Assembly: GCF_901764975.1 (NCBI RefSeq)
Contig: NZ_CABFKH010000003.1
Span: 1 to 64,000, forward strand
Reading direction: 5' to 3'
Length of the DNA stretch: 64,000 nt
Source of the DNA: Actinobacillus indolicus
GTDB taxonomy: Bacteria > Pseudomonadota > Gammaproteobacteria > Enterobacterales > Pasteurellaceae
Shown in pieces: positions 1 to 64,000 of this stretch. The notes under the pieces were generated by a model. That model saw only the letters and a program-made list of their open reading frames with translations, was not told the DNA's origin and did no database searches. Every line of letters starts with the position of its first letter. The stretch's first letter is position 1. A program made the position numbers and the translations under genes.

Positions 1-76
1 CCGAACTCAGAAGTGAAACGCAGTAACGCCGATGGTAGTGTGGGGTTTCCCCATGTGAGAGTAGGGCACCATCAGG
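1..76 (+). rRNA. rrf: 5S ribosomal RNA, 3' part (truncated by window edge)
   Basis: The sequence from the first base is the internal and 3' part of a bacterial 5S rRNA. It contains the conserved block CCGAACTCAGAAGTGAAACG and the GGTAGTGTGGGG / CCCATGTGAGAGTAGGG arms. The 5' third lies outside the window. It is near-identical to the complete copy that follows from 131. Only the closing-helix strand differs: ACCATCAG here against ATTGCCAAT there. The 3' end is set approximately, before the T-rich spacer. Confidence 0.93.
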
Positions 77-130
77 GTTTTATTAACTTAGTTCATTACT
101 TTTTAGTGAGCTAACTTAATAAAAGAATTT

Positions 131-246
131 ATTGGCAACCATAGTGCTGTGGTCCCACCTGATTCCATCCCGAACTCAGAAGTGAAACGCAGTAACGCCG
201 ATGGTAGTGTGGGGTTTCCCCATGTGAGAGTAGGGCATTGCCAATT
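131..246 (+). rRNA. rrf: 5S ribosomal RNA (second, complete tandem copy)
   Basis: A complete 5S rRNA. The 5' strand ATTGGCAA pairs with the 3' strand TTGCCAAT to close helix I, and the interior matches the preceding partial copy almost base for base. The length of about 116 nt is normal for 5S. It lies 55 bp downstream of the first copy with no terminator between them, so both are probably co-transcribed as the tail of one rrn operon and followed by tRNA-Asp and tRNA-Trp. End points are inferred from helix I pairing. Confidence 0.95.
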
Positions 247-257
247 ACCCAATTCGC

Positions 258-334
258 GGAGCGGTAGTTCAGCTGGTTAGAATACCTGCCTGTCACGCAG
301 GGGGTCGCGGGTTCGAGTCCCGTCCGTTCCGCCA
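258..334 (+). tRNA. tRNA-Asp (anticodon GTC)
   Basis: A 77-nt cloverleaf. The acceptor strand GGAGCGG pairs with CCGTTCC (one G-T pair) and CCA is encoded at the end. The anticodon loop CTGTCAC has GTC at its centre, and the T arm GCGGGTTCGAGTCCCG is canonical. It sits 12 bp after the second 5S gene. A 5S-tRNA-Asp-tRNA-Trp tail is also found in an E. coli rrn operon, which supports co-transcription and processing from the rRNA precursor. Confidence 0.97.
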
Positions 335-384
335 CTTATTTAAGAGCGAGTTAGATACTCGCTTTAGCTATATATGATTTATAT

Positions 385-460
385 AGGGGCGTAGTTCAAT
401 TGGTAGAGCACCGGTCTCCAAAACCGGGTGTTGGGAGTTCGAGCCTCTCCGCCCCTGCCA
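385..460 (+). tRNA. tRNA-Trp (anticodon CCA)
   Basis: A 76-nt cloverleaf. The acceptor strand AGGGGCG pairs with CGCCCCT and terminal CCA is encoded. The anticodon loop CTCCAAA gives CCA, so it is tRNA-Trp, the last RNA of the rrn operon. A strong intrinsic terminator follows within 15 bp. Confidence 0.97.
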
Positions 461-471
461 TTATTTAAGAG

Positions 472-503
472 AAACCGATTAGTGAAAGCTAATCGGTTTT
501 TTC
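472..503 (+). terminator. Intrinsic terminator of the rrn operon
   Basis: AAACCGATTAG / CTAATCGGTTT form a perfect stem with a short loop, followed by a run of T residues. It ends the 5S-tRNA-Asp-tRNA-Trp transcript ahead of xerD. Confidence 0.9.
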
Positions 504-580
504 GTTTTAGCTATCTTTTAAATACTTCCTGACTTTTATGTTAGAATTTTGCAAATTTTGATAACAATCCTACCGCTTGT

Positions 581-1474
581 ATGAAACAGCTTGATCCTAT
601 TATTGAACAATTTCTTGATACACTGTGGCAAGAACACGGTTTATCAGAAAATACAGTGGCATCCTATCGTCTGGATTTAGAAGGTTTTTCTCAATGGCTT
701 TCTAATCCTAAAGCCTTTTTAACGATAGATTATGCCGATCTTCAAACTTTTTTAGGTGAAAGAGTAGAGCAAGGTTATAAAGCGACAAGTTCATCTCGAA
801 TGTTAAGTTGTTTACGCAAATTCTTCCGTTTTCTGTATCTAGAAAATTATCGTGATGATGATCCGACGGCAACGCTGACATCACCACGTAAACCTGCCCA
901 TTTGCCTAAGTCATTGAGTGAGGAACAGGTGTTAGATTTACTGAATATACCTAATACCAATGATCCTTTAGAGCTTCGAGATAAGGCGATGTTAGAATTG
1001 CTTTATGCAACGGGTTTACGTGTGACAGAGCTCGTTTCTTTAACGTTAGATAACCTGAGTTTAAGACAAGGGCTTGTGCGTATCATTGGTAAAGGTGATA
1101 AGGAACGTTTAGTGCCTTTGGGAGAAGAGGCGTGTTATTGGATTCAGCAGTTCTTTGAATATGGACGTAGTACGTTATTAAATGGCACTCAATCGGATGT
1201 GGTTTTTCCAAGCCGATTAGGTAATCAGATGACACGTCAGACATTTTGGCATCGTATTAAGCACTACGCATTGTTAGCGGGCATAGATAGTGATAAGCTC
1301 TCTCCCCATGTATTACGTCATGCATTTGCCACACATTTAGTTAATCACGGTGCAGATTTACGTGTTGTACAGATGTTGCTTGGACATAGTGATCTTTCTA
1401 CCACACAAATTTATACCCAAGTGGCGAAAGCTCGTTTAAAATCATTACATCAACAGTTTCACCCAAGGGGATAA
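581..1474 (+). CDS. xerD: Site-specific tyrosine recombinase XerD
   Basis: A cytoplasmic tyrosine recombinase that acts with XerC at the chromosomal dif site to resolve chromosome dimers, a reaction controlled by FtsK. The 297-aa length is typical. The N-terminal SAM-like core-binding domain covers about residues 10-90. The catalytic domain carries R147 (ATGLRVTEL), a Lys around 171 (GKGDKERLVPLG), H243-x-x-R246, H269 (LLGH) and nucleophile Y278 (TTQIYTQV), so it looks active. An exact USS (572-580) abuts the start codon. The next gene begins 1 bp after the stop. XerD rather than XerC because the other recombinase at 14126 matches XerC better. Confidence 0.96.
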   Translation: MKQLDPIIEQFLDTLWQEHGLSENTVASYRLDLEGFSQWLSNPKAFLTIDYADLQTFLGERVEQGYKATSSSRMLSCLRKFFRFLYLENYRDDDPTATLTSPRKPAHLPKSLSEEQVLDLLNIPNTNDPLELRDKAMLELLYATGLRVTELVSLTLDNLSLRQGLVRIIGKGDKERLVPLGEEACYWIQQFFEYGRSTLLNGTQSDVVFPSRLGNQMTRQTFWHRIKHYALLAGIDSDKLSPHVLRHAFATHLVNHGADLRVVQMLLGHSDLSTTQIYTQVAKARLKSLHQQFHPRG

Positions 1475-1475
1475 T

Positions 1476-1769
1476 ATGCAACAAGGTTTTTCAAAATTTA
1501 GCTGGGCATTGGCACTTTTCTGTTTACCCAGTGCATTATGGCCACTCGCCTTATTGGTTTCACCAAAGTTTTCAGATAATCCAAATTTAACACCAAGCCA
1601 AATTGATTGGTTTTCAACGGCATTTTGGATTTACCCTTTCGTGTTATTAGCCATTTCAGGTCTGTTATATAAATTACACCGTTCTCAAAAAGGACTTGCA
1701 GCTAGTTTGCTCTGTTGTGGTTTTGTTGGATTTTATGGGCTATTTTTCTATATTTTAAAAAGTATTTAA
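1476..1769 (+). CDS. Small conserved membrane protein of unknown function
   Basis: A 97-aa hydrophobic protein, possibly of the DUF5389 type found in Pasteurellaceae (recalled, not verified). Three membrane segments are visible: about residues 9-29, 49-66 and 74-95. Only short polar loops (SPKFSDNPNLTPSQ and KLHRSQKG) separate them. The start lies one base after the xerD stop with an AAGGGG Shine-Dalgarno inside the xerD end, so translation is probably coupled. No catalytic motif is seen. Function unknown. Confidence 0.75.
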   Translation: MQQGFSKFSWALALFCLPSALWPLALLVSPKFSDNPNLTPSQIDWFSTAFWIYPFVLLAISGLLYKLHRSQKGLAASLLCCGFVGFYGLFFYILKSI

Positions 1770-1793
1770 TTTGAGTTTAAAGCGTTATTATGA

Positions 1794-4187
1794 CTATAAC
1801 GCTTCTAATTCTGTATTCAGTAATCTCAATAGCAACGCCTTTCCTTCTTTAAAACGATATTCTCCATATTCCGCTTGGTTGAAATATTCCCCTTTGCCTT
1901 CAGGGAAGAAGAATTGCTGGGTTGGAAGAGATAAATCCCCATAACTATTTAGTGTAACGGGTAAATAAATACCTTGTGCACAGCCATCAAAATGCTGTGG
2001 TTTTTCAAATTCAATTCGGCAAAGTGTTGCAATACGCTGTTCATCCAGTGTGAGTAGTGCATAGGCTTTGCTATTGGTCATTTCTTCATTGGGTAACGCA
2101 TTACCTACTTGATTGAGTAGTTCATAATGGAGTTCCATATAATCCCCTTGCATTATCGATCTTGGATCTCTTGGAGCTAACTTCAGTACAATAGATTCAC
2201 CATTTTCTAATACATCTTCATTCTGATGAATCGTAAATTGTGCAATGCCTAGGGTTAAAATAAGCGTGACAAGAGCCGTAACAGGTATGCGTTTAGTGTA
2301 TAAAGAATGCCCTTGTATATGCTCTTGTTGCTCTGGATATTGGCGATATAAGCTGATGACAATCAGGCTAAATACAACACCTACACTTAACAACAAATAG
2401 GATTTATAGAGTAACGGCAGTTTTAGTGAATAGTAATATTCTGCTAATGATGCTATTGCGATCACTAAACTAAATACAAAGAGCGGTTGGCTTTGTTTGG
2501 TATAAGCGAATAAGAGTAATGCAATACAAAAGATGAGTAATGGAACGCTAATAAAGCTAATACTCAAAAATAAGATACCAATAGCAATCAGCCAATGTAT
2601 TGGGCGTTGCTGTGCTTTATGTAAAAGTAAAAAAGTGACGATGGCATAAAGGGATGCAACGAGAGATAAAAATGAATGAATATCCCAAGGGCGATTGAAC
2701 AGATCAAAAGTAGCCAAATGGAAGAAGTCACTAAAGGTATTTATCTGCGGTAATTCATCCGCTTCCACGTGATAACTAAAGAGTGATTTACTGAAAACAA
2801 AATACACATAAAAGAGAAGAAAACCCCACGCCATAGGTCGTAAATCAAACCGAGTGCGTCCCATCCAGTAAAAGCAAATCAGTGAACCCAATGATAGCCA
2901 GTAAAACGAATAAGAGCTAAAGAAATGGTAGAAAAACATTTCATGTTCGTATTCAGAGGAATAGAAGTCGTTAAAGGCATAAAAATGTTCAAAAAGTATA
3001 AATAAAATCTGAAGAACAACAACTGTTCTTACCCAATGTTGTTGATTTATCAAGTAAACGATTACCGATGCGGTAATGCTTAAGGTTAATCCCATCCAAG
3101 AGGATATATCTAAAAATAGACAAAATGCAGTCCAAGTCCCTGATGCAACCAAAAAACAAATCGCACTGAGTTCTAAATAATTTTCCTTTTTCCTAAAAGC
3201 GAACGCAGGAATAAGGAGAATGGCTGTTGTGAAAAGTAACGTGTAGGCTTCATCTTGTACGACAAATAAAGCAATACATAGGACAAGCATCCCTGTACCG
3301 AGTGCAATCAAAAATAGATAGAGCAGTTGTACGGCAAGGTGTGATTGACGTTGGGATAAATAAGCACCGAATGATTTTTTGACGTAATAGGCAACAAAAA
3401 GGAGAGCAAACAATGTGATGAGTGATGAAAACATTAGTCCGCCCAGTTCAAGTTGATCTAATAACCAGACATTTACGGATGCAATCAAATAGGCAAGATG
3501 TACGGAGAGATTAAATAAGTCAAGACGACGTGTTCTGTAAAACCAAAGTAGCCCAATGGAAATGAGCCAAGTGATTGGGATTAATTGGGTATTTTCCACG
3601 ACGAACCAGCCTAATACCGCTACTAAAATGACATTCTGAATTTTATTCACGACAAGCCAAGGATCGTATAAGCGTGATTTTGTCGCTTCAATTACCGCAA
3701 GCAGAAGCAAATTAGCACCGATGATAAAAGATGCGTCAATATGATGAACAAATTGATAACGAAGTAAGGCAATATTCAAGGTGGCTAAAAAGAGTAGAGC
3801 GCCAGCGATATTAGGTAGGCAAAGTAACAGGGGTAACTGCAACAATGTCCAGAGAGCAAAAAGTTGCCAAGGGTCAGCTCCTGTTTGATAAATTTGTCCG
3901 ATAAGAGCAAGTAAAGCGCCAATCACAATCAAGGAGACAAAAAAGAGTGCATAACTTTTGACGGTACTTCCTTGCCTACTTTCTCGATGATAAATCCACA
4001 CGGCAAGCAGTGTGACGGCAACGAGTAGCGTTTGAACGCCATAGAGCTTTTGGAATTTAGTGAGTAATTCCCAGTTTGATGCAATGAAGGTGACAACCCC
4101 ACTAGAGAAAAGCCCGACAGCCAATAGCATAAAAATGAAGCGCAGATATTTTTCCCAAGATTGATTAAGTAGGTTCATTGCTCTCAC
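1794..4187 (-). CDS. DUF2157/DUF4401 membrane protein with C-terminal GDYXXLXY domain
   Basis: A 797-aa protein of unknown function, probably in the inner membrane. The N-terminal half has many hydrophobic helices and the SGVVTFIASNW start typical of DUF2157. The middle resembles DUF4401. The C-terminal ~170 residues hold the signature GDYMELHYEL, matching the GDYXXLXY family, likely outside the membrane after a last helix (VTALVTLILTLGIAQF). Related proteins often encode the two modules as neighbouring genes, so this looks like a fusion. It is the last gene of the leftward murJ-MFS-crcB group, 23 bp after crcB. No role can be deduced. Confidence 0.8.
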   Translation of the reverse strand: MRAMNLLNQSWEKYLRFIFMLLAVGLFSSGVVTFIASNWELLTKFQKLYGVQTLLVAVTLLAVWIYHRESRQGSTVKSYALFFVSLIVIGALLALIGQIYQTGADPWQLFALWTLLQLPLLLCLPNIAGALLFLATLNIALLRYQFVHHIDASFIIGANLLLLAVIEATKSRLYDPWLVVNKIQNVILVAVLGWFVVENTQLIPITWLISIGLLWFYRTRRLDLFNLSVHLAYLIASVNVWLLDQLELGGLMFSSLITLFALLFVAYYVKKSFGAYLSQRQSHLAVQLLYLFLIALGTGMLVLCIALFVVQDEAYTLLFTTAILLIPAFAFRKKENYLELSAICFLVASGTWTAFCLFLDISSWMGLTLSITASVIVYLINQQHWVRTVVVLQILFILFEHFYAFNDFYSSEYEHEMFFYHFFSSYSFYWLSLGSLICFYWMGRTRFDLRPMAWGFLLFYVYFVFSKSLFSYHVEADELPQINTFSDFFHLATFDLFNRPWDIHSFLSLVASLYAIVTFLLLHKAQQRPIHWLIAIGILFLSISFISVPLLIFCIALLLFAYTKQSQPLFVFSLVIAIASLAEYYYSLKLPLLYKSYLLLSVGVVFSLIVISLYRQYPEQQEHIQGHSLYTKRIPVTALVTLILTLGIAQFTIHQNEDVLENGESIVLKLAPRDPRSIMQGDYMELHYELLNQVGNALPNEEMTNSKAYALLTLDEQRIATLCRIEFEKPQHFDGCAQGIYLPVTLNSYGDLSLPTQQFFFPEGKGEYFNQAEYGEYRFKEGKALLLRLLNTELEAL

Positions 4188-4210
4188 CTATATGATTTGT
4201 AAAATTTTGG

Positions 4211-4585
4211 TTAAATCTTACCGCTTGTGAATATTTTAATCAACAGAACACCGACCACCGTTGCGATAATACCAACGATATTATGTAGTAGAAAAATCCC
4301 CATCGCATTCAACCACTTTTCTTGAAGCAGTTTTTCGCTGATCTCCGCTGAAAAAGCAGAAAATGTTGTGAAACTGCCGAGAAATCCCATAATCAATAAC
4401 AATTTTGAGCTTTCTTGTAAATTCAAACCTAGCGCAATACCAATCAAAAAACAGCCAAGCACATTCGCCAGTAAAGTGCCAAAAGCAAACTGACTGATAA
4501 GCGGATTGAGCCATATACCAAGTTGCCAGCGGGAGAGTGCGCCGAGTACCGCACCGAAAGAAATCAGCAGAATTTGTGTCATCAT
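4211..4585 (-). CDS. crcB: Fluoride channel CrcB/Fluc
   Basis: A fluoride-specific ion channel that works as a dual-topology dimer in the inner membrane and protects against cytoplasmic fluoride. The 124 aa form four membrane helices. Family motifs are present: GALSRWQLG near residue 15, GTLLANVLGCFLIG around 36-49, and GFLGSFTTFSAFS around 68-80, which contains the Phe-box and central Na+ site. The start is 3 bp after the upstream MFS stop, so they are co-transcribed. No fluoride riboswitch fits in the gap. The last codons are an exact USS reading as TSGKI-stop, so the uptake signal forms the C-terminus. Confidence 0.93.
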   Translation of the reverse strand: MMTQILLISFGAVLGALSRWQLGIWLNPLISQFAFGTLLANVLGCFLIGIALGLNLQESSKLLLIMGFLGSFTTFSAFSAEISEKLLQEKWLNAMGIFLLHNIVGIIATVVGVLLIKIFTSGKI

Positions 4586-4588
4586 CTG

Positions 4589-5653
4589 TTACACCAAAAA
4601 CAGTACAGGAATTAAATTCATCACTATCATCGTCAAAATCGACTGGATCAAGCGGGACGATCCGAAGATAAATCCACGATTTTTACCGTTATCAAATTTC
4701 ACCAGTAAATTCGCCATTGCGGTTAGTGCATACACTTCAAGCAAGGTAAAAATCACCAAATAGATATAAGCAGAAACTAACGAAGCATAATGTAGCGTGA
4801 TAAACCAAGGCACAACCATACCGACCGCTAAAATCGGGCTGACGAAAATAAGTTGCTTACGGGTTAAATTGATATGCTTAGAAAAATACGATTGTAGGGC
4901 AACAGTCATTAACCCATTAATAAATAACGCAATTGGGATCTGCTCTGGAGCATTGAGTTTATTGTCAAACAGATAAGGAAAAATCACAAAAAACGACATT
5001 GCGACACTTAACGGTACAAACAGCATTAAGTGAACAAAAATAAACTCTTTGGTGATGATTTCTCGAATTTGCCCCCAACGAAATTTCACTAAATTGTTCA
5101 CATTTTCCATTTGGTAGAACGGCTTTGCCATAAACACAAATAACACCGCTTCCAATAAAAAACAGCACCAGATTAATGTATTGATCTGTTCATACTTGAT
5201 GAAGGGAATAGCCAGCAACGGAGCTGCCATTGACGACATACTGGTGACCCGTAAGAATTTGCCTTGTAAGCGAGTTTTCGCCGCATATTCATCGCCAGCC
5301 AATGCAAGTAAGCACGCCCTTGCATTCGTTGCAAACAGACAACTTCCCATACCAAAGCACATTGTCGCCATTAATAACACCGTGTAGCTTTCTGCTGACA
5401 AGAAGAAAATATAGGCGATCACATCGAGCATACAGCCGACTAACATCATTTTCGCTAAACCATAGCGGTCGCCTAACACTCCTGCAAAAATTGCAAGGGC
5501 TTGGCTACAAAAAAACAGTACCGACAACGAAAATGCGATCTGAGCGTTAGATAAGCCTTTTTGTTGCAGGTAGATAAAAAAGACCGTTTGCATTGAAAAA
5601 TAAGCAAGGGTCGAAATAAAACGACGAGTAAGTAATAATTTTTCTAAAGACAT
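4589..5653 (-). CDS. Major facilitator superfamily transporter
   Basis: A 12-helix inner-membrane transporter of 354 aa with unknown substrate. The start at 5653 (MSLEKLLLTRRF) is preferred over an in-frame ATG at 5755 that would overlap murJ and be translated through a terminator hairpin. The first helix (FISTLAYFSMQTVFFIY) and the loop-2 motif GDRYGLAKMM (MFS motif A-like, G-D-R-x-G) are clear. A second half begins near residue 200. The family includes drug and sugar-analogue exporters. The neighbours murJ and crcB do not indicate a substrate. Confidence 0.85.
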   Translation of the reverse strand: MSLEKLLLTRRFISTLAYFSMQTVFFIYLQQKGLSNAQIAFSLSVLFFCSQALAIFAGVLGDRYGLAKMMLVGCMLDVIAYIFFLSAESYTVLLMATMCFGMGSCLFATNARACLLALAGDEYAAKTRLQGKFLRVTSMSSMAAPLLAIPFIKYEQINTLIWCCFLLEAVLFVFMAKPFYQMENVNNLVKFRWGQIREIITKEFIFVHLMLFVPLSVAMSFFVIFPYLFDNKLNAPEQIPIALFINGLMTVALQSYFSKHINLTRKQLIFVSPILAVGMVVPWFITLHYASLVSAYIYLVIFTLLEVYALTAMANLLVKFDNGKNRGFIFGSSRLIQSILTMIVMNLIPVLFLV

Positions 5654-5665
5654 TTGAATATCCAG

Positions 5666-5711
5666 ACAAGCGGTGAGATTTGCAAATTTTTTTGCAGATC
5701 TCACCGCTTGA
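5666..5711 (-). terminator. Inverted-USS hairpin between murJ and the MFS gene
   Basis: AAGCGGTGAGAT and ATCTCACCGCTT form a 12-bp perfect stem around an AT-rich loop. The left arm contains an exact USS (5666-5674) and the right arm an 8/9 copy. It lies just after the murJ stop (leftward), so it probably terminates or attenuates the murJ transcript ahead of the MFS gene. Confidence 0.7.
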
Positions 5712-5714
5712 GTG

Positions 5715-7286
5715 TTAAGCAGCACGGAAATCTTTTGGACGAATACCAAGGGCAATTAAACTTGCAAAATAGCTGATTGCCGCTAGTACAATTAACCATG
5801 CTAGCCAATGAACCTTTGACCAAAAGTGTAATGCATTCCACCCTTGTAAATCAGGCGAAAAATAGGAAACCAATGCGCCCATGATGCACGCAGAAATAAG
5901 CAATTTTAAGGTGAAGATCGCCGTTTTTATGCTGACTTTATAAATATTGCTTTGAGATAAACCACGGTAAAGTAAGGTAGCATTGACCGCTGCAGATAAT
6001 GCAGAAGCCATCGCTAAACCAACAAAGCCAAAAGGAATTGCAAGGACACCAAAACAAATGTTGCTGATTGCAGCAATAATCCCGATTTTAACTGGTGTTT
6101 TGGTGTTTTGATTGGCGTAAAAACCATTAGCAAGAATGCTGATGAGCATATAACTAATTAGCCCAAAACACATCACTGTTAATGCTTTTGAGGAAGCAAT
6201 GACATCTGCCAGTTGGAATTTCCCGTGCATAAACATCGTCATTATTAATGGCTGAGCTAAAATCATAATACCGATCATCGCAGGAATACCGAGTAGTAAT
6301 ACCATACGAACGCCCCAGTCCATTGTTTGCTCAAAGTTGAATTTACGTTGTTCATCTGTCAAATCTTTCTGTTTTGCGATACGTGAAAGGCTAGGCAATA
6401 CCACCGTTGAAATCGCGATACCAAACAGCCCTAATGGGAATTCAATAAGGCGATCTGCATAGTAGAGCCAACTGATTGAGCCTGTAATTAAAAATGAGGC
6501 GATAATCTGATTAATGAGCAAGTTCAGTTGGGTAACAGAAACACCGAATAAGGCTGGGATCATCAATTTACGAACTTTTGTCACCCCTTCATCGTGCCAA
6601 GCCCATTTAGGTTTAACCAACAGCCCTTCTTTTTTCATAAAAGGGATTTGAAATAGGAATTGCAATAAGCCACCTAAAAATACCCCCCACGCAAGTGCCG
6701 TATCGGGAGAGTCAAAATAAGGGGAAGCAAAGATCGCCACAGCAATAATCGCCACATTCAGTAAAACTGGAGAAAATGCCATTACCCCAAATTTGCCTAA
6801 GGTATTGAGCACCGCACCAGATAGGGCAACAAAGGTGATAAACCATAAATAAGGGAAGGTGATTTTTAATAACAGGGATGCTTGGGTAAACTTTTCTGCA
6901 TTCGGGCCATCATTGAGCCAATCTAAGAACCAGCCTGTACTGAATAATGCAGCGATCACAGGGGAAGCAATCATAGCGACTAAGGTAACAACAGTCACTA
7001 ATCCTCCCAGCGTTCCCGATACTTTGGCGATAAACTCTCGGGTCTTATCTGGATCATTATCGGCATTATATTCCGCTAACACAGGCACAAAGGCTTTAGA
7101 AAAAGCGCCTTCAGCAAAAAGCCTCCGAAGAAAGTTAGGAATACGGTTGGCAAATAAAAATACATCGGCGGCAACGCCTGCCCCTAGTAAATTTGCAACA
7201 ACCACATCTCGAATTAAACCAAGTACGCGAGAGATTAATGTCATACTACTGACAATTAAGCCTGATCTTAATAATTTCTTGCTCAC
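5715..7286 (-). CDS. murJ: Lipid II flippase MurJ
   Basis: An essential inner-membrane flippase that moves the peptidoglycan precursor lipid II to the periplasmic face. It has 523 aa and about 14 hydrophobic helices. The N-terminus shows the MurJ/MviN signature: SRVLGLIRDVVVANLLGAG near residue 19, then ANRIPNFLRRLFAEGAFSKA, holding charged residues known to be required in the family. The gene is divergent from rpsT, as in many gammaproteobacteria. An inverted-USS hairpin follows the stop. Confidence 0.96.
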   Translation of the reverse strand: MSKKLLRSGLIVSSMTLISRVLGLIRDVVVANLLGAGVAADVFLFANRIPNFLRRLFAEGAFSKAFVPVLAEYNADNDPDKTREFIAKVSGTLGGLVTVVTLVAMIASPVIAALFSTGWFLDWLNDGPNAEKFTQASLLLKITFPYLWFITFVALSGAVLNTLGKFGVMAFSPVLLNVAIIAVAIFASPYFDSPDTALAWGVFLGGLLQFLFQIPFMKKEGLLVKPKWAWHDEGVTKVRKLMIPALFGVSVTQLNLLINQIIASFLITGSISWLYYADRLIEFPLGLFGIAISTVVLPSLSRIAKQKDLTDEQRKFNFEQTMDWGVRMVLLLGIPAMIGIMILAQPLIMTMFMHGKFQLADVIASSKALTVMCFGLISYMLISILANGFYANQNTKTPVKIGIIAAISNICFGVLAIPFGFVGLAMASALSAAVNATLLYRGLSQSNIYKVSIKTAIFTLKLLISACIMGALVSYFSPDLQGWNALHFWSKVHWLAWLIVLAAISYFASLIALGIRPKDFRAA

Positions 7287-7360
7287 AATCTGTTCTCTTT
7301 ATCTTCTTAAAAAATTGATCGGAATTTTAGCAGTTTGTTATAGGAAAATCAGAAAAAAAC

Positions 7361-7369
7361 TGCTAAAAT
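7361..7369 (+). promoter_or_regulatory. Possible extended -10 element for rpsT
   Basis: TGCTAAAAT reads as an extended -10 (TGnTAAAAT) about 155 bp upstream of the rpsT start in the murJ-rpsT intergenic region. No well-spaced -35 hexamer is present, so this is tentative. Confidence 0.3.
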
Positions 7370-7526
7370 CCGCCCCTATCTTTCACTCAAGAACACATCT
7401 TGCGTGAAACGATGTTATTTTCAAGCCCGTGTCTCGTTGAAAATGAATTTAAACTATCGATAGCACTGCATAAAAAATTGTTTTTTATGTTTTTATTTTT
7501 ACACAGATATTTTTAGGAGTTTGACC

Positions 7527-7790
7527 TTGGCTAATATCAAGTCAGCACAAAAACGTGCGGTTCAATCAGAAAAACGCCGCCAACATAACGCAAGCCAACG
7601 CTCAATGATGCGTACCTTCATCAAAAAAGTATATGCAGCAGTAGCAACTGGTGATAAAGCAGCTTCAGAAGTAGCTTTCGTTGAAATGCAAAAAGTTGTG
7701 GATCGTATGGCATCTAAAGGCTTAATCCACGCTAACAAAGCAGCTAACCACAAATCTAAGTTAGCAGCTCAAATCAAAAAATTAGCGTAA
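7527..7790 (+). CDS. rpsT: 30S ribosomal protein S20
   Basis: A small-subunit protein that binds 16S rRNA early in 30S assembly. From the TTG at 7527 the product starts [13 protein letters not shown] and has 87 aa, the same start and length as E. coli S20. An upstream in-frame TTG at 7521 would overlap the TAGGAG Shine-Dalgarno (7514-7519) and is rejected. A UUG start is conserved in enterobacterial rpsT and is tied to its translational autoregulation. High Lys/Arg content and the block [14 protein letters not shown] are diagnostic. Confidence 0.97.
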
Positions 7791-7823
7791 TTGCTTTTTT
7801 AAATAAATTTGCAAATTTTTTGG

Positions 7824-7851
7824 AAAAACCGACCGCTTGGTCGGTTTTTTT
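7824..7851 (+). terminator. Terminator of rpsT (also faces rlmB)
   Basis: AAAAACCGACC / GGTCGGTTTTT stem with a T-run on both strands, so it can serve rpsT and the convergent rlmB. The loop region ACCGCTTGG is an 8/9 USS. Confidence 0.9.
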
Positions 7852-7857
7852 ATTGGA

Positions 7858-8604
7858 TTATGGGTGACTATGTGCGAGTTTTTGTCTCACAATCTCAAAC
7901 AGACAAACCCCTGTTGCCACGGATACATTTAGCGACGATACCGATCCTGCCATTGGAATACTCACCAGTTGATCACAATGTTCACGGGTAAGACGACGCA
8001 TTCCGTCCCCTTCTGCTCCCATCACTAACGCAATTGATCCAGTTAATTTCACCTGATACAGACTTTCTGTCGCTTCGCCAGCTGTGCCGACGATCCAAAT
8101 ATTACGTTCTTGTAACTCACGCATTGTACGGGCGAGGTTCGTTACTCGAATAAGAGGCACGGTTTCCGCTGCACCACAAGCTACTTTGCGAGCCGTTGAT
8201 GTCAGTTGTGCTGATTTGTCTTTTGGCACAATCACGGCATCAACCCCTGCCGCATCGGCAGTACGCAAACAAGCCCCTAAGTTATGGGGATCGGTCACAC
8301 CGTCTAAGATCAATAAGAATGGATTTGCTTTGCGATCTAAAATTTGATCAAGATCGCTTTCATTTAGCTCTTTAGCTGGAATGACTTTGGCGATAATCCC
8401 TTGATGTACTTCGCCTTGGGCTTTGTTATCAAGGGCTTGGCGGTTGACCTGCTGAACTCGAATGCCTAAACGTTGTAATTCGTTGAGTAATGGGGTTAAT
8501 CGTTTATCTTCACGACCTTTTAGCACAAACACTTCGATTAATCGTTCGGGTGCGACATCTAAAAAGGATTTAACGGCGTGAATACCGTAGATTTGTTCGC
8601 TCAT
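7858..8604 (-). CDS. rlmB: 23S rRNA (guanosine-2251-2'-O)-methyltransferase RlmB
   Basis: A SPOUT-family methyltransferase that adds a 2'-O-methyl group to G2251 in the peptidyl-transferase P loop of 23S rRNA. It has 248 aa. The N-terminal RNA-binding domain runs about 4-75. The SpoU catalytic domain carries motif 1 ([20 protein letters not shown], with catalytic N and R), motif 2 ([12 protein letters not shown]) and motif 3 ([18 protein letters not shown]), forming the trefoil-knot cofactor site. It is convergent with rpsT and shares its terminator. In E. coli rlmB follows rnr; here it is alone, with an IS element upstream. Confidence 0.96.
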
Positions 8605-8629
8605 ATTTATTCTTCTATTCTATATCTTA

Positions 8630-8658
8630 TTTTCCCCTCTCCCGTTTACGGGAGAGGG
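8630..8658. repeat. Left part of a palindromic repeat interrupted by the IS element
   Basis: CCCCTCTCCCG / CGGGAGAGGG form a 10-bp perfect stem around TTTA. With the hairpin AAAATCCGCAGGATTTT and CGGAGGGAGAGGG to the right of the IS (9983-10012), it resembles one repeat unit split by the insertion. A related unit lies inside mobAB at 44551-44602. Confidence 0.6.
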
Positions 8659-8668
8659 TGGAGAAAAG

Positions 8669-9979
8669 GTACAACCTGATAACATCGTTTACACTCTAAC
8701 CCAAAGACATCGTTTACATTCTTTCGTAAACTCATCATCAAAATCCCTCAGGAGATTGGTGATGCCTTGGATAGAGACCGATGCGATGCAACAGCGTGTA
8801 CTTTTTATTAAAGCGTGGCTTAGCCGACGCCATACTAAAATTGAACTTTGTAAACAGTTCAATATAAGTCGTCCAACAGCGGATAAATGGATTAAACGCC
8901 ACGAACAAGTAGGCCTTGAAGGGTTAAGGGAGTTATCTCGTAAACCGCATCATAGCCCGAATGCCGCGCCACAGTGGATTTGTGAGTGGCTTATCAATGA
9001 GAAGATTAAACGTCCTCATTGGGGTGCTAAAAAACTACTAGATAGCTTTGCACGTCATTTTCCTGACGTGAAGAAGCCAGCAGACAGCACCGGCGATTTA
9101 ATTTTATCTCGTGCAGGGCTCGTGCAACCGAGAAAGTCCAAACGGCGTATCAGTGCAGATACAGAGCTTTTTAGCGATTGCACTGCACCGAATACCGTTT
9201 GGAGTGCCGATTTTAAGGGGCAGTTCTTACTCGGTAATCAAAAGCTCTGTTATCCGCTGACTGTCACAGATAACTTCAGCCGATATTTGTTCTGTTGCAA
9301 AGGGCTACCGAATACACGTTCTGCCCCAGTGATGACTGAGTTTGAACGCCTTTTTACGGCGTTCGGTATGCCTTGTGCCATTCGTACTGATAACGGCTCG
9401 CCTTTTGCCTCGCAAGCATTGGGCGGTATCAGCAAGCTGTCTAAATGGTGGATTGATTTGGGTATCCGTCCGGAACGGATTAAACCCTCACATCCGGAAC
9501 AAAACGGACGACACGAACGAATGCACCGCAGCTTAAAAGCCCAGCTGTCGCCTCAGCATAGCTTTGAAGCACAACAAGCGTTCTTTGACCAGTTCTTGCG
9601 AGAATATAACGAGGAACGCTCGCACGAAGGTATTGGTCGTAAAACACCGGTTGAATGTTATCAGCCATCAATACGGACTTACACAGGCAAGATTGAGCCT
9701 TACGACTACAGTGATAATGTCGATGTCCGTAAAGTAAGATTAAATGGTGAAGTAAAATGGCAAGGTAAAACTTACTACCTCAGCCAAGTTCTCGCCAGTG
9801 AGCCAGTTGCCTTTGAGCCTTACGCTGACGGCATTTGGCATATTTATTACCGTTTTCATTTCTTAGGTATTTTTGATGCCCGAGAGATGAAAATTAAACC
9901 TGCCACTCAGTGGCATATACAACCCAAGTGAATGTAAACGATGTCCTTAGGGAAAATGTAAACGATGTTTGGGTTGTAC
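8669..9979 (+). mobile_element. IS481-family insertion sequence, apparently complete
   Basis: About 1.3 kb holding one full transposase. The ends are imperfect inverted repeats starting GTACAACC on each side. Each end also carries two direct copies of the 12-mer ACATCGTTTACA pointing inward: 8682-8693 and 8707-8718 on the left, 9957-9968 and 9933-9944 on the right as its complement. They are spaced 24-25 bp apart, as expected for paired transposase-binding sites. Exact boundaries and a target duplication cannot be set: the flanks GAGAAAAG and ATAAAAAT are not a clean repeat. It lies between rlmB and prfC and breaks no gene. Confidence 0.88.
8762..9931 (+). CDS. IS481-family DDE transposase
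   Basis: Cuts and joins the element ends by DDE chemistry. It has 389 aa from ATG 8762, preceded by AGGAG at 8750-8754; in-frame TTG and GTG codons just upstream are too close to that site. The N-terminus (about 10-60) is a helix-turn-helix region (TKIELCKQFNISRPTADKW). The integrase core has the first Asp in VWSADFKGQFLL, the second in IRTDNGSPFA, and Glu in QNGRHERMHRSLK. A C-terminal segment follows near residue 320. No frameshift or stop is seen, so it may be active. The stop codon lies at the start of the right-end binding repeats. Confidence 0.93.
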   Translation: MPWIETDAMQQRVLFIKAWLSRRHTKIELCKQFNISRPTADKWIKRHEQVGLEGLRELSRKPHHSPNAAPQWICEWLINEKIKRPHWGAKKLLDSFARHFPDVKKPADSTGDLILSRAGLVQPRKSKRRISADTELFSDCTAPNTVWSADFKGQFLLGNQKLCYPLTVTDNFSRYLFCCKGLPNTRSAPVMTEFERLFTAFGMPCAIRTDNGSPFASQALGGISKLSKWWIDLGIRPERIKPSHPEQNGRHERMHRSLKAQLSPQHSFEAQQAFFDQFLREYNEERSHEGIGRKTPVECYQPSIRTYTGKIEPYDYSDNVDVRKVRLNGEVKWQGKTYYLSQVLASEPVAFEPYADGIWHIYYRFHFLGIFDAREMKIKPATQWHIQPK

Positions 9980-9982
9980 ATA

Positions 9983-10012
9983 AAAATCCGCAGGATTTTC
10001 GGAGGGAGAGGG
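9983..10012. repeat. Right part of the palindromic repeat interrupted by the IS
   Basis: AAAATCCGCAGGATTTT is a perfect 7-bp hairpin, followed by CGGAGGGAGAGGG, which can pair with CCCTCTCCC at 8632 across the IS. The core TCCGCAGGA then CGGAGGG recurs in the mobAB copy. Confidence 0.55.
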
Positions 10013-10015
10013 CAA

Positions 10016-11605
10016 TTAATGCTCTCTTGTTTTAAAGAACTCCACATCAGGATAACGCTCTTGAGCCAGGTTGAGATTTACCATTGTCGGAGCAATATAG
10101 GTTAAGTTATCGCCACCGTCCAGAGCTAAATTCTGCTCGTTTTTACGTTTAAATTCTTCAAACTTCTTCGCATCTTTGCATTCCACCCAGCGAGCTGTCG
10201 CCACATTGACGGTTTCATAGATCGCTTCGACGTTATATTCGGTTTTCAGACGTGAAACTACCACATCAAACTGAAGCACCCCAACCGCACCAACGATCAA
10301 GTCGTTATTCATCAATGGACGGAACACTTGCACCGCACCTTCTTCCGACAGTTGAACCAAACCTTTAAGCAACTGTTTCTGCTTAAGCGGATCTTTTAGG
10401 CGGATACGGCGGAACAATTCAGGGGCGAAGTTCGGGATACCGGTAAACTTCAAGTTTTCCCCTTGGGTAAAGGTATCGCCGATTTGGATCGTACCGTGAT
10501 TGTGTAAGCCGATAATATCGCCAGCATAGGCTTCTTCTGCGTGGGAGCGGTCGCCAGCCATAAAGGTTAAAGCATCGGAGATGATTACATCTTTACCGAT
10601 ACGAACGTGCTTGAGCTTCATTCCTTTTTCATATTTGCCCGATACAACACGCATAAAGGCAACACGGTCGCGGTGTTTTGGATCCATATTCGCTTGGATT
10701 TTGAATACAAAGCCACTGAATTTTTCTTCACTCGCTTCCACTTTGCGTAAATCAGACTCACGGGCTTGCGGTGCTGGTGCCCATTCGGTTAAGCCGTCTA
10801 GGAAGTGATCGACCCCGAAGTTACCTAATGCTGTACCAAAGAAAACAGGGGTTAATTCGCCGTTTAAGAAGGCATCCAGTTCAAATTCGTGGCTTGCCCC
10901 TTGTACAAGCTCTAATTCGTCACGCAGTTGTTGTGCTAAATCATCGCCTACGGCTTGGTCTAACTCTGGATTATTTAACCCTTTGACGATACGCACTTCT
11001 TGAATGGTATGTCCTTGCCCTGTTTGGTAGAGGTAGGTTTCATCTTTATAGAGATGATACACCCCTTTGAACAGCTTACCGCAACCAATCGGCCAAGTGA
11101 TCGGCGCACAGTTGATCTTCAACACGTTCTCGACTTCGTCTAACAGCTCCATCGGATCACGAATATCACGGTCGAGCTTGTTCATAAAGGTCAAAATTGG
11201 CGTATCACGCAAACGGGTGACTTCCATCAATTTAATGGTACGTTCCTCAACCCCTTTTGCCGAGTCGATCACCATCAAACAGCTGTCCACCGCCGTTAAG
11301 GTGCGATAGGTATCTTCCGAGAAGTCTTCGTGTCCCGGGGTGTCAAGTAAGTTCACCAAGCAATCATTGTAAGGGAACTGCATTACGGAGGTGGTAATTG
11401 AAATCCCACGTTGCTTTTCCATTTCCATCCAGTCGGATTTGGCGTGCGCTTGTGAGCCTTTGCCTTTTACCGAACCTGCGGTTTGAATGGCGTTTCCGTA
11501 AAGTAACACTTTTTCGGTAATGGTCGTTTTACCGGCATCAGGGTGAGAAATAATCGCAAAGGTTCTGCGTTTATTCACTTCTTGAGGGTAGTTATTTAAT
11601 GACAT
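10016..11605 (-). CDS. prfC: Peptide chain release factor 3
   Basis: A class II release factor GTPase that removes RF1/RF2 from the ribosome after termination. Its 529 aa is the usual size. The GTPase domain (1-280) carries G1 SHPDAGKTT near residue 20, G3 DTPGHEDF near 90 and G4 MNKLDRD near 145. EF-G-like domains II and III follow. Distinguished from EF-G and LepA by length and the [16 protein letters not shown] start. It is a single gene with an IS481 element downstream; the surrounding order is not a known operon. Confidence 0.97.
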
Positions 11606-11733
11606 TCTATTCTCGTTTTCTGTTTCAAAAATGGCGGGTATTTTCCCCGATTTACGATGAGATCACAACCAGCAAGGGCTGGCTATATTAAGATTTGCAA
11701 AATGTTGACACAAACTGACCGCTTGTCAGGTTG

Positions 11734-13691
<1,958 letters not shown>

Positions 13692-13841
13692 TTAATGGCA
13701 GAATGATAGGCGAAATATGACTTTTTGTCATTTAAAAATGTATAGTCAAGCGGTTAGATTTACACAAAAATTTGCAAAATTATGTATAAAGACTTTCTAC
13801 TTTTAGCTCATTCTGTATAATCGTCGCTCCAAATGATTTAG

Positions 13842-14117
<276 letters not shown>

Positions 14118-14125
14118 TTTATCGC

Positions 14126-15025
14126 TTATTTCTTTCTTCTTGCTCTTGGGTGAGCAGAGTCATAAATTTTCGCAAGATGTTGGAAATCAAGGTGAGTATA
14201 AATTTGAGTTGTTGAAAGGCTGCTATGTCCAAGCAGTTCTTGCACTGCTCGCAAGTCTTGGCTTGCTTCTAGCATATGCGTGGCGAAAGAGTGGCGTAAT
14301 TTATGGGGATGAAGGTGAGTATCTAGAGCTTGCTTTTGTCCCCATTTTTTCATTGCTAACTGAATAGAGCGGTGGGAGAGTCGCCCACCTCGCTGATTAA
14401 GAAAAACGGCATTGTCTTTTGGCTGAAACTGTCCACGTACTGCAAGCCAATGTTGAATCGCATCTAAAGCTTTAGAACCAATTGGCACAATACGTTCTTT
14501 GTTTCCTTTACCAAGTAATCTCACTTCACGGTTAGATAAATCCATATCGCCTAAATCTAGCCCTTGTAATTCAGACAAGCGTAGTCCAGAGCTGTACATC
14601 AATTCCATCATTGCCACATCTCGCAGATCAAGCGGTTCGTTACTGTCTATATTTAGCAACTGTCCGATCTGCTCCGCATCAATATTTTTAGGAAGATGCT
14701 TATTAGCTTTAGGCGATTTTATGCCTAAGGTTGGATTTACCTTTAATTCCCCTTGTTTCACCAAAAACGCCAAAAACTGACGTAGTACCACCAACCGTAA
14801 ACCGATACTTTTTGCACTTAGCCCTTGTTTATGGCTTTGTGACAAAATCCAACGCACTGTCGAGGCATCAAGCTCTTGCCAACGTGTGACTTCTGCTCGT
14901 TGTAACATTTCGCAGACCGCTTGTAGCTGACGTTGATAATTGCTGAGCGTATGGGGACTTGCTTGCTTTTCAATGCGTAGAAAGTCCCAATAAGCTTGAG
15001 TTTGCTGGTAAAGGGGGTTGGTCAT
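14126..15025 (-). CDS. xerC: Site-specific tyrosine recombinase XerC
   Basis: Partner of XerD in resolving chromosome dimers at dif. It has 299 aa from the ATG at 15025. An in-frame TTG at 15031, directly after the upstream stop, would add two residues and cannot be excluded, since neither has a strong Shine-Dalgarno. The N-terminal core-binding domain covers about 8-95. Catalytic residues are visible: R in [10 protein letters not shown] in [22 protein letters not shown], and the nucleophile Y near 276 (TTQIYTHL). An exact USS lies in the coding sequence (14916-14924). With xerD at 581, both recombinases lie within 15 kb. Confidence 0.95.
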
Positions 15026-15031
15026 AGACAA

Positions 15032-15322
15032 TTACGCTAAGCCTAATTTACCGATTTTGACTCCGATATTGCCTAGTGCAACAGGTCCAAGATATTCTGC
15101 TAAGAATTTAAACAGCTCATCAACACTATGGAAAATACAATGGGTTTGCACTTCGTTTTCAACTTTACGGGTAAATTCGTAGCTGACTTTGTTAGTATCA
15201 ATGTGGGCAGTTAGGTTTAAATAAACCGTTTCAAAGTAATGGCTCATTGCCCCTTCTAACCCTGGATCACTGATACGCACGTCCCATTGATTACTAAATA
15301 ATACTTCACTTTTAACTGACAT
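15032..15322 (-). CDS. Conserved hypothetical protein upstream of xerC
   Basis: A 96-aa soluble protein that I do not recognise. No signal peptide or membrane helix is seen. It has an alternating beta pattern (VYLNLTAHIDTNKVSYEFTR) and a C-terminal hydrophobic, Gly-rich stretch (LGPVALGNIGVKIGKLG). Its stop codon abuts the possible TTG start of xerC, so the two are co-transcribed and probably coupled. In enterobacteria the gene before xerC is a different family (DUF484). Confidence 0.7.
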   Translation of the reverse strand: MSVKSEVLFSNQWDVRISDPGLEGAMSHYFETVYLNLTAHIDTNKVSYEFTRKVENEVQTHCIFHSVDELFKFLAEYLGPVALGNIGVKIGKLGLA

Positions 15323-15354
15323 TTTTTACCTCTTTGTGTTTGCAAATCTTTGTT

Positions 15355-15383
15355 GAAAAAAGACCGCTTGTACAAGCGGTCTG
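15355..15383 (-). terminator. glyS terminator made of two head-to-head USS
   Basis: AGACCGCTTGTACAAGCGGT-CT is a perfect 22-bp palindrome of two exact USS (15363-15371 and 15372-15380). In the leftward direction it is followed by a T-run (AAAAAA on the plus strand at 15356-15361), a textbook intrinsic terminator after the glyS stop at 15395. Confidence 0.9.
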
Positions 15384-15394
15384 ATTATCTTGTT

Positions 15395-17461
15395 TTATTG
15401 TAACAACGAAATATCCGCCACTTGTAAGAATAAGTTTTGTAGCGTATTTAAAATCGCTAAGCGGTTTTGACGCAGTTTTTGATCTTCCGCATTCACCATT
15501 ACGTTGTCGAAGAAGCTATCGACAGGCTGGCGTAAATTTGCCAATTTGTCGAGAACTGCCGTGTAGTCGCCTTGAGCGATCAACGGTTGCACTTCTTTTT
15601 CGAGTGCAATTACCGCTTCCGCCAACGCTTTTTCCGCAGGTTCAACACAAGCACTAAGATCGATTGCACCAATTGCCACATCGGCTTTAGCAAGAATGTT
15701 GCTCACACGCTTATTCGCTGCCGCCAATGCTTCTGCACTATCTAAGGTGCGGAAATGCGACACCGCACGCACACGAGCATCAAAATCCGCCGGGCGAGTT
15801 GGACGGCGAGCGAGAACCGCTTGGATAACGTCCACCGCAATGCCTTCATCTTGATACCACGCACGGAAACGACCGAGCATAAAGTCCACTACTTCTTCCA
15901 CAACATTCGTGTTGGTGAGCTTGTCGCCAAACAATTTCGCTGAAGTCGCCACTAAATCGCTCAGATCAAGCGGTAAGTTTTTCTCTACAATAATGCGTAA
16001 CGCACCAAGTGCCGCACGGCGTAAAGCGAATGGGTCGGCACTGCCTTTCGGTTGCTGACCGATACCAAAAATCCCCGTGAGCGTATCGAATTTATCCGCT
16101 AACGCAACAGAACTTGCCACAAGTGATTTCGGCAATTCATCGCCTGCAAAGCGTGGCATATATTGCTCGTTCAACGCCACCGCCACTTCTTCATCTTCGC
16201 CGTCGTGACGAGCATAGTGCATACCCATTACGCCTTGCGTATCGGTAAATTCAAACACCATGTTTGTCATTAAATCACATTTCGACAACAAGCCGGCACG
16301 TTTCGCCTTGGTTTCATCTGCACCAATTTGTTTTGCAATTTCGCCTGCCAGTTGTTCGATGCGAGCAGTCTTGTCACGTAACGTACCGAGTTGTTGTTGG
16401 AACAACACCGTTTCTAAACGTGGTAACTGATCTTCCAAACGCTGTTTTAAGTCGGTTTTGAAGAAGAATTCCGCATCGGTCAAACGTGGACGAACCACTT
16501 TTTCGTTCCCTTCGATAATTTTGCTTGGATCTTCAGGGTTGATGTTCGACACAAAGATAAAGTGCGGTAGCAATTTGCCGTCTTTATCATAAATCGGGAA
16601 GTATTTTTGGTCGCCTTTCATTGTGTAAACTAAGGCTTCCGCAGGTACAGCAAGGAAACGCTCTTCAAACTTCGCCGCCAACACGTTCGGATATTCCACC
16701 AAAGACGTTACTTCATCTAACAAGTCTTCTTCAATATCCGCCACGCCACCTAAAGCGGTCGCTTTTTCTTGTGCTTTTGTAAGAATTAACGCTTTACGCT
16801 CGTTGAAATCCGCAACCACTGAGCCTTTTTCTTTCAACAATGCAGGGTATTGATCCGCGTGGCTGATTTGGAACTCACGTTCGCCTAAGAAACGGTGACC
16901 ACGAACCGTTGTACCGCTTGCTACGCCTAAAATTTCGCCTTCGATTAGCTCATCGCCCAACAATAAGGTTACAGTGTGAACAGGACGCACGAACTGCTCG
17001 GTTTTATCGCCCCAACGCATTGTTTTTGGAATAGGCAATTTTGCCAACGCTTGGCTAATAATGCCCACTAACAAGTTTTTGGTCGGCTGACCTTCGATCA
17101 CCGCACGGTGAACCAGCCATTCGCCTTTATCGGTAGCAATACGCTCCGCCTGCTCAACGGTAATACCACAGCCTTTCGCCCAGCCTTCCGCCGCTTTGGT
17201 CGGCTTACCTTCCGCATCAAACGCTGCCGACACTGCCGGACCACGTTTTTCCACTTCTTTGCTTGGCTGTGCTGTCGCAAGCCCCAATACTTTCACCGCT
17301 AAACGGCGTGGCGCTGCAAACCATTCCACTTTGTCAAAGCTCAAACCAGCTTGGTTTAATTCCGCTTCAACATTCTCCGCAAATGCGGTCGCTAATTTTT
17401 TGAGTGCCTTCGGTGGCAGCTCTTCTGTGCCGATCTCGGCAAGGAAGTTTTGTGTTGTCAT
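15395..17461 (-). CDS. glyS: Glycine--tRNA ligase beta subunit
   Basis: The beta subunit of the heterotetrameric bacterial glycyl-tRNA synthetase; it binds tRNA-Gly and works with GlyQ. Its 688 aa is standard. It begins [19 protein letters not shown], the invariant N-terminal signature. An HD-like domain lies in the middle ([29 protein letters not shown]) and a C-terminal anticodon-binding domain (DALR-like) covers about 580-688. It is usually cotranscribed with glyQ, but here they are separated by about 4.5 kb. An inverted-USS terminator follows. Confidence 0.97.
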
Positions 17462-17525
17462 TTTTCTTTTCTCTTGTAGGGTGCGTTTTAACGCACCGTT
17501 TGGATTTTTAATTTTAAATATAAAC

Positions 17526-17987
17526 TTATAAGATTAAAGTATCTTGCCCTTTAAGAATATATTTTTGTAACTCAGGTAAAATTTCTTTAGGTGCTTTTGA
17601 TGAGTTATATATTCCATCTTTAATCCAACTTTTTGTATTTAACCAATCTAATTTATTAGCTATTAATTCCATCAAAATATCGTGTTTTATTAAACACCAG
17701 TCAGAATTTACATCTGTATCATCTAAAGGGAAAAGCATATATAGGTCTTTCGCAATATATTTTTTAGCAATTGCAGTTCTTGATTTCAACTGTACTTTTA
17801 AAGTAATTTCATTGCAGTGTGCTAAAAAATCTGCACCTTCCCAATCATCACTTAACTTAATACAATTAAATCCATAATCAGCTAAAACCGCAGCCTGTTT
17901 ATGAAAATTATAGTTTTCTTTCTGTTTAGAAGATAAATTTTTAGGTTCTATACGTCTGATTATATTTAATGATGTGCTTAAGAGCAT
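17526..17987 (-). CDS. Unknown protein with a PD-(D/E)XK-like motif
   Basis: A 153-aa AT-rich gene not assigned to a named family. The N-terminal part has the layout of a restriction-like nuclease core: a predicted helix ([14 protein letters not shown]), then WEGADFLA with a candidate catalytic Asp, then a strand ending in LKVQLKSR, i.e. Q-x-K in place of E-x-K. This D...QxK layout occurs in PD-(D/E)XK nucleases but is a short motif and could be chance. Start 17987 has AAGGA 9 bp upstream. It is last in a three-gene leftward operon, with 46 bp before it, next to glyS. Confidence 0.65.
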
Positions 17988-18033
17988 TTATGTTATTCCT
18001 TATCTAAGATATTTCACAAAATGAAAAAGAAAC

Positions 18034-18522
18034 TTACATATATTTTTTTAACCTTCTTAGAAAGTAAGAGAAACTCTTTCTAGTTCTCTTAATCTTTTTT
18101 AAAACTCCTTTTTCAAAAAATAAATAATCAGGTTTTTCTTTCCTATATGGTGGTTCAAAATGAGAAGAAAAATCTCCTGCTTCTAGTATTCCTGTAAACT
18201 CTAGTTTAAGATTTAAATTAAAATACCCAAAGGGTTGCTCATAAATAAAACAACCAGAACCACAATATTTGTATGTTGGATCTGCTGGTTGAGCCTTAAC
18301 ATTATTTAAAATCGGATAATTTTCCGAAAGGATAATTAAATGTCTAAGATAAAGTTGTTTATTTAATACTTCATAAAAACAAATAAACCCTTTCCAACAA
18401 TGTGAACCAAATTGCTTAGGACTTAAACCATAATCTTTAGGATTAAAAGCATCACCTATTATTTCATATTTATAGAATTCATCTTTTCTAAAAGTCAGTT
18501 TATCGAATACTGGCGTTGTCAT
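18034..18522 (-). CDS. Unknown protein, middle gene of accessory operon
   Basis: A 162-aa protein not recognised. No signal peptide or membrane helix. It is rich in aromatic residues (many Phe and Tyr), has Cys-containing segments (SHCWKGFICFYE and YCGSGCFIYEQ) and a very basic C-terminus (LKKIKRTRKSFSYFLRRLKKYM region), which might bind nucleic acid or membrane lipid. AT content is high compared with the neighbouring glyS. It lies 24 bp after the 18547 gene and 46 bp before the 17526 gene. No good Shine-Dalgarno is seen before the ATG, so translational coupling is possible. Function unknown. Confidence 0.6.
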   Translation of the reverse strand: MTTPVFDKLTFRKDEFYKYEIIGDAFNPKDYGLSPKQFGSHCWKGFICFYEVLNKQLYLRHLIILSENYPILNNVKAQPADPTYKYCGSGCFIYEQPFGYFNLNLKLEFTGILEAGDFSSHFEPPYRKEKPDYLFFEKGVLKKIKRTRKSFSYFLRRLKKYM

Positions 18523-18546
18523 TTTTGGAGTTCTCTTATCTAAACA

Positions 18547-18951
18547 CTAGTTTACAATATAAGCTTTTTCAGAACCTTGACCAAATTTCAAATCGTAAAT
18601 CTTTTTATGATAAATATTTAATTCTTTTAAGAGAGCCTCGCTATTAGAAGTAGAATGGAAACGGTATCTCCATCTACCATTCTTTGTCTGAAACCTTTCA
18701 TAGTGGGTAACTTTGTAGGCGGACACAACCAAATTCTCTCCACCTGTATTTACGCCTATAATATATTGAATTTTATCTGCCTTATCTTTCGCTAAGATCC
18801 AGTTACCTAATGTTCTAGATTTTAAGTTAGTATCATCAAAATTCTGCAATGTAAAATTAAGGCTATCATTTTTGGATAATTCTAAAGCATTTTTAATTTT
18901 AACGACTAAAATTAAACCTGTTGCATTAATCTTATTTTTAGAAATTTGCAT
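18547..18951 (-). CDS. Unknown protein, first gene of accessory operon
   Basis: A 134-aa protein from the ATG at 18951, preceded by GGAG at 8-bp spacing. A longer in-frame reading to 19044 would pass through a hairpin-rich leader and is rejected. No signal peptide. The centre looks like a small beta domain (WILAKDKADKIQYIIGVN, LVVSAYKVTHYERF, NGRWRYRF), followed by a lysine-rich helix and a GQGSEKAYIVN tail. No family recognised. It heads the 18951-17526 operon and has a structured element immediately upstream. Confidence 0.6.
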   Translation of the reverse strand: MQISKNKINATGLILVVKIKNALELSKNDSLNFTLQNFDDTNLKSRTLGNWILAKDKADKIQYIIGVNTGGENLVVSAYKVTHYERFQTKNGRWRYRFHSTSNSEALLKELNIYHKKIYDLKFGQGSEKAYIVN

Positions 18952-18970
18952 TTTATTTTCTCCACTATTT

Positions 18971-19053
18971 CCCCATACTTCGTATGGGGTTACGCATAGT
19001 GCGGTTGCTCCGCAACCTATTAGCTTGTCGCAGAGCGACAACACTAGCTTAAC
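18971..19053 (-). ncRNA. Candidate structured RNA / palindromic element (three hairpins, three-way junction)
   Basis: Three perfect hairpins with 3-nt loops lie in tandem: CCCCATAC/GTATGGGG (18971-18989), GGTTGC/GCAACC (19003-19017) and TTGTCGC/GCGACAA (19025-19041). The second and third are enclosed by outer pairing GTTA...TAAC (18989-18992 with 19050-19053) and TAGTG...CACTA (18997-19001 with 19042-19046), giving a three-way junction. There is no T-run, so it is not an ordinary terminator. It lies between the glutaredoxin-like stop (19054) and the unknown operon start (18951). It could be a dispersed REP/MITE-like repeat, a processing site or a leader. Confidence 0.55.
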
Positions 19054-19320
19054 CTAGTACGTCAGTGCTTGGGCTAACCCAGCTAAATCCAACACCACTC
19101 TCTCATCTTCCAACACCAACGCAGGAATGCCGATATAGCCATTGGCTTTGGCGTTATCAAATGCAGGGTGGTTATCGCGAAGTTTTAAAAAAGCTTTTAA
19201 ATTTGCACCGCCTGTTGTCATTTCACGTTCTTCGTAGTCAATACCAAGACGTTGTAATTCAGCGACAAATGGGGCGGTATCAGGACACCAGTGGGCGAAA
19301 TATAAAACTGGTTTTGTCAT
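19054..19320 (-). CDS. Glutaredoxin-like protein with monothiol CPDT motif
   Basis: An 88-aa thioredoxin-fold protein. The N-terminus MTKPVLYFAHWCPDT gives a beta strand followed by the active-site position, with only the first Cys (CPDT). GYIGIPALVLEDERVVLD holds the cis-Pro loop and last strands. Start 19320 is chosen because GGAG lies 7 bp upstream; an in-frame ATG at 19332 overlaps the acid-phosphatase stop. One other family feature, a Gly-rich glutathione-binding turn, is not evident. It follows the phosphatase gene closely and is probably in one transcript with GST and nitrobindin genes. Role in thiol redox chemistry is inferred. Confidence 0.75.
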   Translation of the reverse strand: MTKPVLYFAHWCPDTAPFVAELQRLGIDYEEREMTTGGANLKAFLKLRDNHPAFDNAKANGYIGIPALVLEDERVVLDLAGLAQALTY

Positions 19321-19331
19321 ATTGAACTCCA

Positions 19332-20612
19332 TTATCTTTCTGATTTAACCTTTAAACTGTTCTGTAAAATTTGTTGGAAGCGGTCGTATTCACACAGACC
19401 TTTACTATCCAATGAACAATCCGCTAATTCTAATCTTGCTCTATAAGGTTGTGTAGATAAATTTAACGGAGTAAGGTTTATTAGCTGTTCTGTTGTTTGA
19501 TAAACGTACTCTAAGCGAAATTGTCTCTGTCCACTATTCTTATGTTTCCAAACTTCAAAGAACAATTTTCCTCCGATTGGAATATTTTCTAACGAGTTTT
19601 CTAATTCATAGGGTTTTACATTTAGCGCTGCGAGCAAAGCCACTATATTAGAGTCATGTCCCACCAGTAAAATAATTTTATTCTCGCTGTTTAATTGTTG
19701 CTGAATAAGTTGTAAAAGTGGCTGAGAAACATTTTGTGCTAGAGCCTGATTTCCTTTAAATAAAGTTCGATAATAAGCATTTTTGATTTCGTTAATTGCT
19801 TGCCATTTCTCTTGAGTATCGATCTTTCCATGGGCAATATCAGAGCTAGGTTTACCAACATAATGAGCAAGAAGCAATGCACTCACAATTTTCTTTGCGG
19901 TACTAATTGCCCCTGTAATTTTTACTGATTTATTATCTTGAATCCTATATTCACCAAGTTTTTCGCCTAAATCACACTGATTTTTTTGGAGACAATTAGT
20001 TGAATGACGATAATCAATCAGTTCACTTAATAAAGCATAATGTGGTTTAAGTTGCTGTTGTAATGTAATTAAATCAATATTACGCTTAGCTTGTTCAATA
20101 AGTATTTCATCTGGTTGATGAGCCACTGCATCAAAAATGGGATCTTTTTCTGTCCCAACTTCGCCTTGATGTTGTAAATTAACAGAACAACCAGAAAATG
20201 CTCCACTAATAATAGCTTGCCCGGTCGCAACAGTACGTTGTACGCTATTAGCATAAGCCCAAATGCCTTTACCCGTTGCACAACGTTCTGTTGTCAGTAA
20301 TCCTTTTTGAGCTAGCCATTGTCCAATATATTGTCCAAAGTAAGTTTCTAAAATGGTTCCTTTAGCCGTTAAATAGCCCGAAGGTACATCCCATTTAGCC
20401 CAGGGATAAGGAGAATACTTCTCCATTTCTTTAGGATCTTTTTCTACTGGGGAACGCAATCCGTGTCGGCTAAAAATCAACACTTTATCCAGCTCATATT
20501 CATCTAATGATAAATCATTTAGCTGTTCGGCTACGACACTATTTGCTAACACAGATGTGCAGAAAAGAGCGGTCAAATATGGAAATACTTTTGCAAGATA
20601 ATGCTTCATCAC
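19332..20612 (-). CDS. Periplasmic histidine acid phosphatase (AppA/Agp family)
   Basis: A 426-aa branch-2 histidine phosphatase that hydrolyses phosphomonoesters in the periplasm. A signal peptide is clear (residues 1-28, hydrophobic PYLTALFCTSVLANS, cleavage near VVA-EQ). The catalytic motif RHGLRSP is at 49-55, with H50 the phosphohistidine. The proton donor HD is in LLVGHDSNIVALLAAL. Cys residues likely form disulfides, consistent with periplasmic location. The family covers glucose-1-phosphatase and phytase/pH 2.5 acid phosphatase; the sequence alone does not settle the substrate. The glutaredoxin-like gene begins 12 bp before its stop is passed. Confidence 0.88.
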   Translation of the reverse strand: MMKHYLAKVFPYLTALFCTSVLANSVVAEQLNDLSLDEYELDKVLIFSRHGLRSPVEKDPKEMEKYSPYPWAKWDVPSGYLTAKGTILETYFGQYIGQWLAQKGLLTTERCATGKGIWAYANSVQRTVATGQAIISGAFSGCSVNLQHQGEVGTEKDPIFDAVAHQPDEILIEQAKRNIDLITLQQQLKPHYALLSELIDYRHSTNCLQKNQCDLGEKLGEYRIQDNKSVKITGAISTAKKIVSALLLAHYVGKPSSDIAHGKIDTQEKWQAINEIKNAYYRTLFKGNQALAQNVSQPLLQLIQQQLNSENKIILLVGHDSNIVALLAALNVKPYELENSLENIPIGGKLFFEVWKHKNSGQRQFRLEYVYQTTEQLINLTPLNLSTQPYRARLELADCSLDSKGLCEYDRFQQILQNSLKVKSER

Positions 20613-20632
20613 TAGGCTAGCCTCTTTATATA

Positions 20633-21280
20633 CTATTCAGATTTCGCCGCCAATGCTGTTGGGTTTGGCGTAGGTTCTGCAATTTTAGTCAAACGGTTAC
20701 GATCTGTATGATGGAACGGTTCAGGATAATTAGGAATAATCATTACTGTATCTTGTTCATAAGACCAAGTACCATCATCATTGATTTTTACCTTAATGGT
20801 ATAGCTTTCAGTCGTAAAGTTCTGTTCAATAAATGGGTTTGAAATAATGCCATTTGTCAGCGAGCCACGTACGGCTTTCACGGTAAATTCTTTCGCATCC
20901 GCTGGCGCATTACCTGTTGCCATGAGCGTTTGTCCACGAGGAATACTGAGCGTGAAAAGAATATTGCCTGTTGCAGGCTCCCATAACCAATAGCCAACTT
21001 GATCGTGGAATGTTTCCACCTCATTTGGCTGCACAATACGAGTATGATAGCGTAAGCCATAAAACAGTTGAGGGCCGTTTGTTTGAGCATCAATAGGCTG
21101 TAATTCAACATGCTCAATATAAGGATCTTTTTCTGGTCCCTCGGCTTTTGGATTAACATCTAGCCCACGCTTACCTTCCCACACGCCAGCCATTGCCGTT
21201 AAAGGTCCTAAATTGGCTAAGGTGTTTACATCCGGCTCCGCTTCTGTGTAAATGTCTTTTGGGTATTGATAGTCTGCCAT
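20633..21280 (-). CDS. Nitrobindin / heme-binding beta-barrel (THAP4-like) protein
   Basis: A 215-aa protein without a signal peptide. The core from about residue 25 fits the FABP-like ten-stranded barrel of nitrobindins (THAP4 C-terminal type): MAGVWEGKRGLD at the first strand, GLRYHTRI, FHDQVGYWLWEP, LFTLSIPRGQTLMATG and, near the end, PFHHTDRNRLTKI, where the family's His ligand would lie. The expected heme Fe(III) ligand is among the HH pair, inferred. It lies between the GST and acid-phosphatase genes with 30-bp or shorter gaps. Function in other bacteria is not well defined. Confidence 0.8.
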   Translation of the reverse strand: MADYQYPKDIYTEAEPDVNTLANLGPLTAMAGVWEGKRGLDVNPKAEGPEKDPYIEHVELQPIDAQTNGPQLFYGLRYHTRIVQPNEVETFHDQVGYWLWEPATGNILFTLSIPRGQTLMATGNAPADAKEFTVKAVRGSLTNGIISNPFIEQNFTTESYTIKVKINDDGTWSYEQDTVMIIPNYPEPFHHTDRNRLTKIAEPTPNPTALAAKSE

Positions 21281-21310
21281 TTCTTCCTCTTTTAGTTCTT
21301 TTATCTGTGC

Positions 21311-21928
21311 TTATAAAGTTGGTTGAGTTGCTTGCAATGCAGGATATTTCTCATTCATCATTGCCGCCCAAGCGGTCAGATTTGGGAAATCTTTTGCTAA
21401 ATCATAACCTGTATTATCAGGGCGGAACTGCCACCAATCAATTAAGCAAACGGTGGTTAATGTGCCGATATTTAACTCATCGCCAAATTCTGCCAGCTTC
21501 TCTTCAAGCTGTTTAAAGCTACGAATATTGCGATCCATCAACTGTTGATGGCGAGCTTTCCACCACTCATTTTCAGGGCGAAAACGGCGTTCGGTAACAA
21601 TGGTTGGGGTGGTATTTTCCAAAATGCCTTCAACCAATGCGTGTAAACTTAAGACACGCCAACGCTTTTCATCTTTTGGAAATAATGTCGGTTGCGATCC
21701 CATTTCATCTAAATACTGGCTGATCAGAAAACTGCCAAACAGCCATTCGCCGTTTTCCATTTGTAACGCAGGAATACGCCCTAGCGGATTATCTTTATTA
21801 TGTGGCGAATCGGGGTCAAATGAATTGGTAATACGCAACAGCTCCACTTGATTTTCCAGTTGATGATATTTCAATGTCGCCACCGCTTTGCGTGCGAACG
21901 AGCTCGTTGTTGAGTACCAAAGTTTCAT
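21311..21928 (-). CDS. Glutathione S-transferase family protein (YibF-like)
   Basis: A 205-aa cytosolic GST. The N-terminal thioredoxin-fold domain (1-80) begins MKLWYSTTSSFARKAVATL and carries NPLGRIPALQMENGEWLFGS, with the Ser/cis-Pro glutathione-binding loop (RIPAL) and GS of the G-site. An all-helical C-terminal domain follows. The lack of a recognisable substrate pocket leaves its target open. It lies between glyQ and the nitrobindin gene, 15 bp from the glyQ stop, so the GST, nitrobindin, phosphatase and glutaredoxin genes may be read through from glyQ. Confidence 0.88.
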   Translation of the reverse strand: MKLWYSTTSSFARKAVATLKYHQLENQVELLRITNSFDPDSPHNKDNPLGRIPALQMENGEWLFGSFLISQYLDEMGSQPTLFPKDEKRWRVLSLHALVEGILENTTPTIVTERRFRPENEWWKARHQQLMDRNIRSFKQLEEKLAEFGDELNIGTLTTVCLIDWWQFRPDNTGYDLAKDFPNLTAWAAMMNEKYPALQATQPTL

Positions 21929-21943
21929 TTTCTCCCCCTTTCT

Positions 21944-22852
21944 TTATTTTTTACAACCCGGGAACCCTAAGGCTTCACGGCTTGCGTAGTATGCTTCTGC
22001 CACGCCTTTGGTTAAGGTGCGAATACGTAAAATATAGCGTTGGCGTTCGGTTACAGAGATCGCTTTGCGAGCATCAAGTAAGTTAAAGCTGTGTGCCGCT
22101 TTTAAGATACGCTCGTAAGCTGGCAATGGTAACGGTTTTTCTAATGACAATAACTCTTGGGCTTCTTTTTCGTATTGATCGAAACAGTAGAATAAGAAAT
22201 CCGTATTGGCATATTCAAAGTTGTAAGTAGATTGCTCCACTTCGTTTTGATGGAACACATCGCCGTAAGTGGTTTTACCAAGCGGACCGTCCGACCAAAC
22301 CAGATCGTACACGCTGTCCACGCCTTGAATGTACATCGCTAAACGCTCTAAGCCGTAAGTGATTTCGCCGGTTACCGGTTTACATTCTAAACCGCCCACT
22401 TGTTGGAAGTAGGTAAATTGGGTCACTTCCATACCGTTTAGCCACACTTCCCAACCTAAGCCCCACGCCCCTAGTGTTGGGTTTTCCCAGTTGTCTTCCA
22501 CAAAGCGAATGTCGTTTTGCGTTGGGTCGAAACCTAACATTTTCAAGCTGTCGAGATAGAGTTCTTGAATGTTATCCGGTGATGGTTTGATCACCACTTG
22601 GAATTGATAGTAGTGTTGTAAACGGTTTGGGTTTTCGCCATAGCGACCGTCAGTCGGACGGCGTGAAGGCTGAACGTAAGCAAACGCCATTGGCTCAGGG
22701 CCAAGCGCACGCAAACAGGTCATCGGGTGAGAGGTACCTGCCCCCACTTCCATATCAAACGGCTGAACCACGGTGCAACCTTGGTTTGCCCAGTAATCTT
22801 GCAGGGCTAAAATCATACCTTGGAAAGTTTTAACGTTAAATTTTGCTGTCAT
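21944..22852 (-). CDS. glyQ: Glycine--tRNA ligase alpha subunit
   Basis: The alpha subunit of the bacterial alpha2beta2 glycyl-tRNA synthetase; it holds the class II catalytic core that makes glycyl-adenylate. It has 302 aa. Recognisable blocks: [18 protein letters not shown] at the start, [19 protein letters not shown] (ATP and glycine site), [19 protein letters not shown] and [18 protein letters not shown] (motif 3). The glyS gene lies 4.5 kb downstream, after an insertion of unrelated genes. No T-box or other riboswitch is apparent in the upstream region. Confidence 0.98.
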
Positions 22853-22982
22853 TGTCTTTTTCCTAAAAATTCATTCAAAAAATGTCATTATTATAACGTG
22901 TAAGCGGTGAGATTTTGGGAATTTTTTGCAATTTATATGAAAAAGAGAGCGTTTAGTGTTGTGGGTGGTGGGTTTAAGATAT

Positions 22983-23013
22983 AAAAAACGCCAGTTATCA
23001 AAACTGGCGTTTA
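22983..23013 (-). terminator. Terminator of the tRNA-Ser pair
   Basis: AAACGCCAGT / ACTGGCGTTT stem with a short loop. The A-run on the plus strand (22983-22988) becomes the U-tract of the leftward transcript, ending the tandem tRNA-Ser operon. Confidence 0.88.
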
Positions 23014-23020
23014 AAATAAG

Positions 23021-23110
23021 TGGCGGAGGAAGTGAGATTCGAACTCACGGAGGGCGTTAACCCTCGCCGGTTTTCAAGACCGGTGCATTCAACCGCTCTG
23101 CCATTCCTCC
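23021..23110 (-). tRNA. tRNA-Ser (anticodon TGA), second copy
   Basis: A 90-nt class II tRNA read on the minus strand: GGAGGAATGGCAGAGCGG at the 5' end, anticodon TGA in GGTCTTGAAAACC, long variable arm CGAGGGTTAACGCCCTC, and CCA encoded. The sequence is identical to the copy at 23195-23284. Confidence 0.97.
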
Positions 23111-23194
23111 GAGTTGAAAGCTATTTTTAATTTCTATTTGCTCTTGAGAGCGAAAACCTGCTGATAATCGCTTATCAACAGGCTGTATATTCAG

Positions 23195-23284
23195 TGGCGG
23201 AGGAAGTGAGATTCGAACTCACGGAGGGCGTTAACCCTCGCCGGTTTTCAAGACCGGTGCATTCAACCGCTCTGCCATTCCTCC
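23195..23284 (-). tRNA. tRNA-Ser (anticodon TGA), first copy
   Basis: Identical to the 23021-23110 gene over all 90 nt: same class II cloverleaf, TGA anticodon and encoded CCA. The 84-bp spacer has no terminator, so the two are probably one leftward transcript that ends at 22983. Confidence 0.97.
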
Positions 23285-23374
23285 GCTGAAAACAGGCGAG
23301 ATGATATAGATAACTCTTAACTAGGTCAAGCATAAAATGATGCAAAACCGTCAAATGTTCTATTTTTCGCCTAC

Positions 23375-24469
23375 TTAGTTGTTACGAATTAACCAAACCC
23401 CACTTTCAATATGCTCAGTGTAAGGGAATTGATCGAACAATGCACAACGTTCAATGCGGTGAGTTTGGGTTAATTGTTTTAAATTGTCGGCTAACGTATG
23501 TGGATTGCAAGAGATATAGAGGATTCTTTCATAGCCCTGCACCATTTCTAATGTTGCTTGATCAAGCCCTGCTCGTGGTGGATCAACAAAAATGGTATTG
23601 CAATCATATTGTTTCAAATCAATACCACGCAAGCGGTAAAATTCTCGAACGCCGTTCACCGCTTCCGTAAATTCTTCCGCAGACATTCGGATAATTTGCA
23701 AGTTATCTACACCGTTTACTTCAATATTATATTGAGCAGATTCTACCGATGATTTTGAAATCTCGGTCGCTAATACCTTACGAAACTGGTTTGCTAACGC
23801 AATTGAAAAATTACCATTGCCACAATAGAGCTCTAATAAATCGCCCTTGCTATTTGCCGTACAAGCTCTTGCCCATTCCAACATTTTGATGTTCATTTTA
23901 CCGTTGGGCTGGGTGAAGCTATTTTCCACTTGGCGATAGCGGTAAATTTGCCCATCAACATTCAAGGCTTCTTCTACATAATCACAATCTAATGCAATTT
24001 TTTGCTTCGTCGCACGCCCGATTAGTTGGACATCAAAACCATAGCCGATCAACCGCTGTTTAAGTAACTTTGCTTGTTCTATCCATTCTTCTGTCAGCGA
24101 TTTATGATAAAGCATTGAAACGGCGATTTGCCCACTTAATGTACTTAAATAATCAATCTGAAACAGTTTACGCGTCAGTATCTCGTTACCTTTGATTTCA
24201 GCTAGCAACACCGTCATCATTCGATTAATCAGTTGGCTGGCAATCGGAAATTGATCGACACGGTAGCGTTGCTTGGTCGCCTGATCGAACATAATGTGAT
24301 AGAGATCGCCATTATCGTGCCAGACACGAAATTCTGCACGCAAGCGAAAATGGCTTGTGTCAGATGCAAAAACGTCAAGTTCAGGTGCATTAAAAGGTGC
24401 AAGTAAAGCGGTGAGATTCTCTGCTTTTTTTGCAAGTAGCTCTGGATATTGATGAATTGGTAAGGTCAT
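23375..24469 (-). CDS. trmA: tRNA (uracil-54-C5)-methyltransferase TrmA
   Basis: A SAM-dependent enzyme that makes ribothymidine at position 54 of tRNA. It has 364 aa. The N-terminal part (1-180) holds the RNA-binding region; the Rossmann domain begins at [16 protein letters not shown] near residue 213. Motif DPPRAGLD near 297 and [11 protein letters not shown] near 320, with the nucleophilic Cys, are the RNA m5U methyltransferase signatures. The length and the absence of an Fe-S cysteine set or TRAM domain fit TrmA rather than RlmD/RlmC. It lies 90 bp downstream of the tRNA-Ser genes on the same strand. Confidence 0.95.
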
Positions 24470-24523
24470 TTGAATTTATTAAGAAAGAAAAAGAAAAGGC
24501 TTTTTCAAGCCTTCCCACACATA

Positions 24524-24853
24524 TTATTCTGCTGAATCGTCGCCGCCAAGATCGCCACTTACATCGCCGGAAAGAGTGTAAATACGTTTGGTTTTGCTGG
24601 TTAAATCACGGTATTTAAGCCACGTTTTTTCTAAGAAAGTTTCTGCAGCTTTTTCACCTTTAACAACAGCTACAAACTGTTTTTCTTCTGCAGTAGCAGG
24701 TTTACGTTCACCGTTTTCTAATGCTAAGCAGGCTTGACCAAATTGCTCTAAGGTTTGTGATTCACGAATGGTGTAATCACCGTGACGAGAGAAACCACGT
24801 GGATAATTTTTATCGTCAAAGAAACGACGTGTTACGCTAAAACTTTCTGCCAT
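24524..24853 (-). CDS. maoP: MaoP-like macrodomain Ori protein (DUF413)
   Basis: A 109-aa protein whose first 25 residues (MAESFSVTRRFFDDKNYPRG then FSRHGDYTI) closely match E. coli MaoP (YifE), which acts with the maoS site to organise the chromosomal Ori macrodomain. The middle EEKQFVAVVKGE block is also conserved. The C-terminal end is acidic and Gly-rich (DVSGDLGGDDSAE). Whether a maoS-like site exists in this species is unknown, so the role is transferred by homology. Its promoter lies in the gap to adhE, which also holds the adhE terminator. Confidence 0.9.
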   Translation of the reverse strand: MAESFSVTRRFFDDKNYPRGFSRHGDYTIRESQTLEQFGQACLALENGERKPATAEEKQFVAVVKGEKAAETFLEKTWLKYRDLTSKTKRIYTLSGDVSGDLGGDDSAE

Positions 24854-24943
24854 AATTGCCTCTATCTATACTTAATTTAGGAAAATCAAAATCGGGCAAG
24901 CATTAAAGCCAAAACTCGAGAAAAGATCAATGTTTTAATGCAA

Positions 24944-24988
24944 AAAGCGGTCAGATTTGCAAAATTTTTTACGAATCTTACCGCTTGT
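24944..24988 (-). terminator. adhE terminator built from an inverted USS pair
   Basis: AAGCGGTCAGATT pairs with AATCTTACCGCTT (one mismatch) around an AT-rich loop. The right arm is an exact USS (24980-24988) and the left an 8/9 copy. It starts 23 bp past the adhE stop. Confidence 0.65.
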
Positions 24989-25011
24989 ATCCCTAAATAT
25001 CGTGAAAACGA

Positions 25012-27627
25012 TTATTTACCATAATAGGCTTTGGTCATAATTTCTTCCATATCTGCCACCATCGCTAAACGTGGATTAGCTGGAGTGCATTGGTCTTCAA
25101 AGGCATTGAAGGCTAATTCACGACGAGCATCAAGGAAGGCTTTTTCATCAACCCCTTGATCTTTCAACGACATTTTCACCCCACAACGTACGGCTAAATC
25201 ATGTACCGCTTTGGCATAAGATTCAACGCCTTCTGCTGGAGTAGCGGCTGGTAAGCCTAGCATTTTCGCAATATCTTGATAACGCACATCAGCAACATAA
25301 TCCGTATATTTCGGCCAAGTTGCCACTTTTGTTGGGCGAGTGCCGTTATAGCGAATCACGTGCGGAAGCAAGATTGCATTAGTACGTCCGTGAACGGTAT
25401 GGAATTTACCGCCGATTTTGTGTGCCATTGAGTGACAAATACCTAAGAAAGCGTTCGCAAATGCCATACCAGCCATTGTTGATGCATTGTGCATTTTTTC
25501 ACGAGCGACTTCATCGAAGGCTTTTACCGATTTTTCTAAGTTTTCAAAAACGAGTTTAATCGCTTGTAAGGCTAAACCGTCGGTATAGTCATTAGCAAGA
25601 ATCGACACATAGGCTTCGGTCGCATGGGTTAATACGTCTAAGCCGGTATCTGCGGCAACGTGAGATGGAACAGACATCACTAATGCAGGATCGACAATCG
25701 CGACTGTTGGTGTTAGCGAGTAGTCTGCTAACGGATATTTAATGTCACCATCGGTAATTACTGCAAATGGTGTGACTTCAGACCCTGTTCCTGATGTGGT
25801 TGGAATACCGACAAACTTCGCTTTACGTCCTAATTGTGGGAACTTAAAGGCACGTTTGCGAATATCCATAAATTTTTGAACAAGGTCACGGAAATCCACT
25901 TCTGGTTGTTCATAGAATAACCACATGATTTTCGCTGCATCCATTGGTGAACCACCACCTAGAGCAATGATCGTATCTGGTTGGAAACTACGCATTAATT
26001 CTGTCCCACGTTTAACGGTATCTAAACTTGGGTTTGGTTCAACATCTGCAAAGAGTTGATAGGTGACTTTATTACGACGTTGGCGAAGTTGCTCAGTGAT
26101 ACGATCGACAAAGCCAAGATCAACCATCGATCTGTCGGTTACGATCATCACTTTTTCTGCACCTACCATTGATTTGAGATATTGAATTGAATCACGCTCA
26201 AAGTAGATTTTTGATGGTACTTTAAACCACTGCATATTATTTCTCCGTCTGCCCACACGTTTGATATTTAATAGATTGAATGCACTTACGTTATTACTTA
26301 CCGAGTTTTTACCGTAAGAGCCACAACCTAAGGTGAGAGATGGTAAGAAAGAGTTATACACATCACCGATGCCACCAAAGGTAGATGGCGAGTTCCAAAT
26401 CACGCGAATGGCTTTCACTCGTTCGCCAAAGCTTTTCGCTAATGCTTTATCCTGTGTGTGAATGGCTGCTGAGTGTCCTAAACCGTGGAAATTAACCATC
26501 GCTTCAGATAAGGCTAAACCGTGTTCTGTGGAGTCTGATTTTAATAGAGCAAGGACTGGTGATAATTTTTCACGGGTTAGTGGTTCGACTTCACCGACTT
26601 CTTTACATTCTGCAAGCAGGATGTTGGTTTTTTCTGGTACAGAAAAGCCCGCTTGTTCCGCAATCCAAGCTGCTGGTTTACCCACTACCGCAGAGTTTAA
26701 TTTAGCACCCGAACAACTTGTTTTATCCGCTTTATCTACACCAAAGATATATTTTTCGAGTAACGCTTTCTCTTTTTTATTCACGAGATAAACGCCGTAA
26801 GATTGCATCTCTTTGATGAAATCATCGTAGATCTCTTTATCCACAATGGCTGCTTGTTCTGATGCACAGATCATTCCATTATCAAAGGATTTCGACATCA
26901 CAATGTCATATACCGCTTGTTTAAGTTTAGCGGTTTTTTCTACATAGGCAGGAACATTACCAGCACCGACCCCCAACGCAGGTTTACCGCAAGAATAGGC
27001 GGCTTCCACCATCGCATTACCACCCGTTGCAAGGATGGTTGCGATGCCTTTATGCTTCATAAGGAGTGAAGTTCCGTCCATAGACGGAGTTTTGATCCAC
27101 TGAATACAGTTTTGAGGTGCACCAGCAGCAACCGCAGCATCATAGACGATTTGAGCAGCGTGAGCAGAACATTGTTGAGCAGATGGGTGGAAGGCAAAAA
27201 CGATTGGATTACGAGTTTTAAGGGCGATGAGTGCTTTGAAAATGGTGGTAGATGTAGGGTTAGTAGTTGGAGTAATTCCGCAAACAACACCGACAGGATC
27301 AGCAATCTCCGTAATACCTGTTACATCATCTTCACTGATAACCCCGGCAGTTTTGAGATGTCGCATATTATTGACGACATATTCACAGGCAAACAGGTTT
27401 TTTGTCGCTTTATCTTCAAACACCCCGCGTCCCGTTTCTTCTACGGCGTGAAGCGCTAGTACACCGTGTTTATCTAGGGCTGCAACAGATGCTTTTGCCA
27501 CAATATAATCCACTTGTTCTTGGTTTAATAAGCGAAATTCATCTAACGCTTTTAAACCTTTTTCTACAAGTTCATTCACTTCTGTTTGAGCATCGTAGAC
27601 AGATGCAGTTTGGTTGTTTTGAGCCAT
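25012..27627 (-). CDS. adhE: Bifunctional acetaldehyde-CoA / alcohol dehydrogenase AdhE
   Basis: Converts acetyl-CoA to acetaldehyde and then ethanol, re-oxidising two NADH in fermentation; the family forms helical spirosomes. It has 871 aa. The N-terminal aldehyde dehydrogenase domain (about 1-440) carries the catalytic Cys in NGMICASEQ near 245. The iron-dependent alcohol dehydrogenase domain (about 450-871) has GGGSPMDAAK and the metal-binding HSMAHKIGGKFHTVHGR block. No frameshift or stop. Two FNR-like half-palindromes lie upstream (27723-27736 and 27861-27874), fitting anaerobic induction, but this is inferred. Confidence 0.97.
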   Translation of the reverse strand: MAQNNQTASVYDAQTEVNELVEKGLKALDEFRLLNQEQVDYIVAKASVAALDKHGVLALHAVEETGRGVFEDKATKNLFACEYVVNNMRHLKTAGVISEDDVTGITEIADPVGVVCGITPTTNPTSTTIFKALIALKTRNPIVFAFHPSAQQCSAHAAQIVYDAAVAAGAPQNCIQWIKTPSMDGTSLLMKHKGIATILATGGNAMVEAAYSCGKPALGVGAGNVPAYVEKTAKLKQAVYDIVMSKSFDNGMICASEQAAIVDKEIYDDFIKEMQSYGVYLVNKKEKALLEKYIFGVDKADKTSCSGAKLNSAVVGKPAAWIAEQAGFSVPEKTNILLAECKEVGEVEPLTREKLSPVLALLKSDSTEHGLALSEAMVNFHGLGHSAAIHTQDKALAKSFGERVKAIRVIWNSPSTFGGIGDVYNSFLPSLTLGCGSYGKNSVSNNVSAFNLLNIKRVGRRRNNMQWFKVPSKIYFERDSIQYLKSMVGAEKVMIVTDRSMVDLGFVDRITEQLRQRRNKVTYQLFADVEPNPSLDTVKRGTELMRSFQPDTIIALGGGSPMDAAKIMWLFYEQPEVDFRDLVQKFMDIRKRAFKFPQLGRKAKFVGIPTTSGTGSEVTPFAVITDGDIKYPLADYSLTPTVAIVDPALVMSVPSHVAADTGLDVLTHATEAYVSILANDYTDGLALQAIKLVFENLEKSVKAFDEVAREKMHNASTMAGMAFANAFLGICHSMAHKIGGKFHTVHGRTNAILLPHVIRYNGTRPTKVATWPKYTDYVADVRYQDIAKMLGLPAATPAEGVESYAKAVHDLAVRCGVKMSLKDQGVDEKAFLDARRELAFNAFEDQCTPANPRLAMVADMEEIMTKAYYGK

Positions 27628-27860
27628 AGTAGCTTCCTCTAAAGATTAATATTTTAACTGAGGAAATTATTGCTCATTTGGAGTGAAAATGCTTGTAGTT
27701 CTTTGATGACTTTGAGATAGATCTGACTTAGATCAAAAAGGGAATTTTTGCTTTCAAAAATATTATTTTTTAGTGATTTTTTGATTACTTTTTAGTAACA
27801 AATAGGAAACTTTTTTGCTGAAAATACAAGCGGTAGGATATTCTATGTTTTTTTACATCA

Positions 27861-27874
27861 TTAATTATTATCAA
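27861..27874. promoter_or_regulatory. Candidate FNR box upstream of adhE
   Basis: TTAAT-TATT-ATCAA matches the FNR consensus TTGAT-N4-ATCAA at 9 of 10 positions. It is about 235 bp upstream of the adhE ATG and just beyond the rpmG terminator. A weaker 8/10 match (CTGAC-TTAG-ATCAA) is at 27723-27736, about 100 bp upstream of adhE. Neither is proved. Confidence 0.35.
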
Positions 27875-27877
27875 GAG

Positions 27878-27906
27878 AAAAAAACCCAGCTTTCGCTGGG
27901 TTTTTA
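27878..27906 (-). terminator. Terminator of rpmB-rpmG
   Basis: AAAACCCAGC / GCTGGGTTTT stem with a TTTC loop and A-run before it on the plus strand (U-tract leftward). It lies 16 bp past the rpmG stop. Confidence 0.92.
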
Positions 27907-27921
27907 AGATGAACAAGCAAA

Positions 27922-28092
27922 TTATTTGATTTTTGCTTCTTTATAAACAACGTGTTTACGCACAACTGGATCAAATTTTTTGATTTCCATTTTTTCTGGC
28001 ATGTTACGTTTGTTTTTTGTGGTTGTGTAGAAGTGACCAGTTTCAGCAGTAGAAACTAATTTGATCTTCTCGCGATTACCTTTAGCTGCCAT
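27922..28092 (-). CDS. rpmG: 50S ribosomal protein L33
   Basis: A 56-aa ribosomal large-subunit protein beginning [20 protein letters not shown] with [15 protein letters not shown] in the middle and ending KEAKIK, the normal L33 pattern in gammaproteobacteria. There is no zinc-binding Cys set, so it is the zinc-independent form. It follows rpmB by 11 bp with GGAGC as Shine-Dalgarno and forms the rpmB-rpmG operon. Confidence 0.97.
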
Positions 28093-28103
28093 TTGTTAGC
28101 TCC

Positions 28104-28340
28104 TTAGATTTTTTCGCCACGAGCACGGATTTCAGCTAATACTGCATCGATGCCTTTTTTATCAATAATACGCATACCTTTCGCTGTTAAGCGTAAAGTT
28201 ACGAAACGGTTTTCGCTCTCAACCCAGAAACGGTGAGTGTGAAGGTTTGGAAGAAAACGACGTTTAGTCGCATTCATTGCGTGTGAGCGGTTGTTACCAA
28301 CAGCTGGACGCTTGCCTGTTACTTGACAGACTCTAGACAT
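28104..28340 (-). CDS. rpmB: 50S ribosomal protein L28
   Basis: A 78-aa large-subunit ribosomal protein starting [20 protein letters not shown], the invariant L28 N-terminus, with [14 protein letters not shown] next. It heads rpmB-rpmG, which lies beside radC as in E. coli. Transcription probably starts inside the radC 3' end (TATAAT at 28465-28470), giving a leader of about 117 nt with stem-loops ahead of the GGAGA Shine-Dalgarno. Confidence 0.97.
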
Positions 28341-28377
28341 TTTTAATTCTCCGATATTACTTAAGCTTAAGCTAAAT

Positions 28378-28441
28378 GGTTCGGGCGATCAGATGGGCTC
28401 AACACCGTCTGACGACCTCGTCAGGTACATGCACCCGACCC
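28378..28441 (-). promoter_or_regulatory. Structured 5' leader of rpmB-rpmG
   Basis: In the predicted leader, CTGACGA / TCGTCAG form a perfect 7-bp hairpin with a 2-nt apex (28409-28424), enclosed by an outer stem GGTTCGGG (28378-28385) with CCCGACCC (28434-28441), 7 of 8 positions paired. It begins just below the -10 element and ends 37 bp before the rpmB start. It could be a binding site for L28 feedback control; no such family is assigned here. Confidence 0.45.
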
Positions 28442-28464
28442 ACAGACTATTTTAAAGACTGCGG

Positions 28465-28493
28465 ATTATACTTGCTTTAGTTCATCTAAACAA
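28465..28493 (-). promoter_or_regulatory. Sigma-70 promoter of rpmB-rpmG
   Basis: On the minus strand TTGTTT (28488-28493), a 17-bp spacer and a perfect TATAAT (28465-28470). It overlaps the last codons of radC and gives a transcript start near 28458. Confidence 0.75.
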
Positions 28494-29182
28494 GGGGAAA
28501 ATTCACAATTTTCCTGTTCAAACTTCTCTTCTTCGAATGAAAAGTAATCACCTTTGCCGACAATAATGTGATCGACAAAGCGAAGATCGATCAGATCGCA
28601 CGCCATTTCGATCTTTCTCGTTAAGTAGCGATCCGCTTCACTGGGTTTGCAGTTCCCTGAAGGGTGGTTATGGGCAACTAGTATGGCTGCAGCATTGCAC
28701 TTCAAGGCTTCTTTGATAATTTCACGTGGGTGAACAGACGCTTGGTTGATCGTGCCATAGAACATTTTTTCTGTTTTAATCAACCTATTTTGGTTATCTA
28801 AAAAGATCACCATAAACACTTCTCGCTCCCACGATTCTAATTCAGATTGAAAATACATCACAGCAAGGTAAGGGCTATCAATCATTTCGTTCACTTTCAT
28901 TTGTTGTGATAAATAGCGTTTGGTCATCTCTTTTGTTGCCTGAAGTTGAATATACTGAATTTGTCCTAACCCTTTGATTTTACAGAAATCTTCTAATGTC
29001 GCTGACAGCAATCCCCGTAATGAACCAAAGGCAGTGAGTACGCTTTCTGATAGATCCATTACGGGTATCCCTTTAATTCCTGTACGTAAAAAGATAGCCA
29101 ATAGTTCAGCATCACTTAATGTTTCTACGCCAAATTTGAGTAGTTTTTCTCTTGGCATTAACTCAGGAGAGGTTAGGTTCAT
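28466..29182 (-). CDS. radC: RadC-family JAB/MPN-domain protein
   Basis: A 238-aa protein once linked to DNA repair; the true function is unsettled, although related proteins have been tied to recombination and competence. The N-terminal helix-hairpin-helix region (about 1-80) contains KIKGLGQIQYIQLQA. The C-terminal JAB1/MPN domain has the metalloprotease-like motif HNHPSGNCKPSEAD with Glu in the preceding strand (EIIKEAL). It is adjacent to rpmB, as in E. coli, and its 3' end includes the rpmB promoter. Divergent from coaBC. Confidence 0.94.
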   Translation of the reverse strand: MNLTSPELMPREKLLKFGVETLSDAELLAIFLRTGIKGIPVMDLSESVLTAFGSLRGLLSATLEDFCKIKGLGQIQYIQLQATKEMTKRYLSQQMKVNEMIDSPYLAVMYFQSELESWEREVFMVIFLDNQNRLIKTEKMFYGTINQASVHPREIIKEALKCNAAAILVAHNHPSGNCKPSEADRYLTRKIEMACDLIDLRFVDHIIVGKGDYFSFEEEKFEQENCEFSPCLDELKQV

Positions 29183-29351
29183 ATTTTTTGTTCAATTAGT
29201 TAAAAAGTATCAAAAGCATAAAAATCTTCCCTCATTGATTCAAAAGGCTTTTTCTCATTTTTCGACGAAGATCGCAAAAATAGGGCGTTGTGAGTGAGCA
29301 CCTATTTGCGTAAAATGGTAAGAAAGATATCTCTCATAAAGATGATTCATT

Positions 29352-30554
29352 ATGTTAAAAGATAAAAAAATCCTTATCGGCATTACTGGTGGCATTGCGG
29401 CATATAAAACCATTGAGCTAATCCGTTTATTAAAAACGGCAGGAGCAGAAGTGCGAGTGGCAATGACCCCTGCGGCAGAAGCTTTTGTCACACCGCTGAC
29501 GTTACAAGCTATTTCAGGTAATGCAGTTTCAACCTCTTTACTCGATCCCCAAGCAGAATTAGCGATGGGGCATATTGAACTGGCGAAATGGGCTGATTTA
29601 GTGGTGATCGCCCCTACGACAGCAGATTTTATTGCTCGGTTGCGTATTGGAATGGGAAATGATCTGCTTTCGACCATTTGCCTTGCGACCGCTTCGCCAA
29701 TTTTGCTTGCACCTGCAATGAACCAGCAGATGTACAAGCGGTCGATTGTGCAGGAAAATTTGCAAAGTTTGACTGAGCAAGGTGTTTCGATCATTGGGCC
29801 TAACGCTGGCTTCCAAGCCTGTGGCGATATAGGTAAAGGCAGAATGTCTGAGCCGAGTGAGATTTTCCAAGTGATTGAAGATCATTTTTCGCAATTGCAA
29901 GATCTTGCTGGTTTAAGTGTGGTAATTACCGCAGGCCCAACGCGTGAAGCGATCGATCCTGTGCGTTATATCAGCAATCACAGCTCAGGTAAAATGGGCT
30001 TTGCGATAGCAGAAGCCTTTGCTAAACGTGGGGCAAAAGTTACCTTGATTGCTGGCCCTGTTAATTTAGCTACACCGAAAAATGTTAGCCGTATTGATGT
30101 GATTTCTGCACAACAAATGGCGGAACAAGCGGTCAGTTTAGCTCAAAAAAATGCAATTTTTATCGGCTGTGCTGCGGTGGCAGATTATCGAGTAGAGCAG
30201 GTAGCAGAACAGAAAATCAAGAAAACAGGCGATAATGATGAACTCACTTTAAAGCTCGTCAAAAATCCCGATATTATTGCAACAGTAGCCCATCTTACTC
30301 AAAATCGCCCTTTCGTTGTTGGGTTTGCTGCTGAAACGCAAAATGTAGCAGATTATGCGAAAGATAAGTTACAACGTAAAAATTTGGATTTAATCTGTGC
30401 CAATGATGTGTCTGGCGGACAGGTGTTCGGGCAAGATCAAAATACACTCCATCTCTTTTGGCAAAATGGTGAAAAGATCTTACCGCTTGCAGAGAAAGGG
30501 AAATTGGCGGAAAAGCTGGTGGATGAGATTGTAGAACATTACCGCCATCTCTAA
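29352..30554 (+). CDS. coaBC: Phosphopantothenoylcysteine decarboxylase / phosphopantothenate--cysteine ligase
   Basis: Bifunctional coenzyme A enzyme: CoaB joins cysteine to phosphopantothenate with CTP, and CoaC, a flavoprotein, decarboxylates the product. It has 400 aa. The N-terminal CoaC domain (about 1-185) shows [13 protein letters not shown], the catalytic His in [11 protein letters not shown] and PAMNQQMY. The CoaB domain (about 190-400) has [20 protein letters not shown] and GFAAET. Two exact USS lie in the gene (29734-29742 and 30125-30133). In E. coli dut follows; here three accessory genes intervene. Confidence 0.97.
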
Positions 30555-30563
30555 GGAACGAAT

Positions 30564-30890
30564 ATGAAACTACAGGTCACTACATCTTATACCATTGAAG
30601 AAGGTATTTTTCCTACTTTTGTGAAAGGCACTGAAATCAAAGCGCTTACACCTTGTCGGAAATATCCGAATTGGTATGCTTGTGAAATTGAGGGCTATCA
30701 CACTTATGTGCCTGAACATTTTGTCCGAGCGAATCATTTAGTGACCGATTACAACCCAACGGAATTGGCGGTAGTGAAAGGAGATATTGTTGAATCACTG
30801 GAGCTTCATTATCAATGGGCATTAGTGAGTAAAGGCAAAGAAATCGGTTGGTTGCCTTGTGAAATCTTGGTAACAAGCGGTCAGATTTAA
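30564..30890 (+). CDS. SH3-domain protein of unknown function
   Basis: A 108-aa cytosolic protein with two SH3-like beta units: about 1-55 (ATAL-type strand, KYPNWYACEIEGYHTYVPEHF) and 62-105 (ELAVVKGDIVESLELHYQWALVS... GWLPCEIL), resembling variant SH3 domains. Start 30564 has AAGGA overlapping the coaBC stop, so it is coupled to coaBC. The last codons are an exact USS reading TSGQI-stop. First of three accessory genes between coaBC and dut. Molecular role unknown. Confidence 0.72.
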   Translation: MKLQVTTSYTIEEGIFPTFVKGTEIKALTPCRKYPNWYACEIEGYHTYVPEHFVRANHLVTDYNPTELAVVKGDIVESLELHYQWALVSKGKEIGWLPCEILVTSGQI

Positions 30891-30908
30891 TAAAAATTTT
30901 ACAGGTAT

Positions 30909-31580
30909 ATGAAAAAATACTTCCTACTCTATTTATTTTTCAGTCCTACACTTTTAGCTTTAGATATAGCAGAGCCTCAAAGTACTTGTAAAAAATGTTC
31001 GACGGAGCTTCTTGCGAAAACCAATCTTGCTGAAATACCGTTGGTTAAGTTGCTACGAATGAAAAATGATCTGTATGCAACCAAAGGATACCGTTTTCAA
31101 AAACAAGAATTGCAAGCGTATTATGAGCAACAGCATTGGTATAAGCCTACAAAGGATAATAGCAGTGTTACATTGACGGTAATAGAGCAAAAAAATGTTG
31201 ACCTCTTACAAAAACAGATTTTAATTTTAGAAAAAACACACACAGAGATAATAGCCCAGCTAGAACATTTAACACAGTTAGCTCAAGATAAGGTATTACT
31301 TGAGAAAACGATGAAGATGACCATAGATAAAGAACATTGGCCTATTTTCCAAAAATTACTAAACACCATAGATAATGAGGCACTAAAACAGTCTGGTTTT
31401 TATAGTGTGAATATAGATAATGGGCTGTCTTGGCAAGGTTATCAAGCTTATATTCATCATAATCAGCTTGTCCTTTCTTTTAATGAAAGCGGGGATTTTG
31501 ATGATGAATGGGCAATTTATTGGGTGTTTGAACTTGAACACCAATCTTTGAAATACATCCGTACCGATATTGCGGGTTAA
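30909..31580 (+). CDS. Secreted YARHG-domain protein
   Basis: A 223-aa protein with a signal peptide (MKKYFLLYLFFSPTLLALDI, cleavage near residue 18-20). The segment NDLYATKGYRFQKQELQAYYE leading to QQHWYKP fits the YARHG domain, an extracellular domain thought to bind the cell wall or a peptide. The rest has a CKKC pair near residues 27-30 and a coiled-coil-like stretch near 100-125. Its stop is directly followed by the start of the DUF5672 gene. Function unknown; probably periplasmic. Confidence 0.72.
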   Translation: MKKYFLLYLFFSPTLLALDIAEPQSTCKKCSTELLAKTNLAEIPLVKLLRMKNDLYATKGYRFQKQELQAYYEQQHWYKPTKDNSSVTLTVIEQKNVDLLQKQILILEKTHTEIIAQLEHLTQLAQDKVLLEKTMKMTIDKEHWPIFQKLLNTIDNEALKQSGFYSVNIDNGLSWQGYQAYIHHNQLVLSFNESGDFDDEWAIYWVFELEHQSLKYIRTDIAG

Positions 31581-32543
31581 ATGAATTTGAGTGAAAGCAA
31601 AATGAATAAATCTTCTGACAAAAATACTAAAACACTCACGATCGTGAGTGTAACTGGCCATCAAGATTATGCACAGGGCTCAGCTTATGCAATTGAGCGT
31701 AGCTACGAGGAACTGCAGAAAAAGCTTCCTGTTGAAAATTTGAAATGTGTATTAATTTCACCAGAACGTCCTGAACATCTTGAAGATTATGTACAACATA
31801 TTCGTTGTAAGCCTTTCAATTATTTAGAATACAATCTTTTTATCGTATATGCTCTAGGCGATCTTATTGAGACTGATTTTGCACTTGTTGTACAAAATGA
31901 CGGCTTTGTCGTTAATGGCGATAATTGGAAAGATGAATTTTTTAATTATGATTTTATTGGAGCTCCGCTCTACTGTATGTATGAATACTTAGAGGATGGG
32001 AGTTTAAAACAATATAACAATGAACAGTGTGATCCTTTCTATGAAAATATGCCAGAACATATTTTTGAAGGGCAGAATGGTGGTTTTTCATTAAGAAGTA
32101 AAAGAATCTTAAAACTTCCTAGAGAACTCAAAATTAAATTTTCATTTCCTATACCAGAGCCCTTATCTATGGGAGAGAAAATCAGTCTAGACTATACTAC
32201 ATCAAAAAGTCATTATGAAGATATTGTTTTAACTGTACTCACTAGAAAACAACTGATTTCACATAATATTAAGTTTGCACCGCCTGAAATTTCAACCTAT
32301 TTCGCTTGTGAATCTACGGTTATTCAGCATAAGCGTAATGTATTACTTTGTAATGTTTTTGGTTGTCATACTTTTGGGTATTTAGTGTTAACAGCCAAAA
32401 ACAAAGTCTTTATGCAGAAAAAAGTCAAATTTTCTCAAGGTAATGTGGCAACAAATGCATTGTGTAGGTGGTTACTATCATCGGGTTTTAGCATTGATGT
32501 GCCAAGGCAATTTTTAGAATCTAATCAGAGTGAGGATTCATAA
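31581..32543 (+). CDS. DUF5672 (glycosyltransferase-like) protein
   Basis: A 320-aa protein. The motifs NDGFVVNGDNWKDEFFNYDF, FIGAPL and NGGFSLRSKR match DUF5672, a family with a GT-A-like fold near polysaccharide genes. No signal peptide or membrane segment. An in-frame ATG at 31602 (MNKSSD) is a possible alternative start; neither has a good Shine-Dalgarno, and the first abuts the preceding stop. The gene is AT-rich compared with dut downstream. It might modify a surface glycan, but this is inference from the family. Confidence 0.72.
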   Translation: MNLSESKMNKSSDKNTKTLTIVSVTGHQDYAQGSAYAIERSYEELQKKLPVENLKCVLISPERPEHLEDYVQHIRCKPFNYLEYNLFIVYALGDLIETDFALVVQNDGFVVNGDNWKDEFFNYDFIGAPLYCMYEYLEDGSLKQYNNEQCDPFYENMPEHIFEGQNGGFSLRSKRILKLPRELKIKFSFPIPEPLSMGEKISLDYTTSKSHYEDIVLTVLTRKQLISHNIKFAPPEISTYFACESTVIQHKRNVLLCNVFGCHTFGYLVLTAKNKVFMQKKVKFSQGNVATNALCRWLLSSGFSIDVPRQFLESNQSEDS

Positions 32544-32568
32544 ATTTAGTATATAAATAGGAAAAATA

Positions 32569-33024
32569 ATGAAACAAATCGACTTAAAAATTTTAGATAA
32601 ACGTATCGGTACAGAATTCCCTCTGCCAACCTATGCAACAACAGGCTCAGCAGGGTTAGATTTACGTGCATTGATTGAGCAACCTTTAACCGTGGAAGCA
32701 GGGCAGACAGTGTTAATTCCAACAGGGATTTCGGTTTATATCGCCGATCCAAGCTTAGCTGCGGTGATTTTGCCTCGTTCAGGGCTTGGACATAAAAACG
32801 GGATCGTATTGGGTAACTTGGTTGGCTTAATAGACAGCGATTATCAAGGTCCGCTAATGGTTTCCCTATGGAACCGTAGCGATAAGCCGTTTACTGTTGA
32901 AGTAGGTGATCGTATCGCCCAGCTCGTTTTTGTCCCTGTGGTACAAGCGCAATTTAATATCGTAGAAGAATTTACCGCAACCGATCGTGGCGAAGGTGGC
33001 TTTGGGCATTCAGGTAAACAATAG
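32569..33024 (+). CDS. dut: Deoxyuridine 5'-triphosphate nucleotidohydrolase
   Basis: Trimeric dUTPase: hydrolyses dUTP to dUMP, keeping uracil out of DNA and supplying dTMP synthesis. 151 aa. The conserved motifs are visible: GSAGLDLRA (motif 1), [12 protein letters not shown] (2), [12 protein letters not shown] (3), [13 protein letters not shown] (4), and the P-loop-like [15 protein letters not shown] (5). It is followed by slmA with 8 bp between, as in E. coli. Confidence 0.98.
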
Positions 33025-33032
33025 GATTAAAA

Positions 33033-33638
33033 ATGACAGAACCTGTTATTAAAATGCCGAAAAAATCGGTAAAAGAACGCCAACAGCAAGTGTTAGAAGT
33101 CTTAATCGGACTACTTAACTCGGAAGAAGGTATGCAACGTGTTACGACCGAAAGATTATCAAAAGCGGTCGGCGTGTCCGAGGGGGCGTTATATCGTTAT
33201 TTCCCAAGTAAAACAAAGATGTTTGAGGCTTTGATTGAACGGATTGAAATGACATTAACGAGCTATATCAATGCAAGTAAACGCCAAGAAAGTACGGAAC
33301 TTGCGGTTAAAGCAATTTTACAAACCATCTTAGAATTTGCGCAAAAGAACCCGGGGGTGACACGCATTCTGACTGGGCATGCATTAATGTTTGAAGATGA
33401 GCTACTCAAAGCACGTGTCGCAAAATTCTTTGAAGGGTTAGAGCTACAATTTATGAATTTATTGCAGATGCGTAAATTGCGGGAAGGCAGAGCTTTTGCC
33501 GATGAACGAGCATTAGCGGGTTACTTGGTGAATTTCTGTGAAGGGCAATTTTTGCGCCTTGTTCGCTCTAATTTTAGCTTCAACCAACATCAACATTTTG
33601 AAAAACAGTGGCAACTAATTAAGCCATTATTCTACTAG
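33033..33638 (+). CDS. slmA: Nucleoid occlusion factor SlmA
   Basis: A TetR-family DNA-binding protein that binds SBS sites on the chromosome and blocks FtsZ ring assembly over the nucleoid. 201 aa. The N-terminal HTH (about 30-60) contains [19 protein letters not shown] followed by [15 protein letters not shown]. The C-terminal helical domain, which carries the FtsZ-binding face, has [14 protein letters not shown] near the end. Its position after dut is conserved in gammaproteobacteria. Confidence 0.95.
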
Positions 33639-33645
33639 GAAAAAA

Positions 33646-33870
33646 ATGATTATCCCTTGGCAAGAACTTGAAGAAAGTACCTTATATAACGTTTTAGATT
33701 CTTTTATTTTAAGAGAGGGGACCGATTACGGCACTCGTGAATATACTTTGGAAGAAAAACGGGAACATCTTTTGGCACAACTTAAAGCAGATAAAATCGT
33801 CATTGTATGGTCTGAATTGCATGAGAGCATTGATATCAAGGACAAAAAATCTTTCTTAGGGAATTTGTAA
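33646..33870 (+). CDS. yheU: YheU-family protein (UPF0270)
   Basis: A 74-aa protein of unknown function. MIIPWQELEESTLYNVLDSF and LREGTDYGTREYTLEEKREH are the hallmark of YheU (UPF0270). It is small, acidic and soluble. It lies between slmA and crp; in E. coli yheU is also near crp. Shine-Dalgarno AGGA is 7 bp upstream of the ATG. Confidence 0.9.
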   Translation: MIIPWQELEESTLYNVLDSFILREGTDYGTREYTLEEKREHLLAQLKADKIVIVWSELHESIDIKDKKSFLGNL

Positions 33871-33936
33871 ATTTGTGCTACACTTCTTTACGTAGTATTA
33901 AGCTATATCAACTATAAATGATTTATAGAGGTTTTT

Positions 33937-34611
33937 ATGCAAGATGTTTCAATCTCAACAGCACAACTAGAAGGCGTTAGCCCACCACCGTCTATTCATG
34001 ATCCCGCTGTTGAATGGTTTCTCACGCACTGTCATATTCATCGTTATCCTGCAAAATATACCCTGATTCATGCAGGCGAAGATGCAGAATCATTATTCTA
34101 TATTGTCAGTGGATCTGTTTCTGTCTTCATTAAGGATGATGAAGGCAAAGAAATGCTATTAACAAACTTAGGTCAAGGCGAATTCGTCGGTGAAATAAGT
34201 CTTTTTGAAGAAAAAACACAGCCTAGAACGGCTTGGGTGAGAACAAAAGGTAACTGTGAAATTGCGGAAATTTCTTATAAGAAATTTAAACAGTTAGTCC
34301 ATCTTAATCCTGATATTTTGATGTATTTATCTGCGCAAATGGCTCGCCGTTTACGTATGACATCAAGACAAGTCAGCAACCTTGCTTTCCTTGATGTGAC
34401 AGGGCGTATTGCTCAAACATTGATGAACCTTGCGAAAATGCCCGATGCGATGACACACCCTCAAGGTATGCAAATTAAGATTACCCGCCAAGAAATTGGG
34501 CAGATGGTGGGATGCTCCCGTGAAACTGTAGGGCGTATCTTAAAAATGCTAGAGGACGAAGGTTTAATTTCTGCGCATGGGAAAACTATCGTGGTATTTG
34601 GTACGCGTTAA
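33937..34611 (+). CDS. crp: cAMP receptor protein CRP
   Basis: The global cAMP-dependent regulator of carbon use and, in Pasteurellaceae, of natural competence together with Sxy. 224 aa. The cyclic-nucleotide-binding domain (about 25-135) has [10 protein letters not shown] and the phosphate-binding RTAW. A long hinge helix ([16 protein letters not shown]) follows, then the HTH near 180-205 ([18 protein letters not shown]). The C-terminal end [11 protein letters not shown] matches E. coli CRP nearly exactly. It has about a dozen more N-terminal residues than E. coli CRP. A terminator follows. Confidence 0.98.
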
Positions 34612-34634
34612 ACATATCGTTATTATTGATTATC

Positions 34635-34663
34635 AAGGCAGAAGTGAATTCTGCCTTTTTTAT
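34635..34663 (+). terminator. crp terminator
   Basis: AAGGCAGAA / TTCTGCCTT perfect 9-bp stem with a GTGAA loop, then a T-run, 24 bp after the crp stop. Confidence 0.92.
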
Positions 34664-34781
34664 TTGTTCCAATTTGCAAAACTTTTCATAAATCTAACCG
34701 CTTGTTATGGCATTTTGCCTGTTTCTTCACTTTTCTATGGTATAATTCGCGCCTTTTAAAATAAGTAGAATAAAGATGGTC

Positions 34782-35090
34782 ATGAATTTAGTTCAATTTT
34801 TAACAGAGACATTAGAAGGGCTCAAAGCTCAAGATATTCAAGCGATAGATGTGCGTGGAAAATCCAGTATTACCGATACTATGATTGTATGTACGGGGAC
34901 ATCGAGTCGCCATGTGGCATCAACGGCGGATAATTTAATTGAAGAAAGTAAAAAAGCGGGTGTTGAAGTTTTTGCTCACGAAGGTAAGTCTGTCGCAGAT
35001 TGGATCGTTGTCGACTTCGGTCAAGCGATTGTGCACATCCTACAACAAGATAGTCGTGAAATGTATCAATTAGAGAAACTTTGGGTATAG
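34782..35090 (+). CDS. rsfS: Ribosomal silencing factor RsfS
   Basis: Binds L14 on the 50S subunit and blocks subunit joining when nutrients fall. 102 aa from ATG 34782 (MNLVQFLTETLEGL), matching the family N-terminus; an ATG two codons upstream (34776) is less likely. Signature: IDVRGKSSITDTMIVCTGTSSRHV and VHEGKSVADWIVVDFGQ-like block, ending REMYQLEKLWV. It is followed with no gap by rlmH, as in E. coli. Confidence 0.95.
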   Translation: MNLVQFLTETLEGLKAQDIQAIDVRGKSSITDTMIVCTGTSSRHVASTADNLIEESKKAGVEVFAHEGKSVADWIVVDFGQAIVHILQQDSREMYQLEKLWV

Positions 35091-35558
35091 ATGAAAATTC
35101 AATTAGTGGCAGTGGGAACTAAAATGCCTGATTGGGTTACCAAAGGTTTTGAAGAGTATCAACGTCGTTTCCCAAAAGATATGCCTTTTGAGCTTATTGA
35201 AATTCCAGCTGGAAAGCGTGGCAAAAATGCGGATATTAAGCGTATTTTAGAGCAGGAAGGTAAGGCAATGTTGGCTGCTTGCGGGCGTGGAAAAATCGTT
35301 ACGTTAGATATTCCAGGTAAACCATGGACAACGGAACAGCTTGCCCAGCAATTAGAAAGTTGGAAAAACGACGGGCGAGATGTGTGCCTATTAATTGGAG
35401 GACCTGAAGGTTTATCACCAGAATGTAAAGCAGCTGCAGAACAGAGCTGGTCTCTTTCACCGCTCACTTTACCGCACCCCCTTGTGCGAATAGTGGTGGC
35501 AGAGAGCATGTACCGAGCTTGGTCTTTAACCACAAATCACCCTTATCATCGAGAATAA
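35091..35558 (+). CDS. rlmH: 23S rRNA (pseudouridine-1915-N3)-methyltransferase RlmH
   Basis: A SPOUT methyltransferase that acts on pseudouridine 1915 in helix 69 of assembled 70S ribosomes. 155 aa. The cofactor knot is formed by [17 protein letters not shown] and [18 protein letters not shown]. The C-terminus ends [16 protein letters not shown], where the Tyr/His/Arg are used in catalysis. Start directly follows the rsfS stop, so it is coupled. mrdA starts 6 bp later. Confidence 0.97.
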
Positions 35559-35564
35559 TGACGC

Positions 35565-37517
35565 ATGATTGGTAAATTAGGCAAACTCACGAAATCAAAA
35601 CGTTACGAAAAAGTGCGTAATGGACAAGCAGAGTTAAATTTGTTTGTGCGTCGTGCTTTAGTGGCTTTTATTGGTGTTCTTGTCCTTACAGGTGTATTAC
35701 TGACTAATCTTTATCATTTACAAATCGTCGAATATGATTCTTATCAAACTCGTTCAAATGGCAATCGTATTAAATTATTACCTGTACCGCCTACACGTGG
35801 ATTAATTTACGATCGTAATGGTAAAGTCTTAGCTGAAAATTTAACTTACTTTGGCTTATACATTGTGCCAGAGAAGGTAGATAATTTAGAACAAACATTA
35901 GAAGAGCTTAAGCAACTCGTTGGCTTGAGTGATGAAGATATTGAGAATTTCCGTAAAGAAAAAAAACGAGCCTCACGTTATACCCCAATTTTATTAAAGC
36001 CCGATTTAACAGAAGAGCAAATTGCACGTTTTGCTGTGAATCAACACCGTTTCCCAAGTATGGATGTTCACGCATATTTCAAACGTAATTATCCTTATGG
36101 TGATGTATTGACCCATATTTTAGGCTATGTTGCGAAAATTAACGATAAAGATAAAAAGCGTTTAGAAGATGAAGGAAAATATGGAAATTACGCGGGAACA
36201 TCTGATATTGGTAAATTAGGGATTGAAAAATTTTATGAAGAACAACTTCATGGCATAACCGGTTTTGAAGAAGTTGAAATCAACAACCGTGGTAAAGTCA
36301 TCCGTAAATTGCGTGATCAGCCTGCTGTTGCTGGCGGAAGTATTCGATTAACCATTGATATTGAATTACAGCGCTTTGTGGCAAATTTATTGGGTAATCA
36401 GAAAGGTGCGGTAGTTGTCATGGATCCGAAAGATAGCAGTATTTTAGCTATGGTGACGAACCCGAGTTATGATAATAATTTATTTGTCGATGGAATTTCA
36501 GGAAAGGATTATAAGCAACTTTTAGAAGATCCTGATCGTCCGTTATATAGCCGTGCAACTCAAGGAACTTATCCACCTGCATCAACCATTAAGCCTTTTA
36601 TGGCTGTCGCAGGGCTAAGTGAAGGTAAAATCACTCCAAGTACGACTATTTTTGACCCGGGATTCTGGATTTTACCTGGCTCAACACAACGTTTCCGAGA
36701 CTGGAAAAAGAGTGGCCATGGCAGAACAGATGTGCATAAAGCGATTGTAGAATCTTCAGATACATTCTTTTATCAACTCGCCTACGATATGGGGATTGAT
36801 AAAATGTCTGACTGGATGAAAAAATTTGGTTTTGGTGTTAAAACGGGGATTGATTTAGCGGAAGAATCTGTCGGCATTATGCCAAGTCGAGAGTGGAAAC
36901 AAAAACGTTATAAAAAACCTTGGTTACAAGGCGATACAATTTCCGTTGGCATTGGACAAGGTTATTGGATTTCTACGCCATTACAATTAGCTAAAGCGAC
37001 AGCCGTCTTAATCAATGATGGAAAAGTGAACACCCCTCACTTAATGAAAGAAGTGATGTCCACCAAAGTGACACCATATAAAGATCCGCTGTTGTATGAA
37101 GATATTACTGGTGTTTCTAGTCGATATTGGCAACTGGCTAAGTTAGGTATGTATAACGTTATTAATGCAAGCAACGGAACAGGTAAAAAAGCCTTTGCAG
37201 GAACGGCATATCGTGCAGCTGGAAAAACGGGTACAGCACAAGTCTTCAGTTTAAATGGGCAAAACTATAATGCGAAAGGATTGAAAAAAGATCTTCATGA
37301 CCATGGTTGGTTTATTGGTTATGCACCTTATGAAAATCCAAAAGTGATTATTTCAATTATTTTAGAGAATGCGGGCGGCGGCGGTAGTACTGCAGCGCCT
37401 GTTGCACGTAAGATCATGGATTATGCATTGTTGCATTTGTCGAAATCTACAGATTCGCAAAATGTGGAAACAAAGTCACCGCTTGTTACTGAAGCTACAG
37501 AGGGATTAAGTGAATAA
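35565..37517 (+). CDS. mrdA: Penicillin-binding protein 2 (MrdA)
   Basis: Elongation-specific DD-transpeptidase that crosslinks peptidoglycan with RodA in the rod complex. 650 aa. A single N-terminal membrane anchor lies about 31-51 ([20 protein letters not shown]). The dimerisation domain has [18 protein letters not shown] near 68. The transpeptidase domain has S340-T-I-K (ASTIKPFM), [15 protein letters not shown] (SxD motif) and KTGTAQ. Its 3' end overlaps rodA by 8 bp. An exact USS lies near the C-terminus (37478-37486). Confidence 0.97.
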
Positions 37518-38637
37518 ATCATCATTTTTAAGCCGTTTTTGGAAAATTTTTGCCTTAGATATATGGCTCCTAATTGGTCTGTTTGCTATTACAGGTTACG
37601 GTTTACTGGTTCTTTATAGTGCTAGTGGTGGCAGTGAGCGAATGTTTACCAATAGGGTTGTCCAGGTCTGTTTAGGACTTGGTGTTATGTTTGTGATGGC
37701 AATGTTTCCACCAAGGTTTTATGAAAAAGTTTCTCCATACCTCTACGTGGTTTGCATTATTTTATTGGTTCTCGTGGATTTAGTTGGTGAAACGAGTAAA
37801 GGTGCTCAACGTTGGTTGAACTTAGGCTTCATTCGTTTTCAACCGTCGGAAATTGCAAAATTATCCGTACCATTAATGGTTGCAACCTATTTAGGTAAAC
37901 GCTCACTTCCACCAGATTTCAGAGATACCGCTATTGCACTTGCGATGATTATTGTTCCAACCTTATTGGTTGCCGCACAGCCAGATTTAGGAACCTCTAT
38001 CTTAGTCTGTGCAGCAGGGTTGTTTGTACTTTTCTTAGCGGGATTAAGTTGGAAACTTATTGGTGCTGGTGTGGTCTTTTTAGCAGGGTTTATTCCAATC
38101 ATGTGGTTTTACTTAATGCATGACTATCAGAAAACTCGAGTGATGACATTAATTGACCCAGAGAAAGATCCGTTAGGAGCTGGTTATCATATTATTCAGT
38201 CTAAGATTGCGATCGGCTCAGGTGGCATTGAAGGAAAAGGCTGGATGGAAGGTACTCAATCACAATTAGAGTTTTTGCCTGAACCGCATACCGATTTTAT
38301 TTTTGCGGTATTAAGTGAAGAACACGGTATGATTGGGGTATTAATTTTATTGGTGATTTATCTTTTTATTATTGCTCGAGGCTTAATGATTGGAGCAAAG
38401 TCGGGTACTGCATTTGGACGAATTTTATCTGGCGGAACATCGCTACTTTTTTTCGTTTATGTTTTTGTGAACATTGGTATGGTGAGCGGTATTTTACCTG
38501 TCGTAGGTGTACCATTACCCCTTTTTAGCTACGGTGGAACATCTTATGTAACGCTTATGGCTGCTTTTGGATTAATGATGTCGAGTTATGTTCATCGTGA
38601 ACGTCGAGACAAAAATAATCCTTATACTAAATTATAG
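37510..38637 (+). CDS. rodA: Peptidoglycan glycosyltransferase RodA
   Basis: SEDS-family integral membrane polymerase that makes glycan strands from lipid II for cell elongation; partner of PBP2. 375 aa and about 10 membrane helices. The catalytic Asp is expected in the long periplasmic loop; the motifs [18 protein letters not shown] and [17 protein letters not shown] are typical. The C-terminal region [15 protein letters not shown] is diagnostic of the SEDS family. It is frame-shifted relative to mrdA by an 8-bp overlap, so translation is coupled. Confidence 0.97.
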
Positions 38638-38685
38638 TGTGGATTTAGTTGATAAATTTACATTGTATTATTAAGAGGAACTTCT

Positions 38686-39636
38686 ATGAAACTAACCAAA
38701 ATTGCAACAATATTATTGGCTAGTCTAGTGGCATTTAGCCCGTTACATTCTATTGCAGCACCGCAAAAGGCGAAAAGTGCTACGATTTCAAAAACAGCTA
38801 AGAAAGTAACAAAAGTTGTTAAAAAGTCAGTAAAAACAACAAATAAAACACATCAGCTTTATGGTGTAAAAGGGGCAGAATTAAAACCAGTCAAGGTTTC
38901 AACAAGCCAGCGATCCTACCAAGAGAAGGGGAAAACCCATAAGATTATTGGAAAGGAAGCTTCAAAACAGTACAGCCAAACAGGAATAGCGAGCTATTAT
39001 GGCGGTGATTTCCATGGGCGTAAAACCGCAAATGGTGAAATTTTTAATAAACATGCTTATACCGCAGCACATAAAACATTGGCATTGGGTTCTTATGCTT
39101 TAGTAACTAACTTGCGTAATGGTCGAAAAGTGATCGTAAGAATTAATGACCGAGGGCCTTTTAGCAAAAATCGTATCATTGATGTATCGAAAGGTGCTGC
39201 AAAAGAATTAGGAATGATTCAATCAGGCACAGCCCGAGTTAAAGTGGAGGCGATGCAAGTCGATAGCCAAGGTTATATTATCGGCAAAGGTGCAGAGTCG
39301 CTTTATCATTTAGCCAAAAGAGAAGGACTGAATTTAAAAGTCAAAAAATCTGGGGATTCTTTAGCGATTAAAGCTGTTCCCGCAACTTCAGTACAACAAG
39401 CATCTACAACGCAAGCGGTTATTTCTGACCCTAAATTTGCAGTCAAAGTGTTGCAATTAAAAAATGAAAAGGAAGCCCAAAAGGTGGCAAGCTCAGTTAA
39501 AGCAACGAGCCATATCATAGAAAAAGGCAGTCGCTTTGATGTTGTGATTGATGTTGCATCGGCAAACGAATCAATGAAGGTAAAACAACAGCTCAACCGT
39601 TTGGGTTATCGTGTGATAAGTTATTCAGAAAAATAG
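38686..39636 (+). CDS. rlpA: RlpA-family septal ring lytic transglycosylase
   Basis: Peptidoglycan-cleaving protein: the double-psi beta barrel acts on naked glycan strands in the family and the SPOR domain directs it to the septum. 316 aa. A signal peptide ends near SIAA-PQ (residue 24), with no lipobox Cys, unlike E. coli RlpA. Barrel: GIASYYGGDFHGRKTANGE and RINDRGPFSKNRIIDVSKGA. The C-terminal SPOR domain spans about 245-316 (FAVKVLQLKNEKEAQKVA...GYRVISYSEK). A Lys/Thr-rich region separates the signal and barrel. Position between rodA and dacA is conserved. Confidence 0.93.
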   Translation: MKLTKIATILLASLVAFSPLHSIAAPQKAKSATISKTAKKVTKVVKKSVKTTNKTHQLYGVKGAELKPVKVSTSQRSYQEKGKTHKIIGKEASKQYSQTGIASYYGGDFHGRKTANGEIFNKHAYTAAHKTLALGSYALVTNLRNGRKVIVRINDRGPFSKNRIIDVSKGAAKELGMIQSGTARVKVEAMQVDSQGYIIGKGAESLYHLAKREGLNLKVKKSGDSLAIKAVPATSVQQASTTQAVISDPKFAVKVLQLKNEKEAQKVASSVKATSHIIEKGSRFDVVIDVASANESMKVKQQLNRLGYRVISYSEK

Positions 39637-39648
39637 ATAGGATTTTAT

Positions 39649-40830
39649 ATGTTAAAAAGTAAATTACTCAAAACAGCTAGCTTGTGTGCACTTGCTTTTT
39701 CTAGTGTGAATTTTGCTTATGCAGAGGATATCGATTTTGGTATTGCGGCTCCACAGGTCAATGCGCAAACCTTTATTTTAATGGATTATAATTCAGGTGC
39801 AGTATTAGCAAGCTTAAATCCAGATCAGCGTCAATATCCAGCAAGCTTAACCAAAATGATGACCAGCTATGTTGTTGGTATGGCACTGAAAGAAGGAAAA
39901 ATTAAAAATAATGACATGGTGACTGTCACAGAAAGTTCTTGGGGGCAAAAATTCCCAGGATCTTCAAAAATGTTTCTTAACCTAAATCAGCAAGTTTCTA
40001 TTGATGACTTAAATCGAGGGATTATTGTTGTCTCAGGTAATGATGCATCCGTTGCAGTTGCAGAGCATATTTCTGGCTCTCAGCAAGCATTTATCGATAG
40101 CATGAACAAATATGTCCAGCAGTTTGGCCTGAAAAACACTCATTTCGCGACTGTTCATGGTTTAGATCATCCGGAGCAATATTCTTCTGCCCGTGATATG
40201 GCAATAATTGGTGCACATTTAATCCGTGATTTACCTGAAGAATATAAAATTTATGCTGAGAAAGATTTCACCTTCAATAAAATTAAGCAACCTAACCGTA
40301 ATGGCTTATTATGGGATAAATCCATCAATGTAGATGGGATGAAAACAGGTCATACTGATAAGGCTGGCTATAATTTAGTTGCATCCGCTTACAATACCAA
40401 TACACGTCTTATTTCAGTTGTGATGGGTGTGCCAACCATGAAAGGCCGTGAGGTGGAAAGTAAGAAACTTTTACAATGGGGTTTTGCCAACTTTGAAACC
40501 GTTAAACCACTTTCAGCGGGGCAGAATGTATTAGAGCAAAGTGTTTATTATGGTGATGTGGGTAAAATTCAGCTAGGTACATTAAATGATAGCTATATCA
40601 CTGTGCCAAAAGGAAAAGCTGCAGAGTTAAAAGCCCGTTATACTTTAGATAAAACTAATTTAGAAGCGCCATTAGCTAAAGGTCAAATTGTAGGGAAAGT
40701 GATTTATCAACTAAATGATAAAGATATTGCTTCTATTGATCTGCAAGTCATGCAAGATGTTGAAGAAGCTGGAATTTTTGGCAAAGCGTGGGATTGGATA
40801 GTCTTAACAGTAAAAGGTTTATTCAACTAA
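39649..40830 (+). CDS. dacA: D-alanyl-D-alanine carboxypeptidase (PBP5)
   Basis: Low-molecular-weight PBP that removes terminal D-Ala from peptidoglycan peptides on the periplasmic face. 393 aa. Signal peptide: about 1-25 (SSVNFAYA-ED). Motifs S66-L-T-K69 (PASLTKMM), SGN near 122 (VVSGNDASVA) and KTG (DGMKTGHTDKAG). A C-terminal beta domain follows, and the last ~20 residues (FGKAWDWIVLTVKGLFN) form an amphipathic membrane anchor. It follows rlpA by 12 bp. Confidence 0.97.
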   Translation: MLKSKLLKTASLCALAFSSVNFAYAEDIDFGIAAPQVNAQTFILMDYNSGAVLASLNPDQRQYPASLTKMMTSYVVGMALKEGKIKNNDMVTVTESSWGQKFPGSSKMFLNLNQQVSIDDLNRGIIVVSGNDASVAVAEHISGSQQAFIDSMNKYVQQFGLKNTHFATVHGLDHPEQYSSARDMAIIGAHLIRDLPEEYKIYAEKDFTFNKIKQPNRNGLLWDKSINVDGMKTGHTDKAGYNLVASAYNTNTRLISVVMGVPTMKGREVESKKLLQWGFANFETVKPLSAGQNVLEQSVYYGDVGKIQLGTLNDSYITVPKGKAAELKARYTLDKTNLEAPLAKGQIVGKVIYQLNDKDIASIDLQVMQDVEEAGIFGKAWDWIVLTVKGLFN

Positions 40831-40877
40831 TCGCCCCTTGTAATTTAGGTAATACACCCCATTTTATGAGACATCTT

Positions 40878-40921
40878 ACAAGCGGTGGGATTTAGCAAAA
40901 AATTTGCAAGATCGCACCGCT
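40878..40921 (+). terminator. Inverted-USS hairpin after dacA
   Basis: AGCGGTGGGAT and ATCGCACCGCT form an interrupted stem around an AT-rich loop with an exact USS on the left (40878-40886). It lies between dacA and ybeD and may attenuate or end the mrdA-dacA transcript. Confidence 0.5.
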
Positions 40922-40944
40922 ATCATATTCATCAGGATACAAAA

Positions 40945-41244
40945 ATGACAGAAACAAAAAACGTGAATTTATCAGATATTCCACAACAAAAACTCAAAGA
41001 CTTACTTGAATTTCCTTGTTCATTCACTTTTAAAGTGGTGGGTGCGGCTCGTGAAGGCTTAATTGATGATGTAGTTAGCGAAGTGCAAAAAGTGGTTAAA
41101 GGCGACTATAATCCTTCTCTTAAAGAGAGTGGAAAAGGGACTTATCATTCGGTATCGATCACTCTCCAAGTAGAAAATATCGAACAAGTTGAAACACTCT
41201 ATACCGACTTAGCCAAAATTGAAGGCGTGAGAATGGTGCTGTAA
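40945..41244 (+). CDS. ybeD: YbeD-family protein (DUF493)
   Basis: A 99-aa protein of the UPF0250 family. The start at 40945 (MTETKNVNLSDIPQ) has AGGA 8 bp upstream; an in-frame start at 40885 lies in the hairpin and is rejected. The core LEFPCSFTFKVVG...ARE and YHSVSITLQVENIEQVETLY has the ferredoxin-like fold known for YbeD. It lies between dacA and lipB as in E. coli. Its proposed link to lipoylation or allosteric control has not been shown. Confidence 0.92.
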   Translation: MTETKNVNLSDIPQQKLKDLLEFPCSFTFKVVGAAREGLIDDVVSEVQKVVKGDYNPSLKESGKGTYHSVSITLQVENIEQVETLYTDLAKIEGVRMVL

Positions 41245-41247
41245 CCC

Positions 41248-41898
41248 ATGCCCCAACTTATCATTCGCCAACTTGGTGTACAAGATTACCAAGAAATTTG
41301 GCACAAAATGCAGGACTTTACCGATAAGCGTGATGAACAGACCGCCGATGAAATTTGGCTGGTTCAGCACCCGTCGGTGTTTACTCAAGGTTCAGCAGGG
41401 AAACCTGAGCATTTGCTCAATCCGACAAATATTCCTGTCGTGCAATCGGATCGTGGCGGGCAGATTACCTATCACGGTCTAGGACAGCAAATTATGTATG
41501 TGCTGATCGACATCAAACGCCACAAAGCAAAAGGTAACGATTTGAGCGTGCGAGATTTGGTGACGGCATTGGAACAATGTGTGGTGAAAACCCTTGCAGA
41601 TTATGGGATTGATGCCTATCCAAAACCGGATGCTCCTGGGGTGTATGTGGACGGTAAGAAAATCTGTTCCCTTGGTTTACGCATTCGCAAAGGCTGTTCG
41701 TTTCACGGGCTGGCATTGAATATCCAGATGGATTTAACACCGTTTCGCAACATCAATCCTTGTGGCTATGCTGGGTTGGAAATGTGTCAATTAGCTGATT
41801 TTGTCGCTGAAGCTGATTGCGACAAGGTTTCGCCTAAATTGGTCGATTACTTTACCCAAATTCTCGGCTATAATAAGCAACAAATTATTAACAAATAG
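41248..41898 (+). CDS. lipB: Lipoyl(octanoyl) transferase LipB
   Basis: Transfers octanoyl from acyl carrier protein to the lipoyl domains of 2-oxoacid dehydrogenases and GcvH. 216 aa. Motifs: [18 protein letters not shown] near residue 70, [19 protein letters not shown] with the conserved Lys, [11 protein letters not shown], and the thioester Cys in [10 protein letters not shown] near 172. It starts 3 bp after ybeD and is followed by lipA. Confidence 0.97.
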
Positions 41899-41910
41899 GA
41901 CAATTATCGA

Positions 41911-42873
41911 ATGGGTACACCTTTTAAAATGGAACGTGGCGTGAAATATCGTGATGCCGCTAAAACGTCCATTATTCCCGTTAAAAATATCGATCCCAAC
42001 CAAGAATTACTGAAAAAACCTGAGTGGATGAAGATTAAACTGCCAGCCAACTCAGCGAAAATTGAAAGTATCAAAAACGGTATGCGTCGCCACGGGTTAC
42101 ACTCTGTGTGCGAAGAAGCCTCTTGCCCAAACTTACACGAATGTTTCAATCACGGCACGGCAACCTTTATGATTATGGGGGCAATTTGTACTCGTCGCTG
42201 CCCATTCTGCGATGTGGCTCACGGCAAGCCGTTACCTTTAGATAAAGATGAGCCGAAAAAACTGGCGGAAACCATTCAGGATATGAAGCTCAAATATGTG
42301 GTGATTACGTCCGTAGATCGTGATGATTTGCCTGATCGTGGTGCAGGGCATTTTGCGGAATGTGTGAAAGAAATCCGTGCGTTAAACCCTGGGATTAAAA
42401 TTGAGATTTTAGTGCCGGATTTCCGTGGTCGCATTGAACAAGCGATTGAAATTTTAAAAGAAAATCCGCCAGATGTGTTTAACCATAACCTTGAGAACGT
42501 ACCACGCCTGTATAAAGAAATTCGCCCAGGTGCGGATTATGAATGGTCGCTCAAACTGCTCAAAGAATTTAAAGCGGTTTTCCCAGATATTCCAACTAAA
42601 TCAGGCATTATGGTCGGTTTAGGGGAAACCAACGAAGAGATTTTACAGGTGATGCAAGACTTGCGTGATCACGGGGTCACAATGCTGACATTAGGGCAGT
42701 ATTTACAACCAAGTCGCCACCATTTACCTGTGGCACGTTATGTTCACCCAACGGAATTTGATATGTTCCGTGAAAAAGCCAACGAAATGGGCTTTGAACA
42801 CGCCGCCTGTGGACCTTTCGTCCGCTCTTCCTACCACGCAGATTTACAAGCGAAAGGTGAGTTGGTGAAATAA
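41911..42873 (+). CDS. lipA: Lipoyl synthase LipA
   Basis: Radical SAM enzyme that inserts two sulfur atoms into protein-bound octanoyl to make lipoyl. 320 aa. The auxiliary cluster Cys are C67, C72 and C78 ([12 protein letters not shown]); the radical SAM cluster uses C93, C97 and C100 (CTRRCPFC). The C-terminal RSSY motif ([11 protein letters not shown]) contains the Ser ligand to the sacrificial cluster. Ends the dacA-lipA block and is followed by a strong bidirectional terminator. Confidence 0.98.
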
Positions 42874-42874
42874 A

Positions 42875-42920
42875 CAAAAAAACCGTTGGTTAAACTTATG
42901 TGGTTAACCAACGGTTTAGA
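42875..42920. terminator. Bidirectional terminator between lipA and dsbA
   Basis: AAACCGTTGGTTA / TAACCAACGGTTT form a 12-13-bp perfect stem. A-runs precede the stem and a short T-run follows, so it can serve lipA (rightward) and dsbA (leftward). Confidence 0.88.
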
Positions 42921-42938
42921 TATTTATATTCTATAGGA

Positions 42939-43577
42939 TTATTTTTTCACTAAGAATAAAATCGCATCAATATAACGCTGAACAAACTCATTGGTTGAAC
43001 CTGAATCAGAGAAACCTTCTGGGTTTAGCTGATACTGTTCATTCACAAAAAATGCAGGCACGCCACGCACTTTAAATTCTTCAGCAGCTTGAGTTTGTTT
43101 GGTTACTAAACCATTCACCGCAAAGCTATTAATGCCACTGTCAAATTGTTCTGCGGTAATGCCATTGGCTAAGAAAATCGCACGAATGTCGCCCATCGAT
43201 TTAATCGCATCTTTTTGTGCTGCTTCAAATAATGGGGTTTTCACCTTATCTTCCGCGCCTAATGCCATTGCTAATGCCCACGCTCGTGTTAATTCTGCCG
43301 ACTGACGACCTAAAAAATCAACGTGGTACTGTTTTAACACCGCACCTTCAGGTAAACCCGCTTTGACTTTACTTGGAATTTTGTAATTCAATTCAAAATC
43401 ATAGCAGTGTGGGCAATAGAAAGAGAAAAATTCTAACACCTCTTTTTGAGCCGAAGGCACTTGGCGAACTTCGATATACTCTTTATTTGCAACAGGATCT
43501 TGTGCCATTGCGGTTGTTGAAAAAGCCCCTAATGCAGAAAGGGCAATGAATACGGTTTTTAAAGCAAATTTTTTCAT
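42939..43577 (-). CDS. dsbA: Thiol:disulfide interchange protein DsbA
   Basis: Periplasmic oxidase that puts disulfides into secreted proteins. 212 aa. The signal peptide ends near TTAMA-QDP (residue 25). The active site C55-P-H-C58 (FSFYCPHCYDFE) and cis-Pro loop VRGVPAFFVN are both present, and the helical insertion lies between. It follows yihD by 40 bp on the same strand, as in E. coli. Confidence 0.96.
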   Translation of the reverse strand: MKKFALKTVFIALSALGAFSTTAMAQDPVANKEYIEVRQVPSAQKEVLEFFSFYCPHCYDFELNYKIPSKVKAGLPEGAVLKQYHVDFLGRQSAELTRAWALAMALGAEDKVKTPLFEAAQKDAIKSMGDIRAIFLANGITAEQFDSGINSFAVNGLVTKQTQAAEEFKVRGVPAFFVNEQYQLNPEGFSDSGSTNEFVQRYIDAILFLVKK

Positions 43578-43617
43578 AAAGTCCTCGAGTTAAAAAGTCG
43601 TCGATCCTATGACAACA

Positions 43618-43887
43618 TTAATCATTTAAAATTCCACGCGCTTTTAATAAAGCGGTTTTAAAATCTTCTTCATAATCCTTTTTAATGCCAGGGATCACTT
43701 CAGTTTTATCTTTGCCACGCATTTTGAGTTGGTAAATTAACACTTCATCACGCAACGCATCTAAATCGTTTGGTTTGCCAACTTCTTCAGCAAGTTTGTG
43801 TAATAAATCAAGTAAGTGAAGATCGGGTTCTTTACGCCAATGTTCGCCCAACAATTCTAAAACTTCGTCTAAACGTTTACATTTCAT
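43618..43887 (-). CDS. yihD: YihD-family protein (DUF1040)
   Basis: An 89-aa protein. [20 protein letters not shown] and [15 protein letters not shown] with QLKMRGKDK are characteristic of YihD. Function unknown. Gene order yihD-dsbA beside mobA/mobB resembles the E. coli mobBA-yihD-dsbA region. The upstream 85 bp holds AT-rich DNA facing the divergent mobAB. Confidence 0.9.
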
Positions 43888-43972
43888 TGGAAAATCCTTA
43901 AAAAAATTTGGAAAAAACTAGGCAGAATCATATACTTTTAAGGTCAATTTTGCAAAAACAAGGGGAAAATAA

Positions 43973-45085
43973 ATGCAATTTAATCAAATTCAAGGGGTAA
44001 TTTTAGCAGGGGGGCTTGCCCGTCGTTTGAATGGAGTACAAAAAGGATTGCAACTGCTACAAGGTAAACCTTTGATTTCGCATATTTTAGACAGATTATC
44101 CCCGCAACTTTGCAAAATTTGGCTGAATGTAAACCGCTTGCAAGAGCAATATCAGCAACATTATCCCGATATTCCGCTTTATGCTGATAGTCTTGACGGC
44201 TTTCAAGGTCCGTTAAGCGGTATGTTATCGGGCTTCGAGCAAATCGACAGCGAATACTTGCTGTTTGTCCCTTGCGACAGCCCATTTTTGCCTGAAAATC
44301 TTGTCGCAAAACTTAGCACAGCCTTACAAATTAATAATGCACAAATTGCCTACGCCCACGACGGTGAACGCCCACACCCGACCTTTGCCTTAATCCACCG
44401 TTCTGTATTACCTGCATTGCAAGATTATCTGCATAATGGCGAACGCCGTCTATTTCAGTTTTTCCAAAGCCAACGCAGTATTGCCGTTGATTTTTCCGAA
44501 CAAAAACAGGCGTTTCAAAATTTTAATACCCCGGAAGATTTTCTTCCGTATTCCCTCCCTCCGCTTGCGGGGGGAGGTGTCCGCAGGACGGAGGGGGGCA
44601 TTCCGTTATTAGCAATCACGGGTTATAGCGGCACAGGCAAAACCACCTTACTTGAAAAGCTTATTCCCCAGTTAAATCAAAAAGGGATAAAGGTAGGTTT
44701 AATTAAGCACTCTCACCATAATGTTGATGTCGATAAAGCAGGCAAAGACAGCCACCGCCTACGCTTAGCGGGAGCAAATCCGACAATGATTGTCTGTGAA
44801 CAGCGTTGGGCGATGATGGTGGAAACGAATACTCTAGCGTCCTTTAATGCACTGGTAAAACAGATGGAAACACAAGATGTCGATCTGATTTTAGTCGAAG
44901 GCTTTAAACACGAAACCTTGCCGAAAATTCAGCTACACCGAAAAGAGATGGACAAACCCTTACCTGAGTTAGATCCTTTCACCCTTGCCACCGCAACGGA
45001 TTATCCGTTGGAAAGAGAAAATCTATTAGATATTAATGATGTGGAACAGATTGCGGAGTTTGTGGTGGGGTATGTGAAAGGGTAG
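43973..45085 (+). CDS. mobAB: Fused molybdenum cofactor guanylyltransferase MobA / MobB
   Basis: Converts molybdopterin to the guanine dinucleotide form: MobA transfers GMP from GTP; MobB is a GTP-binding accessory. 370 aa in one frame. The MobA part (about 1-190) has VILAGGLARRLNGVQKGL and CDSPFLP. The MobB part (about 210-370) has the P-loop GYSGTGKTTLLE and VEGFKHE near the end. E. coli keeps these as separate genes. The linker (about 195-210, PLAGGGVRRTEGG) is encoded by a palindromic repeat (44551-44602) that occurs elsewhere in this window. Confidence 0.92.
   Translation: MQFNQIQGVILAGGLARRLNGVQKGLQLLQGKPLISHILDRLSPQLCKIWLNVNRLQEQYQQHYPDIPLYADSLDGFQGPLSGMLSGFEQIDSEYLLFVPCDSPFLPENLVAKLSTALQINNAQIAYAHDGERPHPTFALIHRSVLPALQDYLHNGERRLFQFFQSQRSIAVDFSEQKQAFQNFNTPEDFLPYSLPPLAGGGVRRTEGGIPLLAITGYSGTGKTTLLEKLIPQLNQKGIKVGLIKHSHHNVDVDKAGKDSHRLRLAGANPTMIVCEQRWAMMVETNTLASFNALVKQMETQDVDLILVEGFKHETLPKIQLHRKEMDKPLPELDPFTLATATDYPLERENLLDINDVEQIAEFVVGYVKG
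44551..44602. repeat. Palindromic repeat inside mobAB encoding the domain linker
   Basis: CCTCCCTCCGC pairs with GCGGGGGGAGG (one G-T), then GTCC-GCA-GGAC forms a second hairpin, then CGGAGGGGGG repeats the pattern. The GC-rich run stands out from its AT-rich surroundings. The order hairpin 1, TCCGCAGGA core, CGGAGGG matches the rlmB-prfC copy flanking the IS element. Confidence 0.6.
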
Positions 45086-45112
45086 TATCGTTGATGTATT
45101 TTGATAGCTAAT

Positions 45113-45171
45113 TACAAGCGGTCAGTTTCTTTTAAAAATTTGCAAATTTTTAGGGATAACCGACCGCTTGT
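45113..45171. terminator. Inverted USS pair between mobAB and fhuA
   Basis: Exact USS copies ACAAGCGGT (45114-45122) and ACCGCTTGT (45163-45171) face each other around an AT-rich loop containing TTTGCAAATTTT. They lie between convergent mobAB and fhuA, where they probably end both transcripts. Confidence 0.6.
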
Positions 45172-45180
45172 ATTCACATA

Positions 45181-47280
45181 TTAGAACTTATAACTCACTT
45201 GAGCGTTAATGTTACGTCCTGCACCGTAGTAGCAGTAGTAATCACAGCCGGCAACATAGCTACGATCACCTACGTTTTCCACGTTAATTTGGGTACTCCA
45301 GTTTTTGTTGAAGTCATAACGTGCCATTAAATCCACCAAGGTGACAGACGGAACTTTCGCACCAGAATAGAGTGATCCTTGAGCGGTCACGCTACTTCCC
45401 ACATAACGCACGCCAGCACCTAAGGTTAAGCCACTTAAAGCACCGCTGTTAAAGGTGTAATAAGTTCTGGTTGCCAGCGTATGTTTTGGCAATAATTCTT
45501 TGCGCACATCGCCCGTTGAGGTTTGGGTAACGGCTTTCAAGTAAGTGTAAGCTAAGCCTAAATTCCAGTTTTCAGTGAGATAAACATCCGCTTGAAGTTC
45601 TACGCCTTTGCGTCTTACTGGATCTGTGCTACTGACCGTTGCACCAATTCCGTTACCGATTAATGCACCTTTATCTTTCGCTTGGAAACCCGCAACGGTA
45701 ATCACGCCGTCTAACCAAGTCGGCAGATATTTCACACCCACTTCGTATTGGCGGGTCGTGTTCGGATCATATAACGTTTGATTACCGCTTAAGCCGACTG
45801 GCAAACGGAAAGATTCGCTGTAAGCAAAATAAGGATTGATACCGAACGGTGCCTCATACATTAATGATGCTGAGTAAGACGTGTGGTTCGCTTTCACACT
45901 TTGCGTGCTGGTGTATTCATCTTGTTTGGCACGGTCGTGACGAACGCCTAAGCCTAAAACGATTTTATCCGCAAAACGGCTTTGGTTTTGTAGATAAAAA
46001 CCTAATTGACGTGCTTTAATTTGAACGTGCGGTGCGGCACTCACATCTTGAGCTTGGTTATAGCCTACCGCCGAATTAAAGACATTGGTTGCTGCCGTAC
46101 TGCCGAATAAGGTATATAGCGCATCGACTTTTTGATGGCGGTAATCGGTTCCGGCCACTAAGGTATTTTTCAGCCAATCATTTTCAAATTTCCATGTCAC
46201 ATTATTATCGATTGCGTGAGAAATGGATTTACCATCGTTAAACACCACGCCACGCGCTAAAGCATAACCTACGGCACTTGGCGCAAGTGGTGCCCAGCTA
46301 GCATCATAGGCGGACGGATAAGCATAAGAACCACGGTGATAGTTATCTACATAGCTATAACGGTAACTACTGTTGACGCTAAAGCCGTTGGCAAAGTCAT
46401 GATTTAATTCATAACCAACTCCATATTGGCGGTTACGTTCTTTATCATTGACTGGATCGCCCAAGTTAGTAGAACGGCTGATATAGCCGTTTGGTGAGGC
46501 GACTAAAGTGCCTTCTTGCGGTAAGAAGTTTGAACTCGGCACGCCCTTATCCTGCTGATAATTCGTCAAAATCGTTAAACGGGTACGATCTGAAATATCC
46601 CATTCAAATGAAGGTGCGATATAGAGCGTTTCGTTTTTAGTGCCGTCCCATTGCCCGTCTTTACCGCCATAAGATGTTACGAAACGATAACGTAAACTTT
46701 CATCCGCATTGATTGCACCAGTATAATCCGCACCAAAACCATATTGGGTGTTGTTTCCCATATTGATTTTAAATTCGCCTTTGCCGATTTGATCTTTATG
46801 CGGGCGCTTGCTGACATAGTTGATTAAACCTCCTGATTGTGCCGCACCGAATGTCATTGCATCCGCACCTTTGGTGATTTCCACCGCTTCTAAGCCGAAG
46901 GTGTTCACATAAGGGGTAAAGAAACCGTAGTTGAAGGTCGGTAAACCGTCCACCGCTTGAGTGACTTCTGCACCACGCACACGGAACCAGTTGGTGTTGG
47001 TATCTTCACCGAATACTTGGTTGGCGAAACCAGCTTGATAACGCCCAATTTCATCTGCTTTGGTAATGTTTTGTTTATCAAGCTCTTCACGATTAATCGC
47101 CACCGCCGATTTTGCTTGATGCACCGGCACTTCGCCCATACGGTACATAGAACCGCCCACCACACTGATTTCATCCAATGTCGCCGTTTCTGCATTAGTT
47201 TGTTCGTTTGCCATTGCATGACTTGCAATGGCAAGCAGTACTACTTGAGAAATTGTTGAATAAACAAATGTTTTTTTCAT
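45181..47280 (-). CDS. fhuA: TonB-dependent ferric hydroxamate (ferrichrome) receptor FhuA
   Basis: Outer-membrane gated beta-barrel that takes up ferric hydroxamate siderophores with TonB energy. 699 aa. A signal peptide ends near SHAMA-NEQ (residue 24). The TonB box region is TLDEISVVGG near residue 34. The plug domain (about 55-160) has RYQAGFANQ, WFRVRGAEV and GGLINYVSKRP. The C-terminal strand is NINAQVSYKF, ending in Phe as outer-membrane barrels do. Its order after fhuC-fhuD-fhuB matches the fhuCDBA cluster of A. pleuropneumoniae. Confidence 0.93.
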   Translation of the reverse strand: MKKTFVYSTISQVVLLAIASHAMANEQTNAETATLDEISVVGGSMYRMGEVPVHQAKSAVAINREELDKQNITKADEIGRYQAGFANQVFGEDTNTNWFRVRGAEVTQAVDGLPTFNYGFFTPYVNTFGLEAVEITKGADAMTFGAAQSGGLINYVSKRPHKDQIGKGEFKINMGNNTQYGFGADYTGAINADESLRYRFVTSYGGKDGQWDGTKNETLYIAPSFEWDISDRTRLTILTNYQQDKGVPSSNFLPQEGTLVASPNGYISRSTNLGDPVNDKERNRQYGVGYELNHDFANGFSVNSSYRYSYVDNYHRGSYAYPSAYDASWAPLAPSAVGYALARGVVFNDGKSISHAIDNNVTWKFENDWLKNTLVAGTDYRHQKVDALYTLFGSTAATNVFNSAVGYNQAQDVSAAPHVQIKARQLGFYLQNQSRFADKIVLGLGVRHDRAKQDEYTSTQSVKANHTSYSASLMYEAPFGINPYFAYSESFRLPVGLSGNQTLYDPNTTRQYEVGVKYLPTWLDGVITVAGFQAKDKGALIGNGIGATVSSTDPVRRKGVELQADVYLTENWNLGLAYTYLKAVTQTSTGDVRKELLPKHTLATRTYYTFNSGALSGLTLGAGVRYVGSSVTAQGSLYSGAKVPSVTLVDLMARYDFNKNWSTQINVENVGDRSYVAGCDYYCYYGAGRNINAQVSYKF

Positions 47281-47309
47281 TTTAAAGTCCTTTGTGTTAA
47301 TAAAATAAG

Positions 47310-49274
47310 TTACACCCTTCTCACCATCAGCAAGAAATAAGTCCCCCCAATCAGCGTTGCCACTAAACCGGCCGGCACTTCATAAGGGAATAACATCTGT
47401 CTGCCGAGCCAATCGGCAAACACCATAATCAAACCGCCGATAAGGGCAGAGATTAAAATCTGAGAATTCGCTCGATTTACGCCGAGAAAACGGGCGATAT
47501 GCGGTACGAGCAAGCCGATAAAACTGAGCGGTCCGATAATCAAAGTCGCTAACGCCGTCAGTAATGCGGTAAATAAAATCAAAATCCAACGGGTACGTTT
47601 TAGGTTTAGCCCTAAGGCTTGTGCCATCGGGGCTTGTAATGCCAATAACTCAAGCCAACGGCTGAAAATCAGGCTAATCCCTAATAGAACAAGGCTTATC
47701 AAGAAAAACGGCACGGCAAGATCCGCCCCGATTTGTTGGGTCGAACCCGATGTCCACGCAATCAGTTGGTTCGCTCTTGGATCGCCACTGGCAATGGCTA
47801 TGCGTTGCAAAGTATCAAACAGTGCCGACAGACTGATCCCTGTGAGTAGCACTTTTTCGGGCAACATTCCGTTGCGTTGGTTGATCGCTGTCAGCACCAA
47901 CAGAGCCACAACCGCCCCTGCGATACCTGCCAGCCAATACCATTCCGTTTGGGCGGTGCTGGTAAGGAACAGCACGGCTAAAATCCCCATACTGGTGCCG
48001 GATGACACGCCGAGCAGTTCAGGGCTTGCCATCGGGTTTAGGGTTAAGCGTTGCAATAACACGCCAGCCACCGCCAATAAGATCCCAACAGCAATGGCGG
48101 TCAAAATGCGTGGGTAACGTAGCTCGACAAGCGGTGCGTAAAATTCGTTAAATTCCAATACATACCAACCGCTTGTGCCTTTGCCCAGCGCGAGTGCAAG
48201 CCATAGCACAAGTGCAAAAACAAACACAATCGGCAGTAAGGTGTAGCGATGAAAACGGCGAGATAGACGAGTAGATGTTTCCGTTAAACGCCCCGTATTT
48301 GATAGTGAGCGGAACATCAGCCACAGTAATAACGGCGTACCAAGCAGAGCCGTCACAGCCCCCGTTGGCAAGTTAATCCCTTTAAAATGGGCAAGCAGTT
48401 GTAGCAGTAAATCCGTGACCGCCAGCAGTAACGCCCCACCAGCAAACGCCCCGAGTAATTGCCATTTCAGCGTTCGCACACCAAGCTGGCGAATAATGGT
48501 GGCGGACGCTAACCCGATAAAACCGAGCATACCGACACAACTTACCACCGCCGAAATCATATAAGCACTGATAAACACCCCGAAAAAGCGTAGGCGATTA
48601 ACAGGCACGCCAAGGCTTTGGGCATTGCTGTCGTTTAATGAAAGTATGGTGAGCGGGCGAAGCAACATTGTAATTAATCCGCCACAAATGACCGCTTGTA
48701 TTGCCAAAAATTGCGGATCTCGCCAGCTCTCTTGAGCTAAAGAACCAGCCCCCCATTGTGCCAAGCCCCGTGCTTCTTCAGGGTAAAACAACATCATCAA
48801 GGCGGAGAATGAACCAAAATAGAGATTGACCACCAAACCAGCCAAAATCAGCAACAACGGCGACATTTTTTTTCGCATTGCTAACGTCAGAACCAAGATC
48901 AGGCTTAAACCAGCCCCGGCTAACGCAATGGCACTTGAACTTATATCCAACCAATTCGGTGCAAAAATAGCGGTAATAAACAGAGCAAACTGCGAGCCGG
49001 CACTGATCCCAAGCGTATTATCGGAAGCCAGCGGATTTGCCATCACTTGTTGCAACAGCAAACTTGCCAAACCGAGCATTCCGCCAGCCAATAACGCAAT
49101 GGCAATGCGTGGCAGGGTGTAGCTTTGAATTAACAAAATATCGAGATTGTCACTGGCTTGAAACAGACTAACAAGGGATTGCTGTTTAGGCAGTTGCACG
49201 CCGAGTAGCCACATCATCAGCCCGATAAAACAAGCGGACAGTAGAACGAACAATATCTGTGGACGGTTTACCAT
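47310..49274 (-). CDS. fhuB: Ferric hydroxamate ABC transporter permease FhuB
   Basis: Fused two-half permease of the FecCD type that carries ferric hydroxamates across the inner membrane. 654 aa, about 20 helices. Each half contains the GLASLLLQQVMANPLASDNT / GVLLQRLTLNPMASPELLG pattern and an EAA-like loop near GLASATIIRQLG and LVPHIARFLG, where FhuC binds. Overlaps fhuD by 7 bp. Three exact USS lie in the gene (48127, 48168, 48691), more than in most genes here. Confidence 0.94.
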   Translation of the reverse strand: MVNRPQILFVLLSACFIGLMMWLLGVQLPKQQSLVSLFQASDNLDILLIQSYTLPRIAIALLAGGMLGLASLLLQQVMANPLASDNTLGISAGSQFALFITAIFAPNWLDISSSAIALAGAGLSLILVLTLAMRKKMSPLLLILAGLVVNLYFGSFSALMMLFYPEEARGLAQWGAGSLAQESWRDPQFLAIQAVICGGLITMLLRPLTILSLNDSNAQSLGVPVNRLRFFGVFISAYMISAVVSCVGMLGFIGLASATIIRQLGVRTLKWQLLGAFAGGALLLAVTDLLLQLLAHFKGINLPTGAVTALLGTPLLLWLMFRSLSNTGRLTETSTRLSRRFHRYTLLPIVFVFALVLWLALALGKGTSGWYVLEFNEFYAPLVELRYPRILTAIAVGILLAVAGVLLQRLTLNPMASPELLGVSSGTSMGILAVLFLTSTAQTEWYWLAGIAGAVVALLVLTAINQRNGMLPEKVLLTGISLSALFDTLQRIAIASGDPRANQLIAWTSGSTQQIGADLAVPFFLISLVLLGISLIFSRWLELLALQAPMAQALGLNLKRTRWILILFTALLTALATLIIGPLSFIGLLVPHIARFLGVNRANSQILISALIGGLIMVFADWLGRQMLFPYEVPAGLVATLIGGTYFLLMVRRV

Positions 49275-50167
49275 TGTTCGCCCCCATTGATTAAGCCGTT
49301 TGCCAGCACTTCCGCAAAGCGTTGAGCCGATGGAATAGCTCCGAATGTCCAGACTTCAGGCAAAATCAGCGGATCTTTCGCCATTGCCAGTTTTTGCCAT
49401 AAGGTGTTGTATTTCAAGGCAGAACCGATATTTGACGGATAAGGTTTAACCACGACAAAACGGCTCTCAGGCGGTAATTTCGCCAGTTGGGTCACGTCGA
49501 TAATCTCAAAACCCCAGTTGTTGTGATTGCCTTGCCAACTGTTCTTAAAACCAAGTTGCGACAGCACCGCTCCAAACGGACTATTTTCTGCATAAACTCG
49601 CAGGTGACGTGTGTCGATAAACTGCACCAACAGCACAGGACGATCGGTAAAGGGTTGTACAAGCGGTCGAATTTCAGCAATTTTTTGCCAATACTTATTC
49701 AGTAAGTAATCCGCTTGTTCAGGCTTTTCAATAATATCGGCAATTTGCTGAGTGGCTTCGACCACATTCTGCCACGCATCGCCTTCTTTATAGAAATCGA
49801 CCAAATGCACCTTGCCGAATTTTTCCAACATCGGCGTGGCAGACGCATAAAACGAAGAGTTAATAAACAGCAAAGGCTGAGCGTCTAGCTGTGTCGAAAG
49901 TTGCCAAAGCTGTTCAGGGTTCGGTTGCAAACGAATACCGAGATCGAGCGTATTTTCAGGCAATTTTGGCTCCGATACCCAAACTTTATAATTTTTTGCA
50001 TCGCCAACGGCTTTTGGTTGTTCATCAAGGGCAATCAAGGTTTCAGCTACCGTCCAATCCAATGTCGCTAAATTGCGTAGCGGTTCACCTGCGGATAGGG
50101 TGTTTGCAAAAAAGAGAGAGAAAGTGACCGCTTGTAGCCATACAGTGAGCTTTTTTAGGTTTATCAT
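49268..50167 (-). CDS. fhuD: Ferric hydroxamate-binding protein FhuD
   Basis: Periplasmic siderophore-binding protein feeding FhuBC. 299 aa. A signal peptide is evident (LQAVTFSLFFANTLSA-GEP, cleavage near 26), no lipobox Cys. The core DWTVAETLIALDEQPKAVGD and the bilobal fold pattern with a long helix near 165-190 fit class III binding proteins. Two exact USS: 50127-50135 encodes part of the signal peptide (QAV), 49660-49668 lies mid-gene. Starts 1 bp after fhuC ends; overlaps fhuB. Confidence 0.93.
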   Translation of the reverse strand: MINLKKLTVWLQAVTFSLFFANTLSAGEPLRNLATLDWTVAETLIALDEQPKAVGDAKNYKVWVSEPKLPENTLDLGIRLQPNPEQLWQLSTQLDAQPLLFINSSFYASATPMLEKFGKVHLVDFYKEGDAWQNVVEATQQIADIIEKPEQADYLLNKYWQKIAEIRPLVQPFTDRPVLLVQFIDTRHLRVYAENSPFGAVLSQLGFKNSWQGNHNNWGFEIIDVTQLAKLPPESRFVVVKPYPSNIGSALKYNTLWQKLAMAKDPLILPEVWTFGAIPSAQRFAEVLANGLINGGEQW

Positions 50168-50168
50168 C

Positions 50169-50933
50169 TTAATAAAAACTCACCGGTCTACCCGTTTCAG
50201 GGTGGTTGATCACATTCAGCTCAATCCCATAAATCGCCTTCAAAGACGGGGTATTGATAATTTGTTGAGAATTGCCTTCAGCAAGTAGCTTGCCACTGTG
50301 TAGAGCGACAAGGTGATCGCAGTAGCGAGAAGCAAGGTTAATATCGTGGATCACAATAATCACGCCTAAATGCAGCTCTCGGCTCAGTTGTTGGATCAGC
50401 TCCATCACTTCCACTTGATGAGCAATATCTAACGCCGCCAAAGGTTCATCTAACAGTAGAAATTGACTTTGCTGTGCCAACAACATTGCCAACCAAATAC
50501 GAGAACGCTCGCCACCCGATAGGACATCGACTAGCTGATCGGCAAATTTTTCGGTATGTGTTAAAGCCAAAGCACGCTCAATCGCCAGCTTGTCTTGAGC
50601 CGTTTGACGACCAAAAAGCCCGTTCCACGCATAACGCCCCATTGCAATTAGCTCTTTTGCGGTTAAGTTGGTCGCTTGTGGAAGATGTTGCGGAAGATAA
50701 GCGACACGCTTGGCAAACTCACGGTTTGACCAAGCGTCAAGCGGTTGGTTATCAAAAAGAATTTCACCCGATGAAAGCGGTTGCTGTTTGGCAAGCAATT
50801 TGATTAAAGTGGATTTGCCTGAGCCGTTATGCCCGATCAATCCATACACTTTTCCTTGTTCAAATTGCACCGAAATCGGCTGTAACAGCGTACGATTTGG
50901 AATGGCAAAACTTGCCTGTTTAACCACAAACAT
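50169..50933 (-). CDS. fhuC: Ferric hydroxamate ABC transporter ATP-binding protein FhuC
   Basis: Cytoplasmic ATPase that energises FhuB. 254 aa. Walker A GHNGSGKS at residues 34-41, Q-loop around LPQHLPQAT, signature LSGGERSR, Walker B FLLLDEP and the switch His in VIHDINLASRYC. First gene of the fhuCDBA operon. The 88-bp gap to the divergent FhuF-like gene is AT-rich and holds a Fur-box-like sequence, fitting iron repression. Confidence 0.95.
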   Translation of the reverse strand: MFVVKQASFAIPNRTLLQPISVQFEQGKVYGLIGHNGSGKSTLIKLLAKQQPLSSGEILFDNQPLDAWSNREFAKRVAYLPQHLPQATNLTAKELIAMGRYAWNGLFGRQTAQDKLAIERALALTHTEKFADQLVDVLSGGERSRIWLAMLLAQQSQFLLLDEPLAALDIAHQVEVMELIQQLSRELHLGVIIVIHDINLASRYCDHLVALHSGKLLAEGNSQQIINTPSLKAIYGIELNVINHPETGRPVSFY

Positions 50934-50975
50934 AAAAATCCGAGTGAAATGTAAAGTTCTAAAACAAAGTTGTCA

Positions 50976-51001
50976 TTCTAATTAGAAATTATTATCATTA
51001 A
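50976..51001. promoter_or_regulatory. Possible Fur box between fhuC and the fhuF-like gene
   Basis: The segment ATTCTAATTAGAAATTATTATC matches the 19-bp Fur consensus only moderately (11 of 19 in the best alignment, including the whole ATTATC half), and TTCTAATTAGAA is a perfect palindrome. Its place between two divergent iron genes is the main reason to suspect Fur. Coordinates are approximate. Confidence 0.35.
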
Positions 51002-51021
51002 AATAATATTTACATTTCTTT

Positions 51022-51819
51022 ATGCTATTTATGAATTTACTTTTTAGTTGCTCGGAACTGAACACACTTCGCCAGAACTTATTTTCAGAACGCCTGAAAC
51101 ATTGTCGCTACCTGCTGACTTTTGTGGAAAAGCCCGAAAAAATCTCCAATGCAATGTTTTTTCAGCAGTTTTATCATTCTGCATTACCAACGCATTTTTC
51201 AGCACTGTTAGCCGAACCGCAAAAAGCCACGATTTCAATCTGGCAACGCTATTGGCTTAACGGTTTTATTATGCACTGGGTTTGGTTATTACATAAACAC
51301 CAGCTACATCTTGTACTGAGCGAGCAAGGAACAGCTTTAGATCTAACAACAAGCGGTAAGATCAAGGGATTTCTTATCAACTTAAGCTACACGCCTGTGC
51401 GACAAGTACGCAATCAAAGCGACATTCTCCACGCTTATCAACAGTTAAAACAATTTCTTTCACCGATTTTTAACCGCTTAACTGCAGTCAGCCGTTTAAA
51501 TGAAGCGGTATTTTGGCATAACTGTGCTAACTTGATTGAATTTAGCTTGAAAGAGTTAGAAGCGGAAGGCATTGATGTGAGTGAAACTTATCGCCAAATT
51601 CTGCTTGAAAAGAAATGGACGGAATATGAATGGTCGCCATTTTATAATGCTGTTGAATATATTTCTTTTCCTGAATTGCCTTTTCCACAGCCTGTCCGCT
51701 TACGAAAAGTCTGTTGCCACGCCCATTTAGACAGCAAAAATGATTACTGTGGCAACTGCCCGAAATTGAAAAAACTGTCGAAAGAGGAATTATCTGGGCT
51801 GGTGAAAAAGTGGGGTTAA
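51022..51819 (+). CDS. FhuF-like siderophore-iron reductase
   Basis: Predicted cytosolic reductase that releases iron from imported hydroxamates. 265 aa. The C-terminal [20 protein letters not shown] gives the C-C-x(10)-C-x2-C motif that binds the 2Fe-2S cluster in FhuF. The rest has the helical FhuF core. Two possible ATGs (51022, 51031) have no clear Shine-Dalgarno. It is divergent from fhuCDBA, and its end overlaps the convergent sprT end by 4 bp. An exact USS lies at 51349-51357. Confidence 0.85.
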
Positions 51820-52316
51820 TCGCAGGCAATTAAAGTCTGTTTGCACTTTTTGCAAATGTAACTGCGACCATGTTTTACGATAGCGTTATGCCGACGTAAA
51901 GAGAGTTGATGAGTTTGACATCCGCAACGGTAGGGGAATTGTTGCCCGCTGACATTGGTGGTATCAAAGCAATGATAGGTTTCTGCCGGTACGCCAAGCA
52001 CCTGTTCCATCATCATTTTCCACTCTTTTCCATGGGGTTGAACTCGCCCGAATCGTTGATAGACTAATAAGTGTGCTAACTCGTGTGGCACGACTTGCGA
52101 AACAAATTCTGCCCCATTTTCTTCTAATAAAATCGGATTAAGCCGAATTTCATTTTGTTGCAAATATGCAACGCCTGCTTTTTGCCCACGTACCGTATAA
52201 GTCACCGTGGGCTCAACAAAAGAGGTTTGGAAATAGTTATTCGCTTTTTCCAAATCCCGTTTTAGTTGGCGTTGAACCTGCATTTTAAGCGCTCGAAATT
52301 GCATTAACGTGGGCAA
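51816..52316 (-). CDS. sprT: SprT-family zinc metalloprotease-like protein
   Basis: A 166-aa protein related to SprT/Spartan, whose eukaryotic homologue removes DNA-protein crosslinks; the bacterial role is unclear. The catalytic motif [13 protein letters not shown] has HExxH. The C-terminal zinc ribbon has the pair CGCQTH and a second pair CKKC (YICKKCKQT). It overlaps the RNase T2 end by 13 bp, so the two are in one operon, and overlaps the FhuF-like gene by 4 bp at the 3' end. Confidence 0.9.
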
Positions 52317-53077
52317 TCCATCACATTCCAGCTTTTATCGTAACAAATATAGAGTTCGTTTTTACTTGCTCCAAGATAAGCATCTTTTAACTGTGGATTG
52401 AATTTTTTCATCCATGCAAAGAGCTCTTTACGAGAAAGTTCTTGCCCCGGTAGGTTTAGGCTACGGAATAGCTGTTTTTGTTTGGCAAAATAATCGCTAG
52501 CGTTATTGAAAGCACAAGCGCCGTGTTTTTCCCATTGCCCTTGCAACAGATTTGCCCCCGGTGATTCCGGCATATATTGTTTGATCAGATCTTCAGGCAA
52601 TTTCGGCAAGTCGCCTTGACAGAATCGTGGGTGATCGGATGCTGAACGAGCATTGACAGCTTGTGGCCATAATCCGTGAATCACCCAGCCTAGCTGCGCA
52701 GCCTGATTACATTGGAAAGCCAGATGTTTCGGAACTTCGCCGTTATTTTTATTACGTTGCGTTTCGCAAAAACTCGGTGACCATGAAAGCGCAAGCATAT
52801 AGTAATCGACCGGCGCATTTTTATTTTGCCCCAAATTGTCATTCGCCATTTTGGTATCATAGTTGCCTAATTGATCTGGAATAGAGACATCTGATGATGG
52901 CGCAGACTTGGCTTGAGTTTCTGTGGTTTTTGTTGATGTATTTGAAGTTGTTGAAGCTGTGCTTTTATTGGCTTTTTCTTCATTATTTAACCACGTAAAG
53001 ACTGCAAAGATAGCAATAACAATTAGCGTAATCAGTTGTTGTAGCGTTCTATTTTTAGGTGGAGTTGTCTTTTTCAT
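52304..53077 (-). CDS. Ribonuclease T2-family protein (RNase I-like)
   Basis: Endoribonuclease that cleaves RNA to 2',3'-cyclic phosphates, likely outside the cytoplasm. 257 aa from ATG 53077 (GGAAA just upstream); a longer reading to 53152 is unlikely. The N-terminus has a hydrophobic segment ([16 protein letters not shown], residues 14-29) that may be an uncleaved anchor, then a Ser/Thr-rich linker. Active-site blocks CAS1 WVIHGLWP and CAS2 [10 protein letters not shown] hold the catalytic His. Several Cys form the usual disulfides. Overlaps sprT. Confidence 0.9.
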
Positions 53078-53274
53078 GTTTCCATTTTTATTCAGATTAA
53101 AAGATAAATCTATCTTAAACGAAGTTGATAACAAGCGGTATGATTTTGGCAAAAATTTGCAAATATATTCTTTTTGGTTATATCAAATAAATTTCTAATC
53201 GTTAACTTTCTATTAAAAATTGCTATGCTTAGCTCACTTTTCCAATACAGCTAAAACTAAGAAGGATGAACACA

Positions 53275-54225
53275 ATGACTATCTATGCAGACAACTCAGA
53301 AACAATTGGCAACACTCCCCTTGTTCGTTTAAAAAATTTTGGGCAAAACGGAAACTTGTTAGTTAAAGTCGAATCTCGTAACCCAAGTTTTAGTGTGAAA
53401 TGCCGTATCGGTGCGAACATGGTATGGCAAGCAGAGAAAGATGGTATTTTAACCAAAGATAAAGAAATCGTAGATGCAACCAGCGGTAACACAGGGATCG
53501 CTTTAGCTTATGTTGCCGCAGCACGTGGTTATAAATTAACTTTAACCATGCCTGAGACTATGAGTATTGAACGTCGTCGTTTATTACGCGGTTTAGGTGC
53601 AACGTTAGTATTGACCGAAGGTGCTAAGGGAATGAAAGGGGCGATTGCAAAAGCAGAAGAAATTATTGCAAGTGATCCAAACCGTTACATTATGCTTAAA
53701 CAGTTTGAAAACCCAGCAAACCCAGCGATTCACCAACAAACTACAGGTCCAGAAATTTGGAATGCGACACAAGGCAATATTGATGTTTTCGTTGCAGGTG
53801 TGGGCACAGGTGGCACGATCACAGGGGTAAGCCGTTACATTAAACAAGATAAAGGTAAACAGATTATCAGTGTCGCGGTTGAACCAGCGGAATCACCAGT
53901 GATTACCCAAACATTAAATGGCGAAGAAGTAAAACCAGGTCCGCATAAAATTCAAGGTATCGGCGCAGGCTTTATCCCGAAAAACTTAGATCTCAGTTTA
54001 ATTGACCGTGTTGAGCAGGTTGATAGTGAAACAGCTATTGCAACAGCACGTCGCTTACTTGCAGAAGAAGGTATTTTAGTGGGGATTTCTTCTGGTGCAG
54101 CTGTGGCAGCTGCAGATCGTTTAGCCAAACTCCCTGAGTTTGCAGATAAAACGATTGTTGCAATTTTACCTTCTGCCTCAGAGCGTTATTTAAGTACCTT
54201 ACTTTTTGAAGGTATTGAGGCTTAA
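53275..54225 (+). CDS. cysK: Cysteine synthase A
   Basis: PLP-dependent O-acetylserine sulfhydrylase making cysteine from sulfide. 316 aa from ATG 53275, 8 bp after AAGGA; an ATG at 53266 overlaps that site. Motifs: NTPLVRL near 15, the PLP Lys in [11 protein letters not shown] near residue 41, [13 protein letters not shown] near 70, [10 protein letters not shown] phosphate loop near 180 and SSGAAVAAA near 272. It is the CysK form rather than CysM by length and the N-terminal [11 protein letters not shown] pattern. Bidirectional terminator follows. Confidence 0.97.
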
Positions 54226-54245
54226 AAATATAAACGAGTACATAT

Positions 54246-54278
54246 AAAAAAACGGCATCTTCGGATGCCGTTTTTTTA
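54246..54278. terminator. Bidirectional terminator between cysK and mscL
   Basis: AAAACGGCATC / GATGCCGTTTT perfect 11-bp stem with TTCG tetraloop, flanked by A- and T-runs. It serves both convergent genes. Confidence 0.95.
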
Positions 54279-54288
54279 TATACTGGAA

Positions 54289-54690
54289 TTATTTATTTTG
54301 TAATAAATCACGAATTTCAGTTAATAATTTTTCTTCTGCTGTTGGTTCAGCTGGCGCAGCAGGCTCTTCTACTGGAGCTTTTTTGAGGTTGTTGATAATT
54401 TTAACCATTGCAAAGACTGCCATTGCAATAATTAAGAAATCAAATACGTTTTGTAAGAATGCACCGTATTTGATCATTACAGCTTCCGCTTCACCTTGTT
54501 TCTCTTGAATAACGATAGCAAGATCTTTGAAATCTACACCACCGATTAACCAACCGATTGGTGGCATAACGACATCGCTCACTAAAGATGAAACGATTTT
54601 ACCAAACGCACCACCGATGATCACACCGACAGCTAAATCAACAACGTTACCTTTTACCGCAAATTCACGGAACTCTTTTAAAATACTCAT
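54289..54690 (-). CDS. mscL: Large-conductance mechanosensitive channel MscL
   Basis: Homopentameric stretch-activated channel that releases solutes during hypo-osmotic shock. 133 aa. An N-terminal amphipathic helix ([15 protein letters not shown]), TM1 ([23 protein letters not shown], split here) with the Gly-rich gate, periplasmic loop, TM2 ([16 protein letters not shown]) and a C-terminal helical bundle ending [15 protein letters not shown]. Standard in length. Confidence 0.97.
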
Positions 54691-54792
54691 GGGGTTTCCT
54701 TAAAAAATAGTTTAACTAAAAAAATGATAAACCACCCGATGAGTGGCTTAATAACGATTATAAACTAACCATTTCAAAAATTTGTAACATTT

Positions 54793-55320
54793 TTAACTTA
54801 ATTTACGAATTTGTTCGGCAAATTGGCTAACTTTTTGCCAATCGGTATATTCATACTCTTTGCTGGTATCCGTATCGCCTTTGGTGATTTTCATAATAAA
54901 GCGAATCATAAAGCGGTCGAAAAAAGTATAACGTGGATAGAACAATGCCCCTGCAATCACTTCCACTAAATTCGGTTTCCATTGAATACGGCTGAGTAAT
55001 TTACGGGTATAAACATTGGTTTCTGGCGTATTGCGATTGGCTTTGCGAGCGGTCAGATTGACGCTAAAAAATGCAGATTTCTTTTGATTGAGCAGAGCAT
55101 AGTGTTGCTGAATAAAGGGTTCTAAAATCGGATCAAAATGCCCATAACGAATGGAAGCCCCGATGATAATACAGTCAAACTGTGCAAGTTGTTCGGCTGA
55201 TGGTTGCGGTATATCACGCAAAGAGATAAGCGTTGTGTCACCATTGAGTGCTTGAGCAAGATATTCTGCAATTTTTTTAGTTTGTCCGTCACGGGTGAGA
55301 TAAAGAATTGCCGTTTTCAT
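54793..55320 (-). CDS. hemG: Menaquinone-dependent protoporphyrinogen IX dehydrogenase HemG
   Basis: Flavodoxin-like FMN enzyme that oxidises protoporphyrinogen IX to protoporphyrin IX in heme synthesis, passing electrons to quinone. 175 aa. Starts MKTAILYLTRDGQTKKIAEY, with the FMN phosphate loop TRDGQT; IIGASIRYGHFDP is typical. An insertion of HemG type follows (ARKANRNTPETN). Last residues show the basic region FIMKITKGDTDTS. Leftward; the 74-bp gap to ubiE has an AT-rich promoter zone. Confidence 0.93.
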   Translation of the reverse strand: MKTAILYLTRDGQTKKIAEYLAQALNGDTTLISLRDIPQPSAEQLAQFDCIIIGASIRYGHFDPILEPFIQQHYALLNQKKSAFFSVNLTARKANRNTPETNVYTRKLLSRIQWKPNLVEVIAGALFYPRYTFFDRFMIRFIMKITKGDTDTSKEYEYTDWQKVSQFAEQIRKLS

Positions 55321-55436
55321 TTGAAGTCCTTACGATAAAATTTGTGGCTATATTAACAGATTTTGCAAAATTTTAAGGAAATCTCACCGCTTTTTTGCTA
55401 TGGTACGCCTTAATTTTTTCTAATGAGAACGAAACA

Positions 55437-56210
55437 ATGAACGACGCTCAACAATCTCAACAACCCCAATCAGAAACCACCCATTTTGGCTTTAAAACCG
55501 TTGCCAAAGAAGAAAAACAGCAGTTAGTCGCCAATGTATTCCATAGCGTGGCAGGCAAATATGATTTAATGAACGATCTGCTCTCTTTTGGTATTCACCG
55601 TGTGTGGAAACGTTTTACCATTGATTGCAGTGGGGTGCGAAAAGGGCAGAAAGTGTTGGATTTAGCAGGGGGAACAGGGGATTTCACCGCTAAATTTTCT
55701 CGTATTGTTGGCGAAACAGGCGAAGTTGTACTTGCCGATATTAACAGCTCAATGTTGGAAGTCGGGCGTGAAAAGTTGCGGAATTTGGGCGTTGTCGGCA
55801 ATGTGAATTATGTGCAAGCGAATGCAGAGTGCCTGCCGTTTGCGGATAACACCTTTGATTGCATTGTGATTAGCTTCGGTTTGCGTAATGTCACTGATAA
55901 AGATAAAGCGTTACGTTCAATGTTCCGTGTGTTGAAACCGGGCGGACGTTTGCTGGTATTGGAATTTTCTAAGCCGATTATCGATCCGATTAGCCAAGTT
56001 TATAACTTCTATTCATTTAATATTCTGCCGAAAGTGGGCGAAGTGGTCGTTAATGATGCCGACAGCTATCGCTACCTCGCCGAGTCTATTCGTATGCACC
56101 CGAAACAAGAGGAATTAAAGGGAATGATGGAAAACGCAGGGTTTGAAAATGTCGGTTATTACAATTTAAGTGCTGGGATTGTGGCATTACATCGTGGGTA
56201 CAAATTTTAA
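55437..56210 (+). CDS. ubiE: Ubiquinone/menaquinone biosynthesis C-methyltransferase UbiE
   Basis: SAM-dependent C-methylation of the ubiquinone and menaquinone precursors. 257 aa from ATG 55437; an in-frame extension to 55395 lacks a Shine-Dalgarno. Motifs: [35 protein letters not shown] (SAM loop), [14 protein letters not shown] and [17 protein letters not shown]. First of the ubiE-ubiJ-ubiB operon, with 2 bp to ubiJ. The membrane route of quinone synthesis needs all three. Confidence 0.97.
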
Positions 56211-56212
56211 AA

Positions 56213-56836
56213 ATGAAAACGTTATTACAACAGTTGATGCTACCGCAATTTGCATTAGGAGCATTGGAAACGGCGTTTAATCATTTGATTGAACGTTCAC
56301 CCCAAACATCGCCGATGTTGCGCAAACTTGCGGGGAAAATTCTTAAAATTCAGTTAAATCAACCGAATATTATACTTTTTGTGATTTTCAATGAAAACCG
56401 TACGGATTGGCTGGCGAATTATGAGGGTGAAGTTGATTGTGTCGTGAGTCTTGATACGACAGCTCTCCCAAAACTGGCGGATAAAAGTAAACTGAGTGAG
56501 TTGATTAATAATAAAACACTGATTTTGACAGGCGATATTCAAGTATTACAGCATTTTTCACAGTTACTTGACGAGTTGGAAAAAGATCCTGCGGAATTGC
56601 TCTCACGTTTTATCGGTGATGTACCGGCTCAGGCTTCAACGGATTTCGCCAAGGGTATTTTTACCAAGGTGAAAAATCAGTTTGTGCAAGACAGTCAGCA
56701 CCTTGTCGATAATTTGACGACCGAACGCCCAGTGCTTGTTCATCGTTTGCAAGTGGTTGATTTTTGCGATCAGGTAAAAGAGTTGGAACAGCAAGCGGTA
56801 CGGTTAGAGCAGAAATTTGCAAAATTGGGAATATAA
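56213..56836 (+). CDS. ubiJ: Ubiquinone biosynthesis accessory factor UbiJ
   Basis: SCP2-like lipid-binding scaffold of the soluble Ubi complex. 207 aa. The N-terminal SCP2 domain (about 15-115) includes [12 protein letters not shown] and [15 protein letters not shown]. The C-terminal half is coiled coil ([20 protein letters not shown]). Its TAA overlaps the ubiB ATG by one base (TAATG), giving tight coupling, as in E. coli. Confidence 0.95.
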
Positions 56837-58464
56837 TGAACATCAAAAACCTGCGTCGTCTTTATCACATTATTCACACCTTTCTCCGCTATGGTATTGA
56901 TGAGGTAATTCCAGATATTCCACTAACACGAGGGGTTCGTTGTGGGCGGAAATCCTTGTTTTGGGTAAAAAATCAATATCCGAACGAGCCTTTTGGCGTG
57001 CGTTTACGCCTTGCCTTGCAAGAGCTTGGGCCGGTGTGGATTAAGCTGGGACAGATGCTTTCTACTCGTCGAGATCTGTTTGAACCTGAATTAGCAGATC
57101 AGCTTGCGTTGCTACAAGATTCTGTTGAAGCCTTTGATGGAAAACTGGCTCGTCGTTTAATTGAAGAGGCTCTGGGTGATAAGCTGGAAAAATGGTTTGA
57201 TGATTTTGATGAAACCGCATTGGCTTCTGCGTCTATTGCCCAAGTGCATACGGCAAAATTCAATCAAAACCAACCGCTTGCAGGTAAAGAAGTGGTATTA
57301 AAAGTCCTTCGCCCAGAAATTGACCGGGTGATTAAGGACGATTTAGCCTTGATGTACCGTTTGGCGAATTGGATTCCACGTTTAAATAAAGAGGGCAGAC
57401 GCTTACGCCCTGTGGAAGTGGTGCGTGAGTATGAAAAAACGCTGTTGGACGAACTCGATCTTCGCAAAGAAATGGCAAATGCTATCCGCTTGCGTAACAA
57501 TTTTGAAAACAGTGAAATGCTCTATGTGCCCGAAATGTATCAAGCGTTTTGCCATAAAAATGTGATTGTGATGGAACGGATTTATGGTATTCCTGTGGCA
57601 AATATTGATGATCTAAAAGCTAACGGCACTGATATGAAACTGCTTGCCGAACGTGGTGTGCAGGTGTTTTTTACGCAGGTTTTCCGTGATAGCTTTTTCC
57701 ACGCCGATATGCATCCAGGTAACATTTTTGTGAATCCAAATCACCCCGAAAATCCGCAATATATCGGGATTGATTGTGGTATTGTCGGCACCTTAAATCA
57801 GAACGATAAACGCTACCTTGCCGAAAGTTTTGTTGCCTTTTTCAATCGTGATTATCGCCGAGTTGCGTTAATGCACGTTGAGTCAGGCTGGACACCAGCA
57901 GATACCGATATTGATGCTTTTGAAGAAGCCTTTCGAGAAGTCTGTGAGCCGATTTTTGCTAAACCCCTTTCGGAAATTTCGTTTGGACATGTTTTGTTGA
58001 ATTTGTTTACCGTTGCTCGTAAATTCAATATGGAAGTACAGCCACAGTTGGTGTTATTACAAAAAACATTACTTTATATTGAAGGTCTAGGCAGACAGGT
58101 TTATCCCCAGTTAGATTTATGGCAAACCGCTAAACCGTTTTTACAAGATTGGTTGAATGAACAAGTGGGCTTTAAAGCGATGTGGCGAGATCTAAAACAG
58201 CGTGCTCCGCAATTTAGAGAGCATTTTGCCGAGTTCCCTGAAGCGATGTTCCAAGCCTTGCAACAACAAAAACAGATTAATTTCCGTTTAAATGAAATTA
58301 ATCAAAGCCTGAAAGCACAACGTAATAATACGGGCTTTTCCCGTTTGATGATTTTAGGCGTAGCGATTGCCGGTACCTTTTGGAAGTTTGAAGCCTTGCC
58401 GTTGTGGGTGAGTGTGCCGTTGCTAGTCGTAGAATTTGGATTATTGATCAAAATGCTTAAATAA
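56836..58464 (+). CDS. ubiB: Ubiquinone biosynthesis protein UbiB (ADCK-like atypical kinase)
   Basis: Membrane-anchored ADCK/UbiB-family ATPase needed for ubiquinone synthesis. 542 aa. The Ala-rich loop and KxGQ motif [20 protein letters not shown] lie near residue 72; the nucleotide-binding Lys is in [22 protein letters not shown] is the catalytic-loop-like motif and [10 protein letters not shown] the metal-binding loop. Two C-terminal membrane segments ([33 protein letters not shown]) anchor it. In E. coli tatABC follows; here a convergent thioredoxin-like gene does. Confidence 0.96.
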
Positions 58465-58466
58465 GA

Positions 58467-58499
58467 AGAAAGGGGAGTACAAAACTCCCCTTTGGTTTA
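58467..58499. terminator. Terminator between ubiB and the thioredoxin-like gene
   Basis: AAAGGGGAGT / ACTCCCCTTT stem with an ACAAA loop, with T-rich flanks on both sides. Convergent genes share it. Confidence 0.78.
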
Positions 58500-58510
58500 C
58501 GATGCCTTGT

Positions 58511-59026
58511 TTATCTTGCCCAATCCGCTAGCCATAGCCGAATCTTTATTCCCCAATAGGTTGAGAACCCCGTAGTATGACTAATCATTTTGCCATCTTT
58601 TACGATGACTAAGGTGGGAGTGGCTTGAATATCCCAGCTTTTTGAAAATTCGCCTGTTGGGTCGTTGATGGTTGCAAAACGGTATTGATGCTCTTCCATA
58701 TATTGTTTTACTTCATCATCATTTCCTGATTTGAGTGCAATGCCTAAAATATTCGCATTTTCTTGAGCTAGCTGAGATATGGCTGGGGATGTAAATTCAC
58801 AGAACTTACACCAACTGCCCCAGAAATAAAGTAAAAGCGGTTTTTCATGGCTCAGTTGAGCAATGACTTTAGGTTGCAGGTGAATATCATACAGTACCTG
58901 TTCTGAGAATTGGGTTGGGGCAGTAGGTTTGCGGTACCAATCCATCACAACACTAAGTATGATAAATAAGCTACCAAAGAGAAGAATATTTTTAATAAAA
59001 CGGATCAGAAATGTTTGTTTTTTCAT
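58511..59026 (-). CDS. Membrane-anchored thioredoxin-like protein (TlpA/ScsD type)
   Basis: A 171-aa thiol-disulfide protein with one N-terminal anchor ([20 protein letters not shown], residues 8-27) and a periplasmic thioredoxin domain. The active site is WCKFCE near residues 73-78 (CKFC), and the cis-Pro loop is [12 protein letters not shown]. Similar Pasteurellaceae proteins resemble ScsD or TlpA rather than cytosolic thioredoxin. It overlaps fabR by 4 bp, so it is read from the oxyR-fabR transcript, which is a redox-relevant link. The substrate is unknown. Confidence 0.85.
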
Positions 59027-59652
59027 ATCGTTTCTCGATGTGAATTGACATAAGAGCTTGCGCCACGTGCTAGCATTCTTAATTGCATGACGACACGTTG
59101 TTTTAGTCTTTCACGTTCTTGTGTATTCATATCCAAAGCATGAGATCCTGCTGTAAAAACAAGGGTTACTAAGCCTTCTGATTGGATATAGGCGAGATCT
59201 CGGCTAATTTGTTGATCTTTGAGTTGGATATATTCTGCAAGTTCTGCAACAAAATGTTGGATTTCTCTTGAGGCAGCAGTGCGAAAAGCTTGGGATGTGC
59301 CTGAGCTTTCGCGTAGCAGTAAACGGAACATATTTGGTCGTTCTTCAATAAATTCGAAGAAAGTATCGACAGAAATCACCACAACACTTCCTCCTTTTTC
59401 AAGGCGTTTACGAGCTTGTCGCATGAGCTGGCGAAGGATGAGACCAGATTCATCGACCATGGCTAAACCAAGTTCATCCATATCTTTAAAATGGCGATAG
59501 AATGAGGTTGGCGCGATGCCTGCTTCTCTAGCGACTTCTCGTAAGCTTAAGTTAGAAAAACTTTTTTCTGCGGTTAATTGATTAAAAGCCGCATCAACCA
59601 ATGCTCGACGTGTTTTTTCTTTTTGGATAGCTCTAACGCCCACTACGCTCAT
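59023..59652 (-). CDS. fabR: TetR-family repressor FabR
   Basis: Represses the unsaturated fatty-acid genes fabA/fabB in E. coli and balances membrane saturation. 209 aa. N-terminal [17 protein letters not shown] and [18 protein letters not shown] near residues 40-57. The rest is a helical ligand-binding domain. It overlaps oxyR by 20 bp, so the two are in one operon; in E. coli fabR is also near oxyR. The start could be a later Met, but only the first is preceded by no closer alternative. Confidence 0.92.
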
Positions 59653-60538
59653 TTCTTTGTTCCATTAGTTGTTTAATTTCTTTGGCTAAACGCTCATAAC
59701 GTAAACGTAACGGCGAGCCTGGACGATAAATAAGACCTACCGCACGATAAGGTTCTGGCGCACTAAAATGTAGGTAAGTGAGATTATCACAGCTCCCTGA
59801 ATACGCCGCTAATTCGGGCATAAATGCGATACCAACATTTGCCGCAACCATATTGCGTAATGTCTCTAAACTACTGGCTTTAAAATGGGCATTTTCTGTT
59901 GCACCACTTGAAAAACAATAATCCATGGTTTGTGTTCTTAAGCAATGTCCGTTGTCGAGCATAAGCATCTCTTTATCTCGTAGTTTAGATAACGGAATCA
60001 TTTTTTCTTTCGCCCATTCATGCTCATGGGATACGGCTAATAACATTTTTTCATGGAATATAGGGACTTCAATAAAGGGTTGGCTATTTTTATCAAAGGC
60101 TAAAATACCACAATCTAATTGTCCAGACTCAAGTTGTTCAACCAAGGCTGATGTTTGTAATTCATAAATATACAATTCAAGTTCGGGAAATAGGGATTTT
60201 AAGTGAGGTAAAATAATAGGCGATAGATAAGGGCCTAAGGTTGGAATAATACCGATATGTAATGGTCCAGACATATCCCGCCCTTGGTTACTTGCCATTT
60301 CTTTAAGTACTTTGACTTCGCGTAAAATCACTTTGGCCTGTTCAACCAACATCAAACCTGATTGGGTAAACAAGACTTTACGGCTTGTTCTCTCTAATAA
60401 GACTGTGCCTAATTCATCTTCTAATTTACGAATTTGCCCACTTAAGGTTGGTTGACTAACATTACAAGCATCTGCGGCTTTTCTAAAATGTTTAAAATCC
60501 GCAAGGGCAATTAAATATTCTAAATCACGAATGTTCAT
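59633..60538 (-). CDS. oxyR: Hydrogen peroxide-sensing regulator OxyR
   Basis: LysR-type activator of oxidative-stress genes. 301 aa. The N-terminal winged HTH (about 1-60) has [20 protein letters not shown]. The redox pair C199 and C208 ([14 protein letters not shown]) sits at the E. coli spacing, and [19 protein letters not shown] follows. Divergent from the hybrid peroxiredoxin at 60631, with a 92-bp shared control region. It leads an oxyR-fabR-thioredoxin-like operon. Confidence 0.97.
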
Positions 60539-60630
60539 ATATTTTTTTATGTTATCTATATAATGAGCTGGATTATGTCATATTTATATGTAAAATGGCG
60601 AGTTTTTTAAAACAGATGTAGGAGAAAATA
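60539..60630. promoter_or_regulatory. Shared control region of oxyR and the hybrid peroxiredoxin
   Basis: A 92-bp AT-rich divergent promoter region. A TATAAT hexamer lies at 60559-60564 and AGGAG ahead of the peroxiredoxin start. An OxyR operator (ATAG/CTAT repeats) is expected from biology; only isolated CTAT-type elements are seen. Confidence 0.35.
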
Positions 60631-61371
60631 ATGTCTTTAAAAGATATGACGGGACAAAGAGTACCAAGCGTTACTTTCAGAACTCGCCAAGGCGATGCTT
60701 GGGTGGATGTTACCACCGATGCGTTGTTTAACAATAAAACGGTAATCGTATTTTCATTACCAGGTGCATTTACGCCAACTTGTTCTTCAACACATTTACC
60801 TCGTTATAACGAATTAGCAAAAGAATTCTATGCCTTAGGCGTAGATGAAATTGTATGTATGTCAGTTAACGACACATTCGTAATGAATGCGTGGAAAGCA
60901 GATCAAGAGTCAGAGAATATTACTGTGATTCCAGATGGTAACGGTGAATTTACTGAAGGTATGGGTATGCTTGTTGGTAAGGAAGATCTGGGTTTTGGTA
61001 AACGTTCATGGCGTTACTCTATGCTCGTGAAAAACGGTGTAGTAGAAAAAATGTTCGTAGAGCCGCAAGAGCCAGGTGATCCATTCAAAGTGTCTGATGC
61101 AGATACGATGATCAAATATTTAGATCCAAACTGGAAAGCAAAAGCATCTGTGGCGATCATCACTAAACCAGGTTGTTCATTCTGTGCTAAATCAAAAGCA
61201 TTATTAACAGAAAAAGGTTTTGCGTTTGAAGAGATCGTATTAGGTCGTGATGCAAGCACCACCTCTGTTCGTGCAATTACAGGCAAAGCAACTGCACCAC
61301 AAGTCTTTATCGGCGGTCAATACATTGGCGGTAGCGAAGATTTAGAAGCGTATTTTGCAAAAGCAGCATAA
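60631..61371 (+). CDS. Hybrid peroxiredoxin-glutaredoxin (Prx5-Grx)
   Basis: Glutathione-dependent peroxidase: the Prx5 domain reduces peroxides and its own Grx domain recycles it. 246 aa. The Prx domain (1-165) has the peroxidatic Cys51 in PGAFTPTCSSTHLP. The Grx domain (about 172-246) has C182-S-F-C185 in KPGCSFCAKS, and TAPQVFIGGQYIGGSED. This fusion is known in H. influenzae and relatives (PGdx). Divergent from OxyR, so induction by peroxide is likely. A terminator follows. Confidence 0.95.
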   Translation: MSLKDMTGQRVPSVTFRTRQGDAWVDVTTDALFNNKTVIVFSLPGAFTPTCSSTHLPRYNELAKEFYALGVDEIVCMSVNDTFVMNAWKADQESENITVIPDGNGEFTEGMGMLVGKEDLGFGKRSWRYSMLVKNGVVEKMFVEPQEPGDPFKVSDADTMIKYLDPNWKAKASVAIITKPGCSFCAKSKALLTEKGFAFEEIVLGRDASTTSVRAITGKATAPQVFIGGQYIGGSEDLEAYFAKAA

Positions 61372-61390
61372 TTTGCAAAAAAATGAGAGA

Positions 61391-61418
61391 AACCGACCGC
61401 TTGTGGTCGGTTTTTTTT
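61391..61418 (+). terminator. Terminator of the hybrid peroxiredoxin gene (USS in the stem-loop)
   Basis: AACCGACC / GGTCGGTT stem with a GCTTGT loop, then eight T. An exact USS (61396-61404) occupies part of the stem and loop. Confidence 0.93.
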
Positions 61419-61538
61419 ATTTATGATGAATCTATGATGAAAGCAAACGTAAATGTAGCCTAAGAATAAGTATAGAAGGACAATTGCAAATTGATTTACC
61501 CTTTGTATAATCACTTCTTTTTCGAATATTGGGGTTAT

Positions 61539-62231
61539 ATGTCATTCAATACAGAAAATAGTTGGAAAAGTGCGTTCAAACTCACTATACCAATATTTAT
61601 GGGATACCTTGCGGCAGGTATTGCCTATGGAATGTTAGCAACTAATGCAGGAATGCCTGCGTGGTTTACAATTGTGATGTGTTTTACCGTTTTTTCAGGC
61701 ACAGCACAGTATGCGGCAATTCCCTTTTTTGTTTCTGGAGCGGGGGTAGTTTCCGTTTTTCTCAGCACTTTATTGATGAGCTTACGTTTTATTTTTTATA
61801 CACTCAATATGCATTCATCATTACCCAAAGAAAAACTCAACCGCTTTTTTGCATTAAGCTATCTGACAGATGAAAACTTCGGCGTATTAACCACCTTACC
61901 TCAAGAAACCCGTCAGGCAATGATGTTTAAAATCAGTATCTTAGGAATGAGTTATTGGACATTTGCCACCATTGTTGGCATTTTACTAGGCGATTCTGTT
62001 TCCCAATATATTCCCAATTTAGATTTCGCACTGCCTTGCTTATTCGCCATTTTAGCTTATGAACAATACAGTAGCCAAAAGCAGTGGAAGCCGATTTTTA
62101 TTGCATTGATTGGATTTTTACTTGCAGGGCAAATCACACAAACAAGCGTCTTGCTTGTGGCAATCATCATCGCCATTATCATTGTCGCTTTCTTGCCCCA
62201 ATCATTCACTGAGAAAAAAGGACAAGTTTAA
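61539..62231 (+). CDS. azlC: AzlC-family branched-chain amino acid exporter large subunit
   Basis: Inner-membrane subunit of a two-part exporter of the LIV-E/BrnFE type. 230 aa from ATG 61539 (GGGGTT just upstream); a longer in-frame reading to 61491 lacks support. Motifs: FKLTIPIFMGYLAAGIAYGM and FSGTAQYAAIPFF. Seven or so helices. Its TAA overlaps the azlD ATG by one base. Confidence 0.9.
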   Translation: MSFNTENSWKSAFKLTIPIFMGYLAAGIAYGMLATNAGMPAWFTIVMCFTVFSGTAQYAAIPFFVSGAGVVSVFLSTLLMSLRFIFYTLNMHSSLPKEKLNRFFALSYLTDENFGVLTTLPQETRQAMMFKISILGMSYWTFATIVGILLGDSVSQYIPNLDFALPCLFAILAYEQYSSQKQWKPIFIALIGFLLAGQITQTSVLLVAIIIAIIIVAFLPQSFTEKKGQV

Positions 62232-62557
62232 TGGAAGCGCAAAATATTATTTATATGTTGATTGCATTGGCATTAGGTACTCAACTTTGTCGCTTTTTAC
62301 CGTTATTTTTACCCAAAACCGTACTATCTTCTCCGATTTTGCAGAAATTGAATAAGATGTTACCGCTTGTGATTATGGTACTACTGGTACTGACGAGCTT
62401 AAGTTTACCGAAAAACAATGAAGGCTATAGCTTATTTATTGCTCAACTGATCGCACTTATTTTGGTGATTGCTAGCTATAAATGGCTAAAGAACATTTTG
62501 CTGAGTGTTGGTTTAGGGATCTTGAGTTTAAATTTGATTTTGTTAGGGCTAAATTAG
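62231..62557 (+). CDS. azlD: AzlD-family branched-chain amino acid exporter small subunit
   Basis: Second subunit of the AzlCD exporter, 108 aa, four hydrophobic helices (IIYMLIALALGTQLCRFLPLF, split over two segments, PLVIMVLLVLTSL, LIALILVIAS, LSVGLGILSLNLILL). Overlaps azlC by 1 bp (TAATG). An exact USS (62362-62370) lies in the coding sequence. Substrate specificity for leucine, isoleucine or valine is by family only. Confidence 0.88.
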   Translation: MEAQNIIYMLIALALGTQLCRFLPLFLPKTVLSSPILQKLNKMLPLVIMVLLVLTSLSLPKNNEGYSLFIAQLIALILVIASYKWLKNILLSVGLGILSLNLILLGLN

Positions 62558-62560
62558 CGA

Positions 62561-62586
62561 AAAAGGTTGGCAATGCCAACCTTCAT
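62561..62586 (-). terminator. Terminator between azlD and gph
   Basis: AAGGTTGGC / GCCAACCTT stem with an AAT loop. A-run before it on the plus strand gives a U-tract to the leftward gph transcript; the rightward T-tract is weaker. Confidence 0.75.
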
Positions 62587-62587
62587 T

Positions 62588-63262
62588 TTATCCCTTCACA
62601 ATCTTCAAAATCTCAGCAAAGTCTTCACAAACATAATCAGGCTCAGACTCACTAATGGGAATATTGTAGTTGTATCCATAGGTTAAACCCACGCTTTTAC
62701 AACCTGCAGCCTTCGCTGCCAAAATATCGTTCTTAGAATCTCCGACAAATAACATCTCGTGGGGATATAAACCAAATTTACCACAAAGGTAATAAAGTGG
62801 CGCTGGGTGTGGTTTAATTTGAGGCAGAGATTGCCCACCAAGCGCTTCTGAAAAGAGATGATCGATTTTAAAGGCTTGCAATACAGGTAAAACGTGCTTA
62901 GTTGGTTTATTTGTTACCACAGCTAAAATATAGCCCTGTGCTTTGAGTGCTTCCAATGTGTCTTTAACATTAGGATAGAGCTTGCTGATGTTGCAGACAT
63001 TTTCGCCATAAAAATAACCAAATCGGCGTTTAATTTGGGCTAATTCGTCCTGTGAAAAGTTATCTGCTTTTCCTGTCCATTCCATTCCTTTCGCAAAAAG
63101 TACATCAGCTCCATTGCCAATCCAAGTCAGCACAAGCTCTTCAGGGGCTTGTGGCAAGCAGACTTCAGCAAAGGCTGAATTAAGCGATAAGGCTAAATCA
63201 GGTAAGCTATTGACTAGCGTTCCATCGAGATCAAAACCGATTAATTTGAATTGTTGTGTCAT
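62588..63262 (-). CDS. gph: Phosphoglycolate phosphatase
   Basis: HAD-superfamily phosphatase that removes 2-phosphoglycolate produced by DNA repair. 224 aa from ATG 63262 with AAGGAG 6 bp upstream; a longer in-frame reading to 63304 is rejected. Motif I DLDGTLVNS (nucleophile Asp near residue 10), motif II VVTNKPTKHV, motif III KPHPAPLYYLCGKF and motif IV FVGDSKNDILAAKAAG. The cap domain lies between I and II. Downstream of lgt, as an independent gene behind an inverted-USS hairpin. Confidence 0.93.
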   Translation of the reverse strand: MTQQFKLIGFDLDGTLVNSLPDLALSLNSAFAEVCLPQAPEELVLTWIGNGADVLFAKGMEWTGKADNFSQDELAQIKRRFGYFYGENVCNISKLYPNVKDTLEALKAQGYILAVVTNKPTKHVLPVLQAFKIDHLFSEALGGQSLPQIKPHPAPLYYLCGKFGLYPHEMLFVGDSKNDILAAKAAGCKSVGLTYGYNYNIPISESEPDYVCEDFAEILKIVKG

Positions 63263-63278
63263 TTTATTCTCCTTAAAA

Positions 63279-63327
63279 GACAAGCGGTGAGATTTTGCAA
63301 ACATTTTGCGTTATCTCACCGCTCGTA
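63279..63327 (-). terminator. Inverted-USS hairpin between lgt and gph
   Basis: CAAGCGGTGAGAT pairs with ATCTCACCGCTCG around an AT-rich loop (GCAAACATTTTGCG). The left arm holds an exact USS (63280-63288). It is just after the lgt stop, leftward. Confidence 0.7.
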
Positions 63328-63329
63328 GC

Positions 63330-64000
63330 TTATTTATTTCTATCCATTTTATAAGCAACCGCCATAATCACTATTCCCCCGATAATCATCGGCAATGAGA
63401 GCAACTGCCCACGCGTGATTAAATCCGCTGCGGTATTTACATTTGGGTCGAACTCACGGAAGTATTCGACGATAAAGCGGAACACTCCATAGCCCACTAA
63501 AAATAGTCCTGCCACCGAGCCTGTTGGGCGTGGTTTACGGATATAAATGTTTAGGATAAAGAACAGTACTAACCCTTCTAAAACGGCTTCGTAAAGTTGA
63601 GATGGATGGCGTGGTAAATAGCCGCCACTCGGGAACATGATTGCCCAAGGCACATCGGTGACACGTCCCCAAAGTTCGTCATTGATGAAGTTACCAATAC
63701 GCCCTAATCCTAGCCCAAAAGGAATAAGCGGTGCGATAAAGTCAGCAGTTTGCCAAAAGCTACGATTTTGACGATGGGAAGTCCAAAGCATTGCAACAAT
63801 CACACCAAGTAAACCGCCGTGGAACGACATTCCCCCTTCCCAAATACGGAATAAATACAGGGGATCTTGTAGGAAGCGGTCGAAGCTATAAAAGAATACA
63901 TCGCCAATTCTGCCGCCCAGTACAACGCCCCAAAAGCCGTTAAACAGAAGCTGATCGACTTGTTCAACACTCCATACACCATTAGAATTTTTTGCACGTT
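63330..64000 (-). CDS. lgt: Phosphatidylglycerol--prolipoprotein diacylglyceryl transferase (5' end outside window)
   Basis: Inner-membrane enzyme that attaches diacylglycerol to the lipobox Cys of prolipoproteins. The reading frame stays open to the window edge; only the C-terminal ~223 residues are present. Seen in order: [31 protein letters not shown] with the catalytic His, [30 protein letters not shown], and [10 protein letters not shown]. The ATG at 63830 within the HGGL region is internal, not a start. Membrane helices LFFILNIYI and [15 protein letters not shown] are near the end. Confidence 0.97.

Follow-up and report, generated by a model that had tools for sequence, protein, structure and literature searches.

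Genes between glyS and glyQ

The window (the whole 64,000-nucleotide stretch of Actinobacillus indolicus DNA that was analysed) carries a row of leftward genes between glyS and glyQ. Three of these, called here C, B and A, lie next to glyS. The features are as follows.

15395 to 17461, minus strand: glyS, which bounds the variable site as one of its two conserved genes
17480 to 17497, unstranded: perfect palindrome GGTGCGTTTTAACGCACC in the gap that separates glyS from C, found once in the window
17526 to 17987, minus strand: gene C, 153 aa, ATG start; single-domain protein of predicted PD-(D/E)XK fold, candidate nuclease
18034 to 18522, minus strand: gene B, 162 aa, ATG start; divergent partner 3' of A, with a basic C-terminus
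18547 to 18951, minus strand: gene A, 134 aa; homologue, as a gene on its own, of the modification-sensing domain at the C-terminus of CMoRE/PD-T4-3
18952 to 19053, minus strand: non-coding spacer that contains short palindromes and separates A from the glutaredoxin-like gene
19054 to 19332, minus strand: glutaredoxin-like gene (weak Pfam and NCBIfam matches only); most frequent of the cargo, with family members in 98 of 122 intervals
19332 to 20612, minus strand: glucose-1-phosphatase/phytase-like gene (Pfam and NCBIfam); family in 33 of 122 intervals
20633 to 21280, minus strand: 215-aa gene from the open reading frame list, no function assigned; family in 39 of 122 intervals
21311 to 21928, minus strand: glutathione-S-transferase-like gene, named by sequence reading; family in 23 of 122 intervals
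21944 to 22852, minus strand: glyQ, the other conserved gene bounding the site

The original prediction was of three consecutive leftward genes encoding 134, 162 and 153 amino acids, AT-richer than glyS, the middle one with a basic C-terminus. The open reading frame list agrees with the lengths and gives gaps of 24 and 46 bp. G+C content is 27-31% over 17500-18999, against 44-52% across most of glyS, and the C-terminus of B is indeed basic. The predicted extent of the block, 17526-19053, does hold the three genes, but its upper end (18952-19053) is the non-coding spacer. Here, the reading frame of A runs from 18547 to 19044 on the minus strand; its start was taken as the ATG at 18951, which is common to the relatives of A. 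Taken whole, the spacer is present as a single copy in its genome, which rules it out as a dispersed repeat.

That A, B and C are real genes follows from their relatives in other genomes and from dN/dS ratios of 0.41 or less in all 15 pairs computed across the three. They were said to belong to no recognisable family, and the databases concur. The best Pfam matches were VAPB_antitox for B (E 0.15), an identity that was discarded, and a match to A at E 0.2, both far below the cut-offs; C had none. In NCBIfam, the best match of C was TrmBL2 (E 0.0089, scoring 15.6 bits where the cut-off is 530), and that of A had an E of 0.17. PADLOC matched none of the three at E 1, and PHROGs returned a single, unconvincing match, to A at E 0.25. 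What the sequence alone could not show is that A has a recognisable remote relative in the CMoRE sensor domain. Sequence searches of the PDB gave nothing useful for A, B or C. A scan with Rfam gave two tRNAs and nothing else. Relatives of A and B were not found in viral contigs, nor those of A and C in phage records.

A variable site in Pasteurellaceae

The interval between glyQ and glyS is a variable site in this family, nearly uniform in the direction of its genes and with defence genes among its content. Of 140 Pasteurellaceae genomes, 129 have the two flanking genes in co-linear arrangement; in the other 11, which were left out, either the contig or the strand differs between the two, or glyQ is present only as a fragment. 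The interval measures from 42 to 23585 bp (median 2427). In all five of the other families of the order that served as outgroup, the genes lie less than 30 bp apart. Because the census used one genome per species, the variation in cargo is stated between species, not strains. Occupancy that varies in this way had been proposed as a check on the prediction, and it was found at the species level.

Cargo was read in 122 of the 129 co-linear intervals (those left out being G026, G094 and G134, each under 300 bp, and G157, G160, G161 and G163). Open reading frames were called mechanically, as the longest from ATG, GTG or TTG with at least 60 amino acids. They fall into 110 families, of which 74 are singletons. 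Among those of at least 100 amino acids, 349 of 352 are co-directional with glyQ and glyS.

Tallies from PADLOC and Pfam cover 91 of the 110 families, through 94 picked representatives of at least 80 amino acids; three representatives, one of L225 and two of L227, were left out. The defence content given here is a minimum, drawn from the best 25 of 493 matched families in PADLOC and the best 25 of 93 in Pfam. Individual intervals hold a type III-A CRISPR-Cas system (G024), a DrmD-like gene with a type III restriction-modification (R-M) system (G140), EcoRV with a D12 methylase (G130), and HpaII with a C5 methylase (G138). YhcG, DUF559, AAA_15 and Fic are further cargo families among the matches listed. 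Ten cargo proteins were mapped by Pfam, two of them without a match. No integrase appears in the best 25 of 93 matched Pfam families; one IS-like gene pair was read by us in the interval of G025. The commonest cargo (glutaredoxin-like, phosphatase, glutathione-S-transferase-like) is not known defence.

Minimal mobile elements of Neisseria were reportedly described by Saunders and Snyder in 2002, and the glyQ-glyS site resembles them in having different cassettes between two conserved genes, between species. In one account, which also cites a 2007 survey that included other bacteria, such an element comprises different whole-gene cassettes between two conserved genes, is incorporated solely by homologous recombination and often carries R-M systems (PMC3898611). 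Different whole-gene cassettes between two conserved genes are just what the Pasteurellaceae census found, between species. Set against the elements as described there, however, the Pasteurellaceae site separates glyQ from its partner glyS, has been opened up across almost the entire family, and has mostly co-directional cargo of up to 23.6 kb that includes CRISPR-Cas. No paper describing a glyQ-glyS exchange site was found in the literature searched. The site matters as a fixed address within an essential pair of genes for a glycine-tRNA enzyme, from which the accessory and defence genes of a family can be read in a few kilobases per genome.

Gene A, a relative of a sensor of modified DNA, and its partner B

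CMoRE (PD-T4-3) is a GIY-YIG type IV restriction enzyme of E. coli (PMC12923530; PDB 9U75, 9U7U). Its C-terminal domain senses 5hmC and 5ghmC, and the 2026 paper that describes it found no homologue of that domain (PMC12923530). Judged by profile alignment, A is homologous to this domain. Comparison in hhalign gave 90.8% (E 1.2e-6), and a second comparison gave 94.7% (E 6.2e-8), a score that none of 200 column shuffles reached; unrelated alignments used as controls gave 0.3% and 0.1%. The alignment of the CMoRE domain was built from five of 14 matches, chosen for an open frame over the domain, with one E. coli copy.

Relatives of A also occur in the architecture of the full enzyme. In Neisseria, one relative forms a fusion with a LEM-3 GIY-YIG domain, which itself matches PD-T4-3 at 2.8e-10. 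A GIY-YIG domain joined to the sensor is seen by Pfam in Neisseria and G131, and by our own reading in G033. A itself, however, starts only where the sensor domain does, and neither Pfam nor PADLOC matches it to a GIY-YIG nuclease domain. For this reason it is not filed as CMoRE, although its homology to the sensor domain is evident. It differs further in being a separate gene, with an unrelated gene, B, 3' of it in five of six genomes. A is rare, its profile having matched two of 398 genomes of the phylum, one of them the window's own. A single-sequence structure model of A was discarded (pLDDT 43).

A is most likely a stand-alone CMoRE-type sensor domain that would read modified bases in invading DNA. 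The ligand cannot be read from the sequence, because the published contact of CMoRE to 5hmC is a main-chain oxygen (PMC12923530). With A, a phage-DNA sensor domain that was published as having no homologue gains a relative encoded by a gene of its own, so that the spread and the ligand range of the domain become testable.

B is found in five of 140 family genomes, always directly 3' of A. Weak relatives lie on four cyanobacterial plasmid records. B is the usual neighbour of A.

Gene C, a predicted PD-(D/E)XK nuclease

The last gene of the block had been suggested to carry a D...QxK motif resembling a PD-(D/E)XK nuclease core, and both the motif and the fold were borne out. The AlphaFold2 model of C (pLDDT 91, pTM 0.82) has the core fold of the superfamily, and the protein has the acidic residue and the D...(D/E/Q)xK motif. 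The motif reads WEGADFLA...LKVQLKSR, with D53, Q66 and K68 invariant in 55 aligned sequences (the window copy and 54 of 70 fetched C loci). K76, Y77 and H102 are also invariant, and E24 is kept in at least 90% of the 55 sequences.

Structure searches gave matches to Hjc, I-Ssp6803I, the N-domains of Eco15I and NhoI, SPARDA, DpnI and PvuII, with sequence identities of about 7-20% in the rows shown. The best 25 rows from Foldseek are Hjc and I-Ssp6803I, which are PD-(D/E)XK proteins; their best E is 1.6e-3, and no Foldseek match of C reached E 0.001. The VIA structure search gave a best Z of 9.0, where 7-8 is the tool's typical value for models without a clear match. The case for a nuclease fold is thus made by the motif and by the crowding of PD-(D/E)XK rows at the top of the lists. 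The two best PDB sequence matches of C (E 1.9e-4 and 3.9e-4) were to designed TIM barrels and were discarded, short repeats having been matched. Over 55 C relatives, Pfam gave scattered weak matches, including DUF4365 in three and PDDEXK_5 in one.

C is a stand-alone protein of predicted PD-(D/E)XK fold and most likely a metal-dependent nuclease, which would cleave DNA. In predicted fold and motif positions it is like Hjc, I-Ssp6803I, the Eco15I/NhoI N-domains and the SPARDA nuclease. It differs from them as a separate family, the window copy of which has no Pfam match.

Relatives of C are widespread across phyla and in varied contexts. Of 77 C loci, three gave no usable C frame, and 18 have the operon order MmeI-type methyltransferase, C, helicase, GIY-YIG gene. 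In several of the 18, the mechanical caller adds an extra open reading frame 5' of C. Among 19 long upstream genes, one (L101) is not a methyltransferase. In the one copy scanned, from Paracoccus, PADLOC identified the methyltransferase as type IIG (8.7e-275). The C relatives in these 18 loci are thus part of a restriction-like operon in other bacteria, encoded between a methyltransferase of MmeI type (type IIG) and a helicase. The window copy, in contrast, adjoins neither a methyltransferase nor a helicase. What emerges is a small PD-(D/E)XK family that would belong, elsewhere, to an MmeI-type restriction-like operon.

Probable cassette exchange and its alternatives

These observations are best brought together by a view, to which we give a probability of roughly 70%, in which glyQ-glyS is a gene-exchange site, A-B and C are two exchanged modules, C is a nuclease, and A is a sensor. 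Here, the glyQ-glyS junction of Pasteurellaceae would receive cassettes that apparently lack integrases of their own. Their exchange would most likely follow the uptake of DNA and proceed by homologous recombination in the conserved glyQ and glyS sequences on either side, as it does for minimal mobile elements in Neisseria. Co-directional with glyQ and glyS, presumably co-transcribed, and with many known phage-defence genes in it, the cargo would include C as a predicted stand-alone nuclease module and A as a modified-base sensor with B as its usual partner.

Divergence was compared between the modules and their flanks. In favour of transfer, C has a lower dS than either flanking gene in all three pairs; between G001 and G092, which belong to two genera, it is 0.098, against 0.300 for glyS and 0.557 for glyQ. 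For A, dS is below both flanks in two of six pairs. In the three pairs that include the window, dS is above both flanks for A and for B alike, which implies an older, different allele rather than a recent gain from those genomes. Between G000 and G001, of the same genus, B is 47% identical and GlyS 98%, which again favours transfer. Although the window has 28 copies of the uptake sequence ACAAGCGGT, none falls in the 4.5-kb glyQ-glyS interval, which gives no support for uptake of that piece.

An anti-phage function is the best reading for A, B and C. This agrees with the defence half of an earlier suggestion of a defence- or toxin-type cassette; its toxin half finds no family match in Pfam, NCBIfam, PADLOC or PHROGs. 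A more specific proposal, which we regard as speculative, is that A-B is a split modification-dependent defence. In such a system, the CMoRE-type sensor would work via B or via an exchanged-in PD-(D/E)XK nuclease (C, YhcG or DUF559), and the glyQ-glyS site would assemble combinations of sensor and cutter by cassette exchange.

Somewhat less likely again, A might serve in regulation or as an anti-restriction decoy: a sensor lacking a nuclease, it would act in competition with full GIY-YIG enzymes or adjust their activity. A protein that has no nuclease domain and is yet under strong purifying selection (dN/dS 0.04-0.09 in six pairs) might be expected of a decoy. However, matches of the A type come one per genome at E 0.001: the six genomes with a stand-alone A have no second, fused copy, and the carriers of fusions, G033 and G131, have no stand-alone A.

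The prediction of a single three-gene operon between glyS and glyQ was right as to position. It invites the view of a single defence operon of three components, with A as the sensor of modified phage DNA, C as the cutter and B as the link between them. The genes are, of course, consecutive, co-directional and closely spaced, and a terminator-like site is seen on their strand only within B, at chance level. A and C also occur together in G001. There, however, the order is C-A-B, where the window has A-B-C. Further, G091, G093 and G111 have A-B but no C, G061 has neither B nor C beside its A, and G092 and G035 have C but no A; C relatives in the 18 loci described above keep company with a methyltransferase and a helicase instead. 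This difference in order and partners weakens the one-operon view, which is now improbable. A-B and C are two separate modules at a variable site, not one conserved operon.

Equally hard to favour is a role for C in toxin-antitoxin action or abortive infection, by itself or together with a GNAT gene, in place of that of a restriction-type nuclease. A GNAT gene does end 12 bp 5' of C in G001 and G092, and solitary small cargo is frequent at the site. However, no GNAT gene directly adjoins C in the window or in G035. C has no constant partner and no near-threshold match to a toxin or antitoxin family in Pfam, NCBIfam, PADLOC or PHROGs, and its relatives reside inside a restriction-like operon.

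Service to glycyl-tRNA synthetase or other core physiology, suggested by the position of the genes between glyQ and glyS and their direction shared with both, is very improbable given the varied contexts of C relatives across phyla and the absence of A, B and C from 131, 135 and 136 of 140 family genomes (E 0.001), a patchy distribution on which a housekeeping role was rejected. Far from being universal core genes, C is found in four, B in five and stand-alone A in six of the 140.

Three genes between glyS and glyQ

In the window, three leftward genes (A, B and C, in order of transcription) lie between glyS and glyQ. Their presence, sizes and gaps are as the original prediction had given them, and they are, as it also held, AT-richer than glyS (G+C 27-31%, versus 44-52% over most of glyS). 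Searches of Pfam, NCBIfam, PADLOC and PHROGs gave no convincing match for any of the three.

18547-18951, minus strand: gene A, 134 aa
18034-18522, minus strand: gene B, 162 aa
17526-17987, minus strand: gene C, 153 aa
23021-23110 and 23195-23284: two tandem tRNA-Ser (TGA) genes, just upstream of glyQ

Among 140 Pasteurellaceae genomes, one per species and the window's own included, matches at E 0.001 were found for C in four, for B in five, and for A in nine. The nine A matches comprise six stand-alone genes, two segments of larger proteins (in genomes G033 and G131), and one weak match with an internal stop (G067). The glyQ-glyS interval holds all six stand-alone A genes, all five B genes and three of the four C genes. 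The fourth C (G035) is outside this interval, following a YhcG-like gene (our own reading) and a DUF1304 gene; the flanks there read as 6-phosphogluconolactonase and 6-phosphogluconate dehydrogenase, and all genes run in the same direction. The order of A, B and C differs among genomes, with B directly after A in five of six.

Gene orders between glyQ and glyS
Window: A, B, C
G001 (same genus): PIN-like gene, GNAT, C, A, B
G091: two YhcG-type genes, A, B
G093: PIN-like gene, YhcG type, A, B
G111: phosphatase, A, B
G061: DUF559 type, 74-aa ORF, A
G092: two YhcG-type genes, GNAT, C, 191-aa gene

B is divergent, its relatives standing at 41-48% to the window copy. Weak relatives occur on four cyanobacterial plasmid records; the neighbourhoods on three of these held nothing informative.

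A variable site in a housekeeping operon

Both glyQ and glyS were detected in all 140 genomes, glyQ of G016 only as a 20-residue fragment. They are co-linear in 129, separated by 42 to 23585 bp (median 2427 bp; one below 100 bp). The spacing is below 30 bp in all five genomes examined from other families of the order, and the open interval in Pasteurellaceae therefore looks derived. In one single-contig genome (G021), the two genes are non-adjacent and on opposite strands (C1:74395-76458 and 2289274-2290176).

Of the 129 co-linear intervals, 122 were read. They hold 482 ORFs with a length of 60 aa or more (110 families, 74 singletons). Of those with at least 100 aa, 349 are co-directional with glyQ-glyS and 3 are opposite. 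At least one ORF of 100 aa or more from outside the eight commonest families is present in 86 of the 122. Rare ORFs (at least 80 aa, from families in at most three genomes) lie closer to glyS, with a median relative position of 0.66 versus 0.36 (Mann-Whitney p 1.2e-8, uncorrected for relatedness). Where an interval has at least two ORFs of this length (108 intervals), a rare gene adjoins glyS in 42 and glyQ in 14. The commonest cargo, in 98 of 122 intervals, is a glutaredoxin-like gene, which is no known defence gene and may be a long-standing resident.

The Actinobacillus-type uptake sequence ACAAGCGGT has 28 copies in the window. The 4.5-kb glyQ-glyS interval has none; an even spread would place about 2 there.

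Thirty-four of the 122 intervals carry the YhcG family and 42 the DUF559 family. The scan took a single representative from each of 91 families, and 19 of them were then inspected individually; these included AAA_15, FRG and Fic proteins, and two of the 19 had no match. Further defence cargo is listed by interval.

G024 (L158, L159; interval 23585 bp): type III-A CRISPR-Cas, with Cas10, Csm4, Cas6, a CARF protein and Cas1
G140 (L239; interval 13069 bp): DrmD-like helicase and LmuB-like gene adjoining a type III R-M pair
G130 (L230): EcoRV-type endonuclease and D12 methylase
G138 (L237): HpaII endonuclease and C5 methylase in a single 654-aa ORF

G024 also repeats the first ~36 glyS codons (L072 5547-5651) about 2.5 kb before the real glyS, which could be a trace of imprecise exchange.

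Of the kinds of site described so far, the closest is Neisseria's minimal mobile element, defined and linked with R-M systems in PMC3898611. The glyQ-glyS interval is a variable site, probably of this kind, at a place for which a literature search for a glyQ-glyS hotspot found no report. In the window it holds two modules: one is a protein of predicted PD-(D/E)XK fold, the other a putative stand-alone sensor of CMoRE type with its partner. An anti-phage function is predicted as likely for them.

Gene C, a predicted PD-(D/E)XK protein

Relatives of C were collected from 56 loci in the genome collection (proteobacteria, Verrucomicrobia, Dehalococcoidia, Patescibacteria, Bacteroidia, others, and one archaeon) and from 14 loci on viral contigs, one of which (L143) repeats a genome locus (L118). 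An alignment of 55 sequences shows no variation at G51, D53, Q66, K68, K76, Y77 or H102; E24 is present in at least 90% of them. The structure model has a pLDDT of 91. The first 25 Foldseek rows against PDB are Hjc and I-Ssp6803I, with E 1.6e-3 and above, none of them below 0.001. VIA-align gave Z 9.0 for Hjc (103 residues), 8.8 for I-Ssp6803I (111) and 8.3 for the Eco15I N-domain (107), where 7-8 is stated as typical for models without a clear match. The predicted PD-(D/E)XK fold is accepted because these top rows belong to one superfamily and the motif falls in place.

Of the 77 loci examined, 18 (17 distinct) have C between a ~915-aa methyltransferase and a ~690-aa helicase (DEAD/ResIII), which is followed by a ~400-aa gene, GIY-YIG in the one copy scanned, from Paracoccus. 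This operon, mostly from alphaproteobacteria, is exemplified by L078 2257-8642 and L081 2255-8618, with 16 further loci. The methyltransferase of the Paracoccus copy is of MmeI type (Pfam MmeI domains; PADLOC REase_MTase_IIG, 8.7e-275). MmeI has its own nuclease motif, D-x9-ExK. The operon methyltransferase seems to be without one; the first 200 residues of the 18 aligned proteins show no conserved acidic-x-lysine motif. This suggests that C would supply the nuclease of the operon.

Gene A, a candidate sensor domain

In Neisseria gonorrhoeae, G131 and G033 (the last by reading), proteins with a LEM-3-like GIY-YIG domain have a relative of A as their C-terminal half. The N. gonorrhoeae protein has 295 aa (L083 5581-6468). 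Its gene sits within another housekeeping operon, co-directionally between genes reading as hisG and hisD; the two 2.17-Mb records are filed as plasmids and resemble chromosomes. The protein matches PADLOC PD-T4-3 at 2.8e-10 and CMoRE, the E. coli PD-T4-3 enzyme (PDB 9u75), at 3.4e-4 over the GIY-YIG part only; the A motif gave a second alignment to 9u75, collinear but sub-threshold.

Relatives of PD-T4-3, present in 11 of 369 genomes, were therefore collected for a domain comparison. The C-terminal domains of five of these were aligned with that of an E. coli protein matching 9u75 at 1.3e-171. Against this, the A alignment matched at 90.8% (E 1.2e-6, 88 columns), and trimmed alignments at 94.7% (E 6.2e-8, score 48.8), each E-value being for one comparison. 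The maximum score in 200 column shuffles was 22.3, and the reversed alignment scored 10.0. The six stand-alone A rows alone gave 88.1% (E 3.1e-6), and unrelated alignments 0.3% and 0.1%. These profile matches make A a stand-alone homologue of the CMoRE sensor domain, with modified-DNA binding as a candidate function.

The CMoRE paper shows 5hm-dCTP bound to the C-terminal domain, its 5-hydroxyl contacting a main-chain oxygen, and states that neither sequence nor structure searches revealed a homologue of the sensor domain (PMC12923530). A 116-codon open frame in G221 (L273 867-1178) covers only a CMoRE-type sensor domain; it could be a further stand-alone copy or a remnant.

Possible transfer, and selection

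In all three pairs, C has a lower dS than both flanking genes. A and B give mixed results.

Synonymous divergence (dS) of cargo and flanking genes
Window-G001: C 0.181; glyS 0.223; glyQ 0.430
Window-G092: C 0.272; glyS 0.358; glyQ 0.602
G001-G092 (two genera): C 0.098; glyS 0.300; glyQ 0.557
G091-G093: A 0.066; B 0.038; glyS 0.177; glyQ 0.289
G001-G091: A 0.309; B 0.223; glyS 0.325; glyQ 0.356
G001-G093: A 0.254; B 0.216; glyS 0.252; glyQ 0.308

In the three pairs that include the window, dS is 0.48-0.53 for A and 1.0-1.1 for B, both above both flanks; thus the window A-B allele predates the split from G001. Amino-acid identity between these two genomes is 98% for GlyS, 91% for A and 47% for B.

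The ratio dN/dS is 0.08-0.41 for B (six pairs) and 0.17-0.34 for C (three pairs). For A it is 0.04-0.09 (six pairs), which rules out a decaying fragment; A is therefore a maintained gene.
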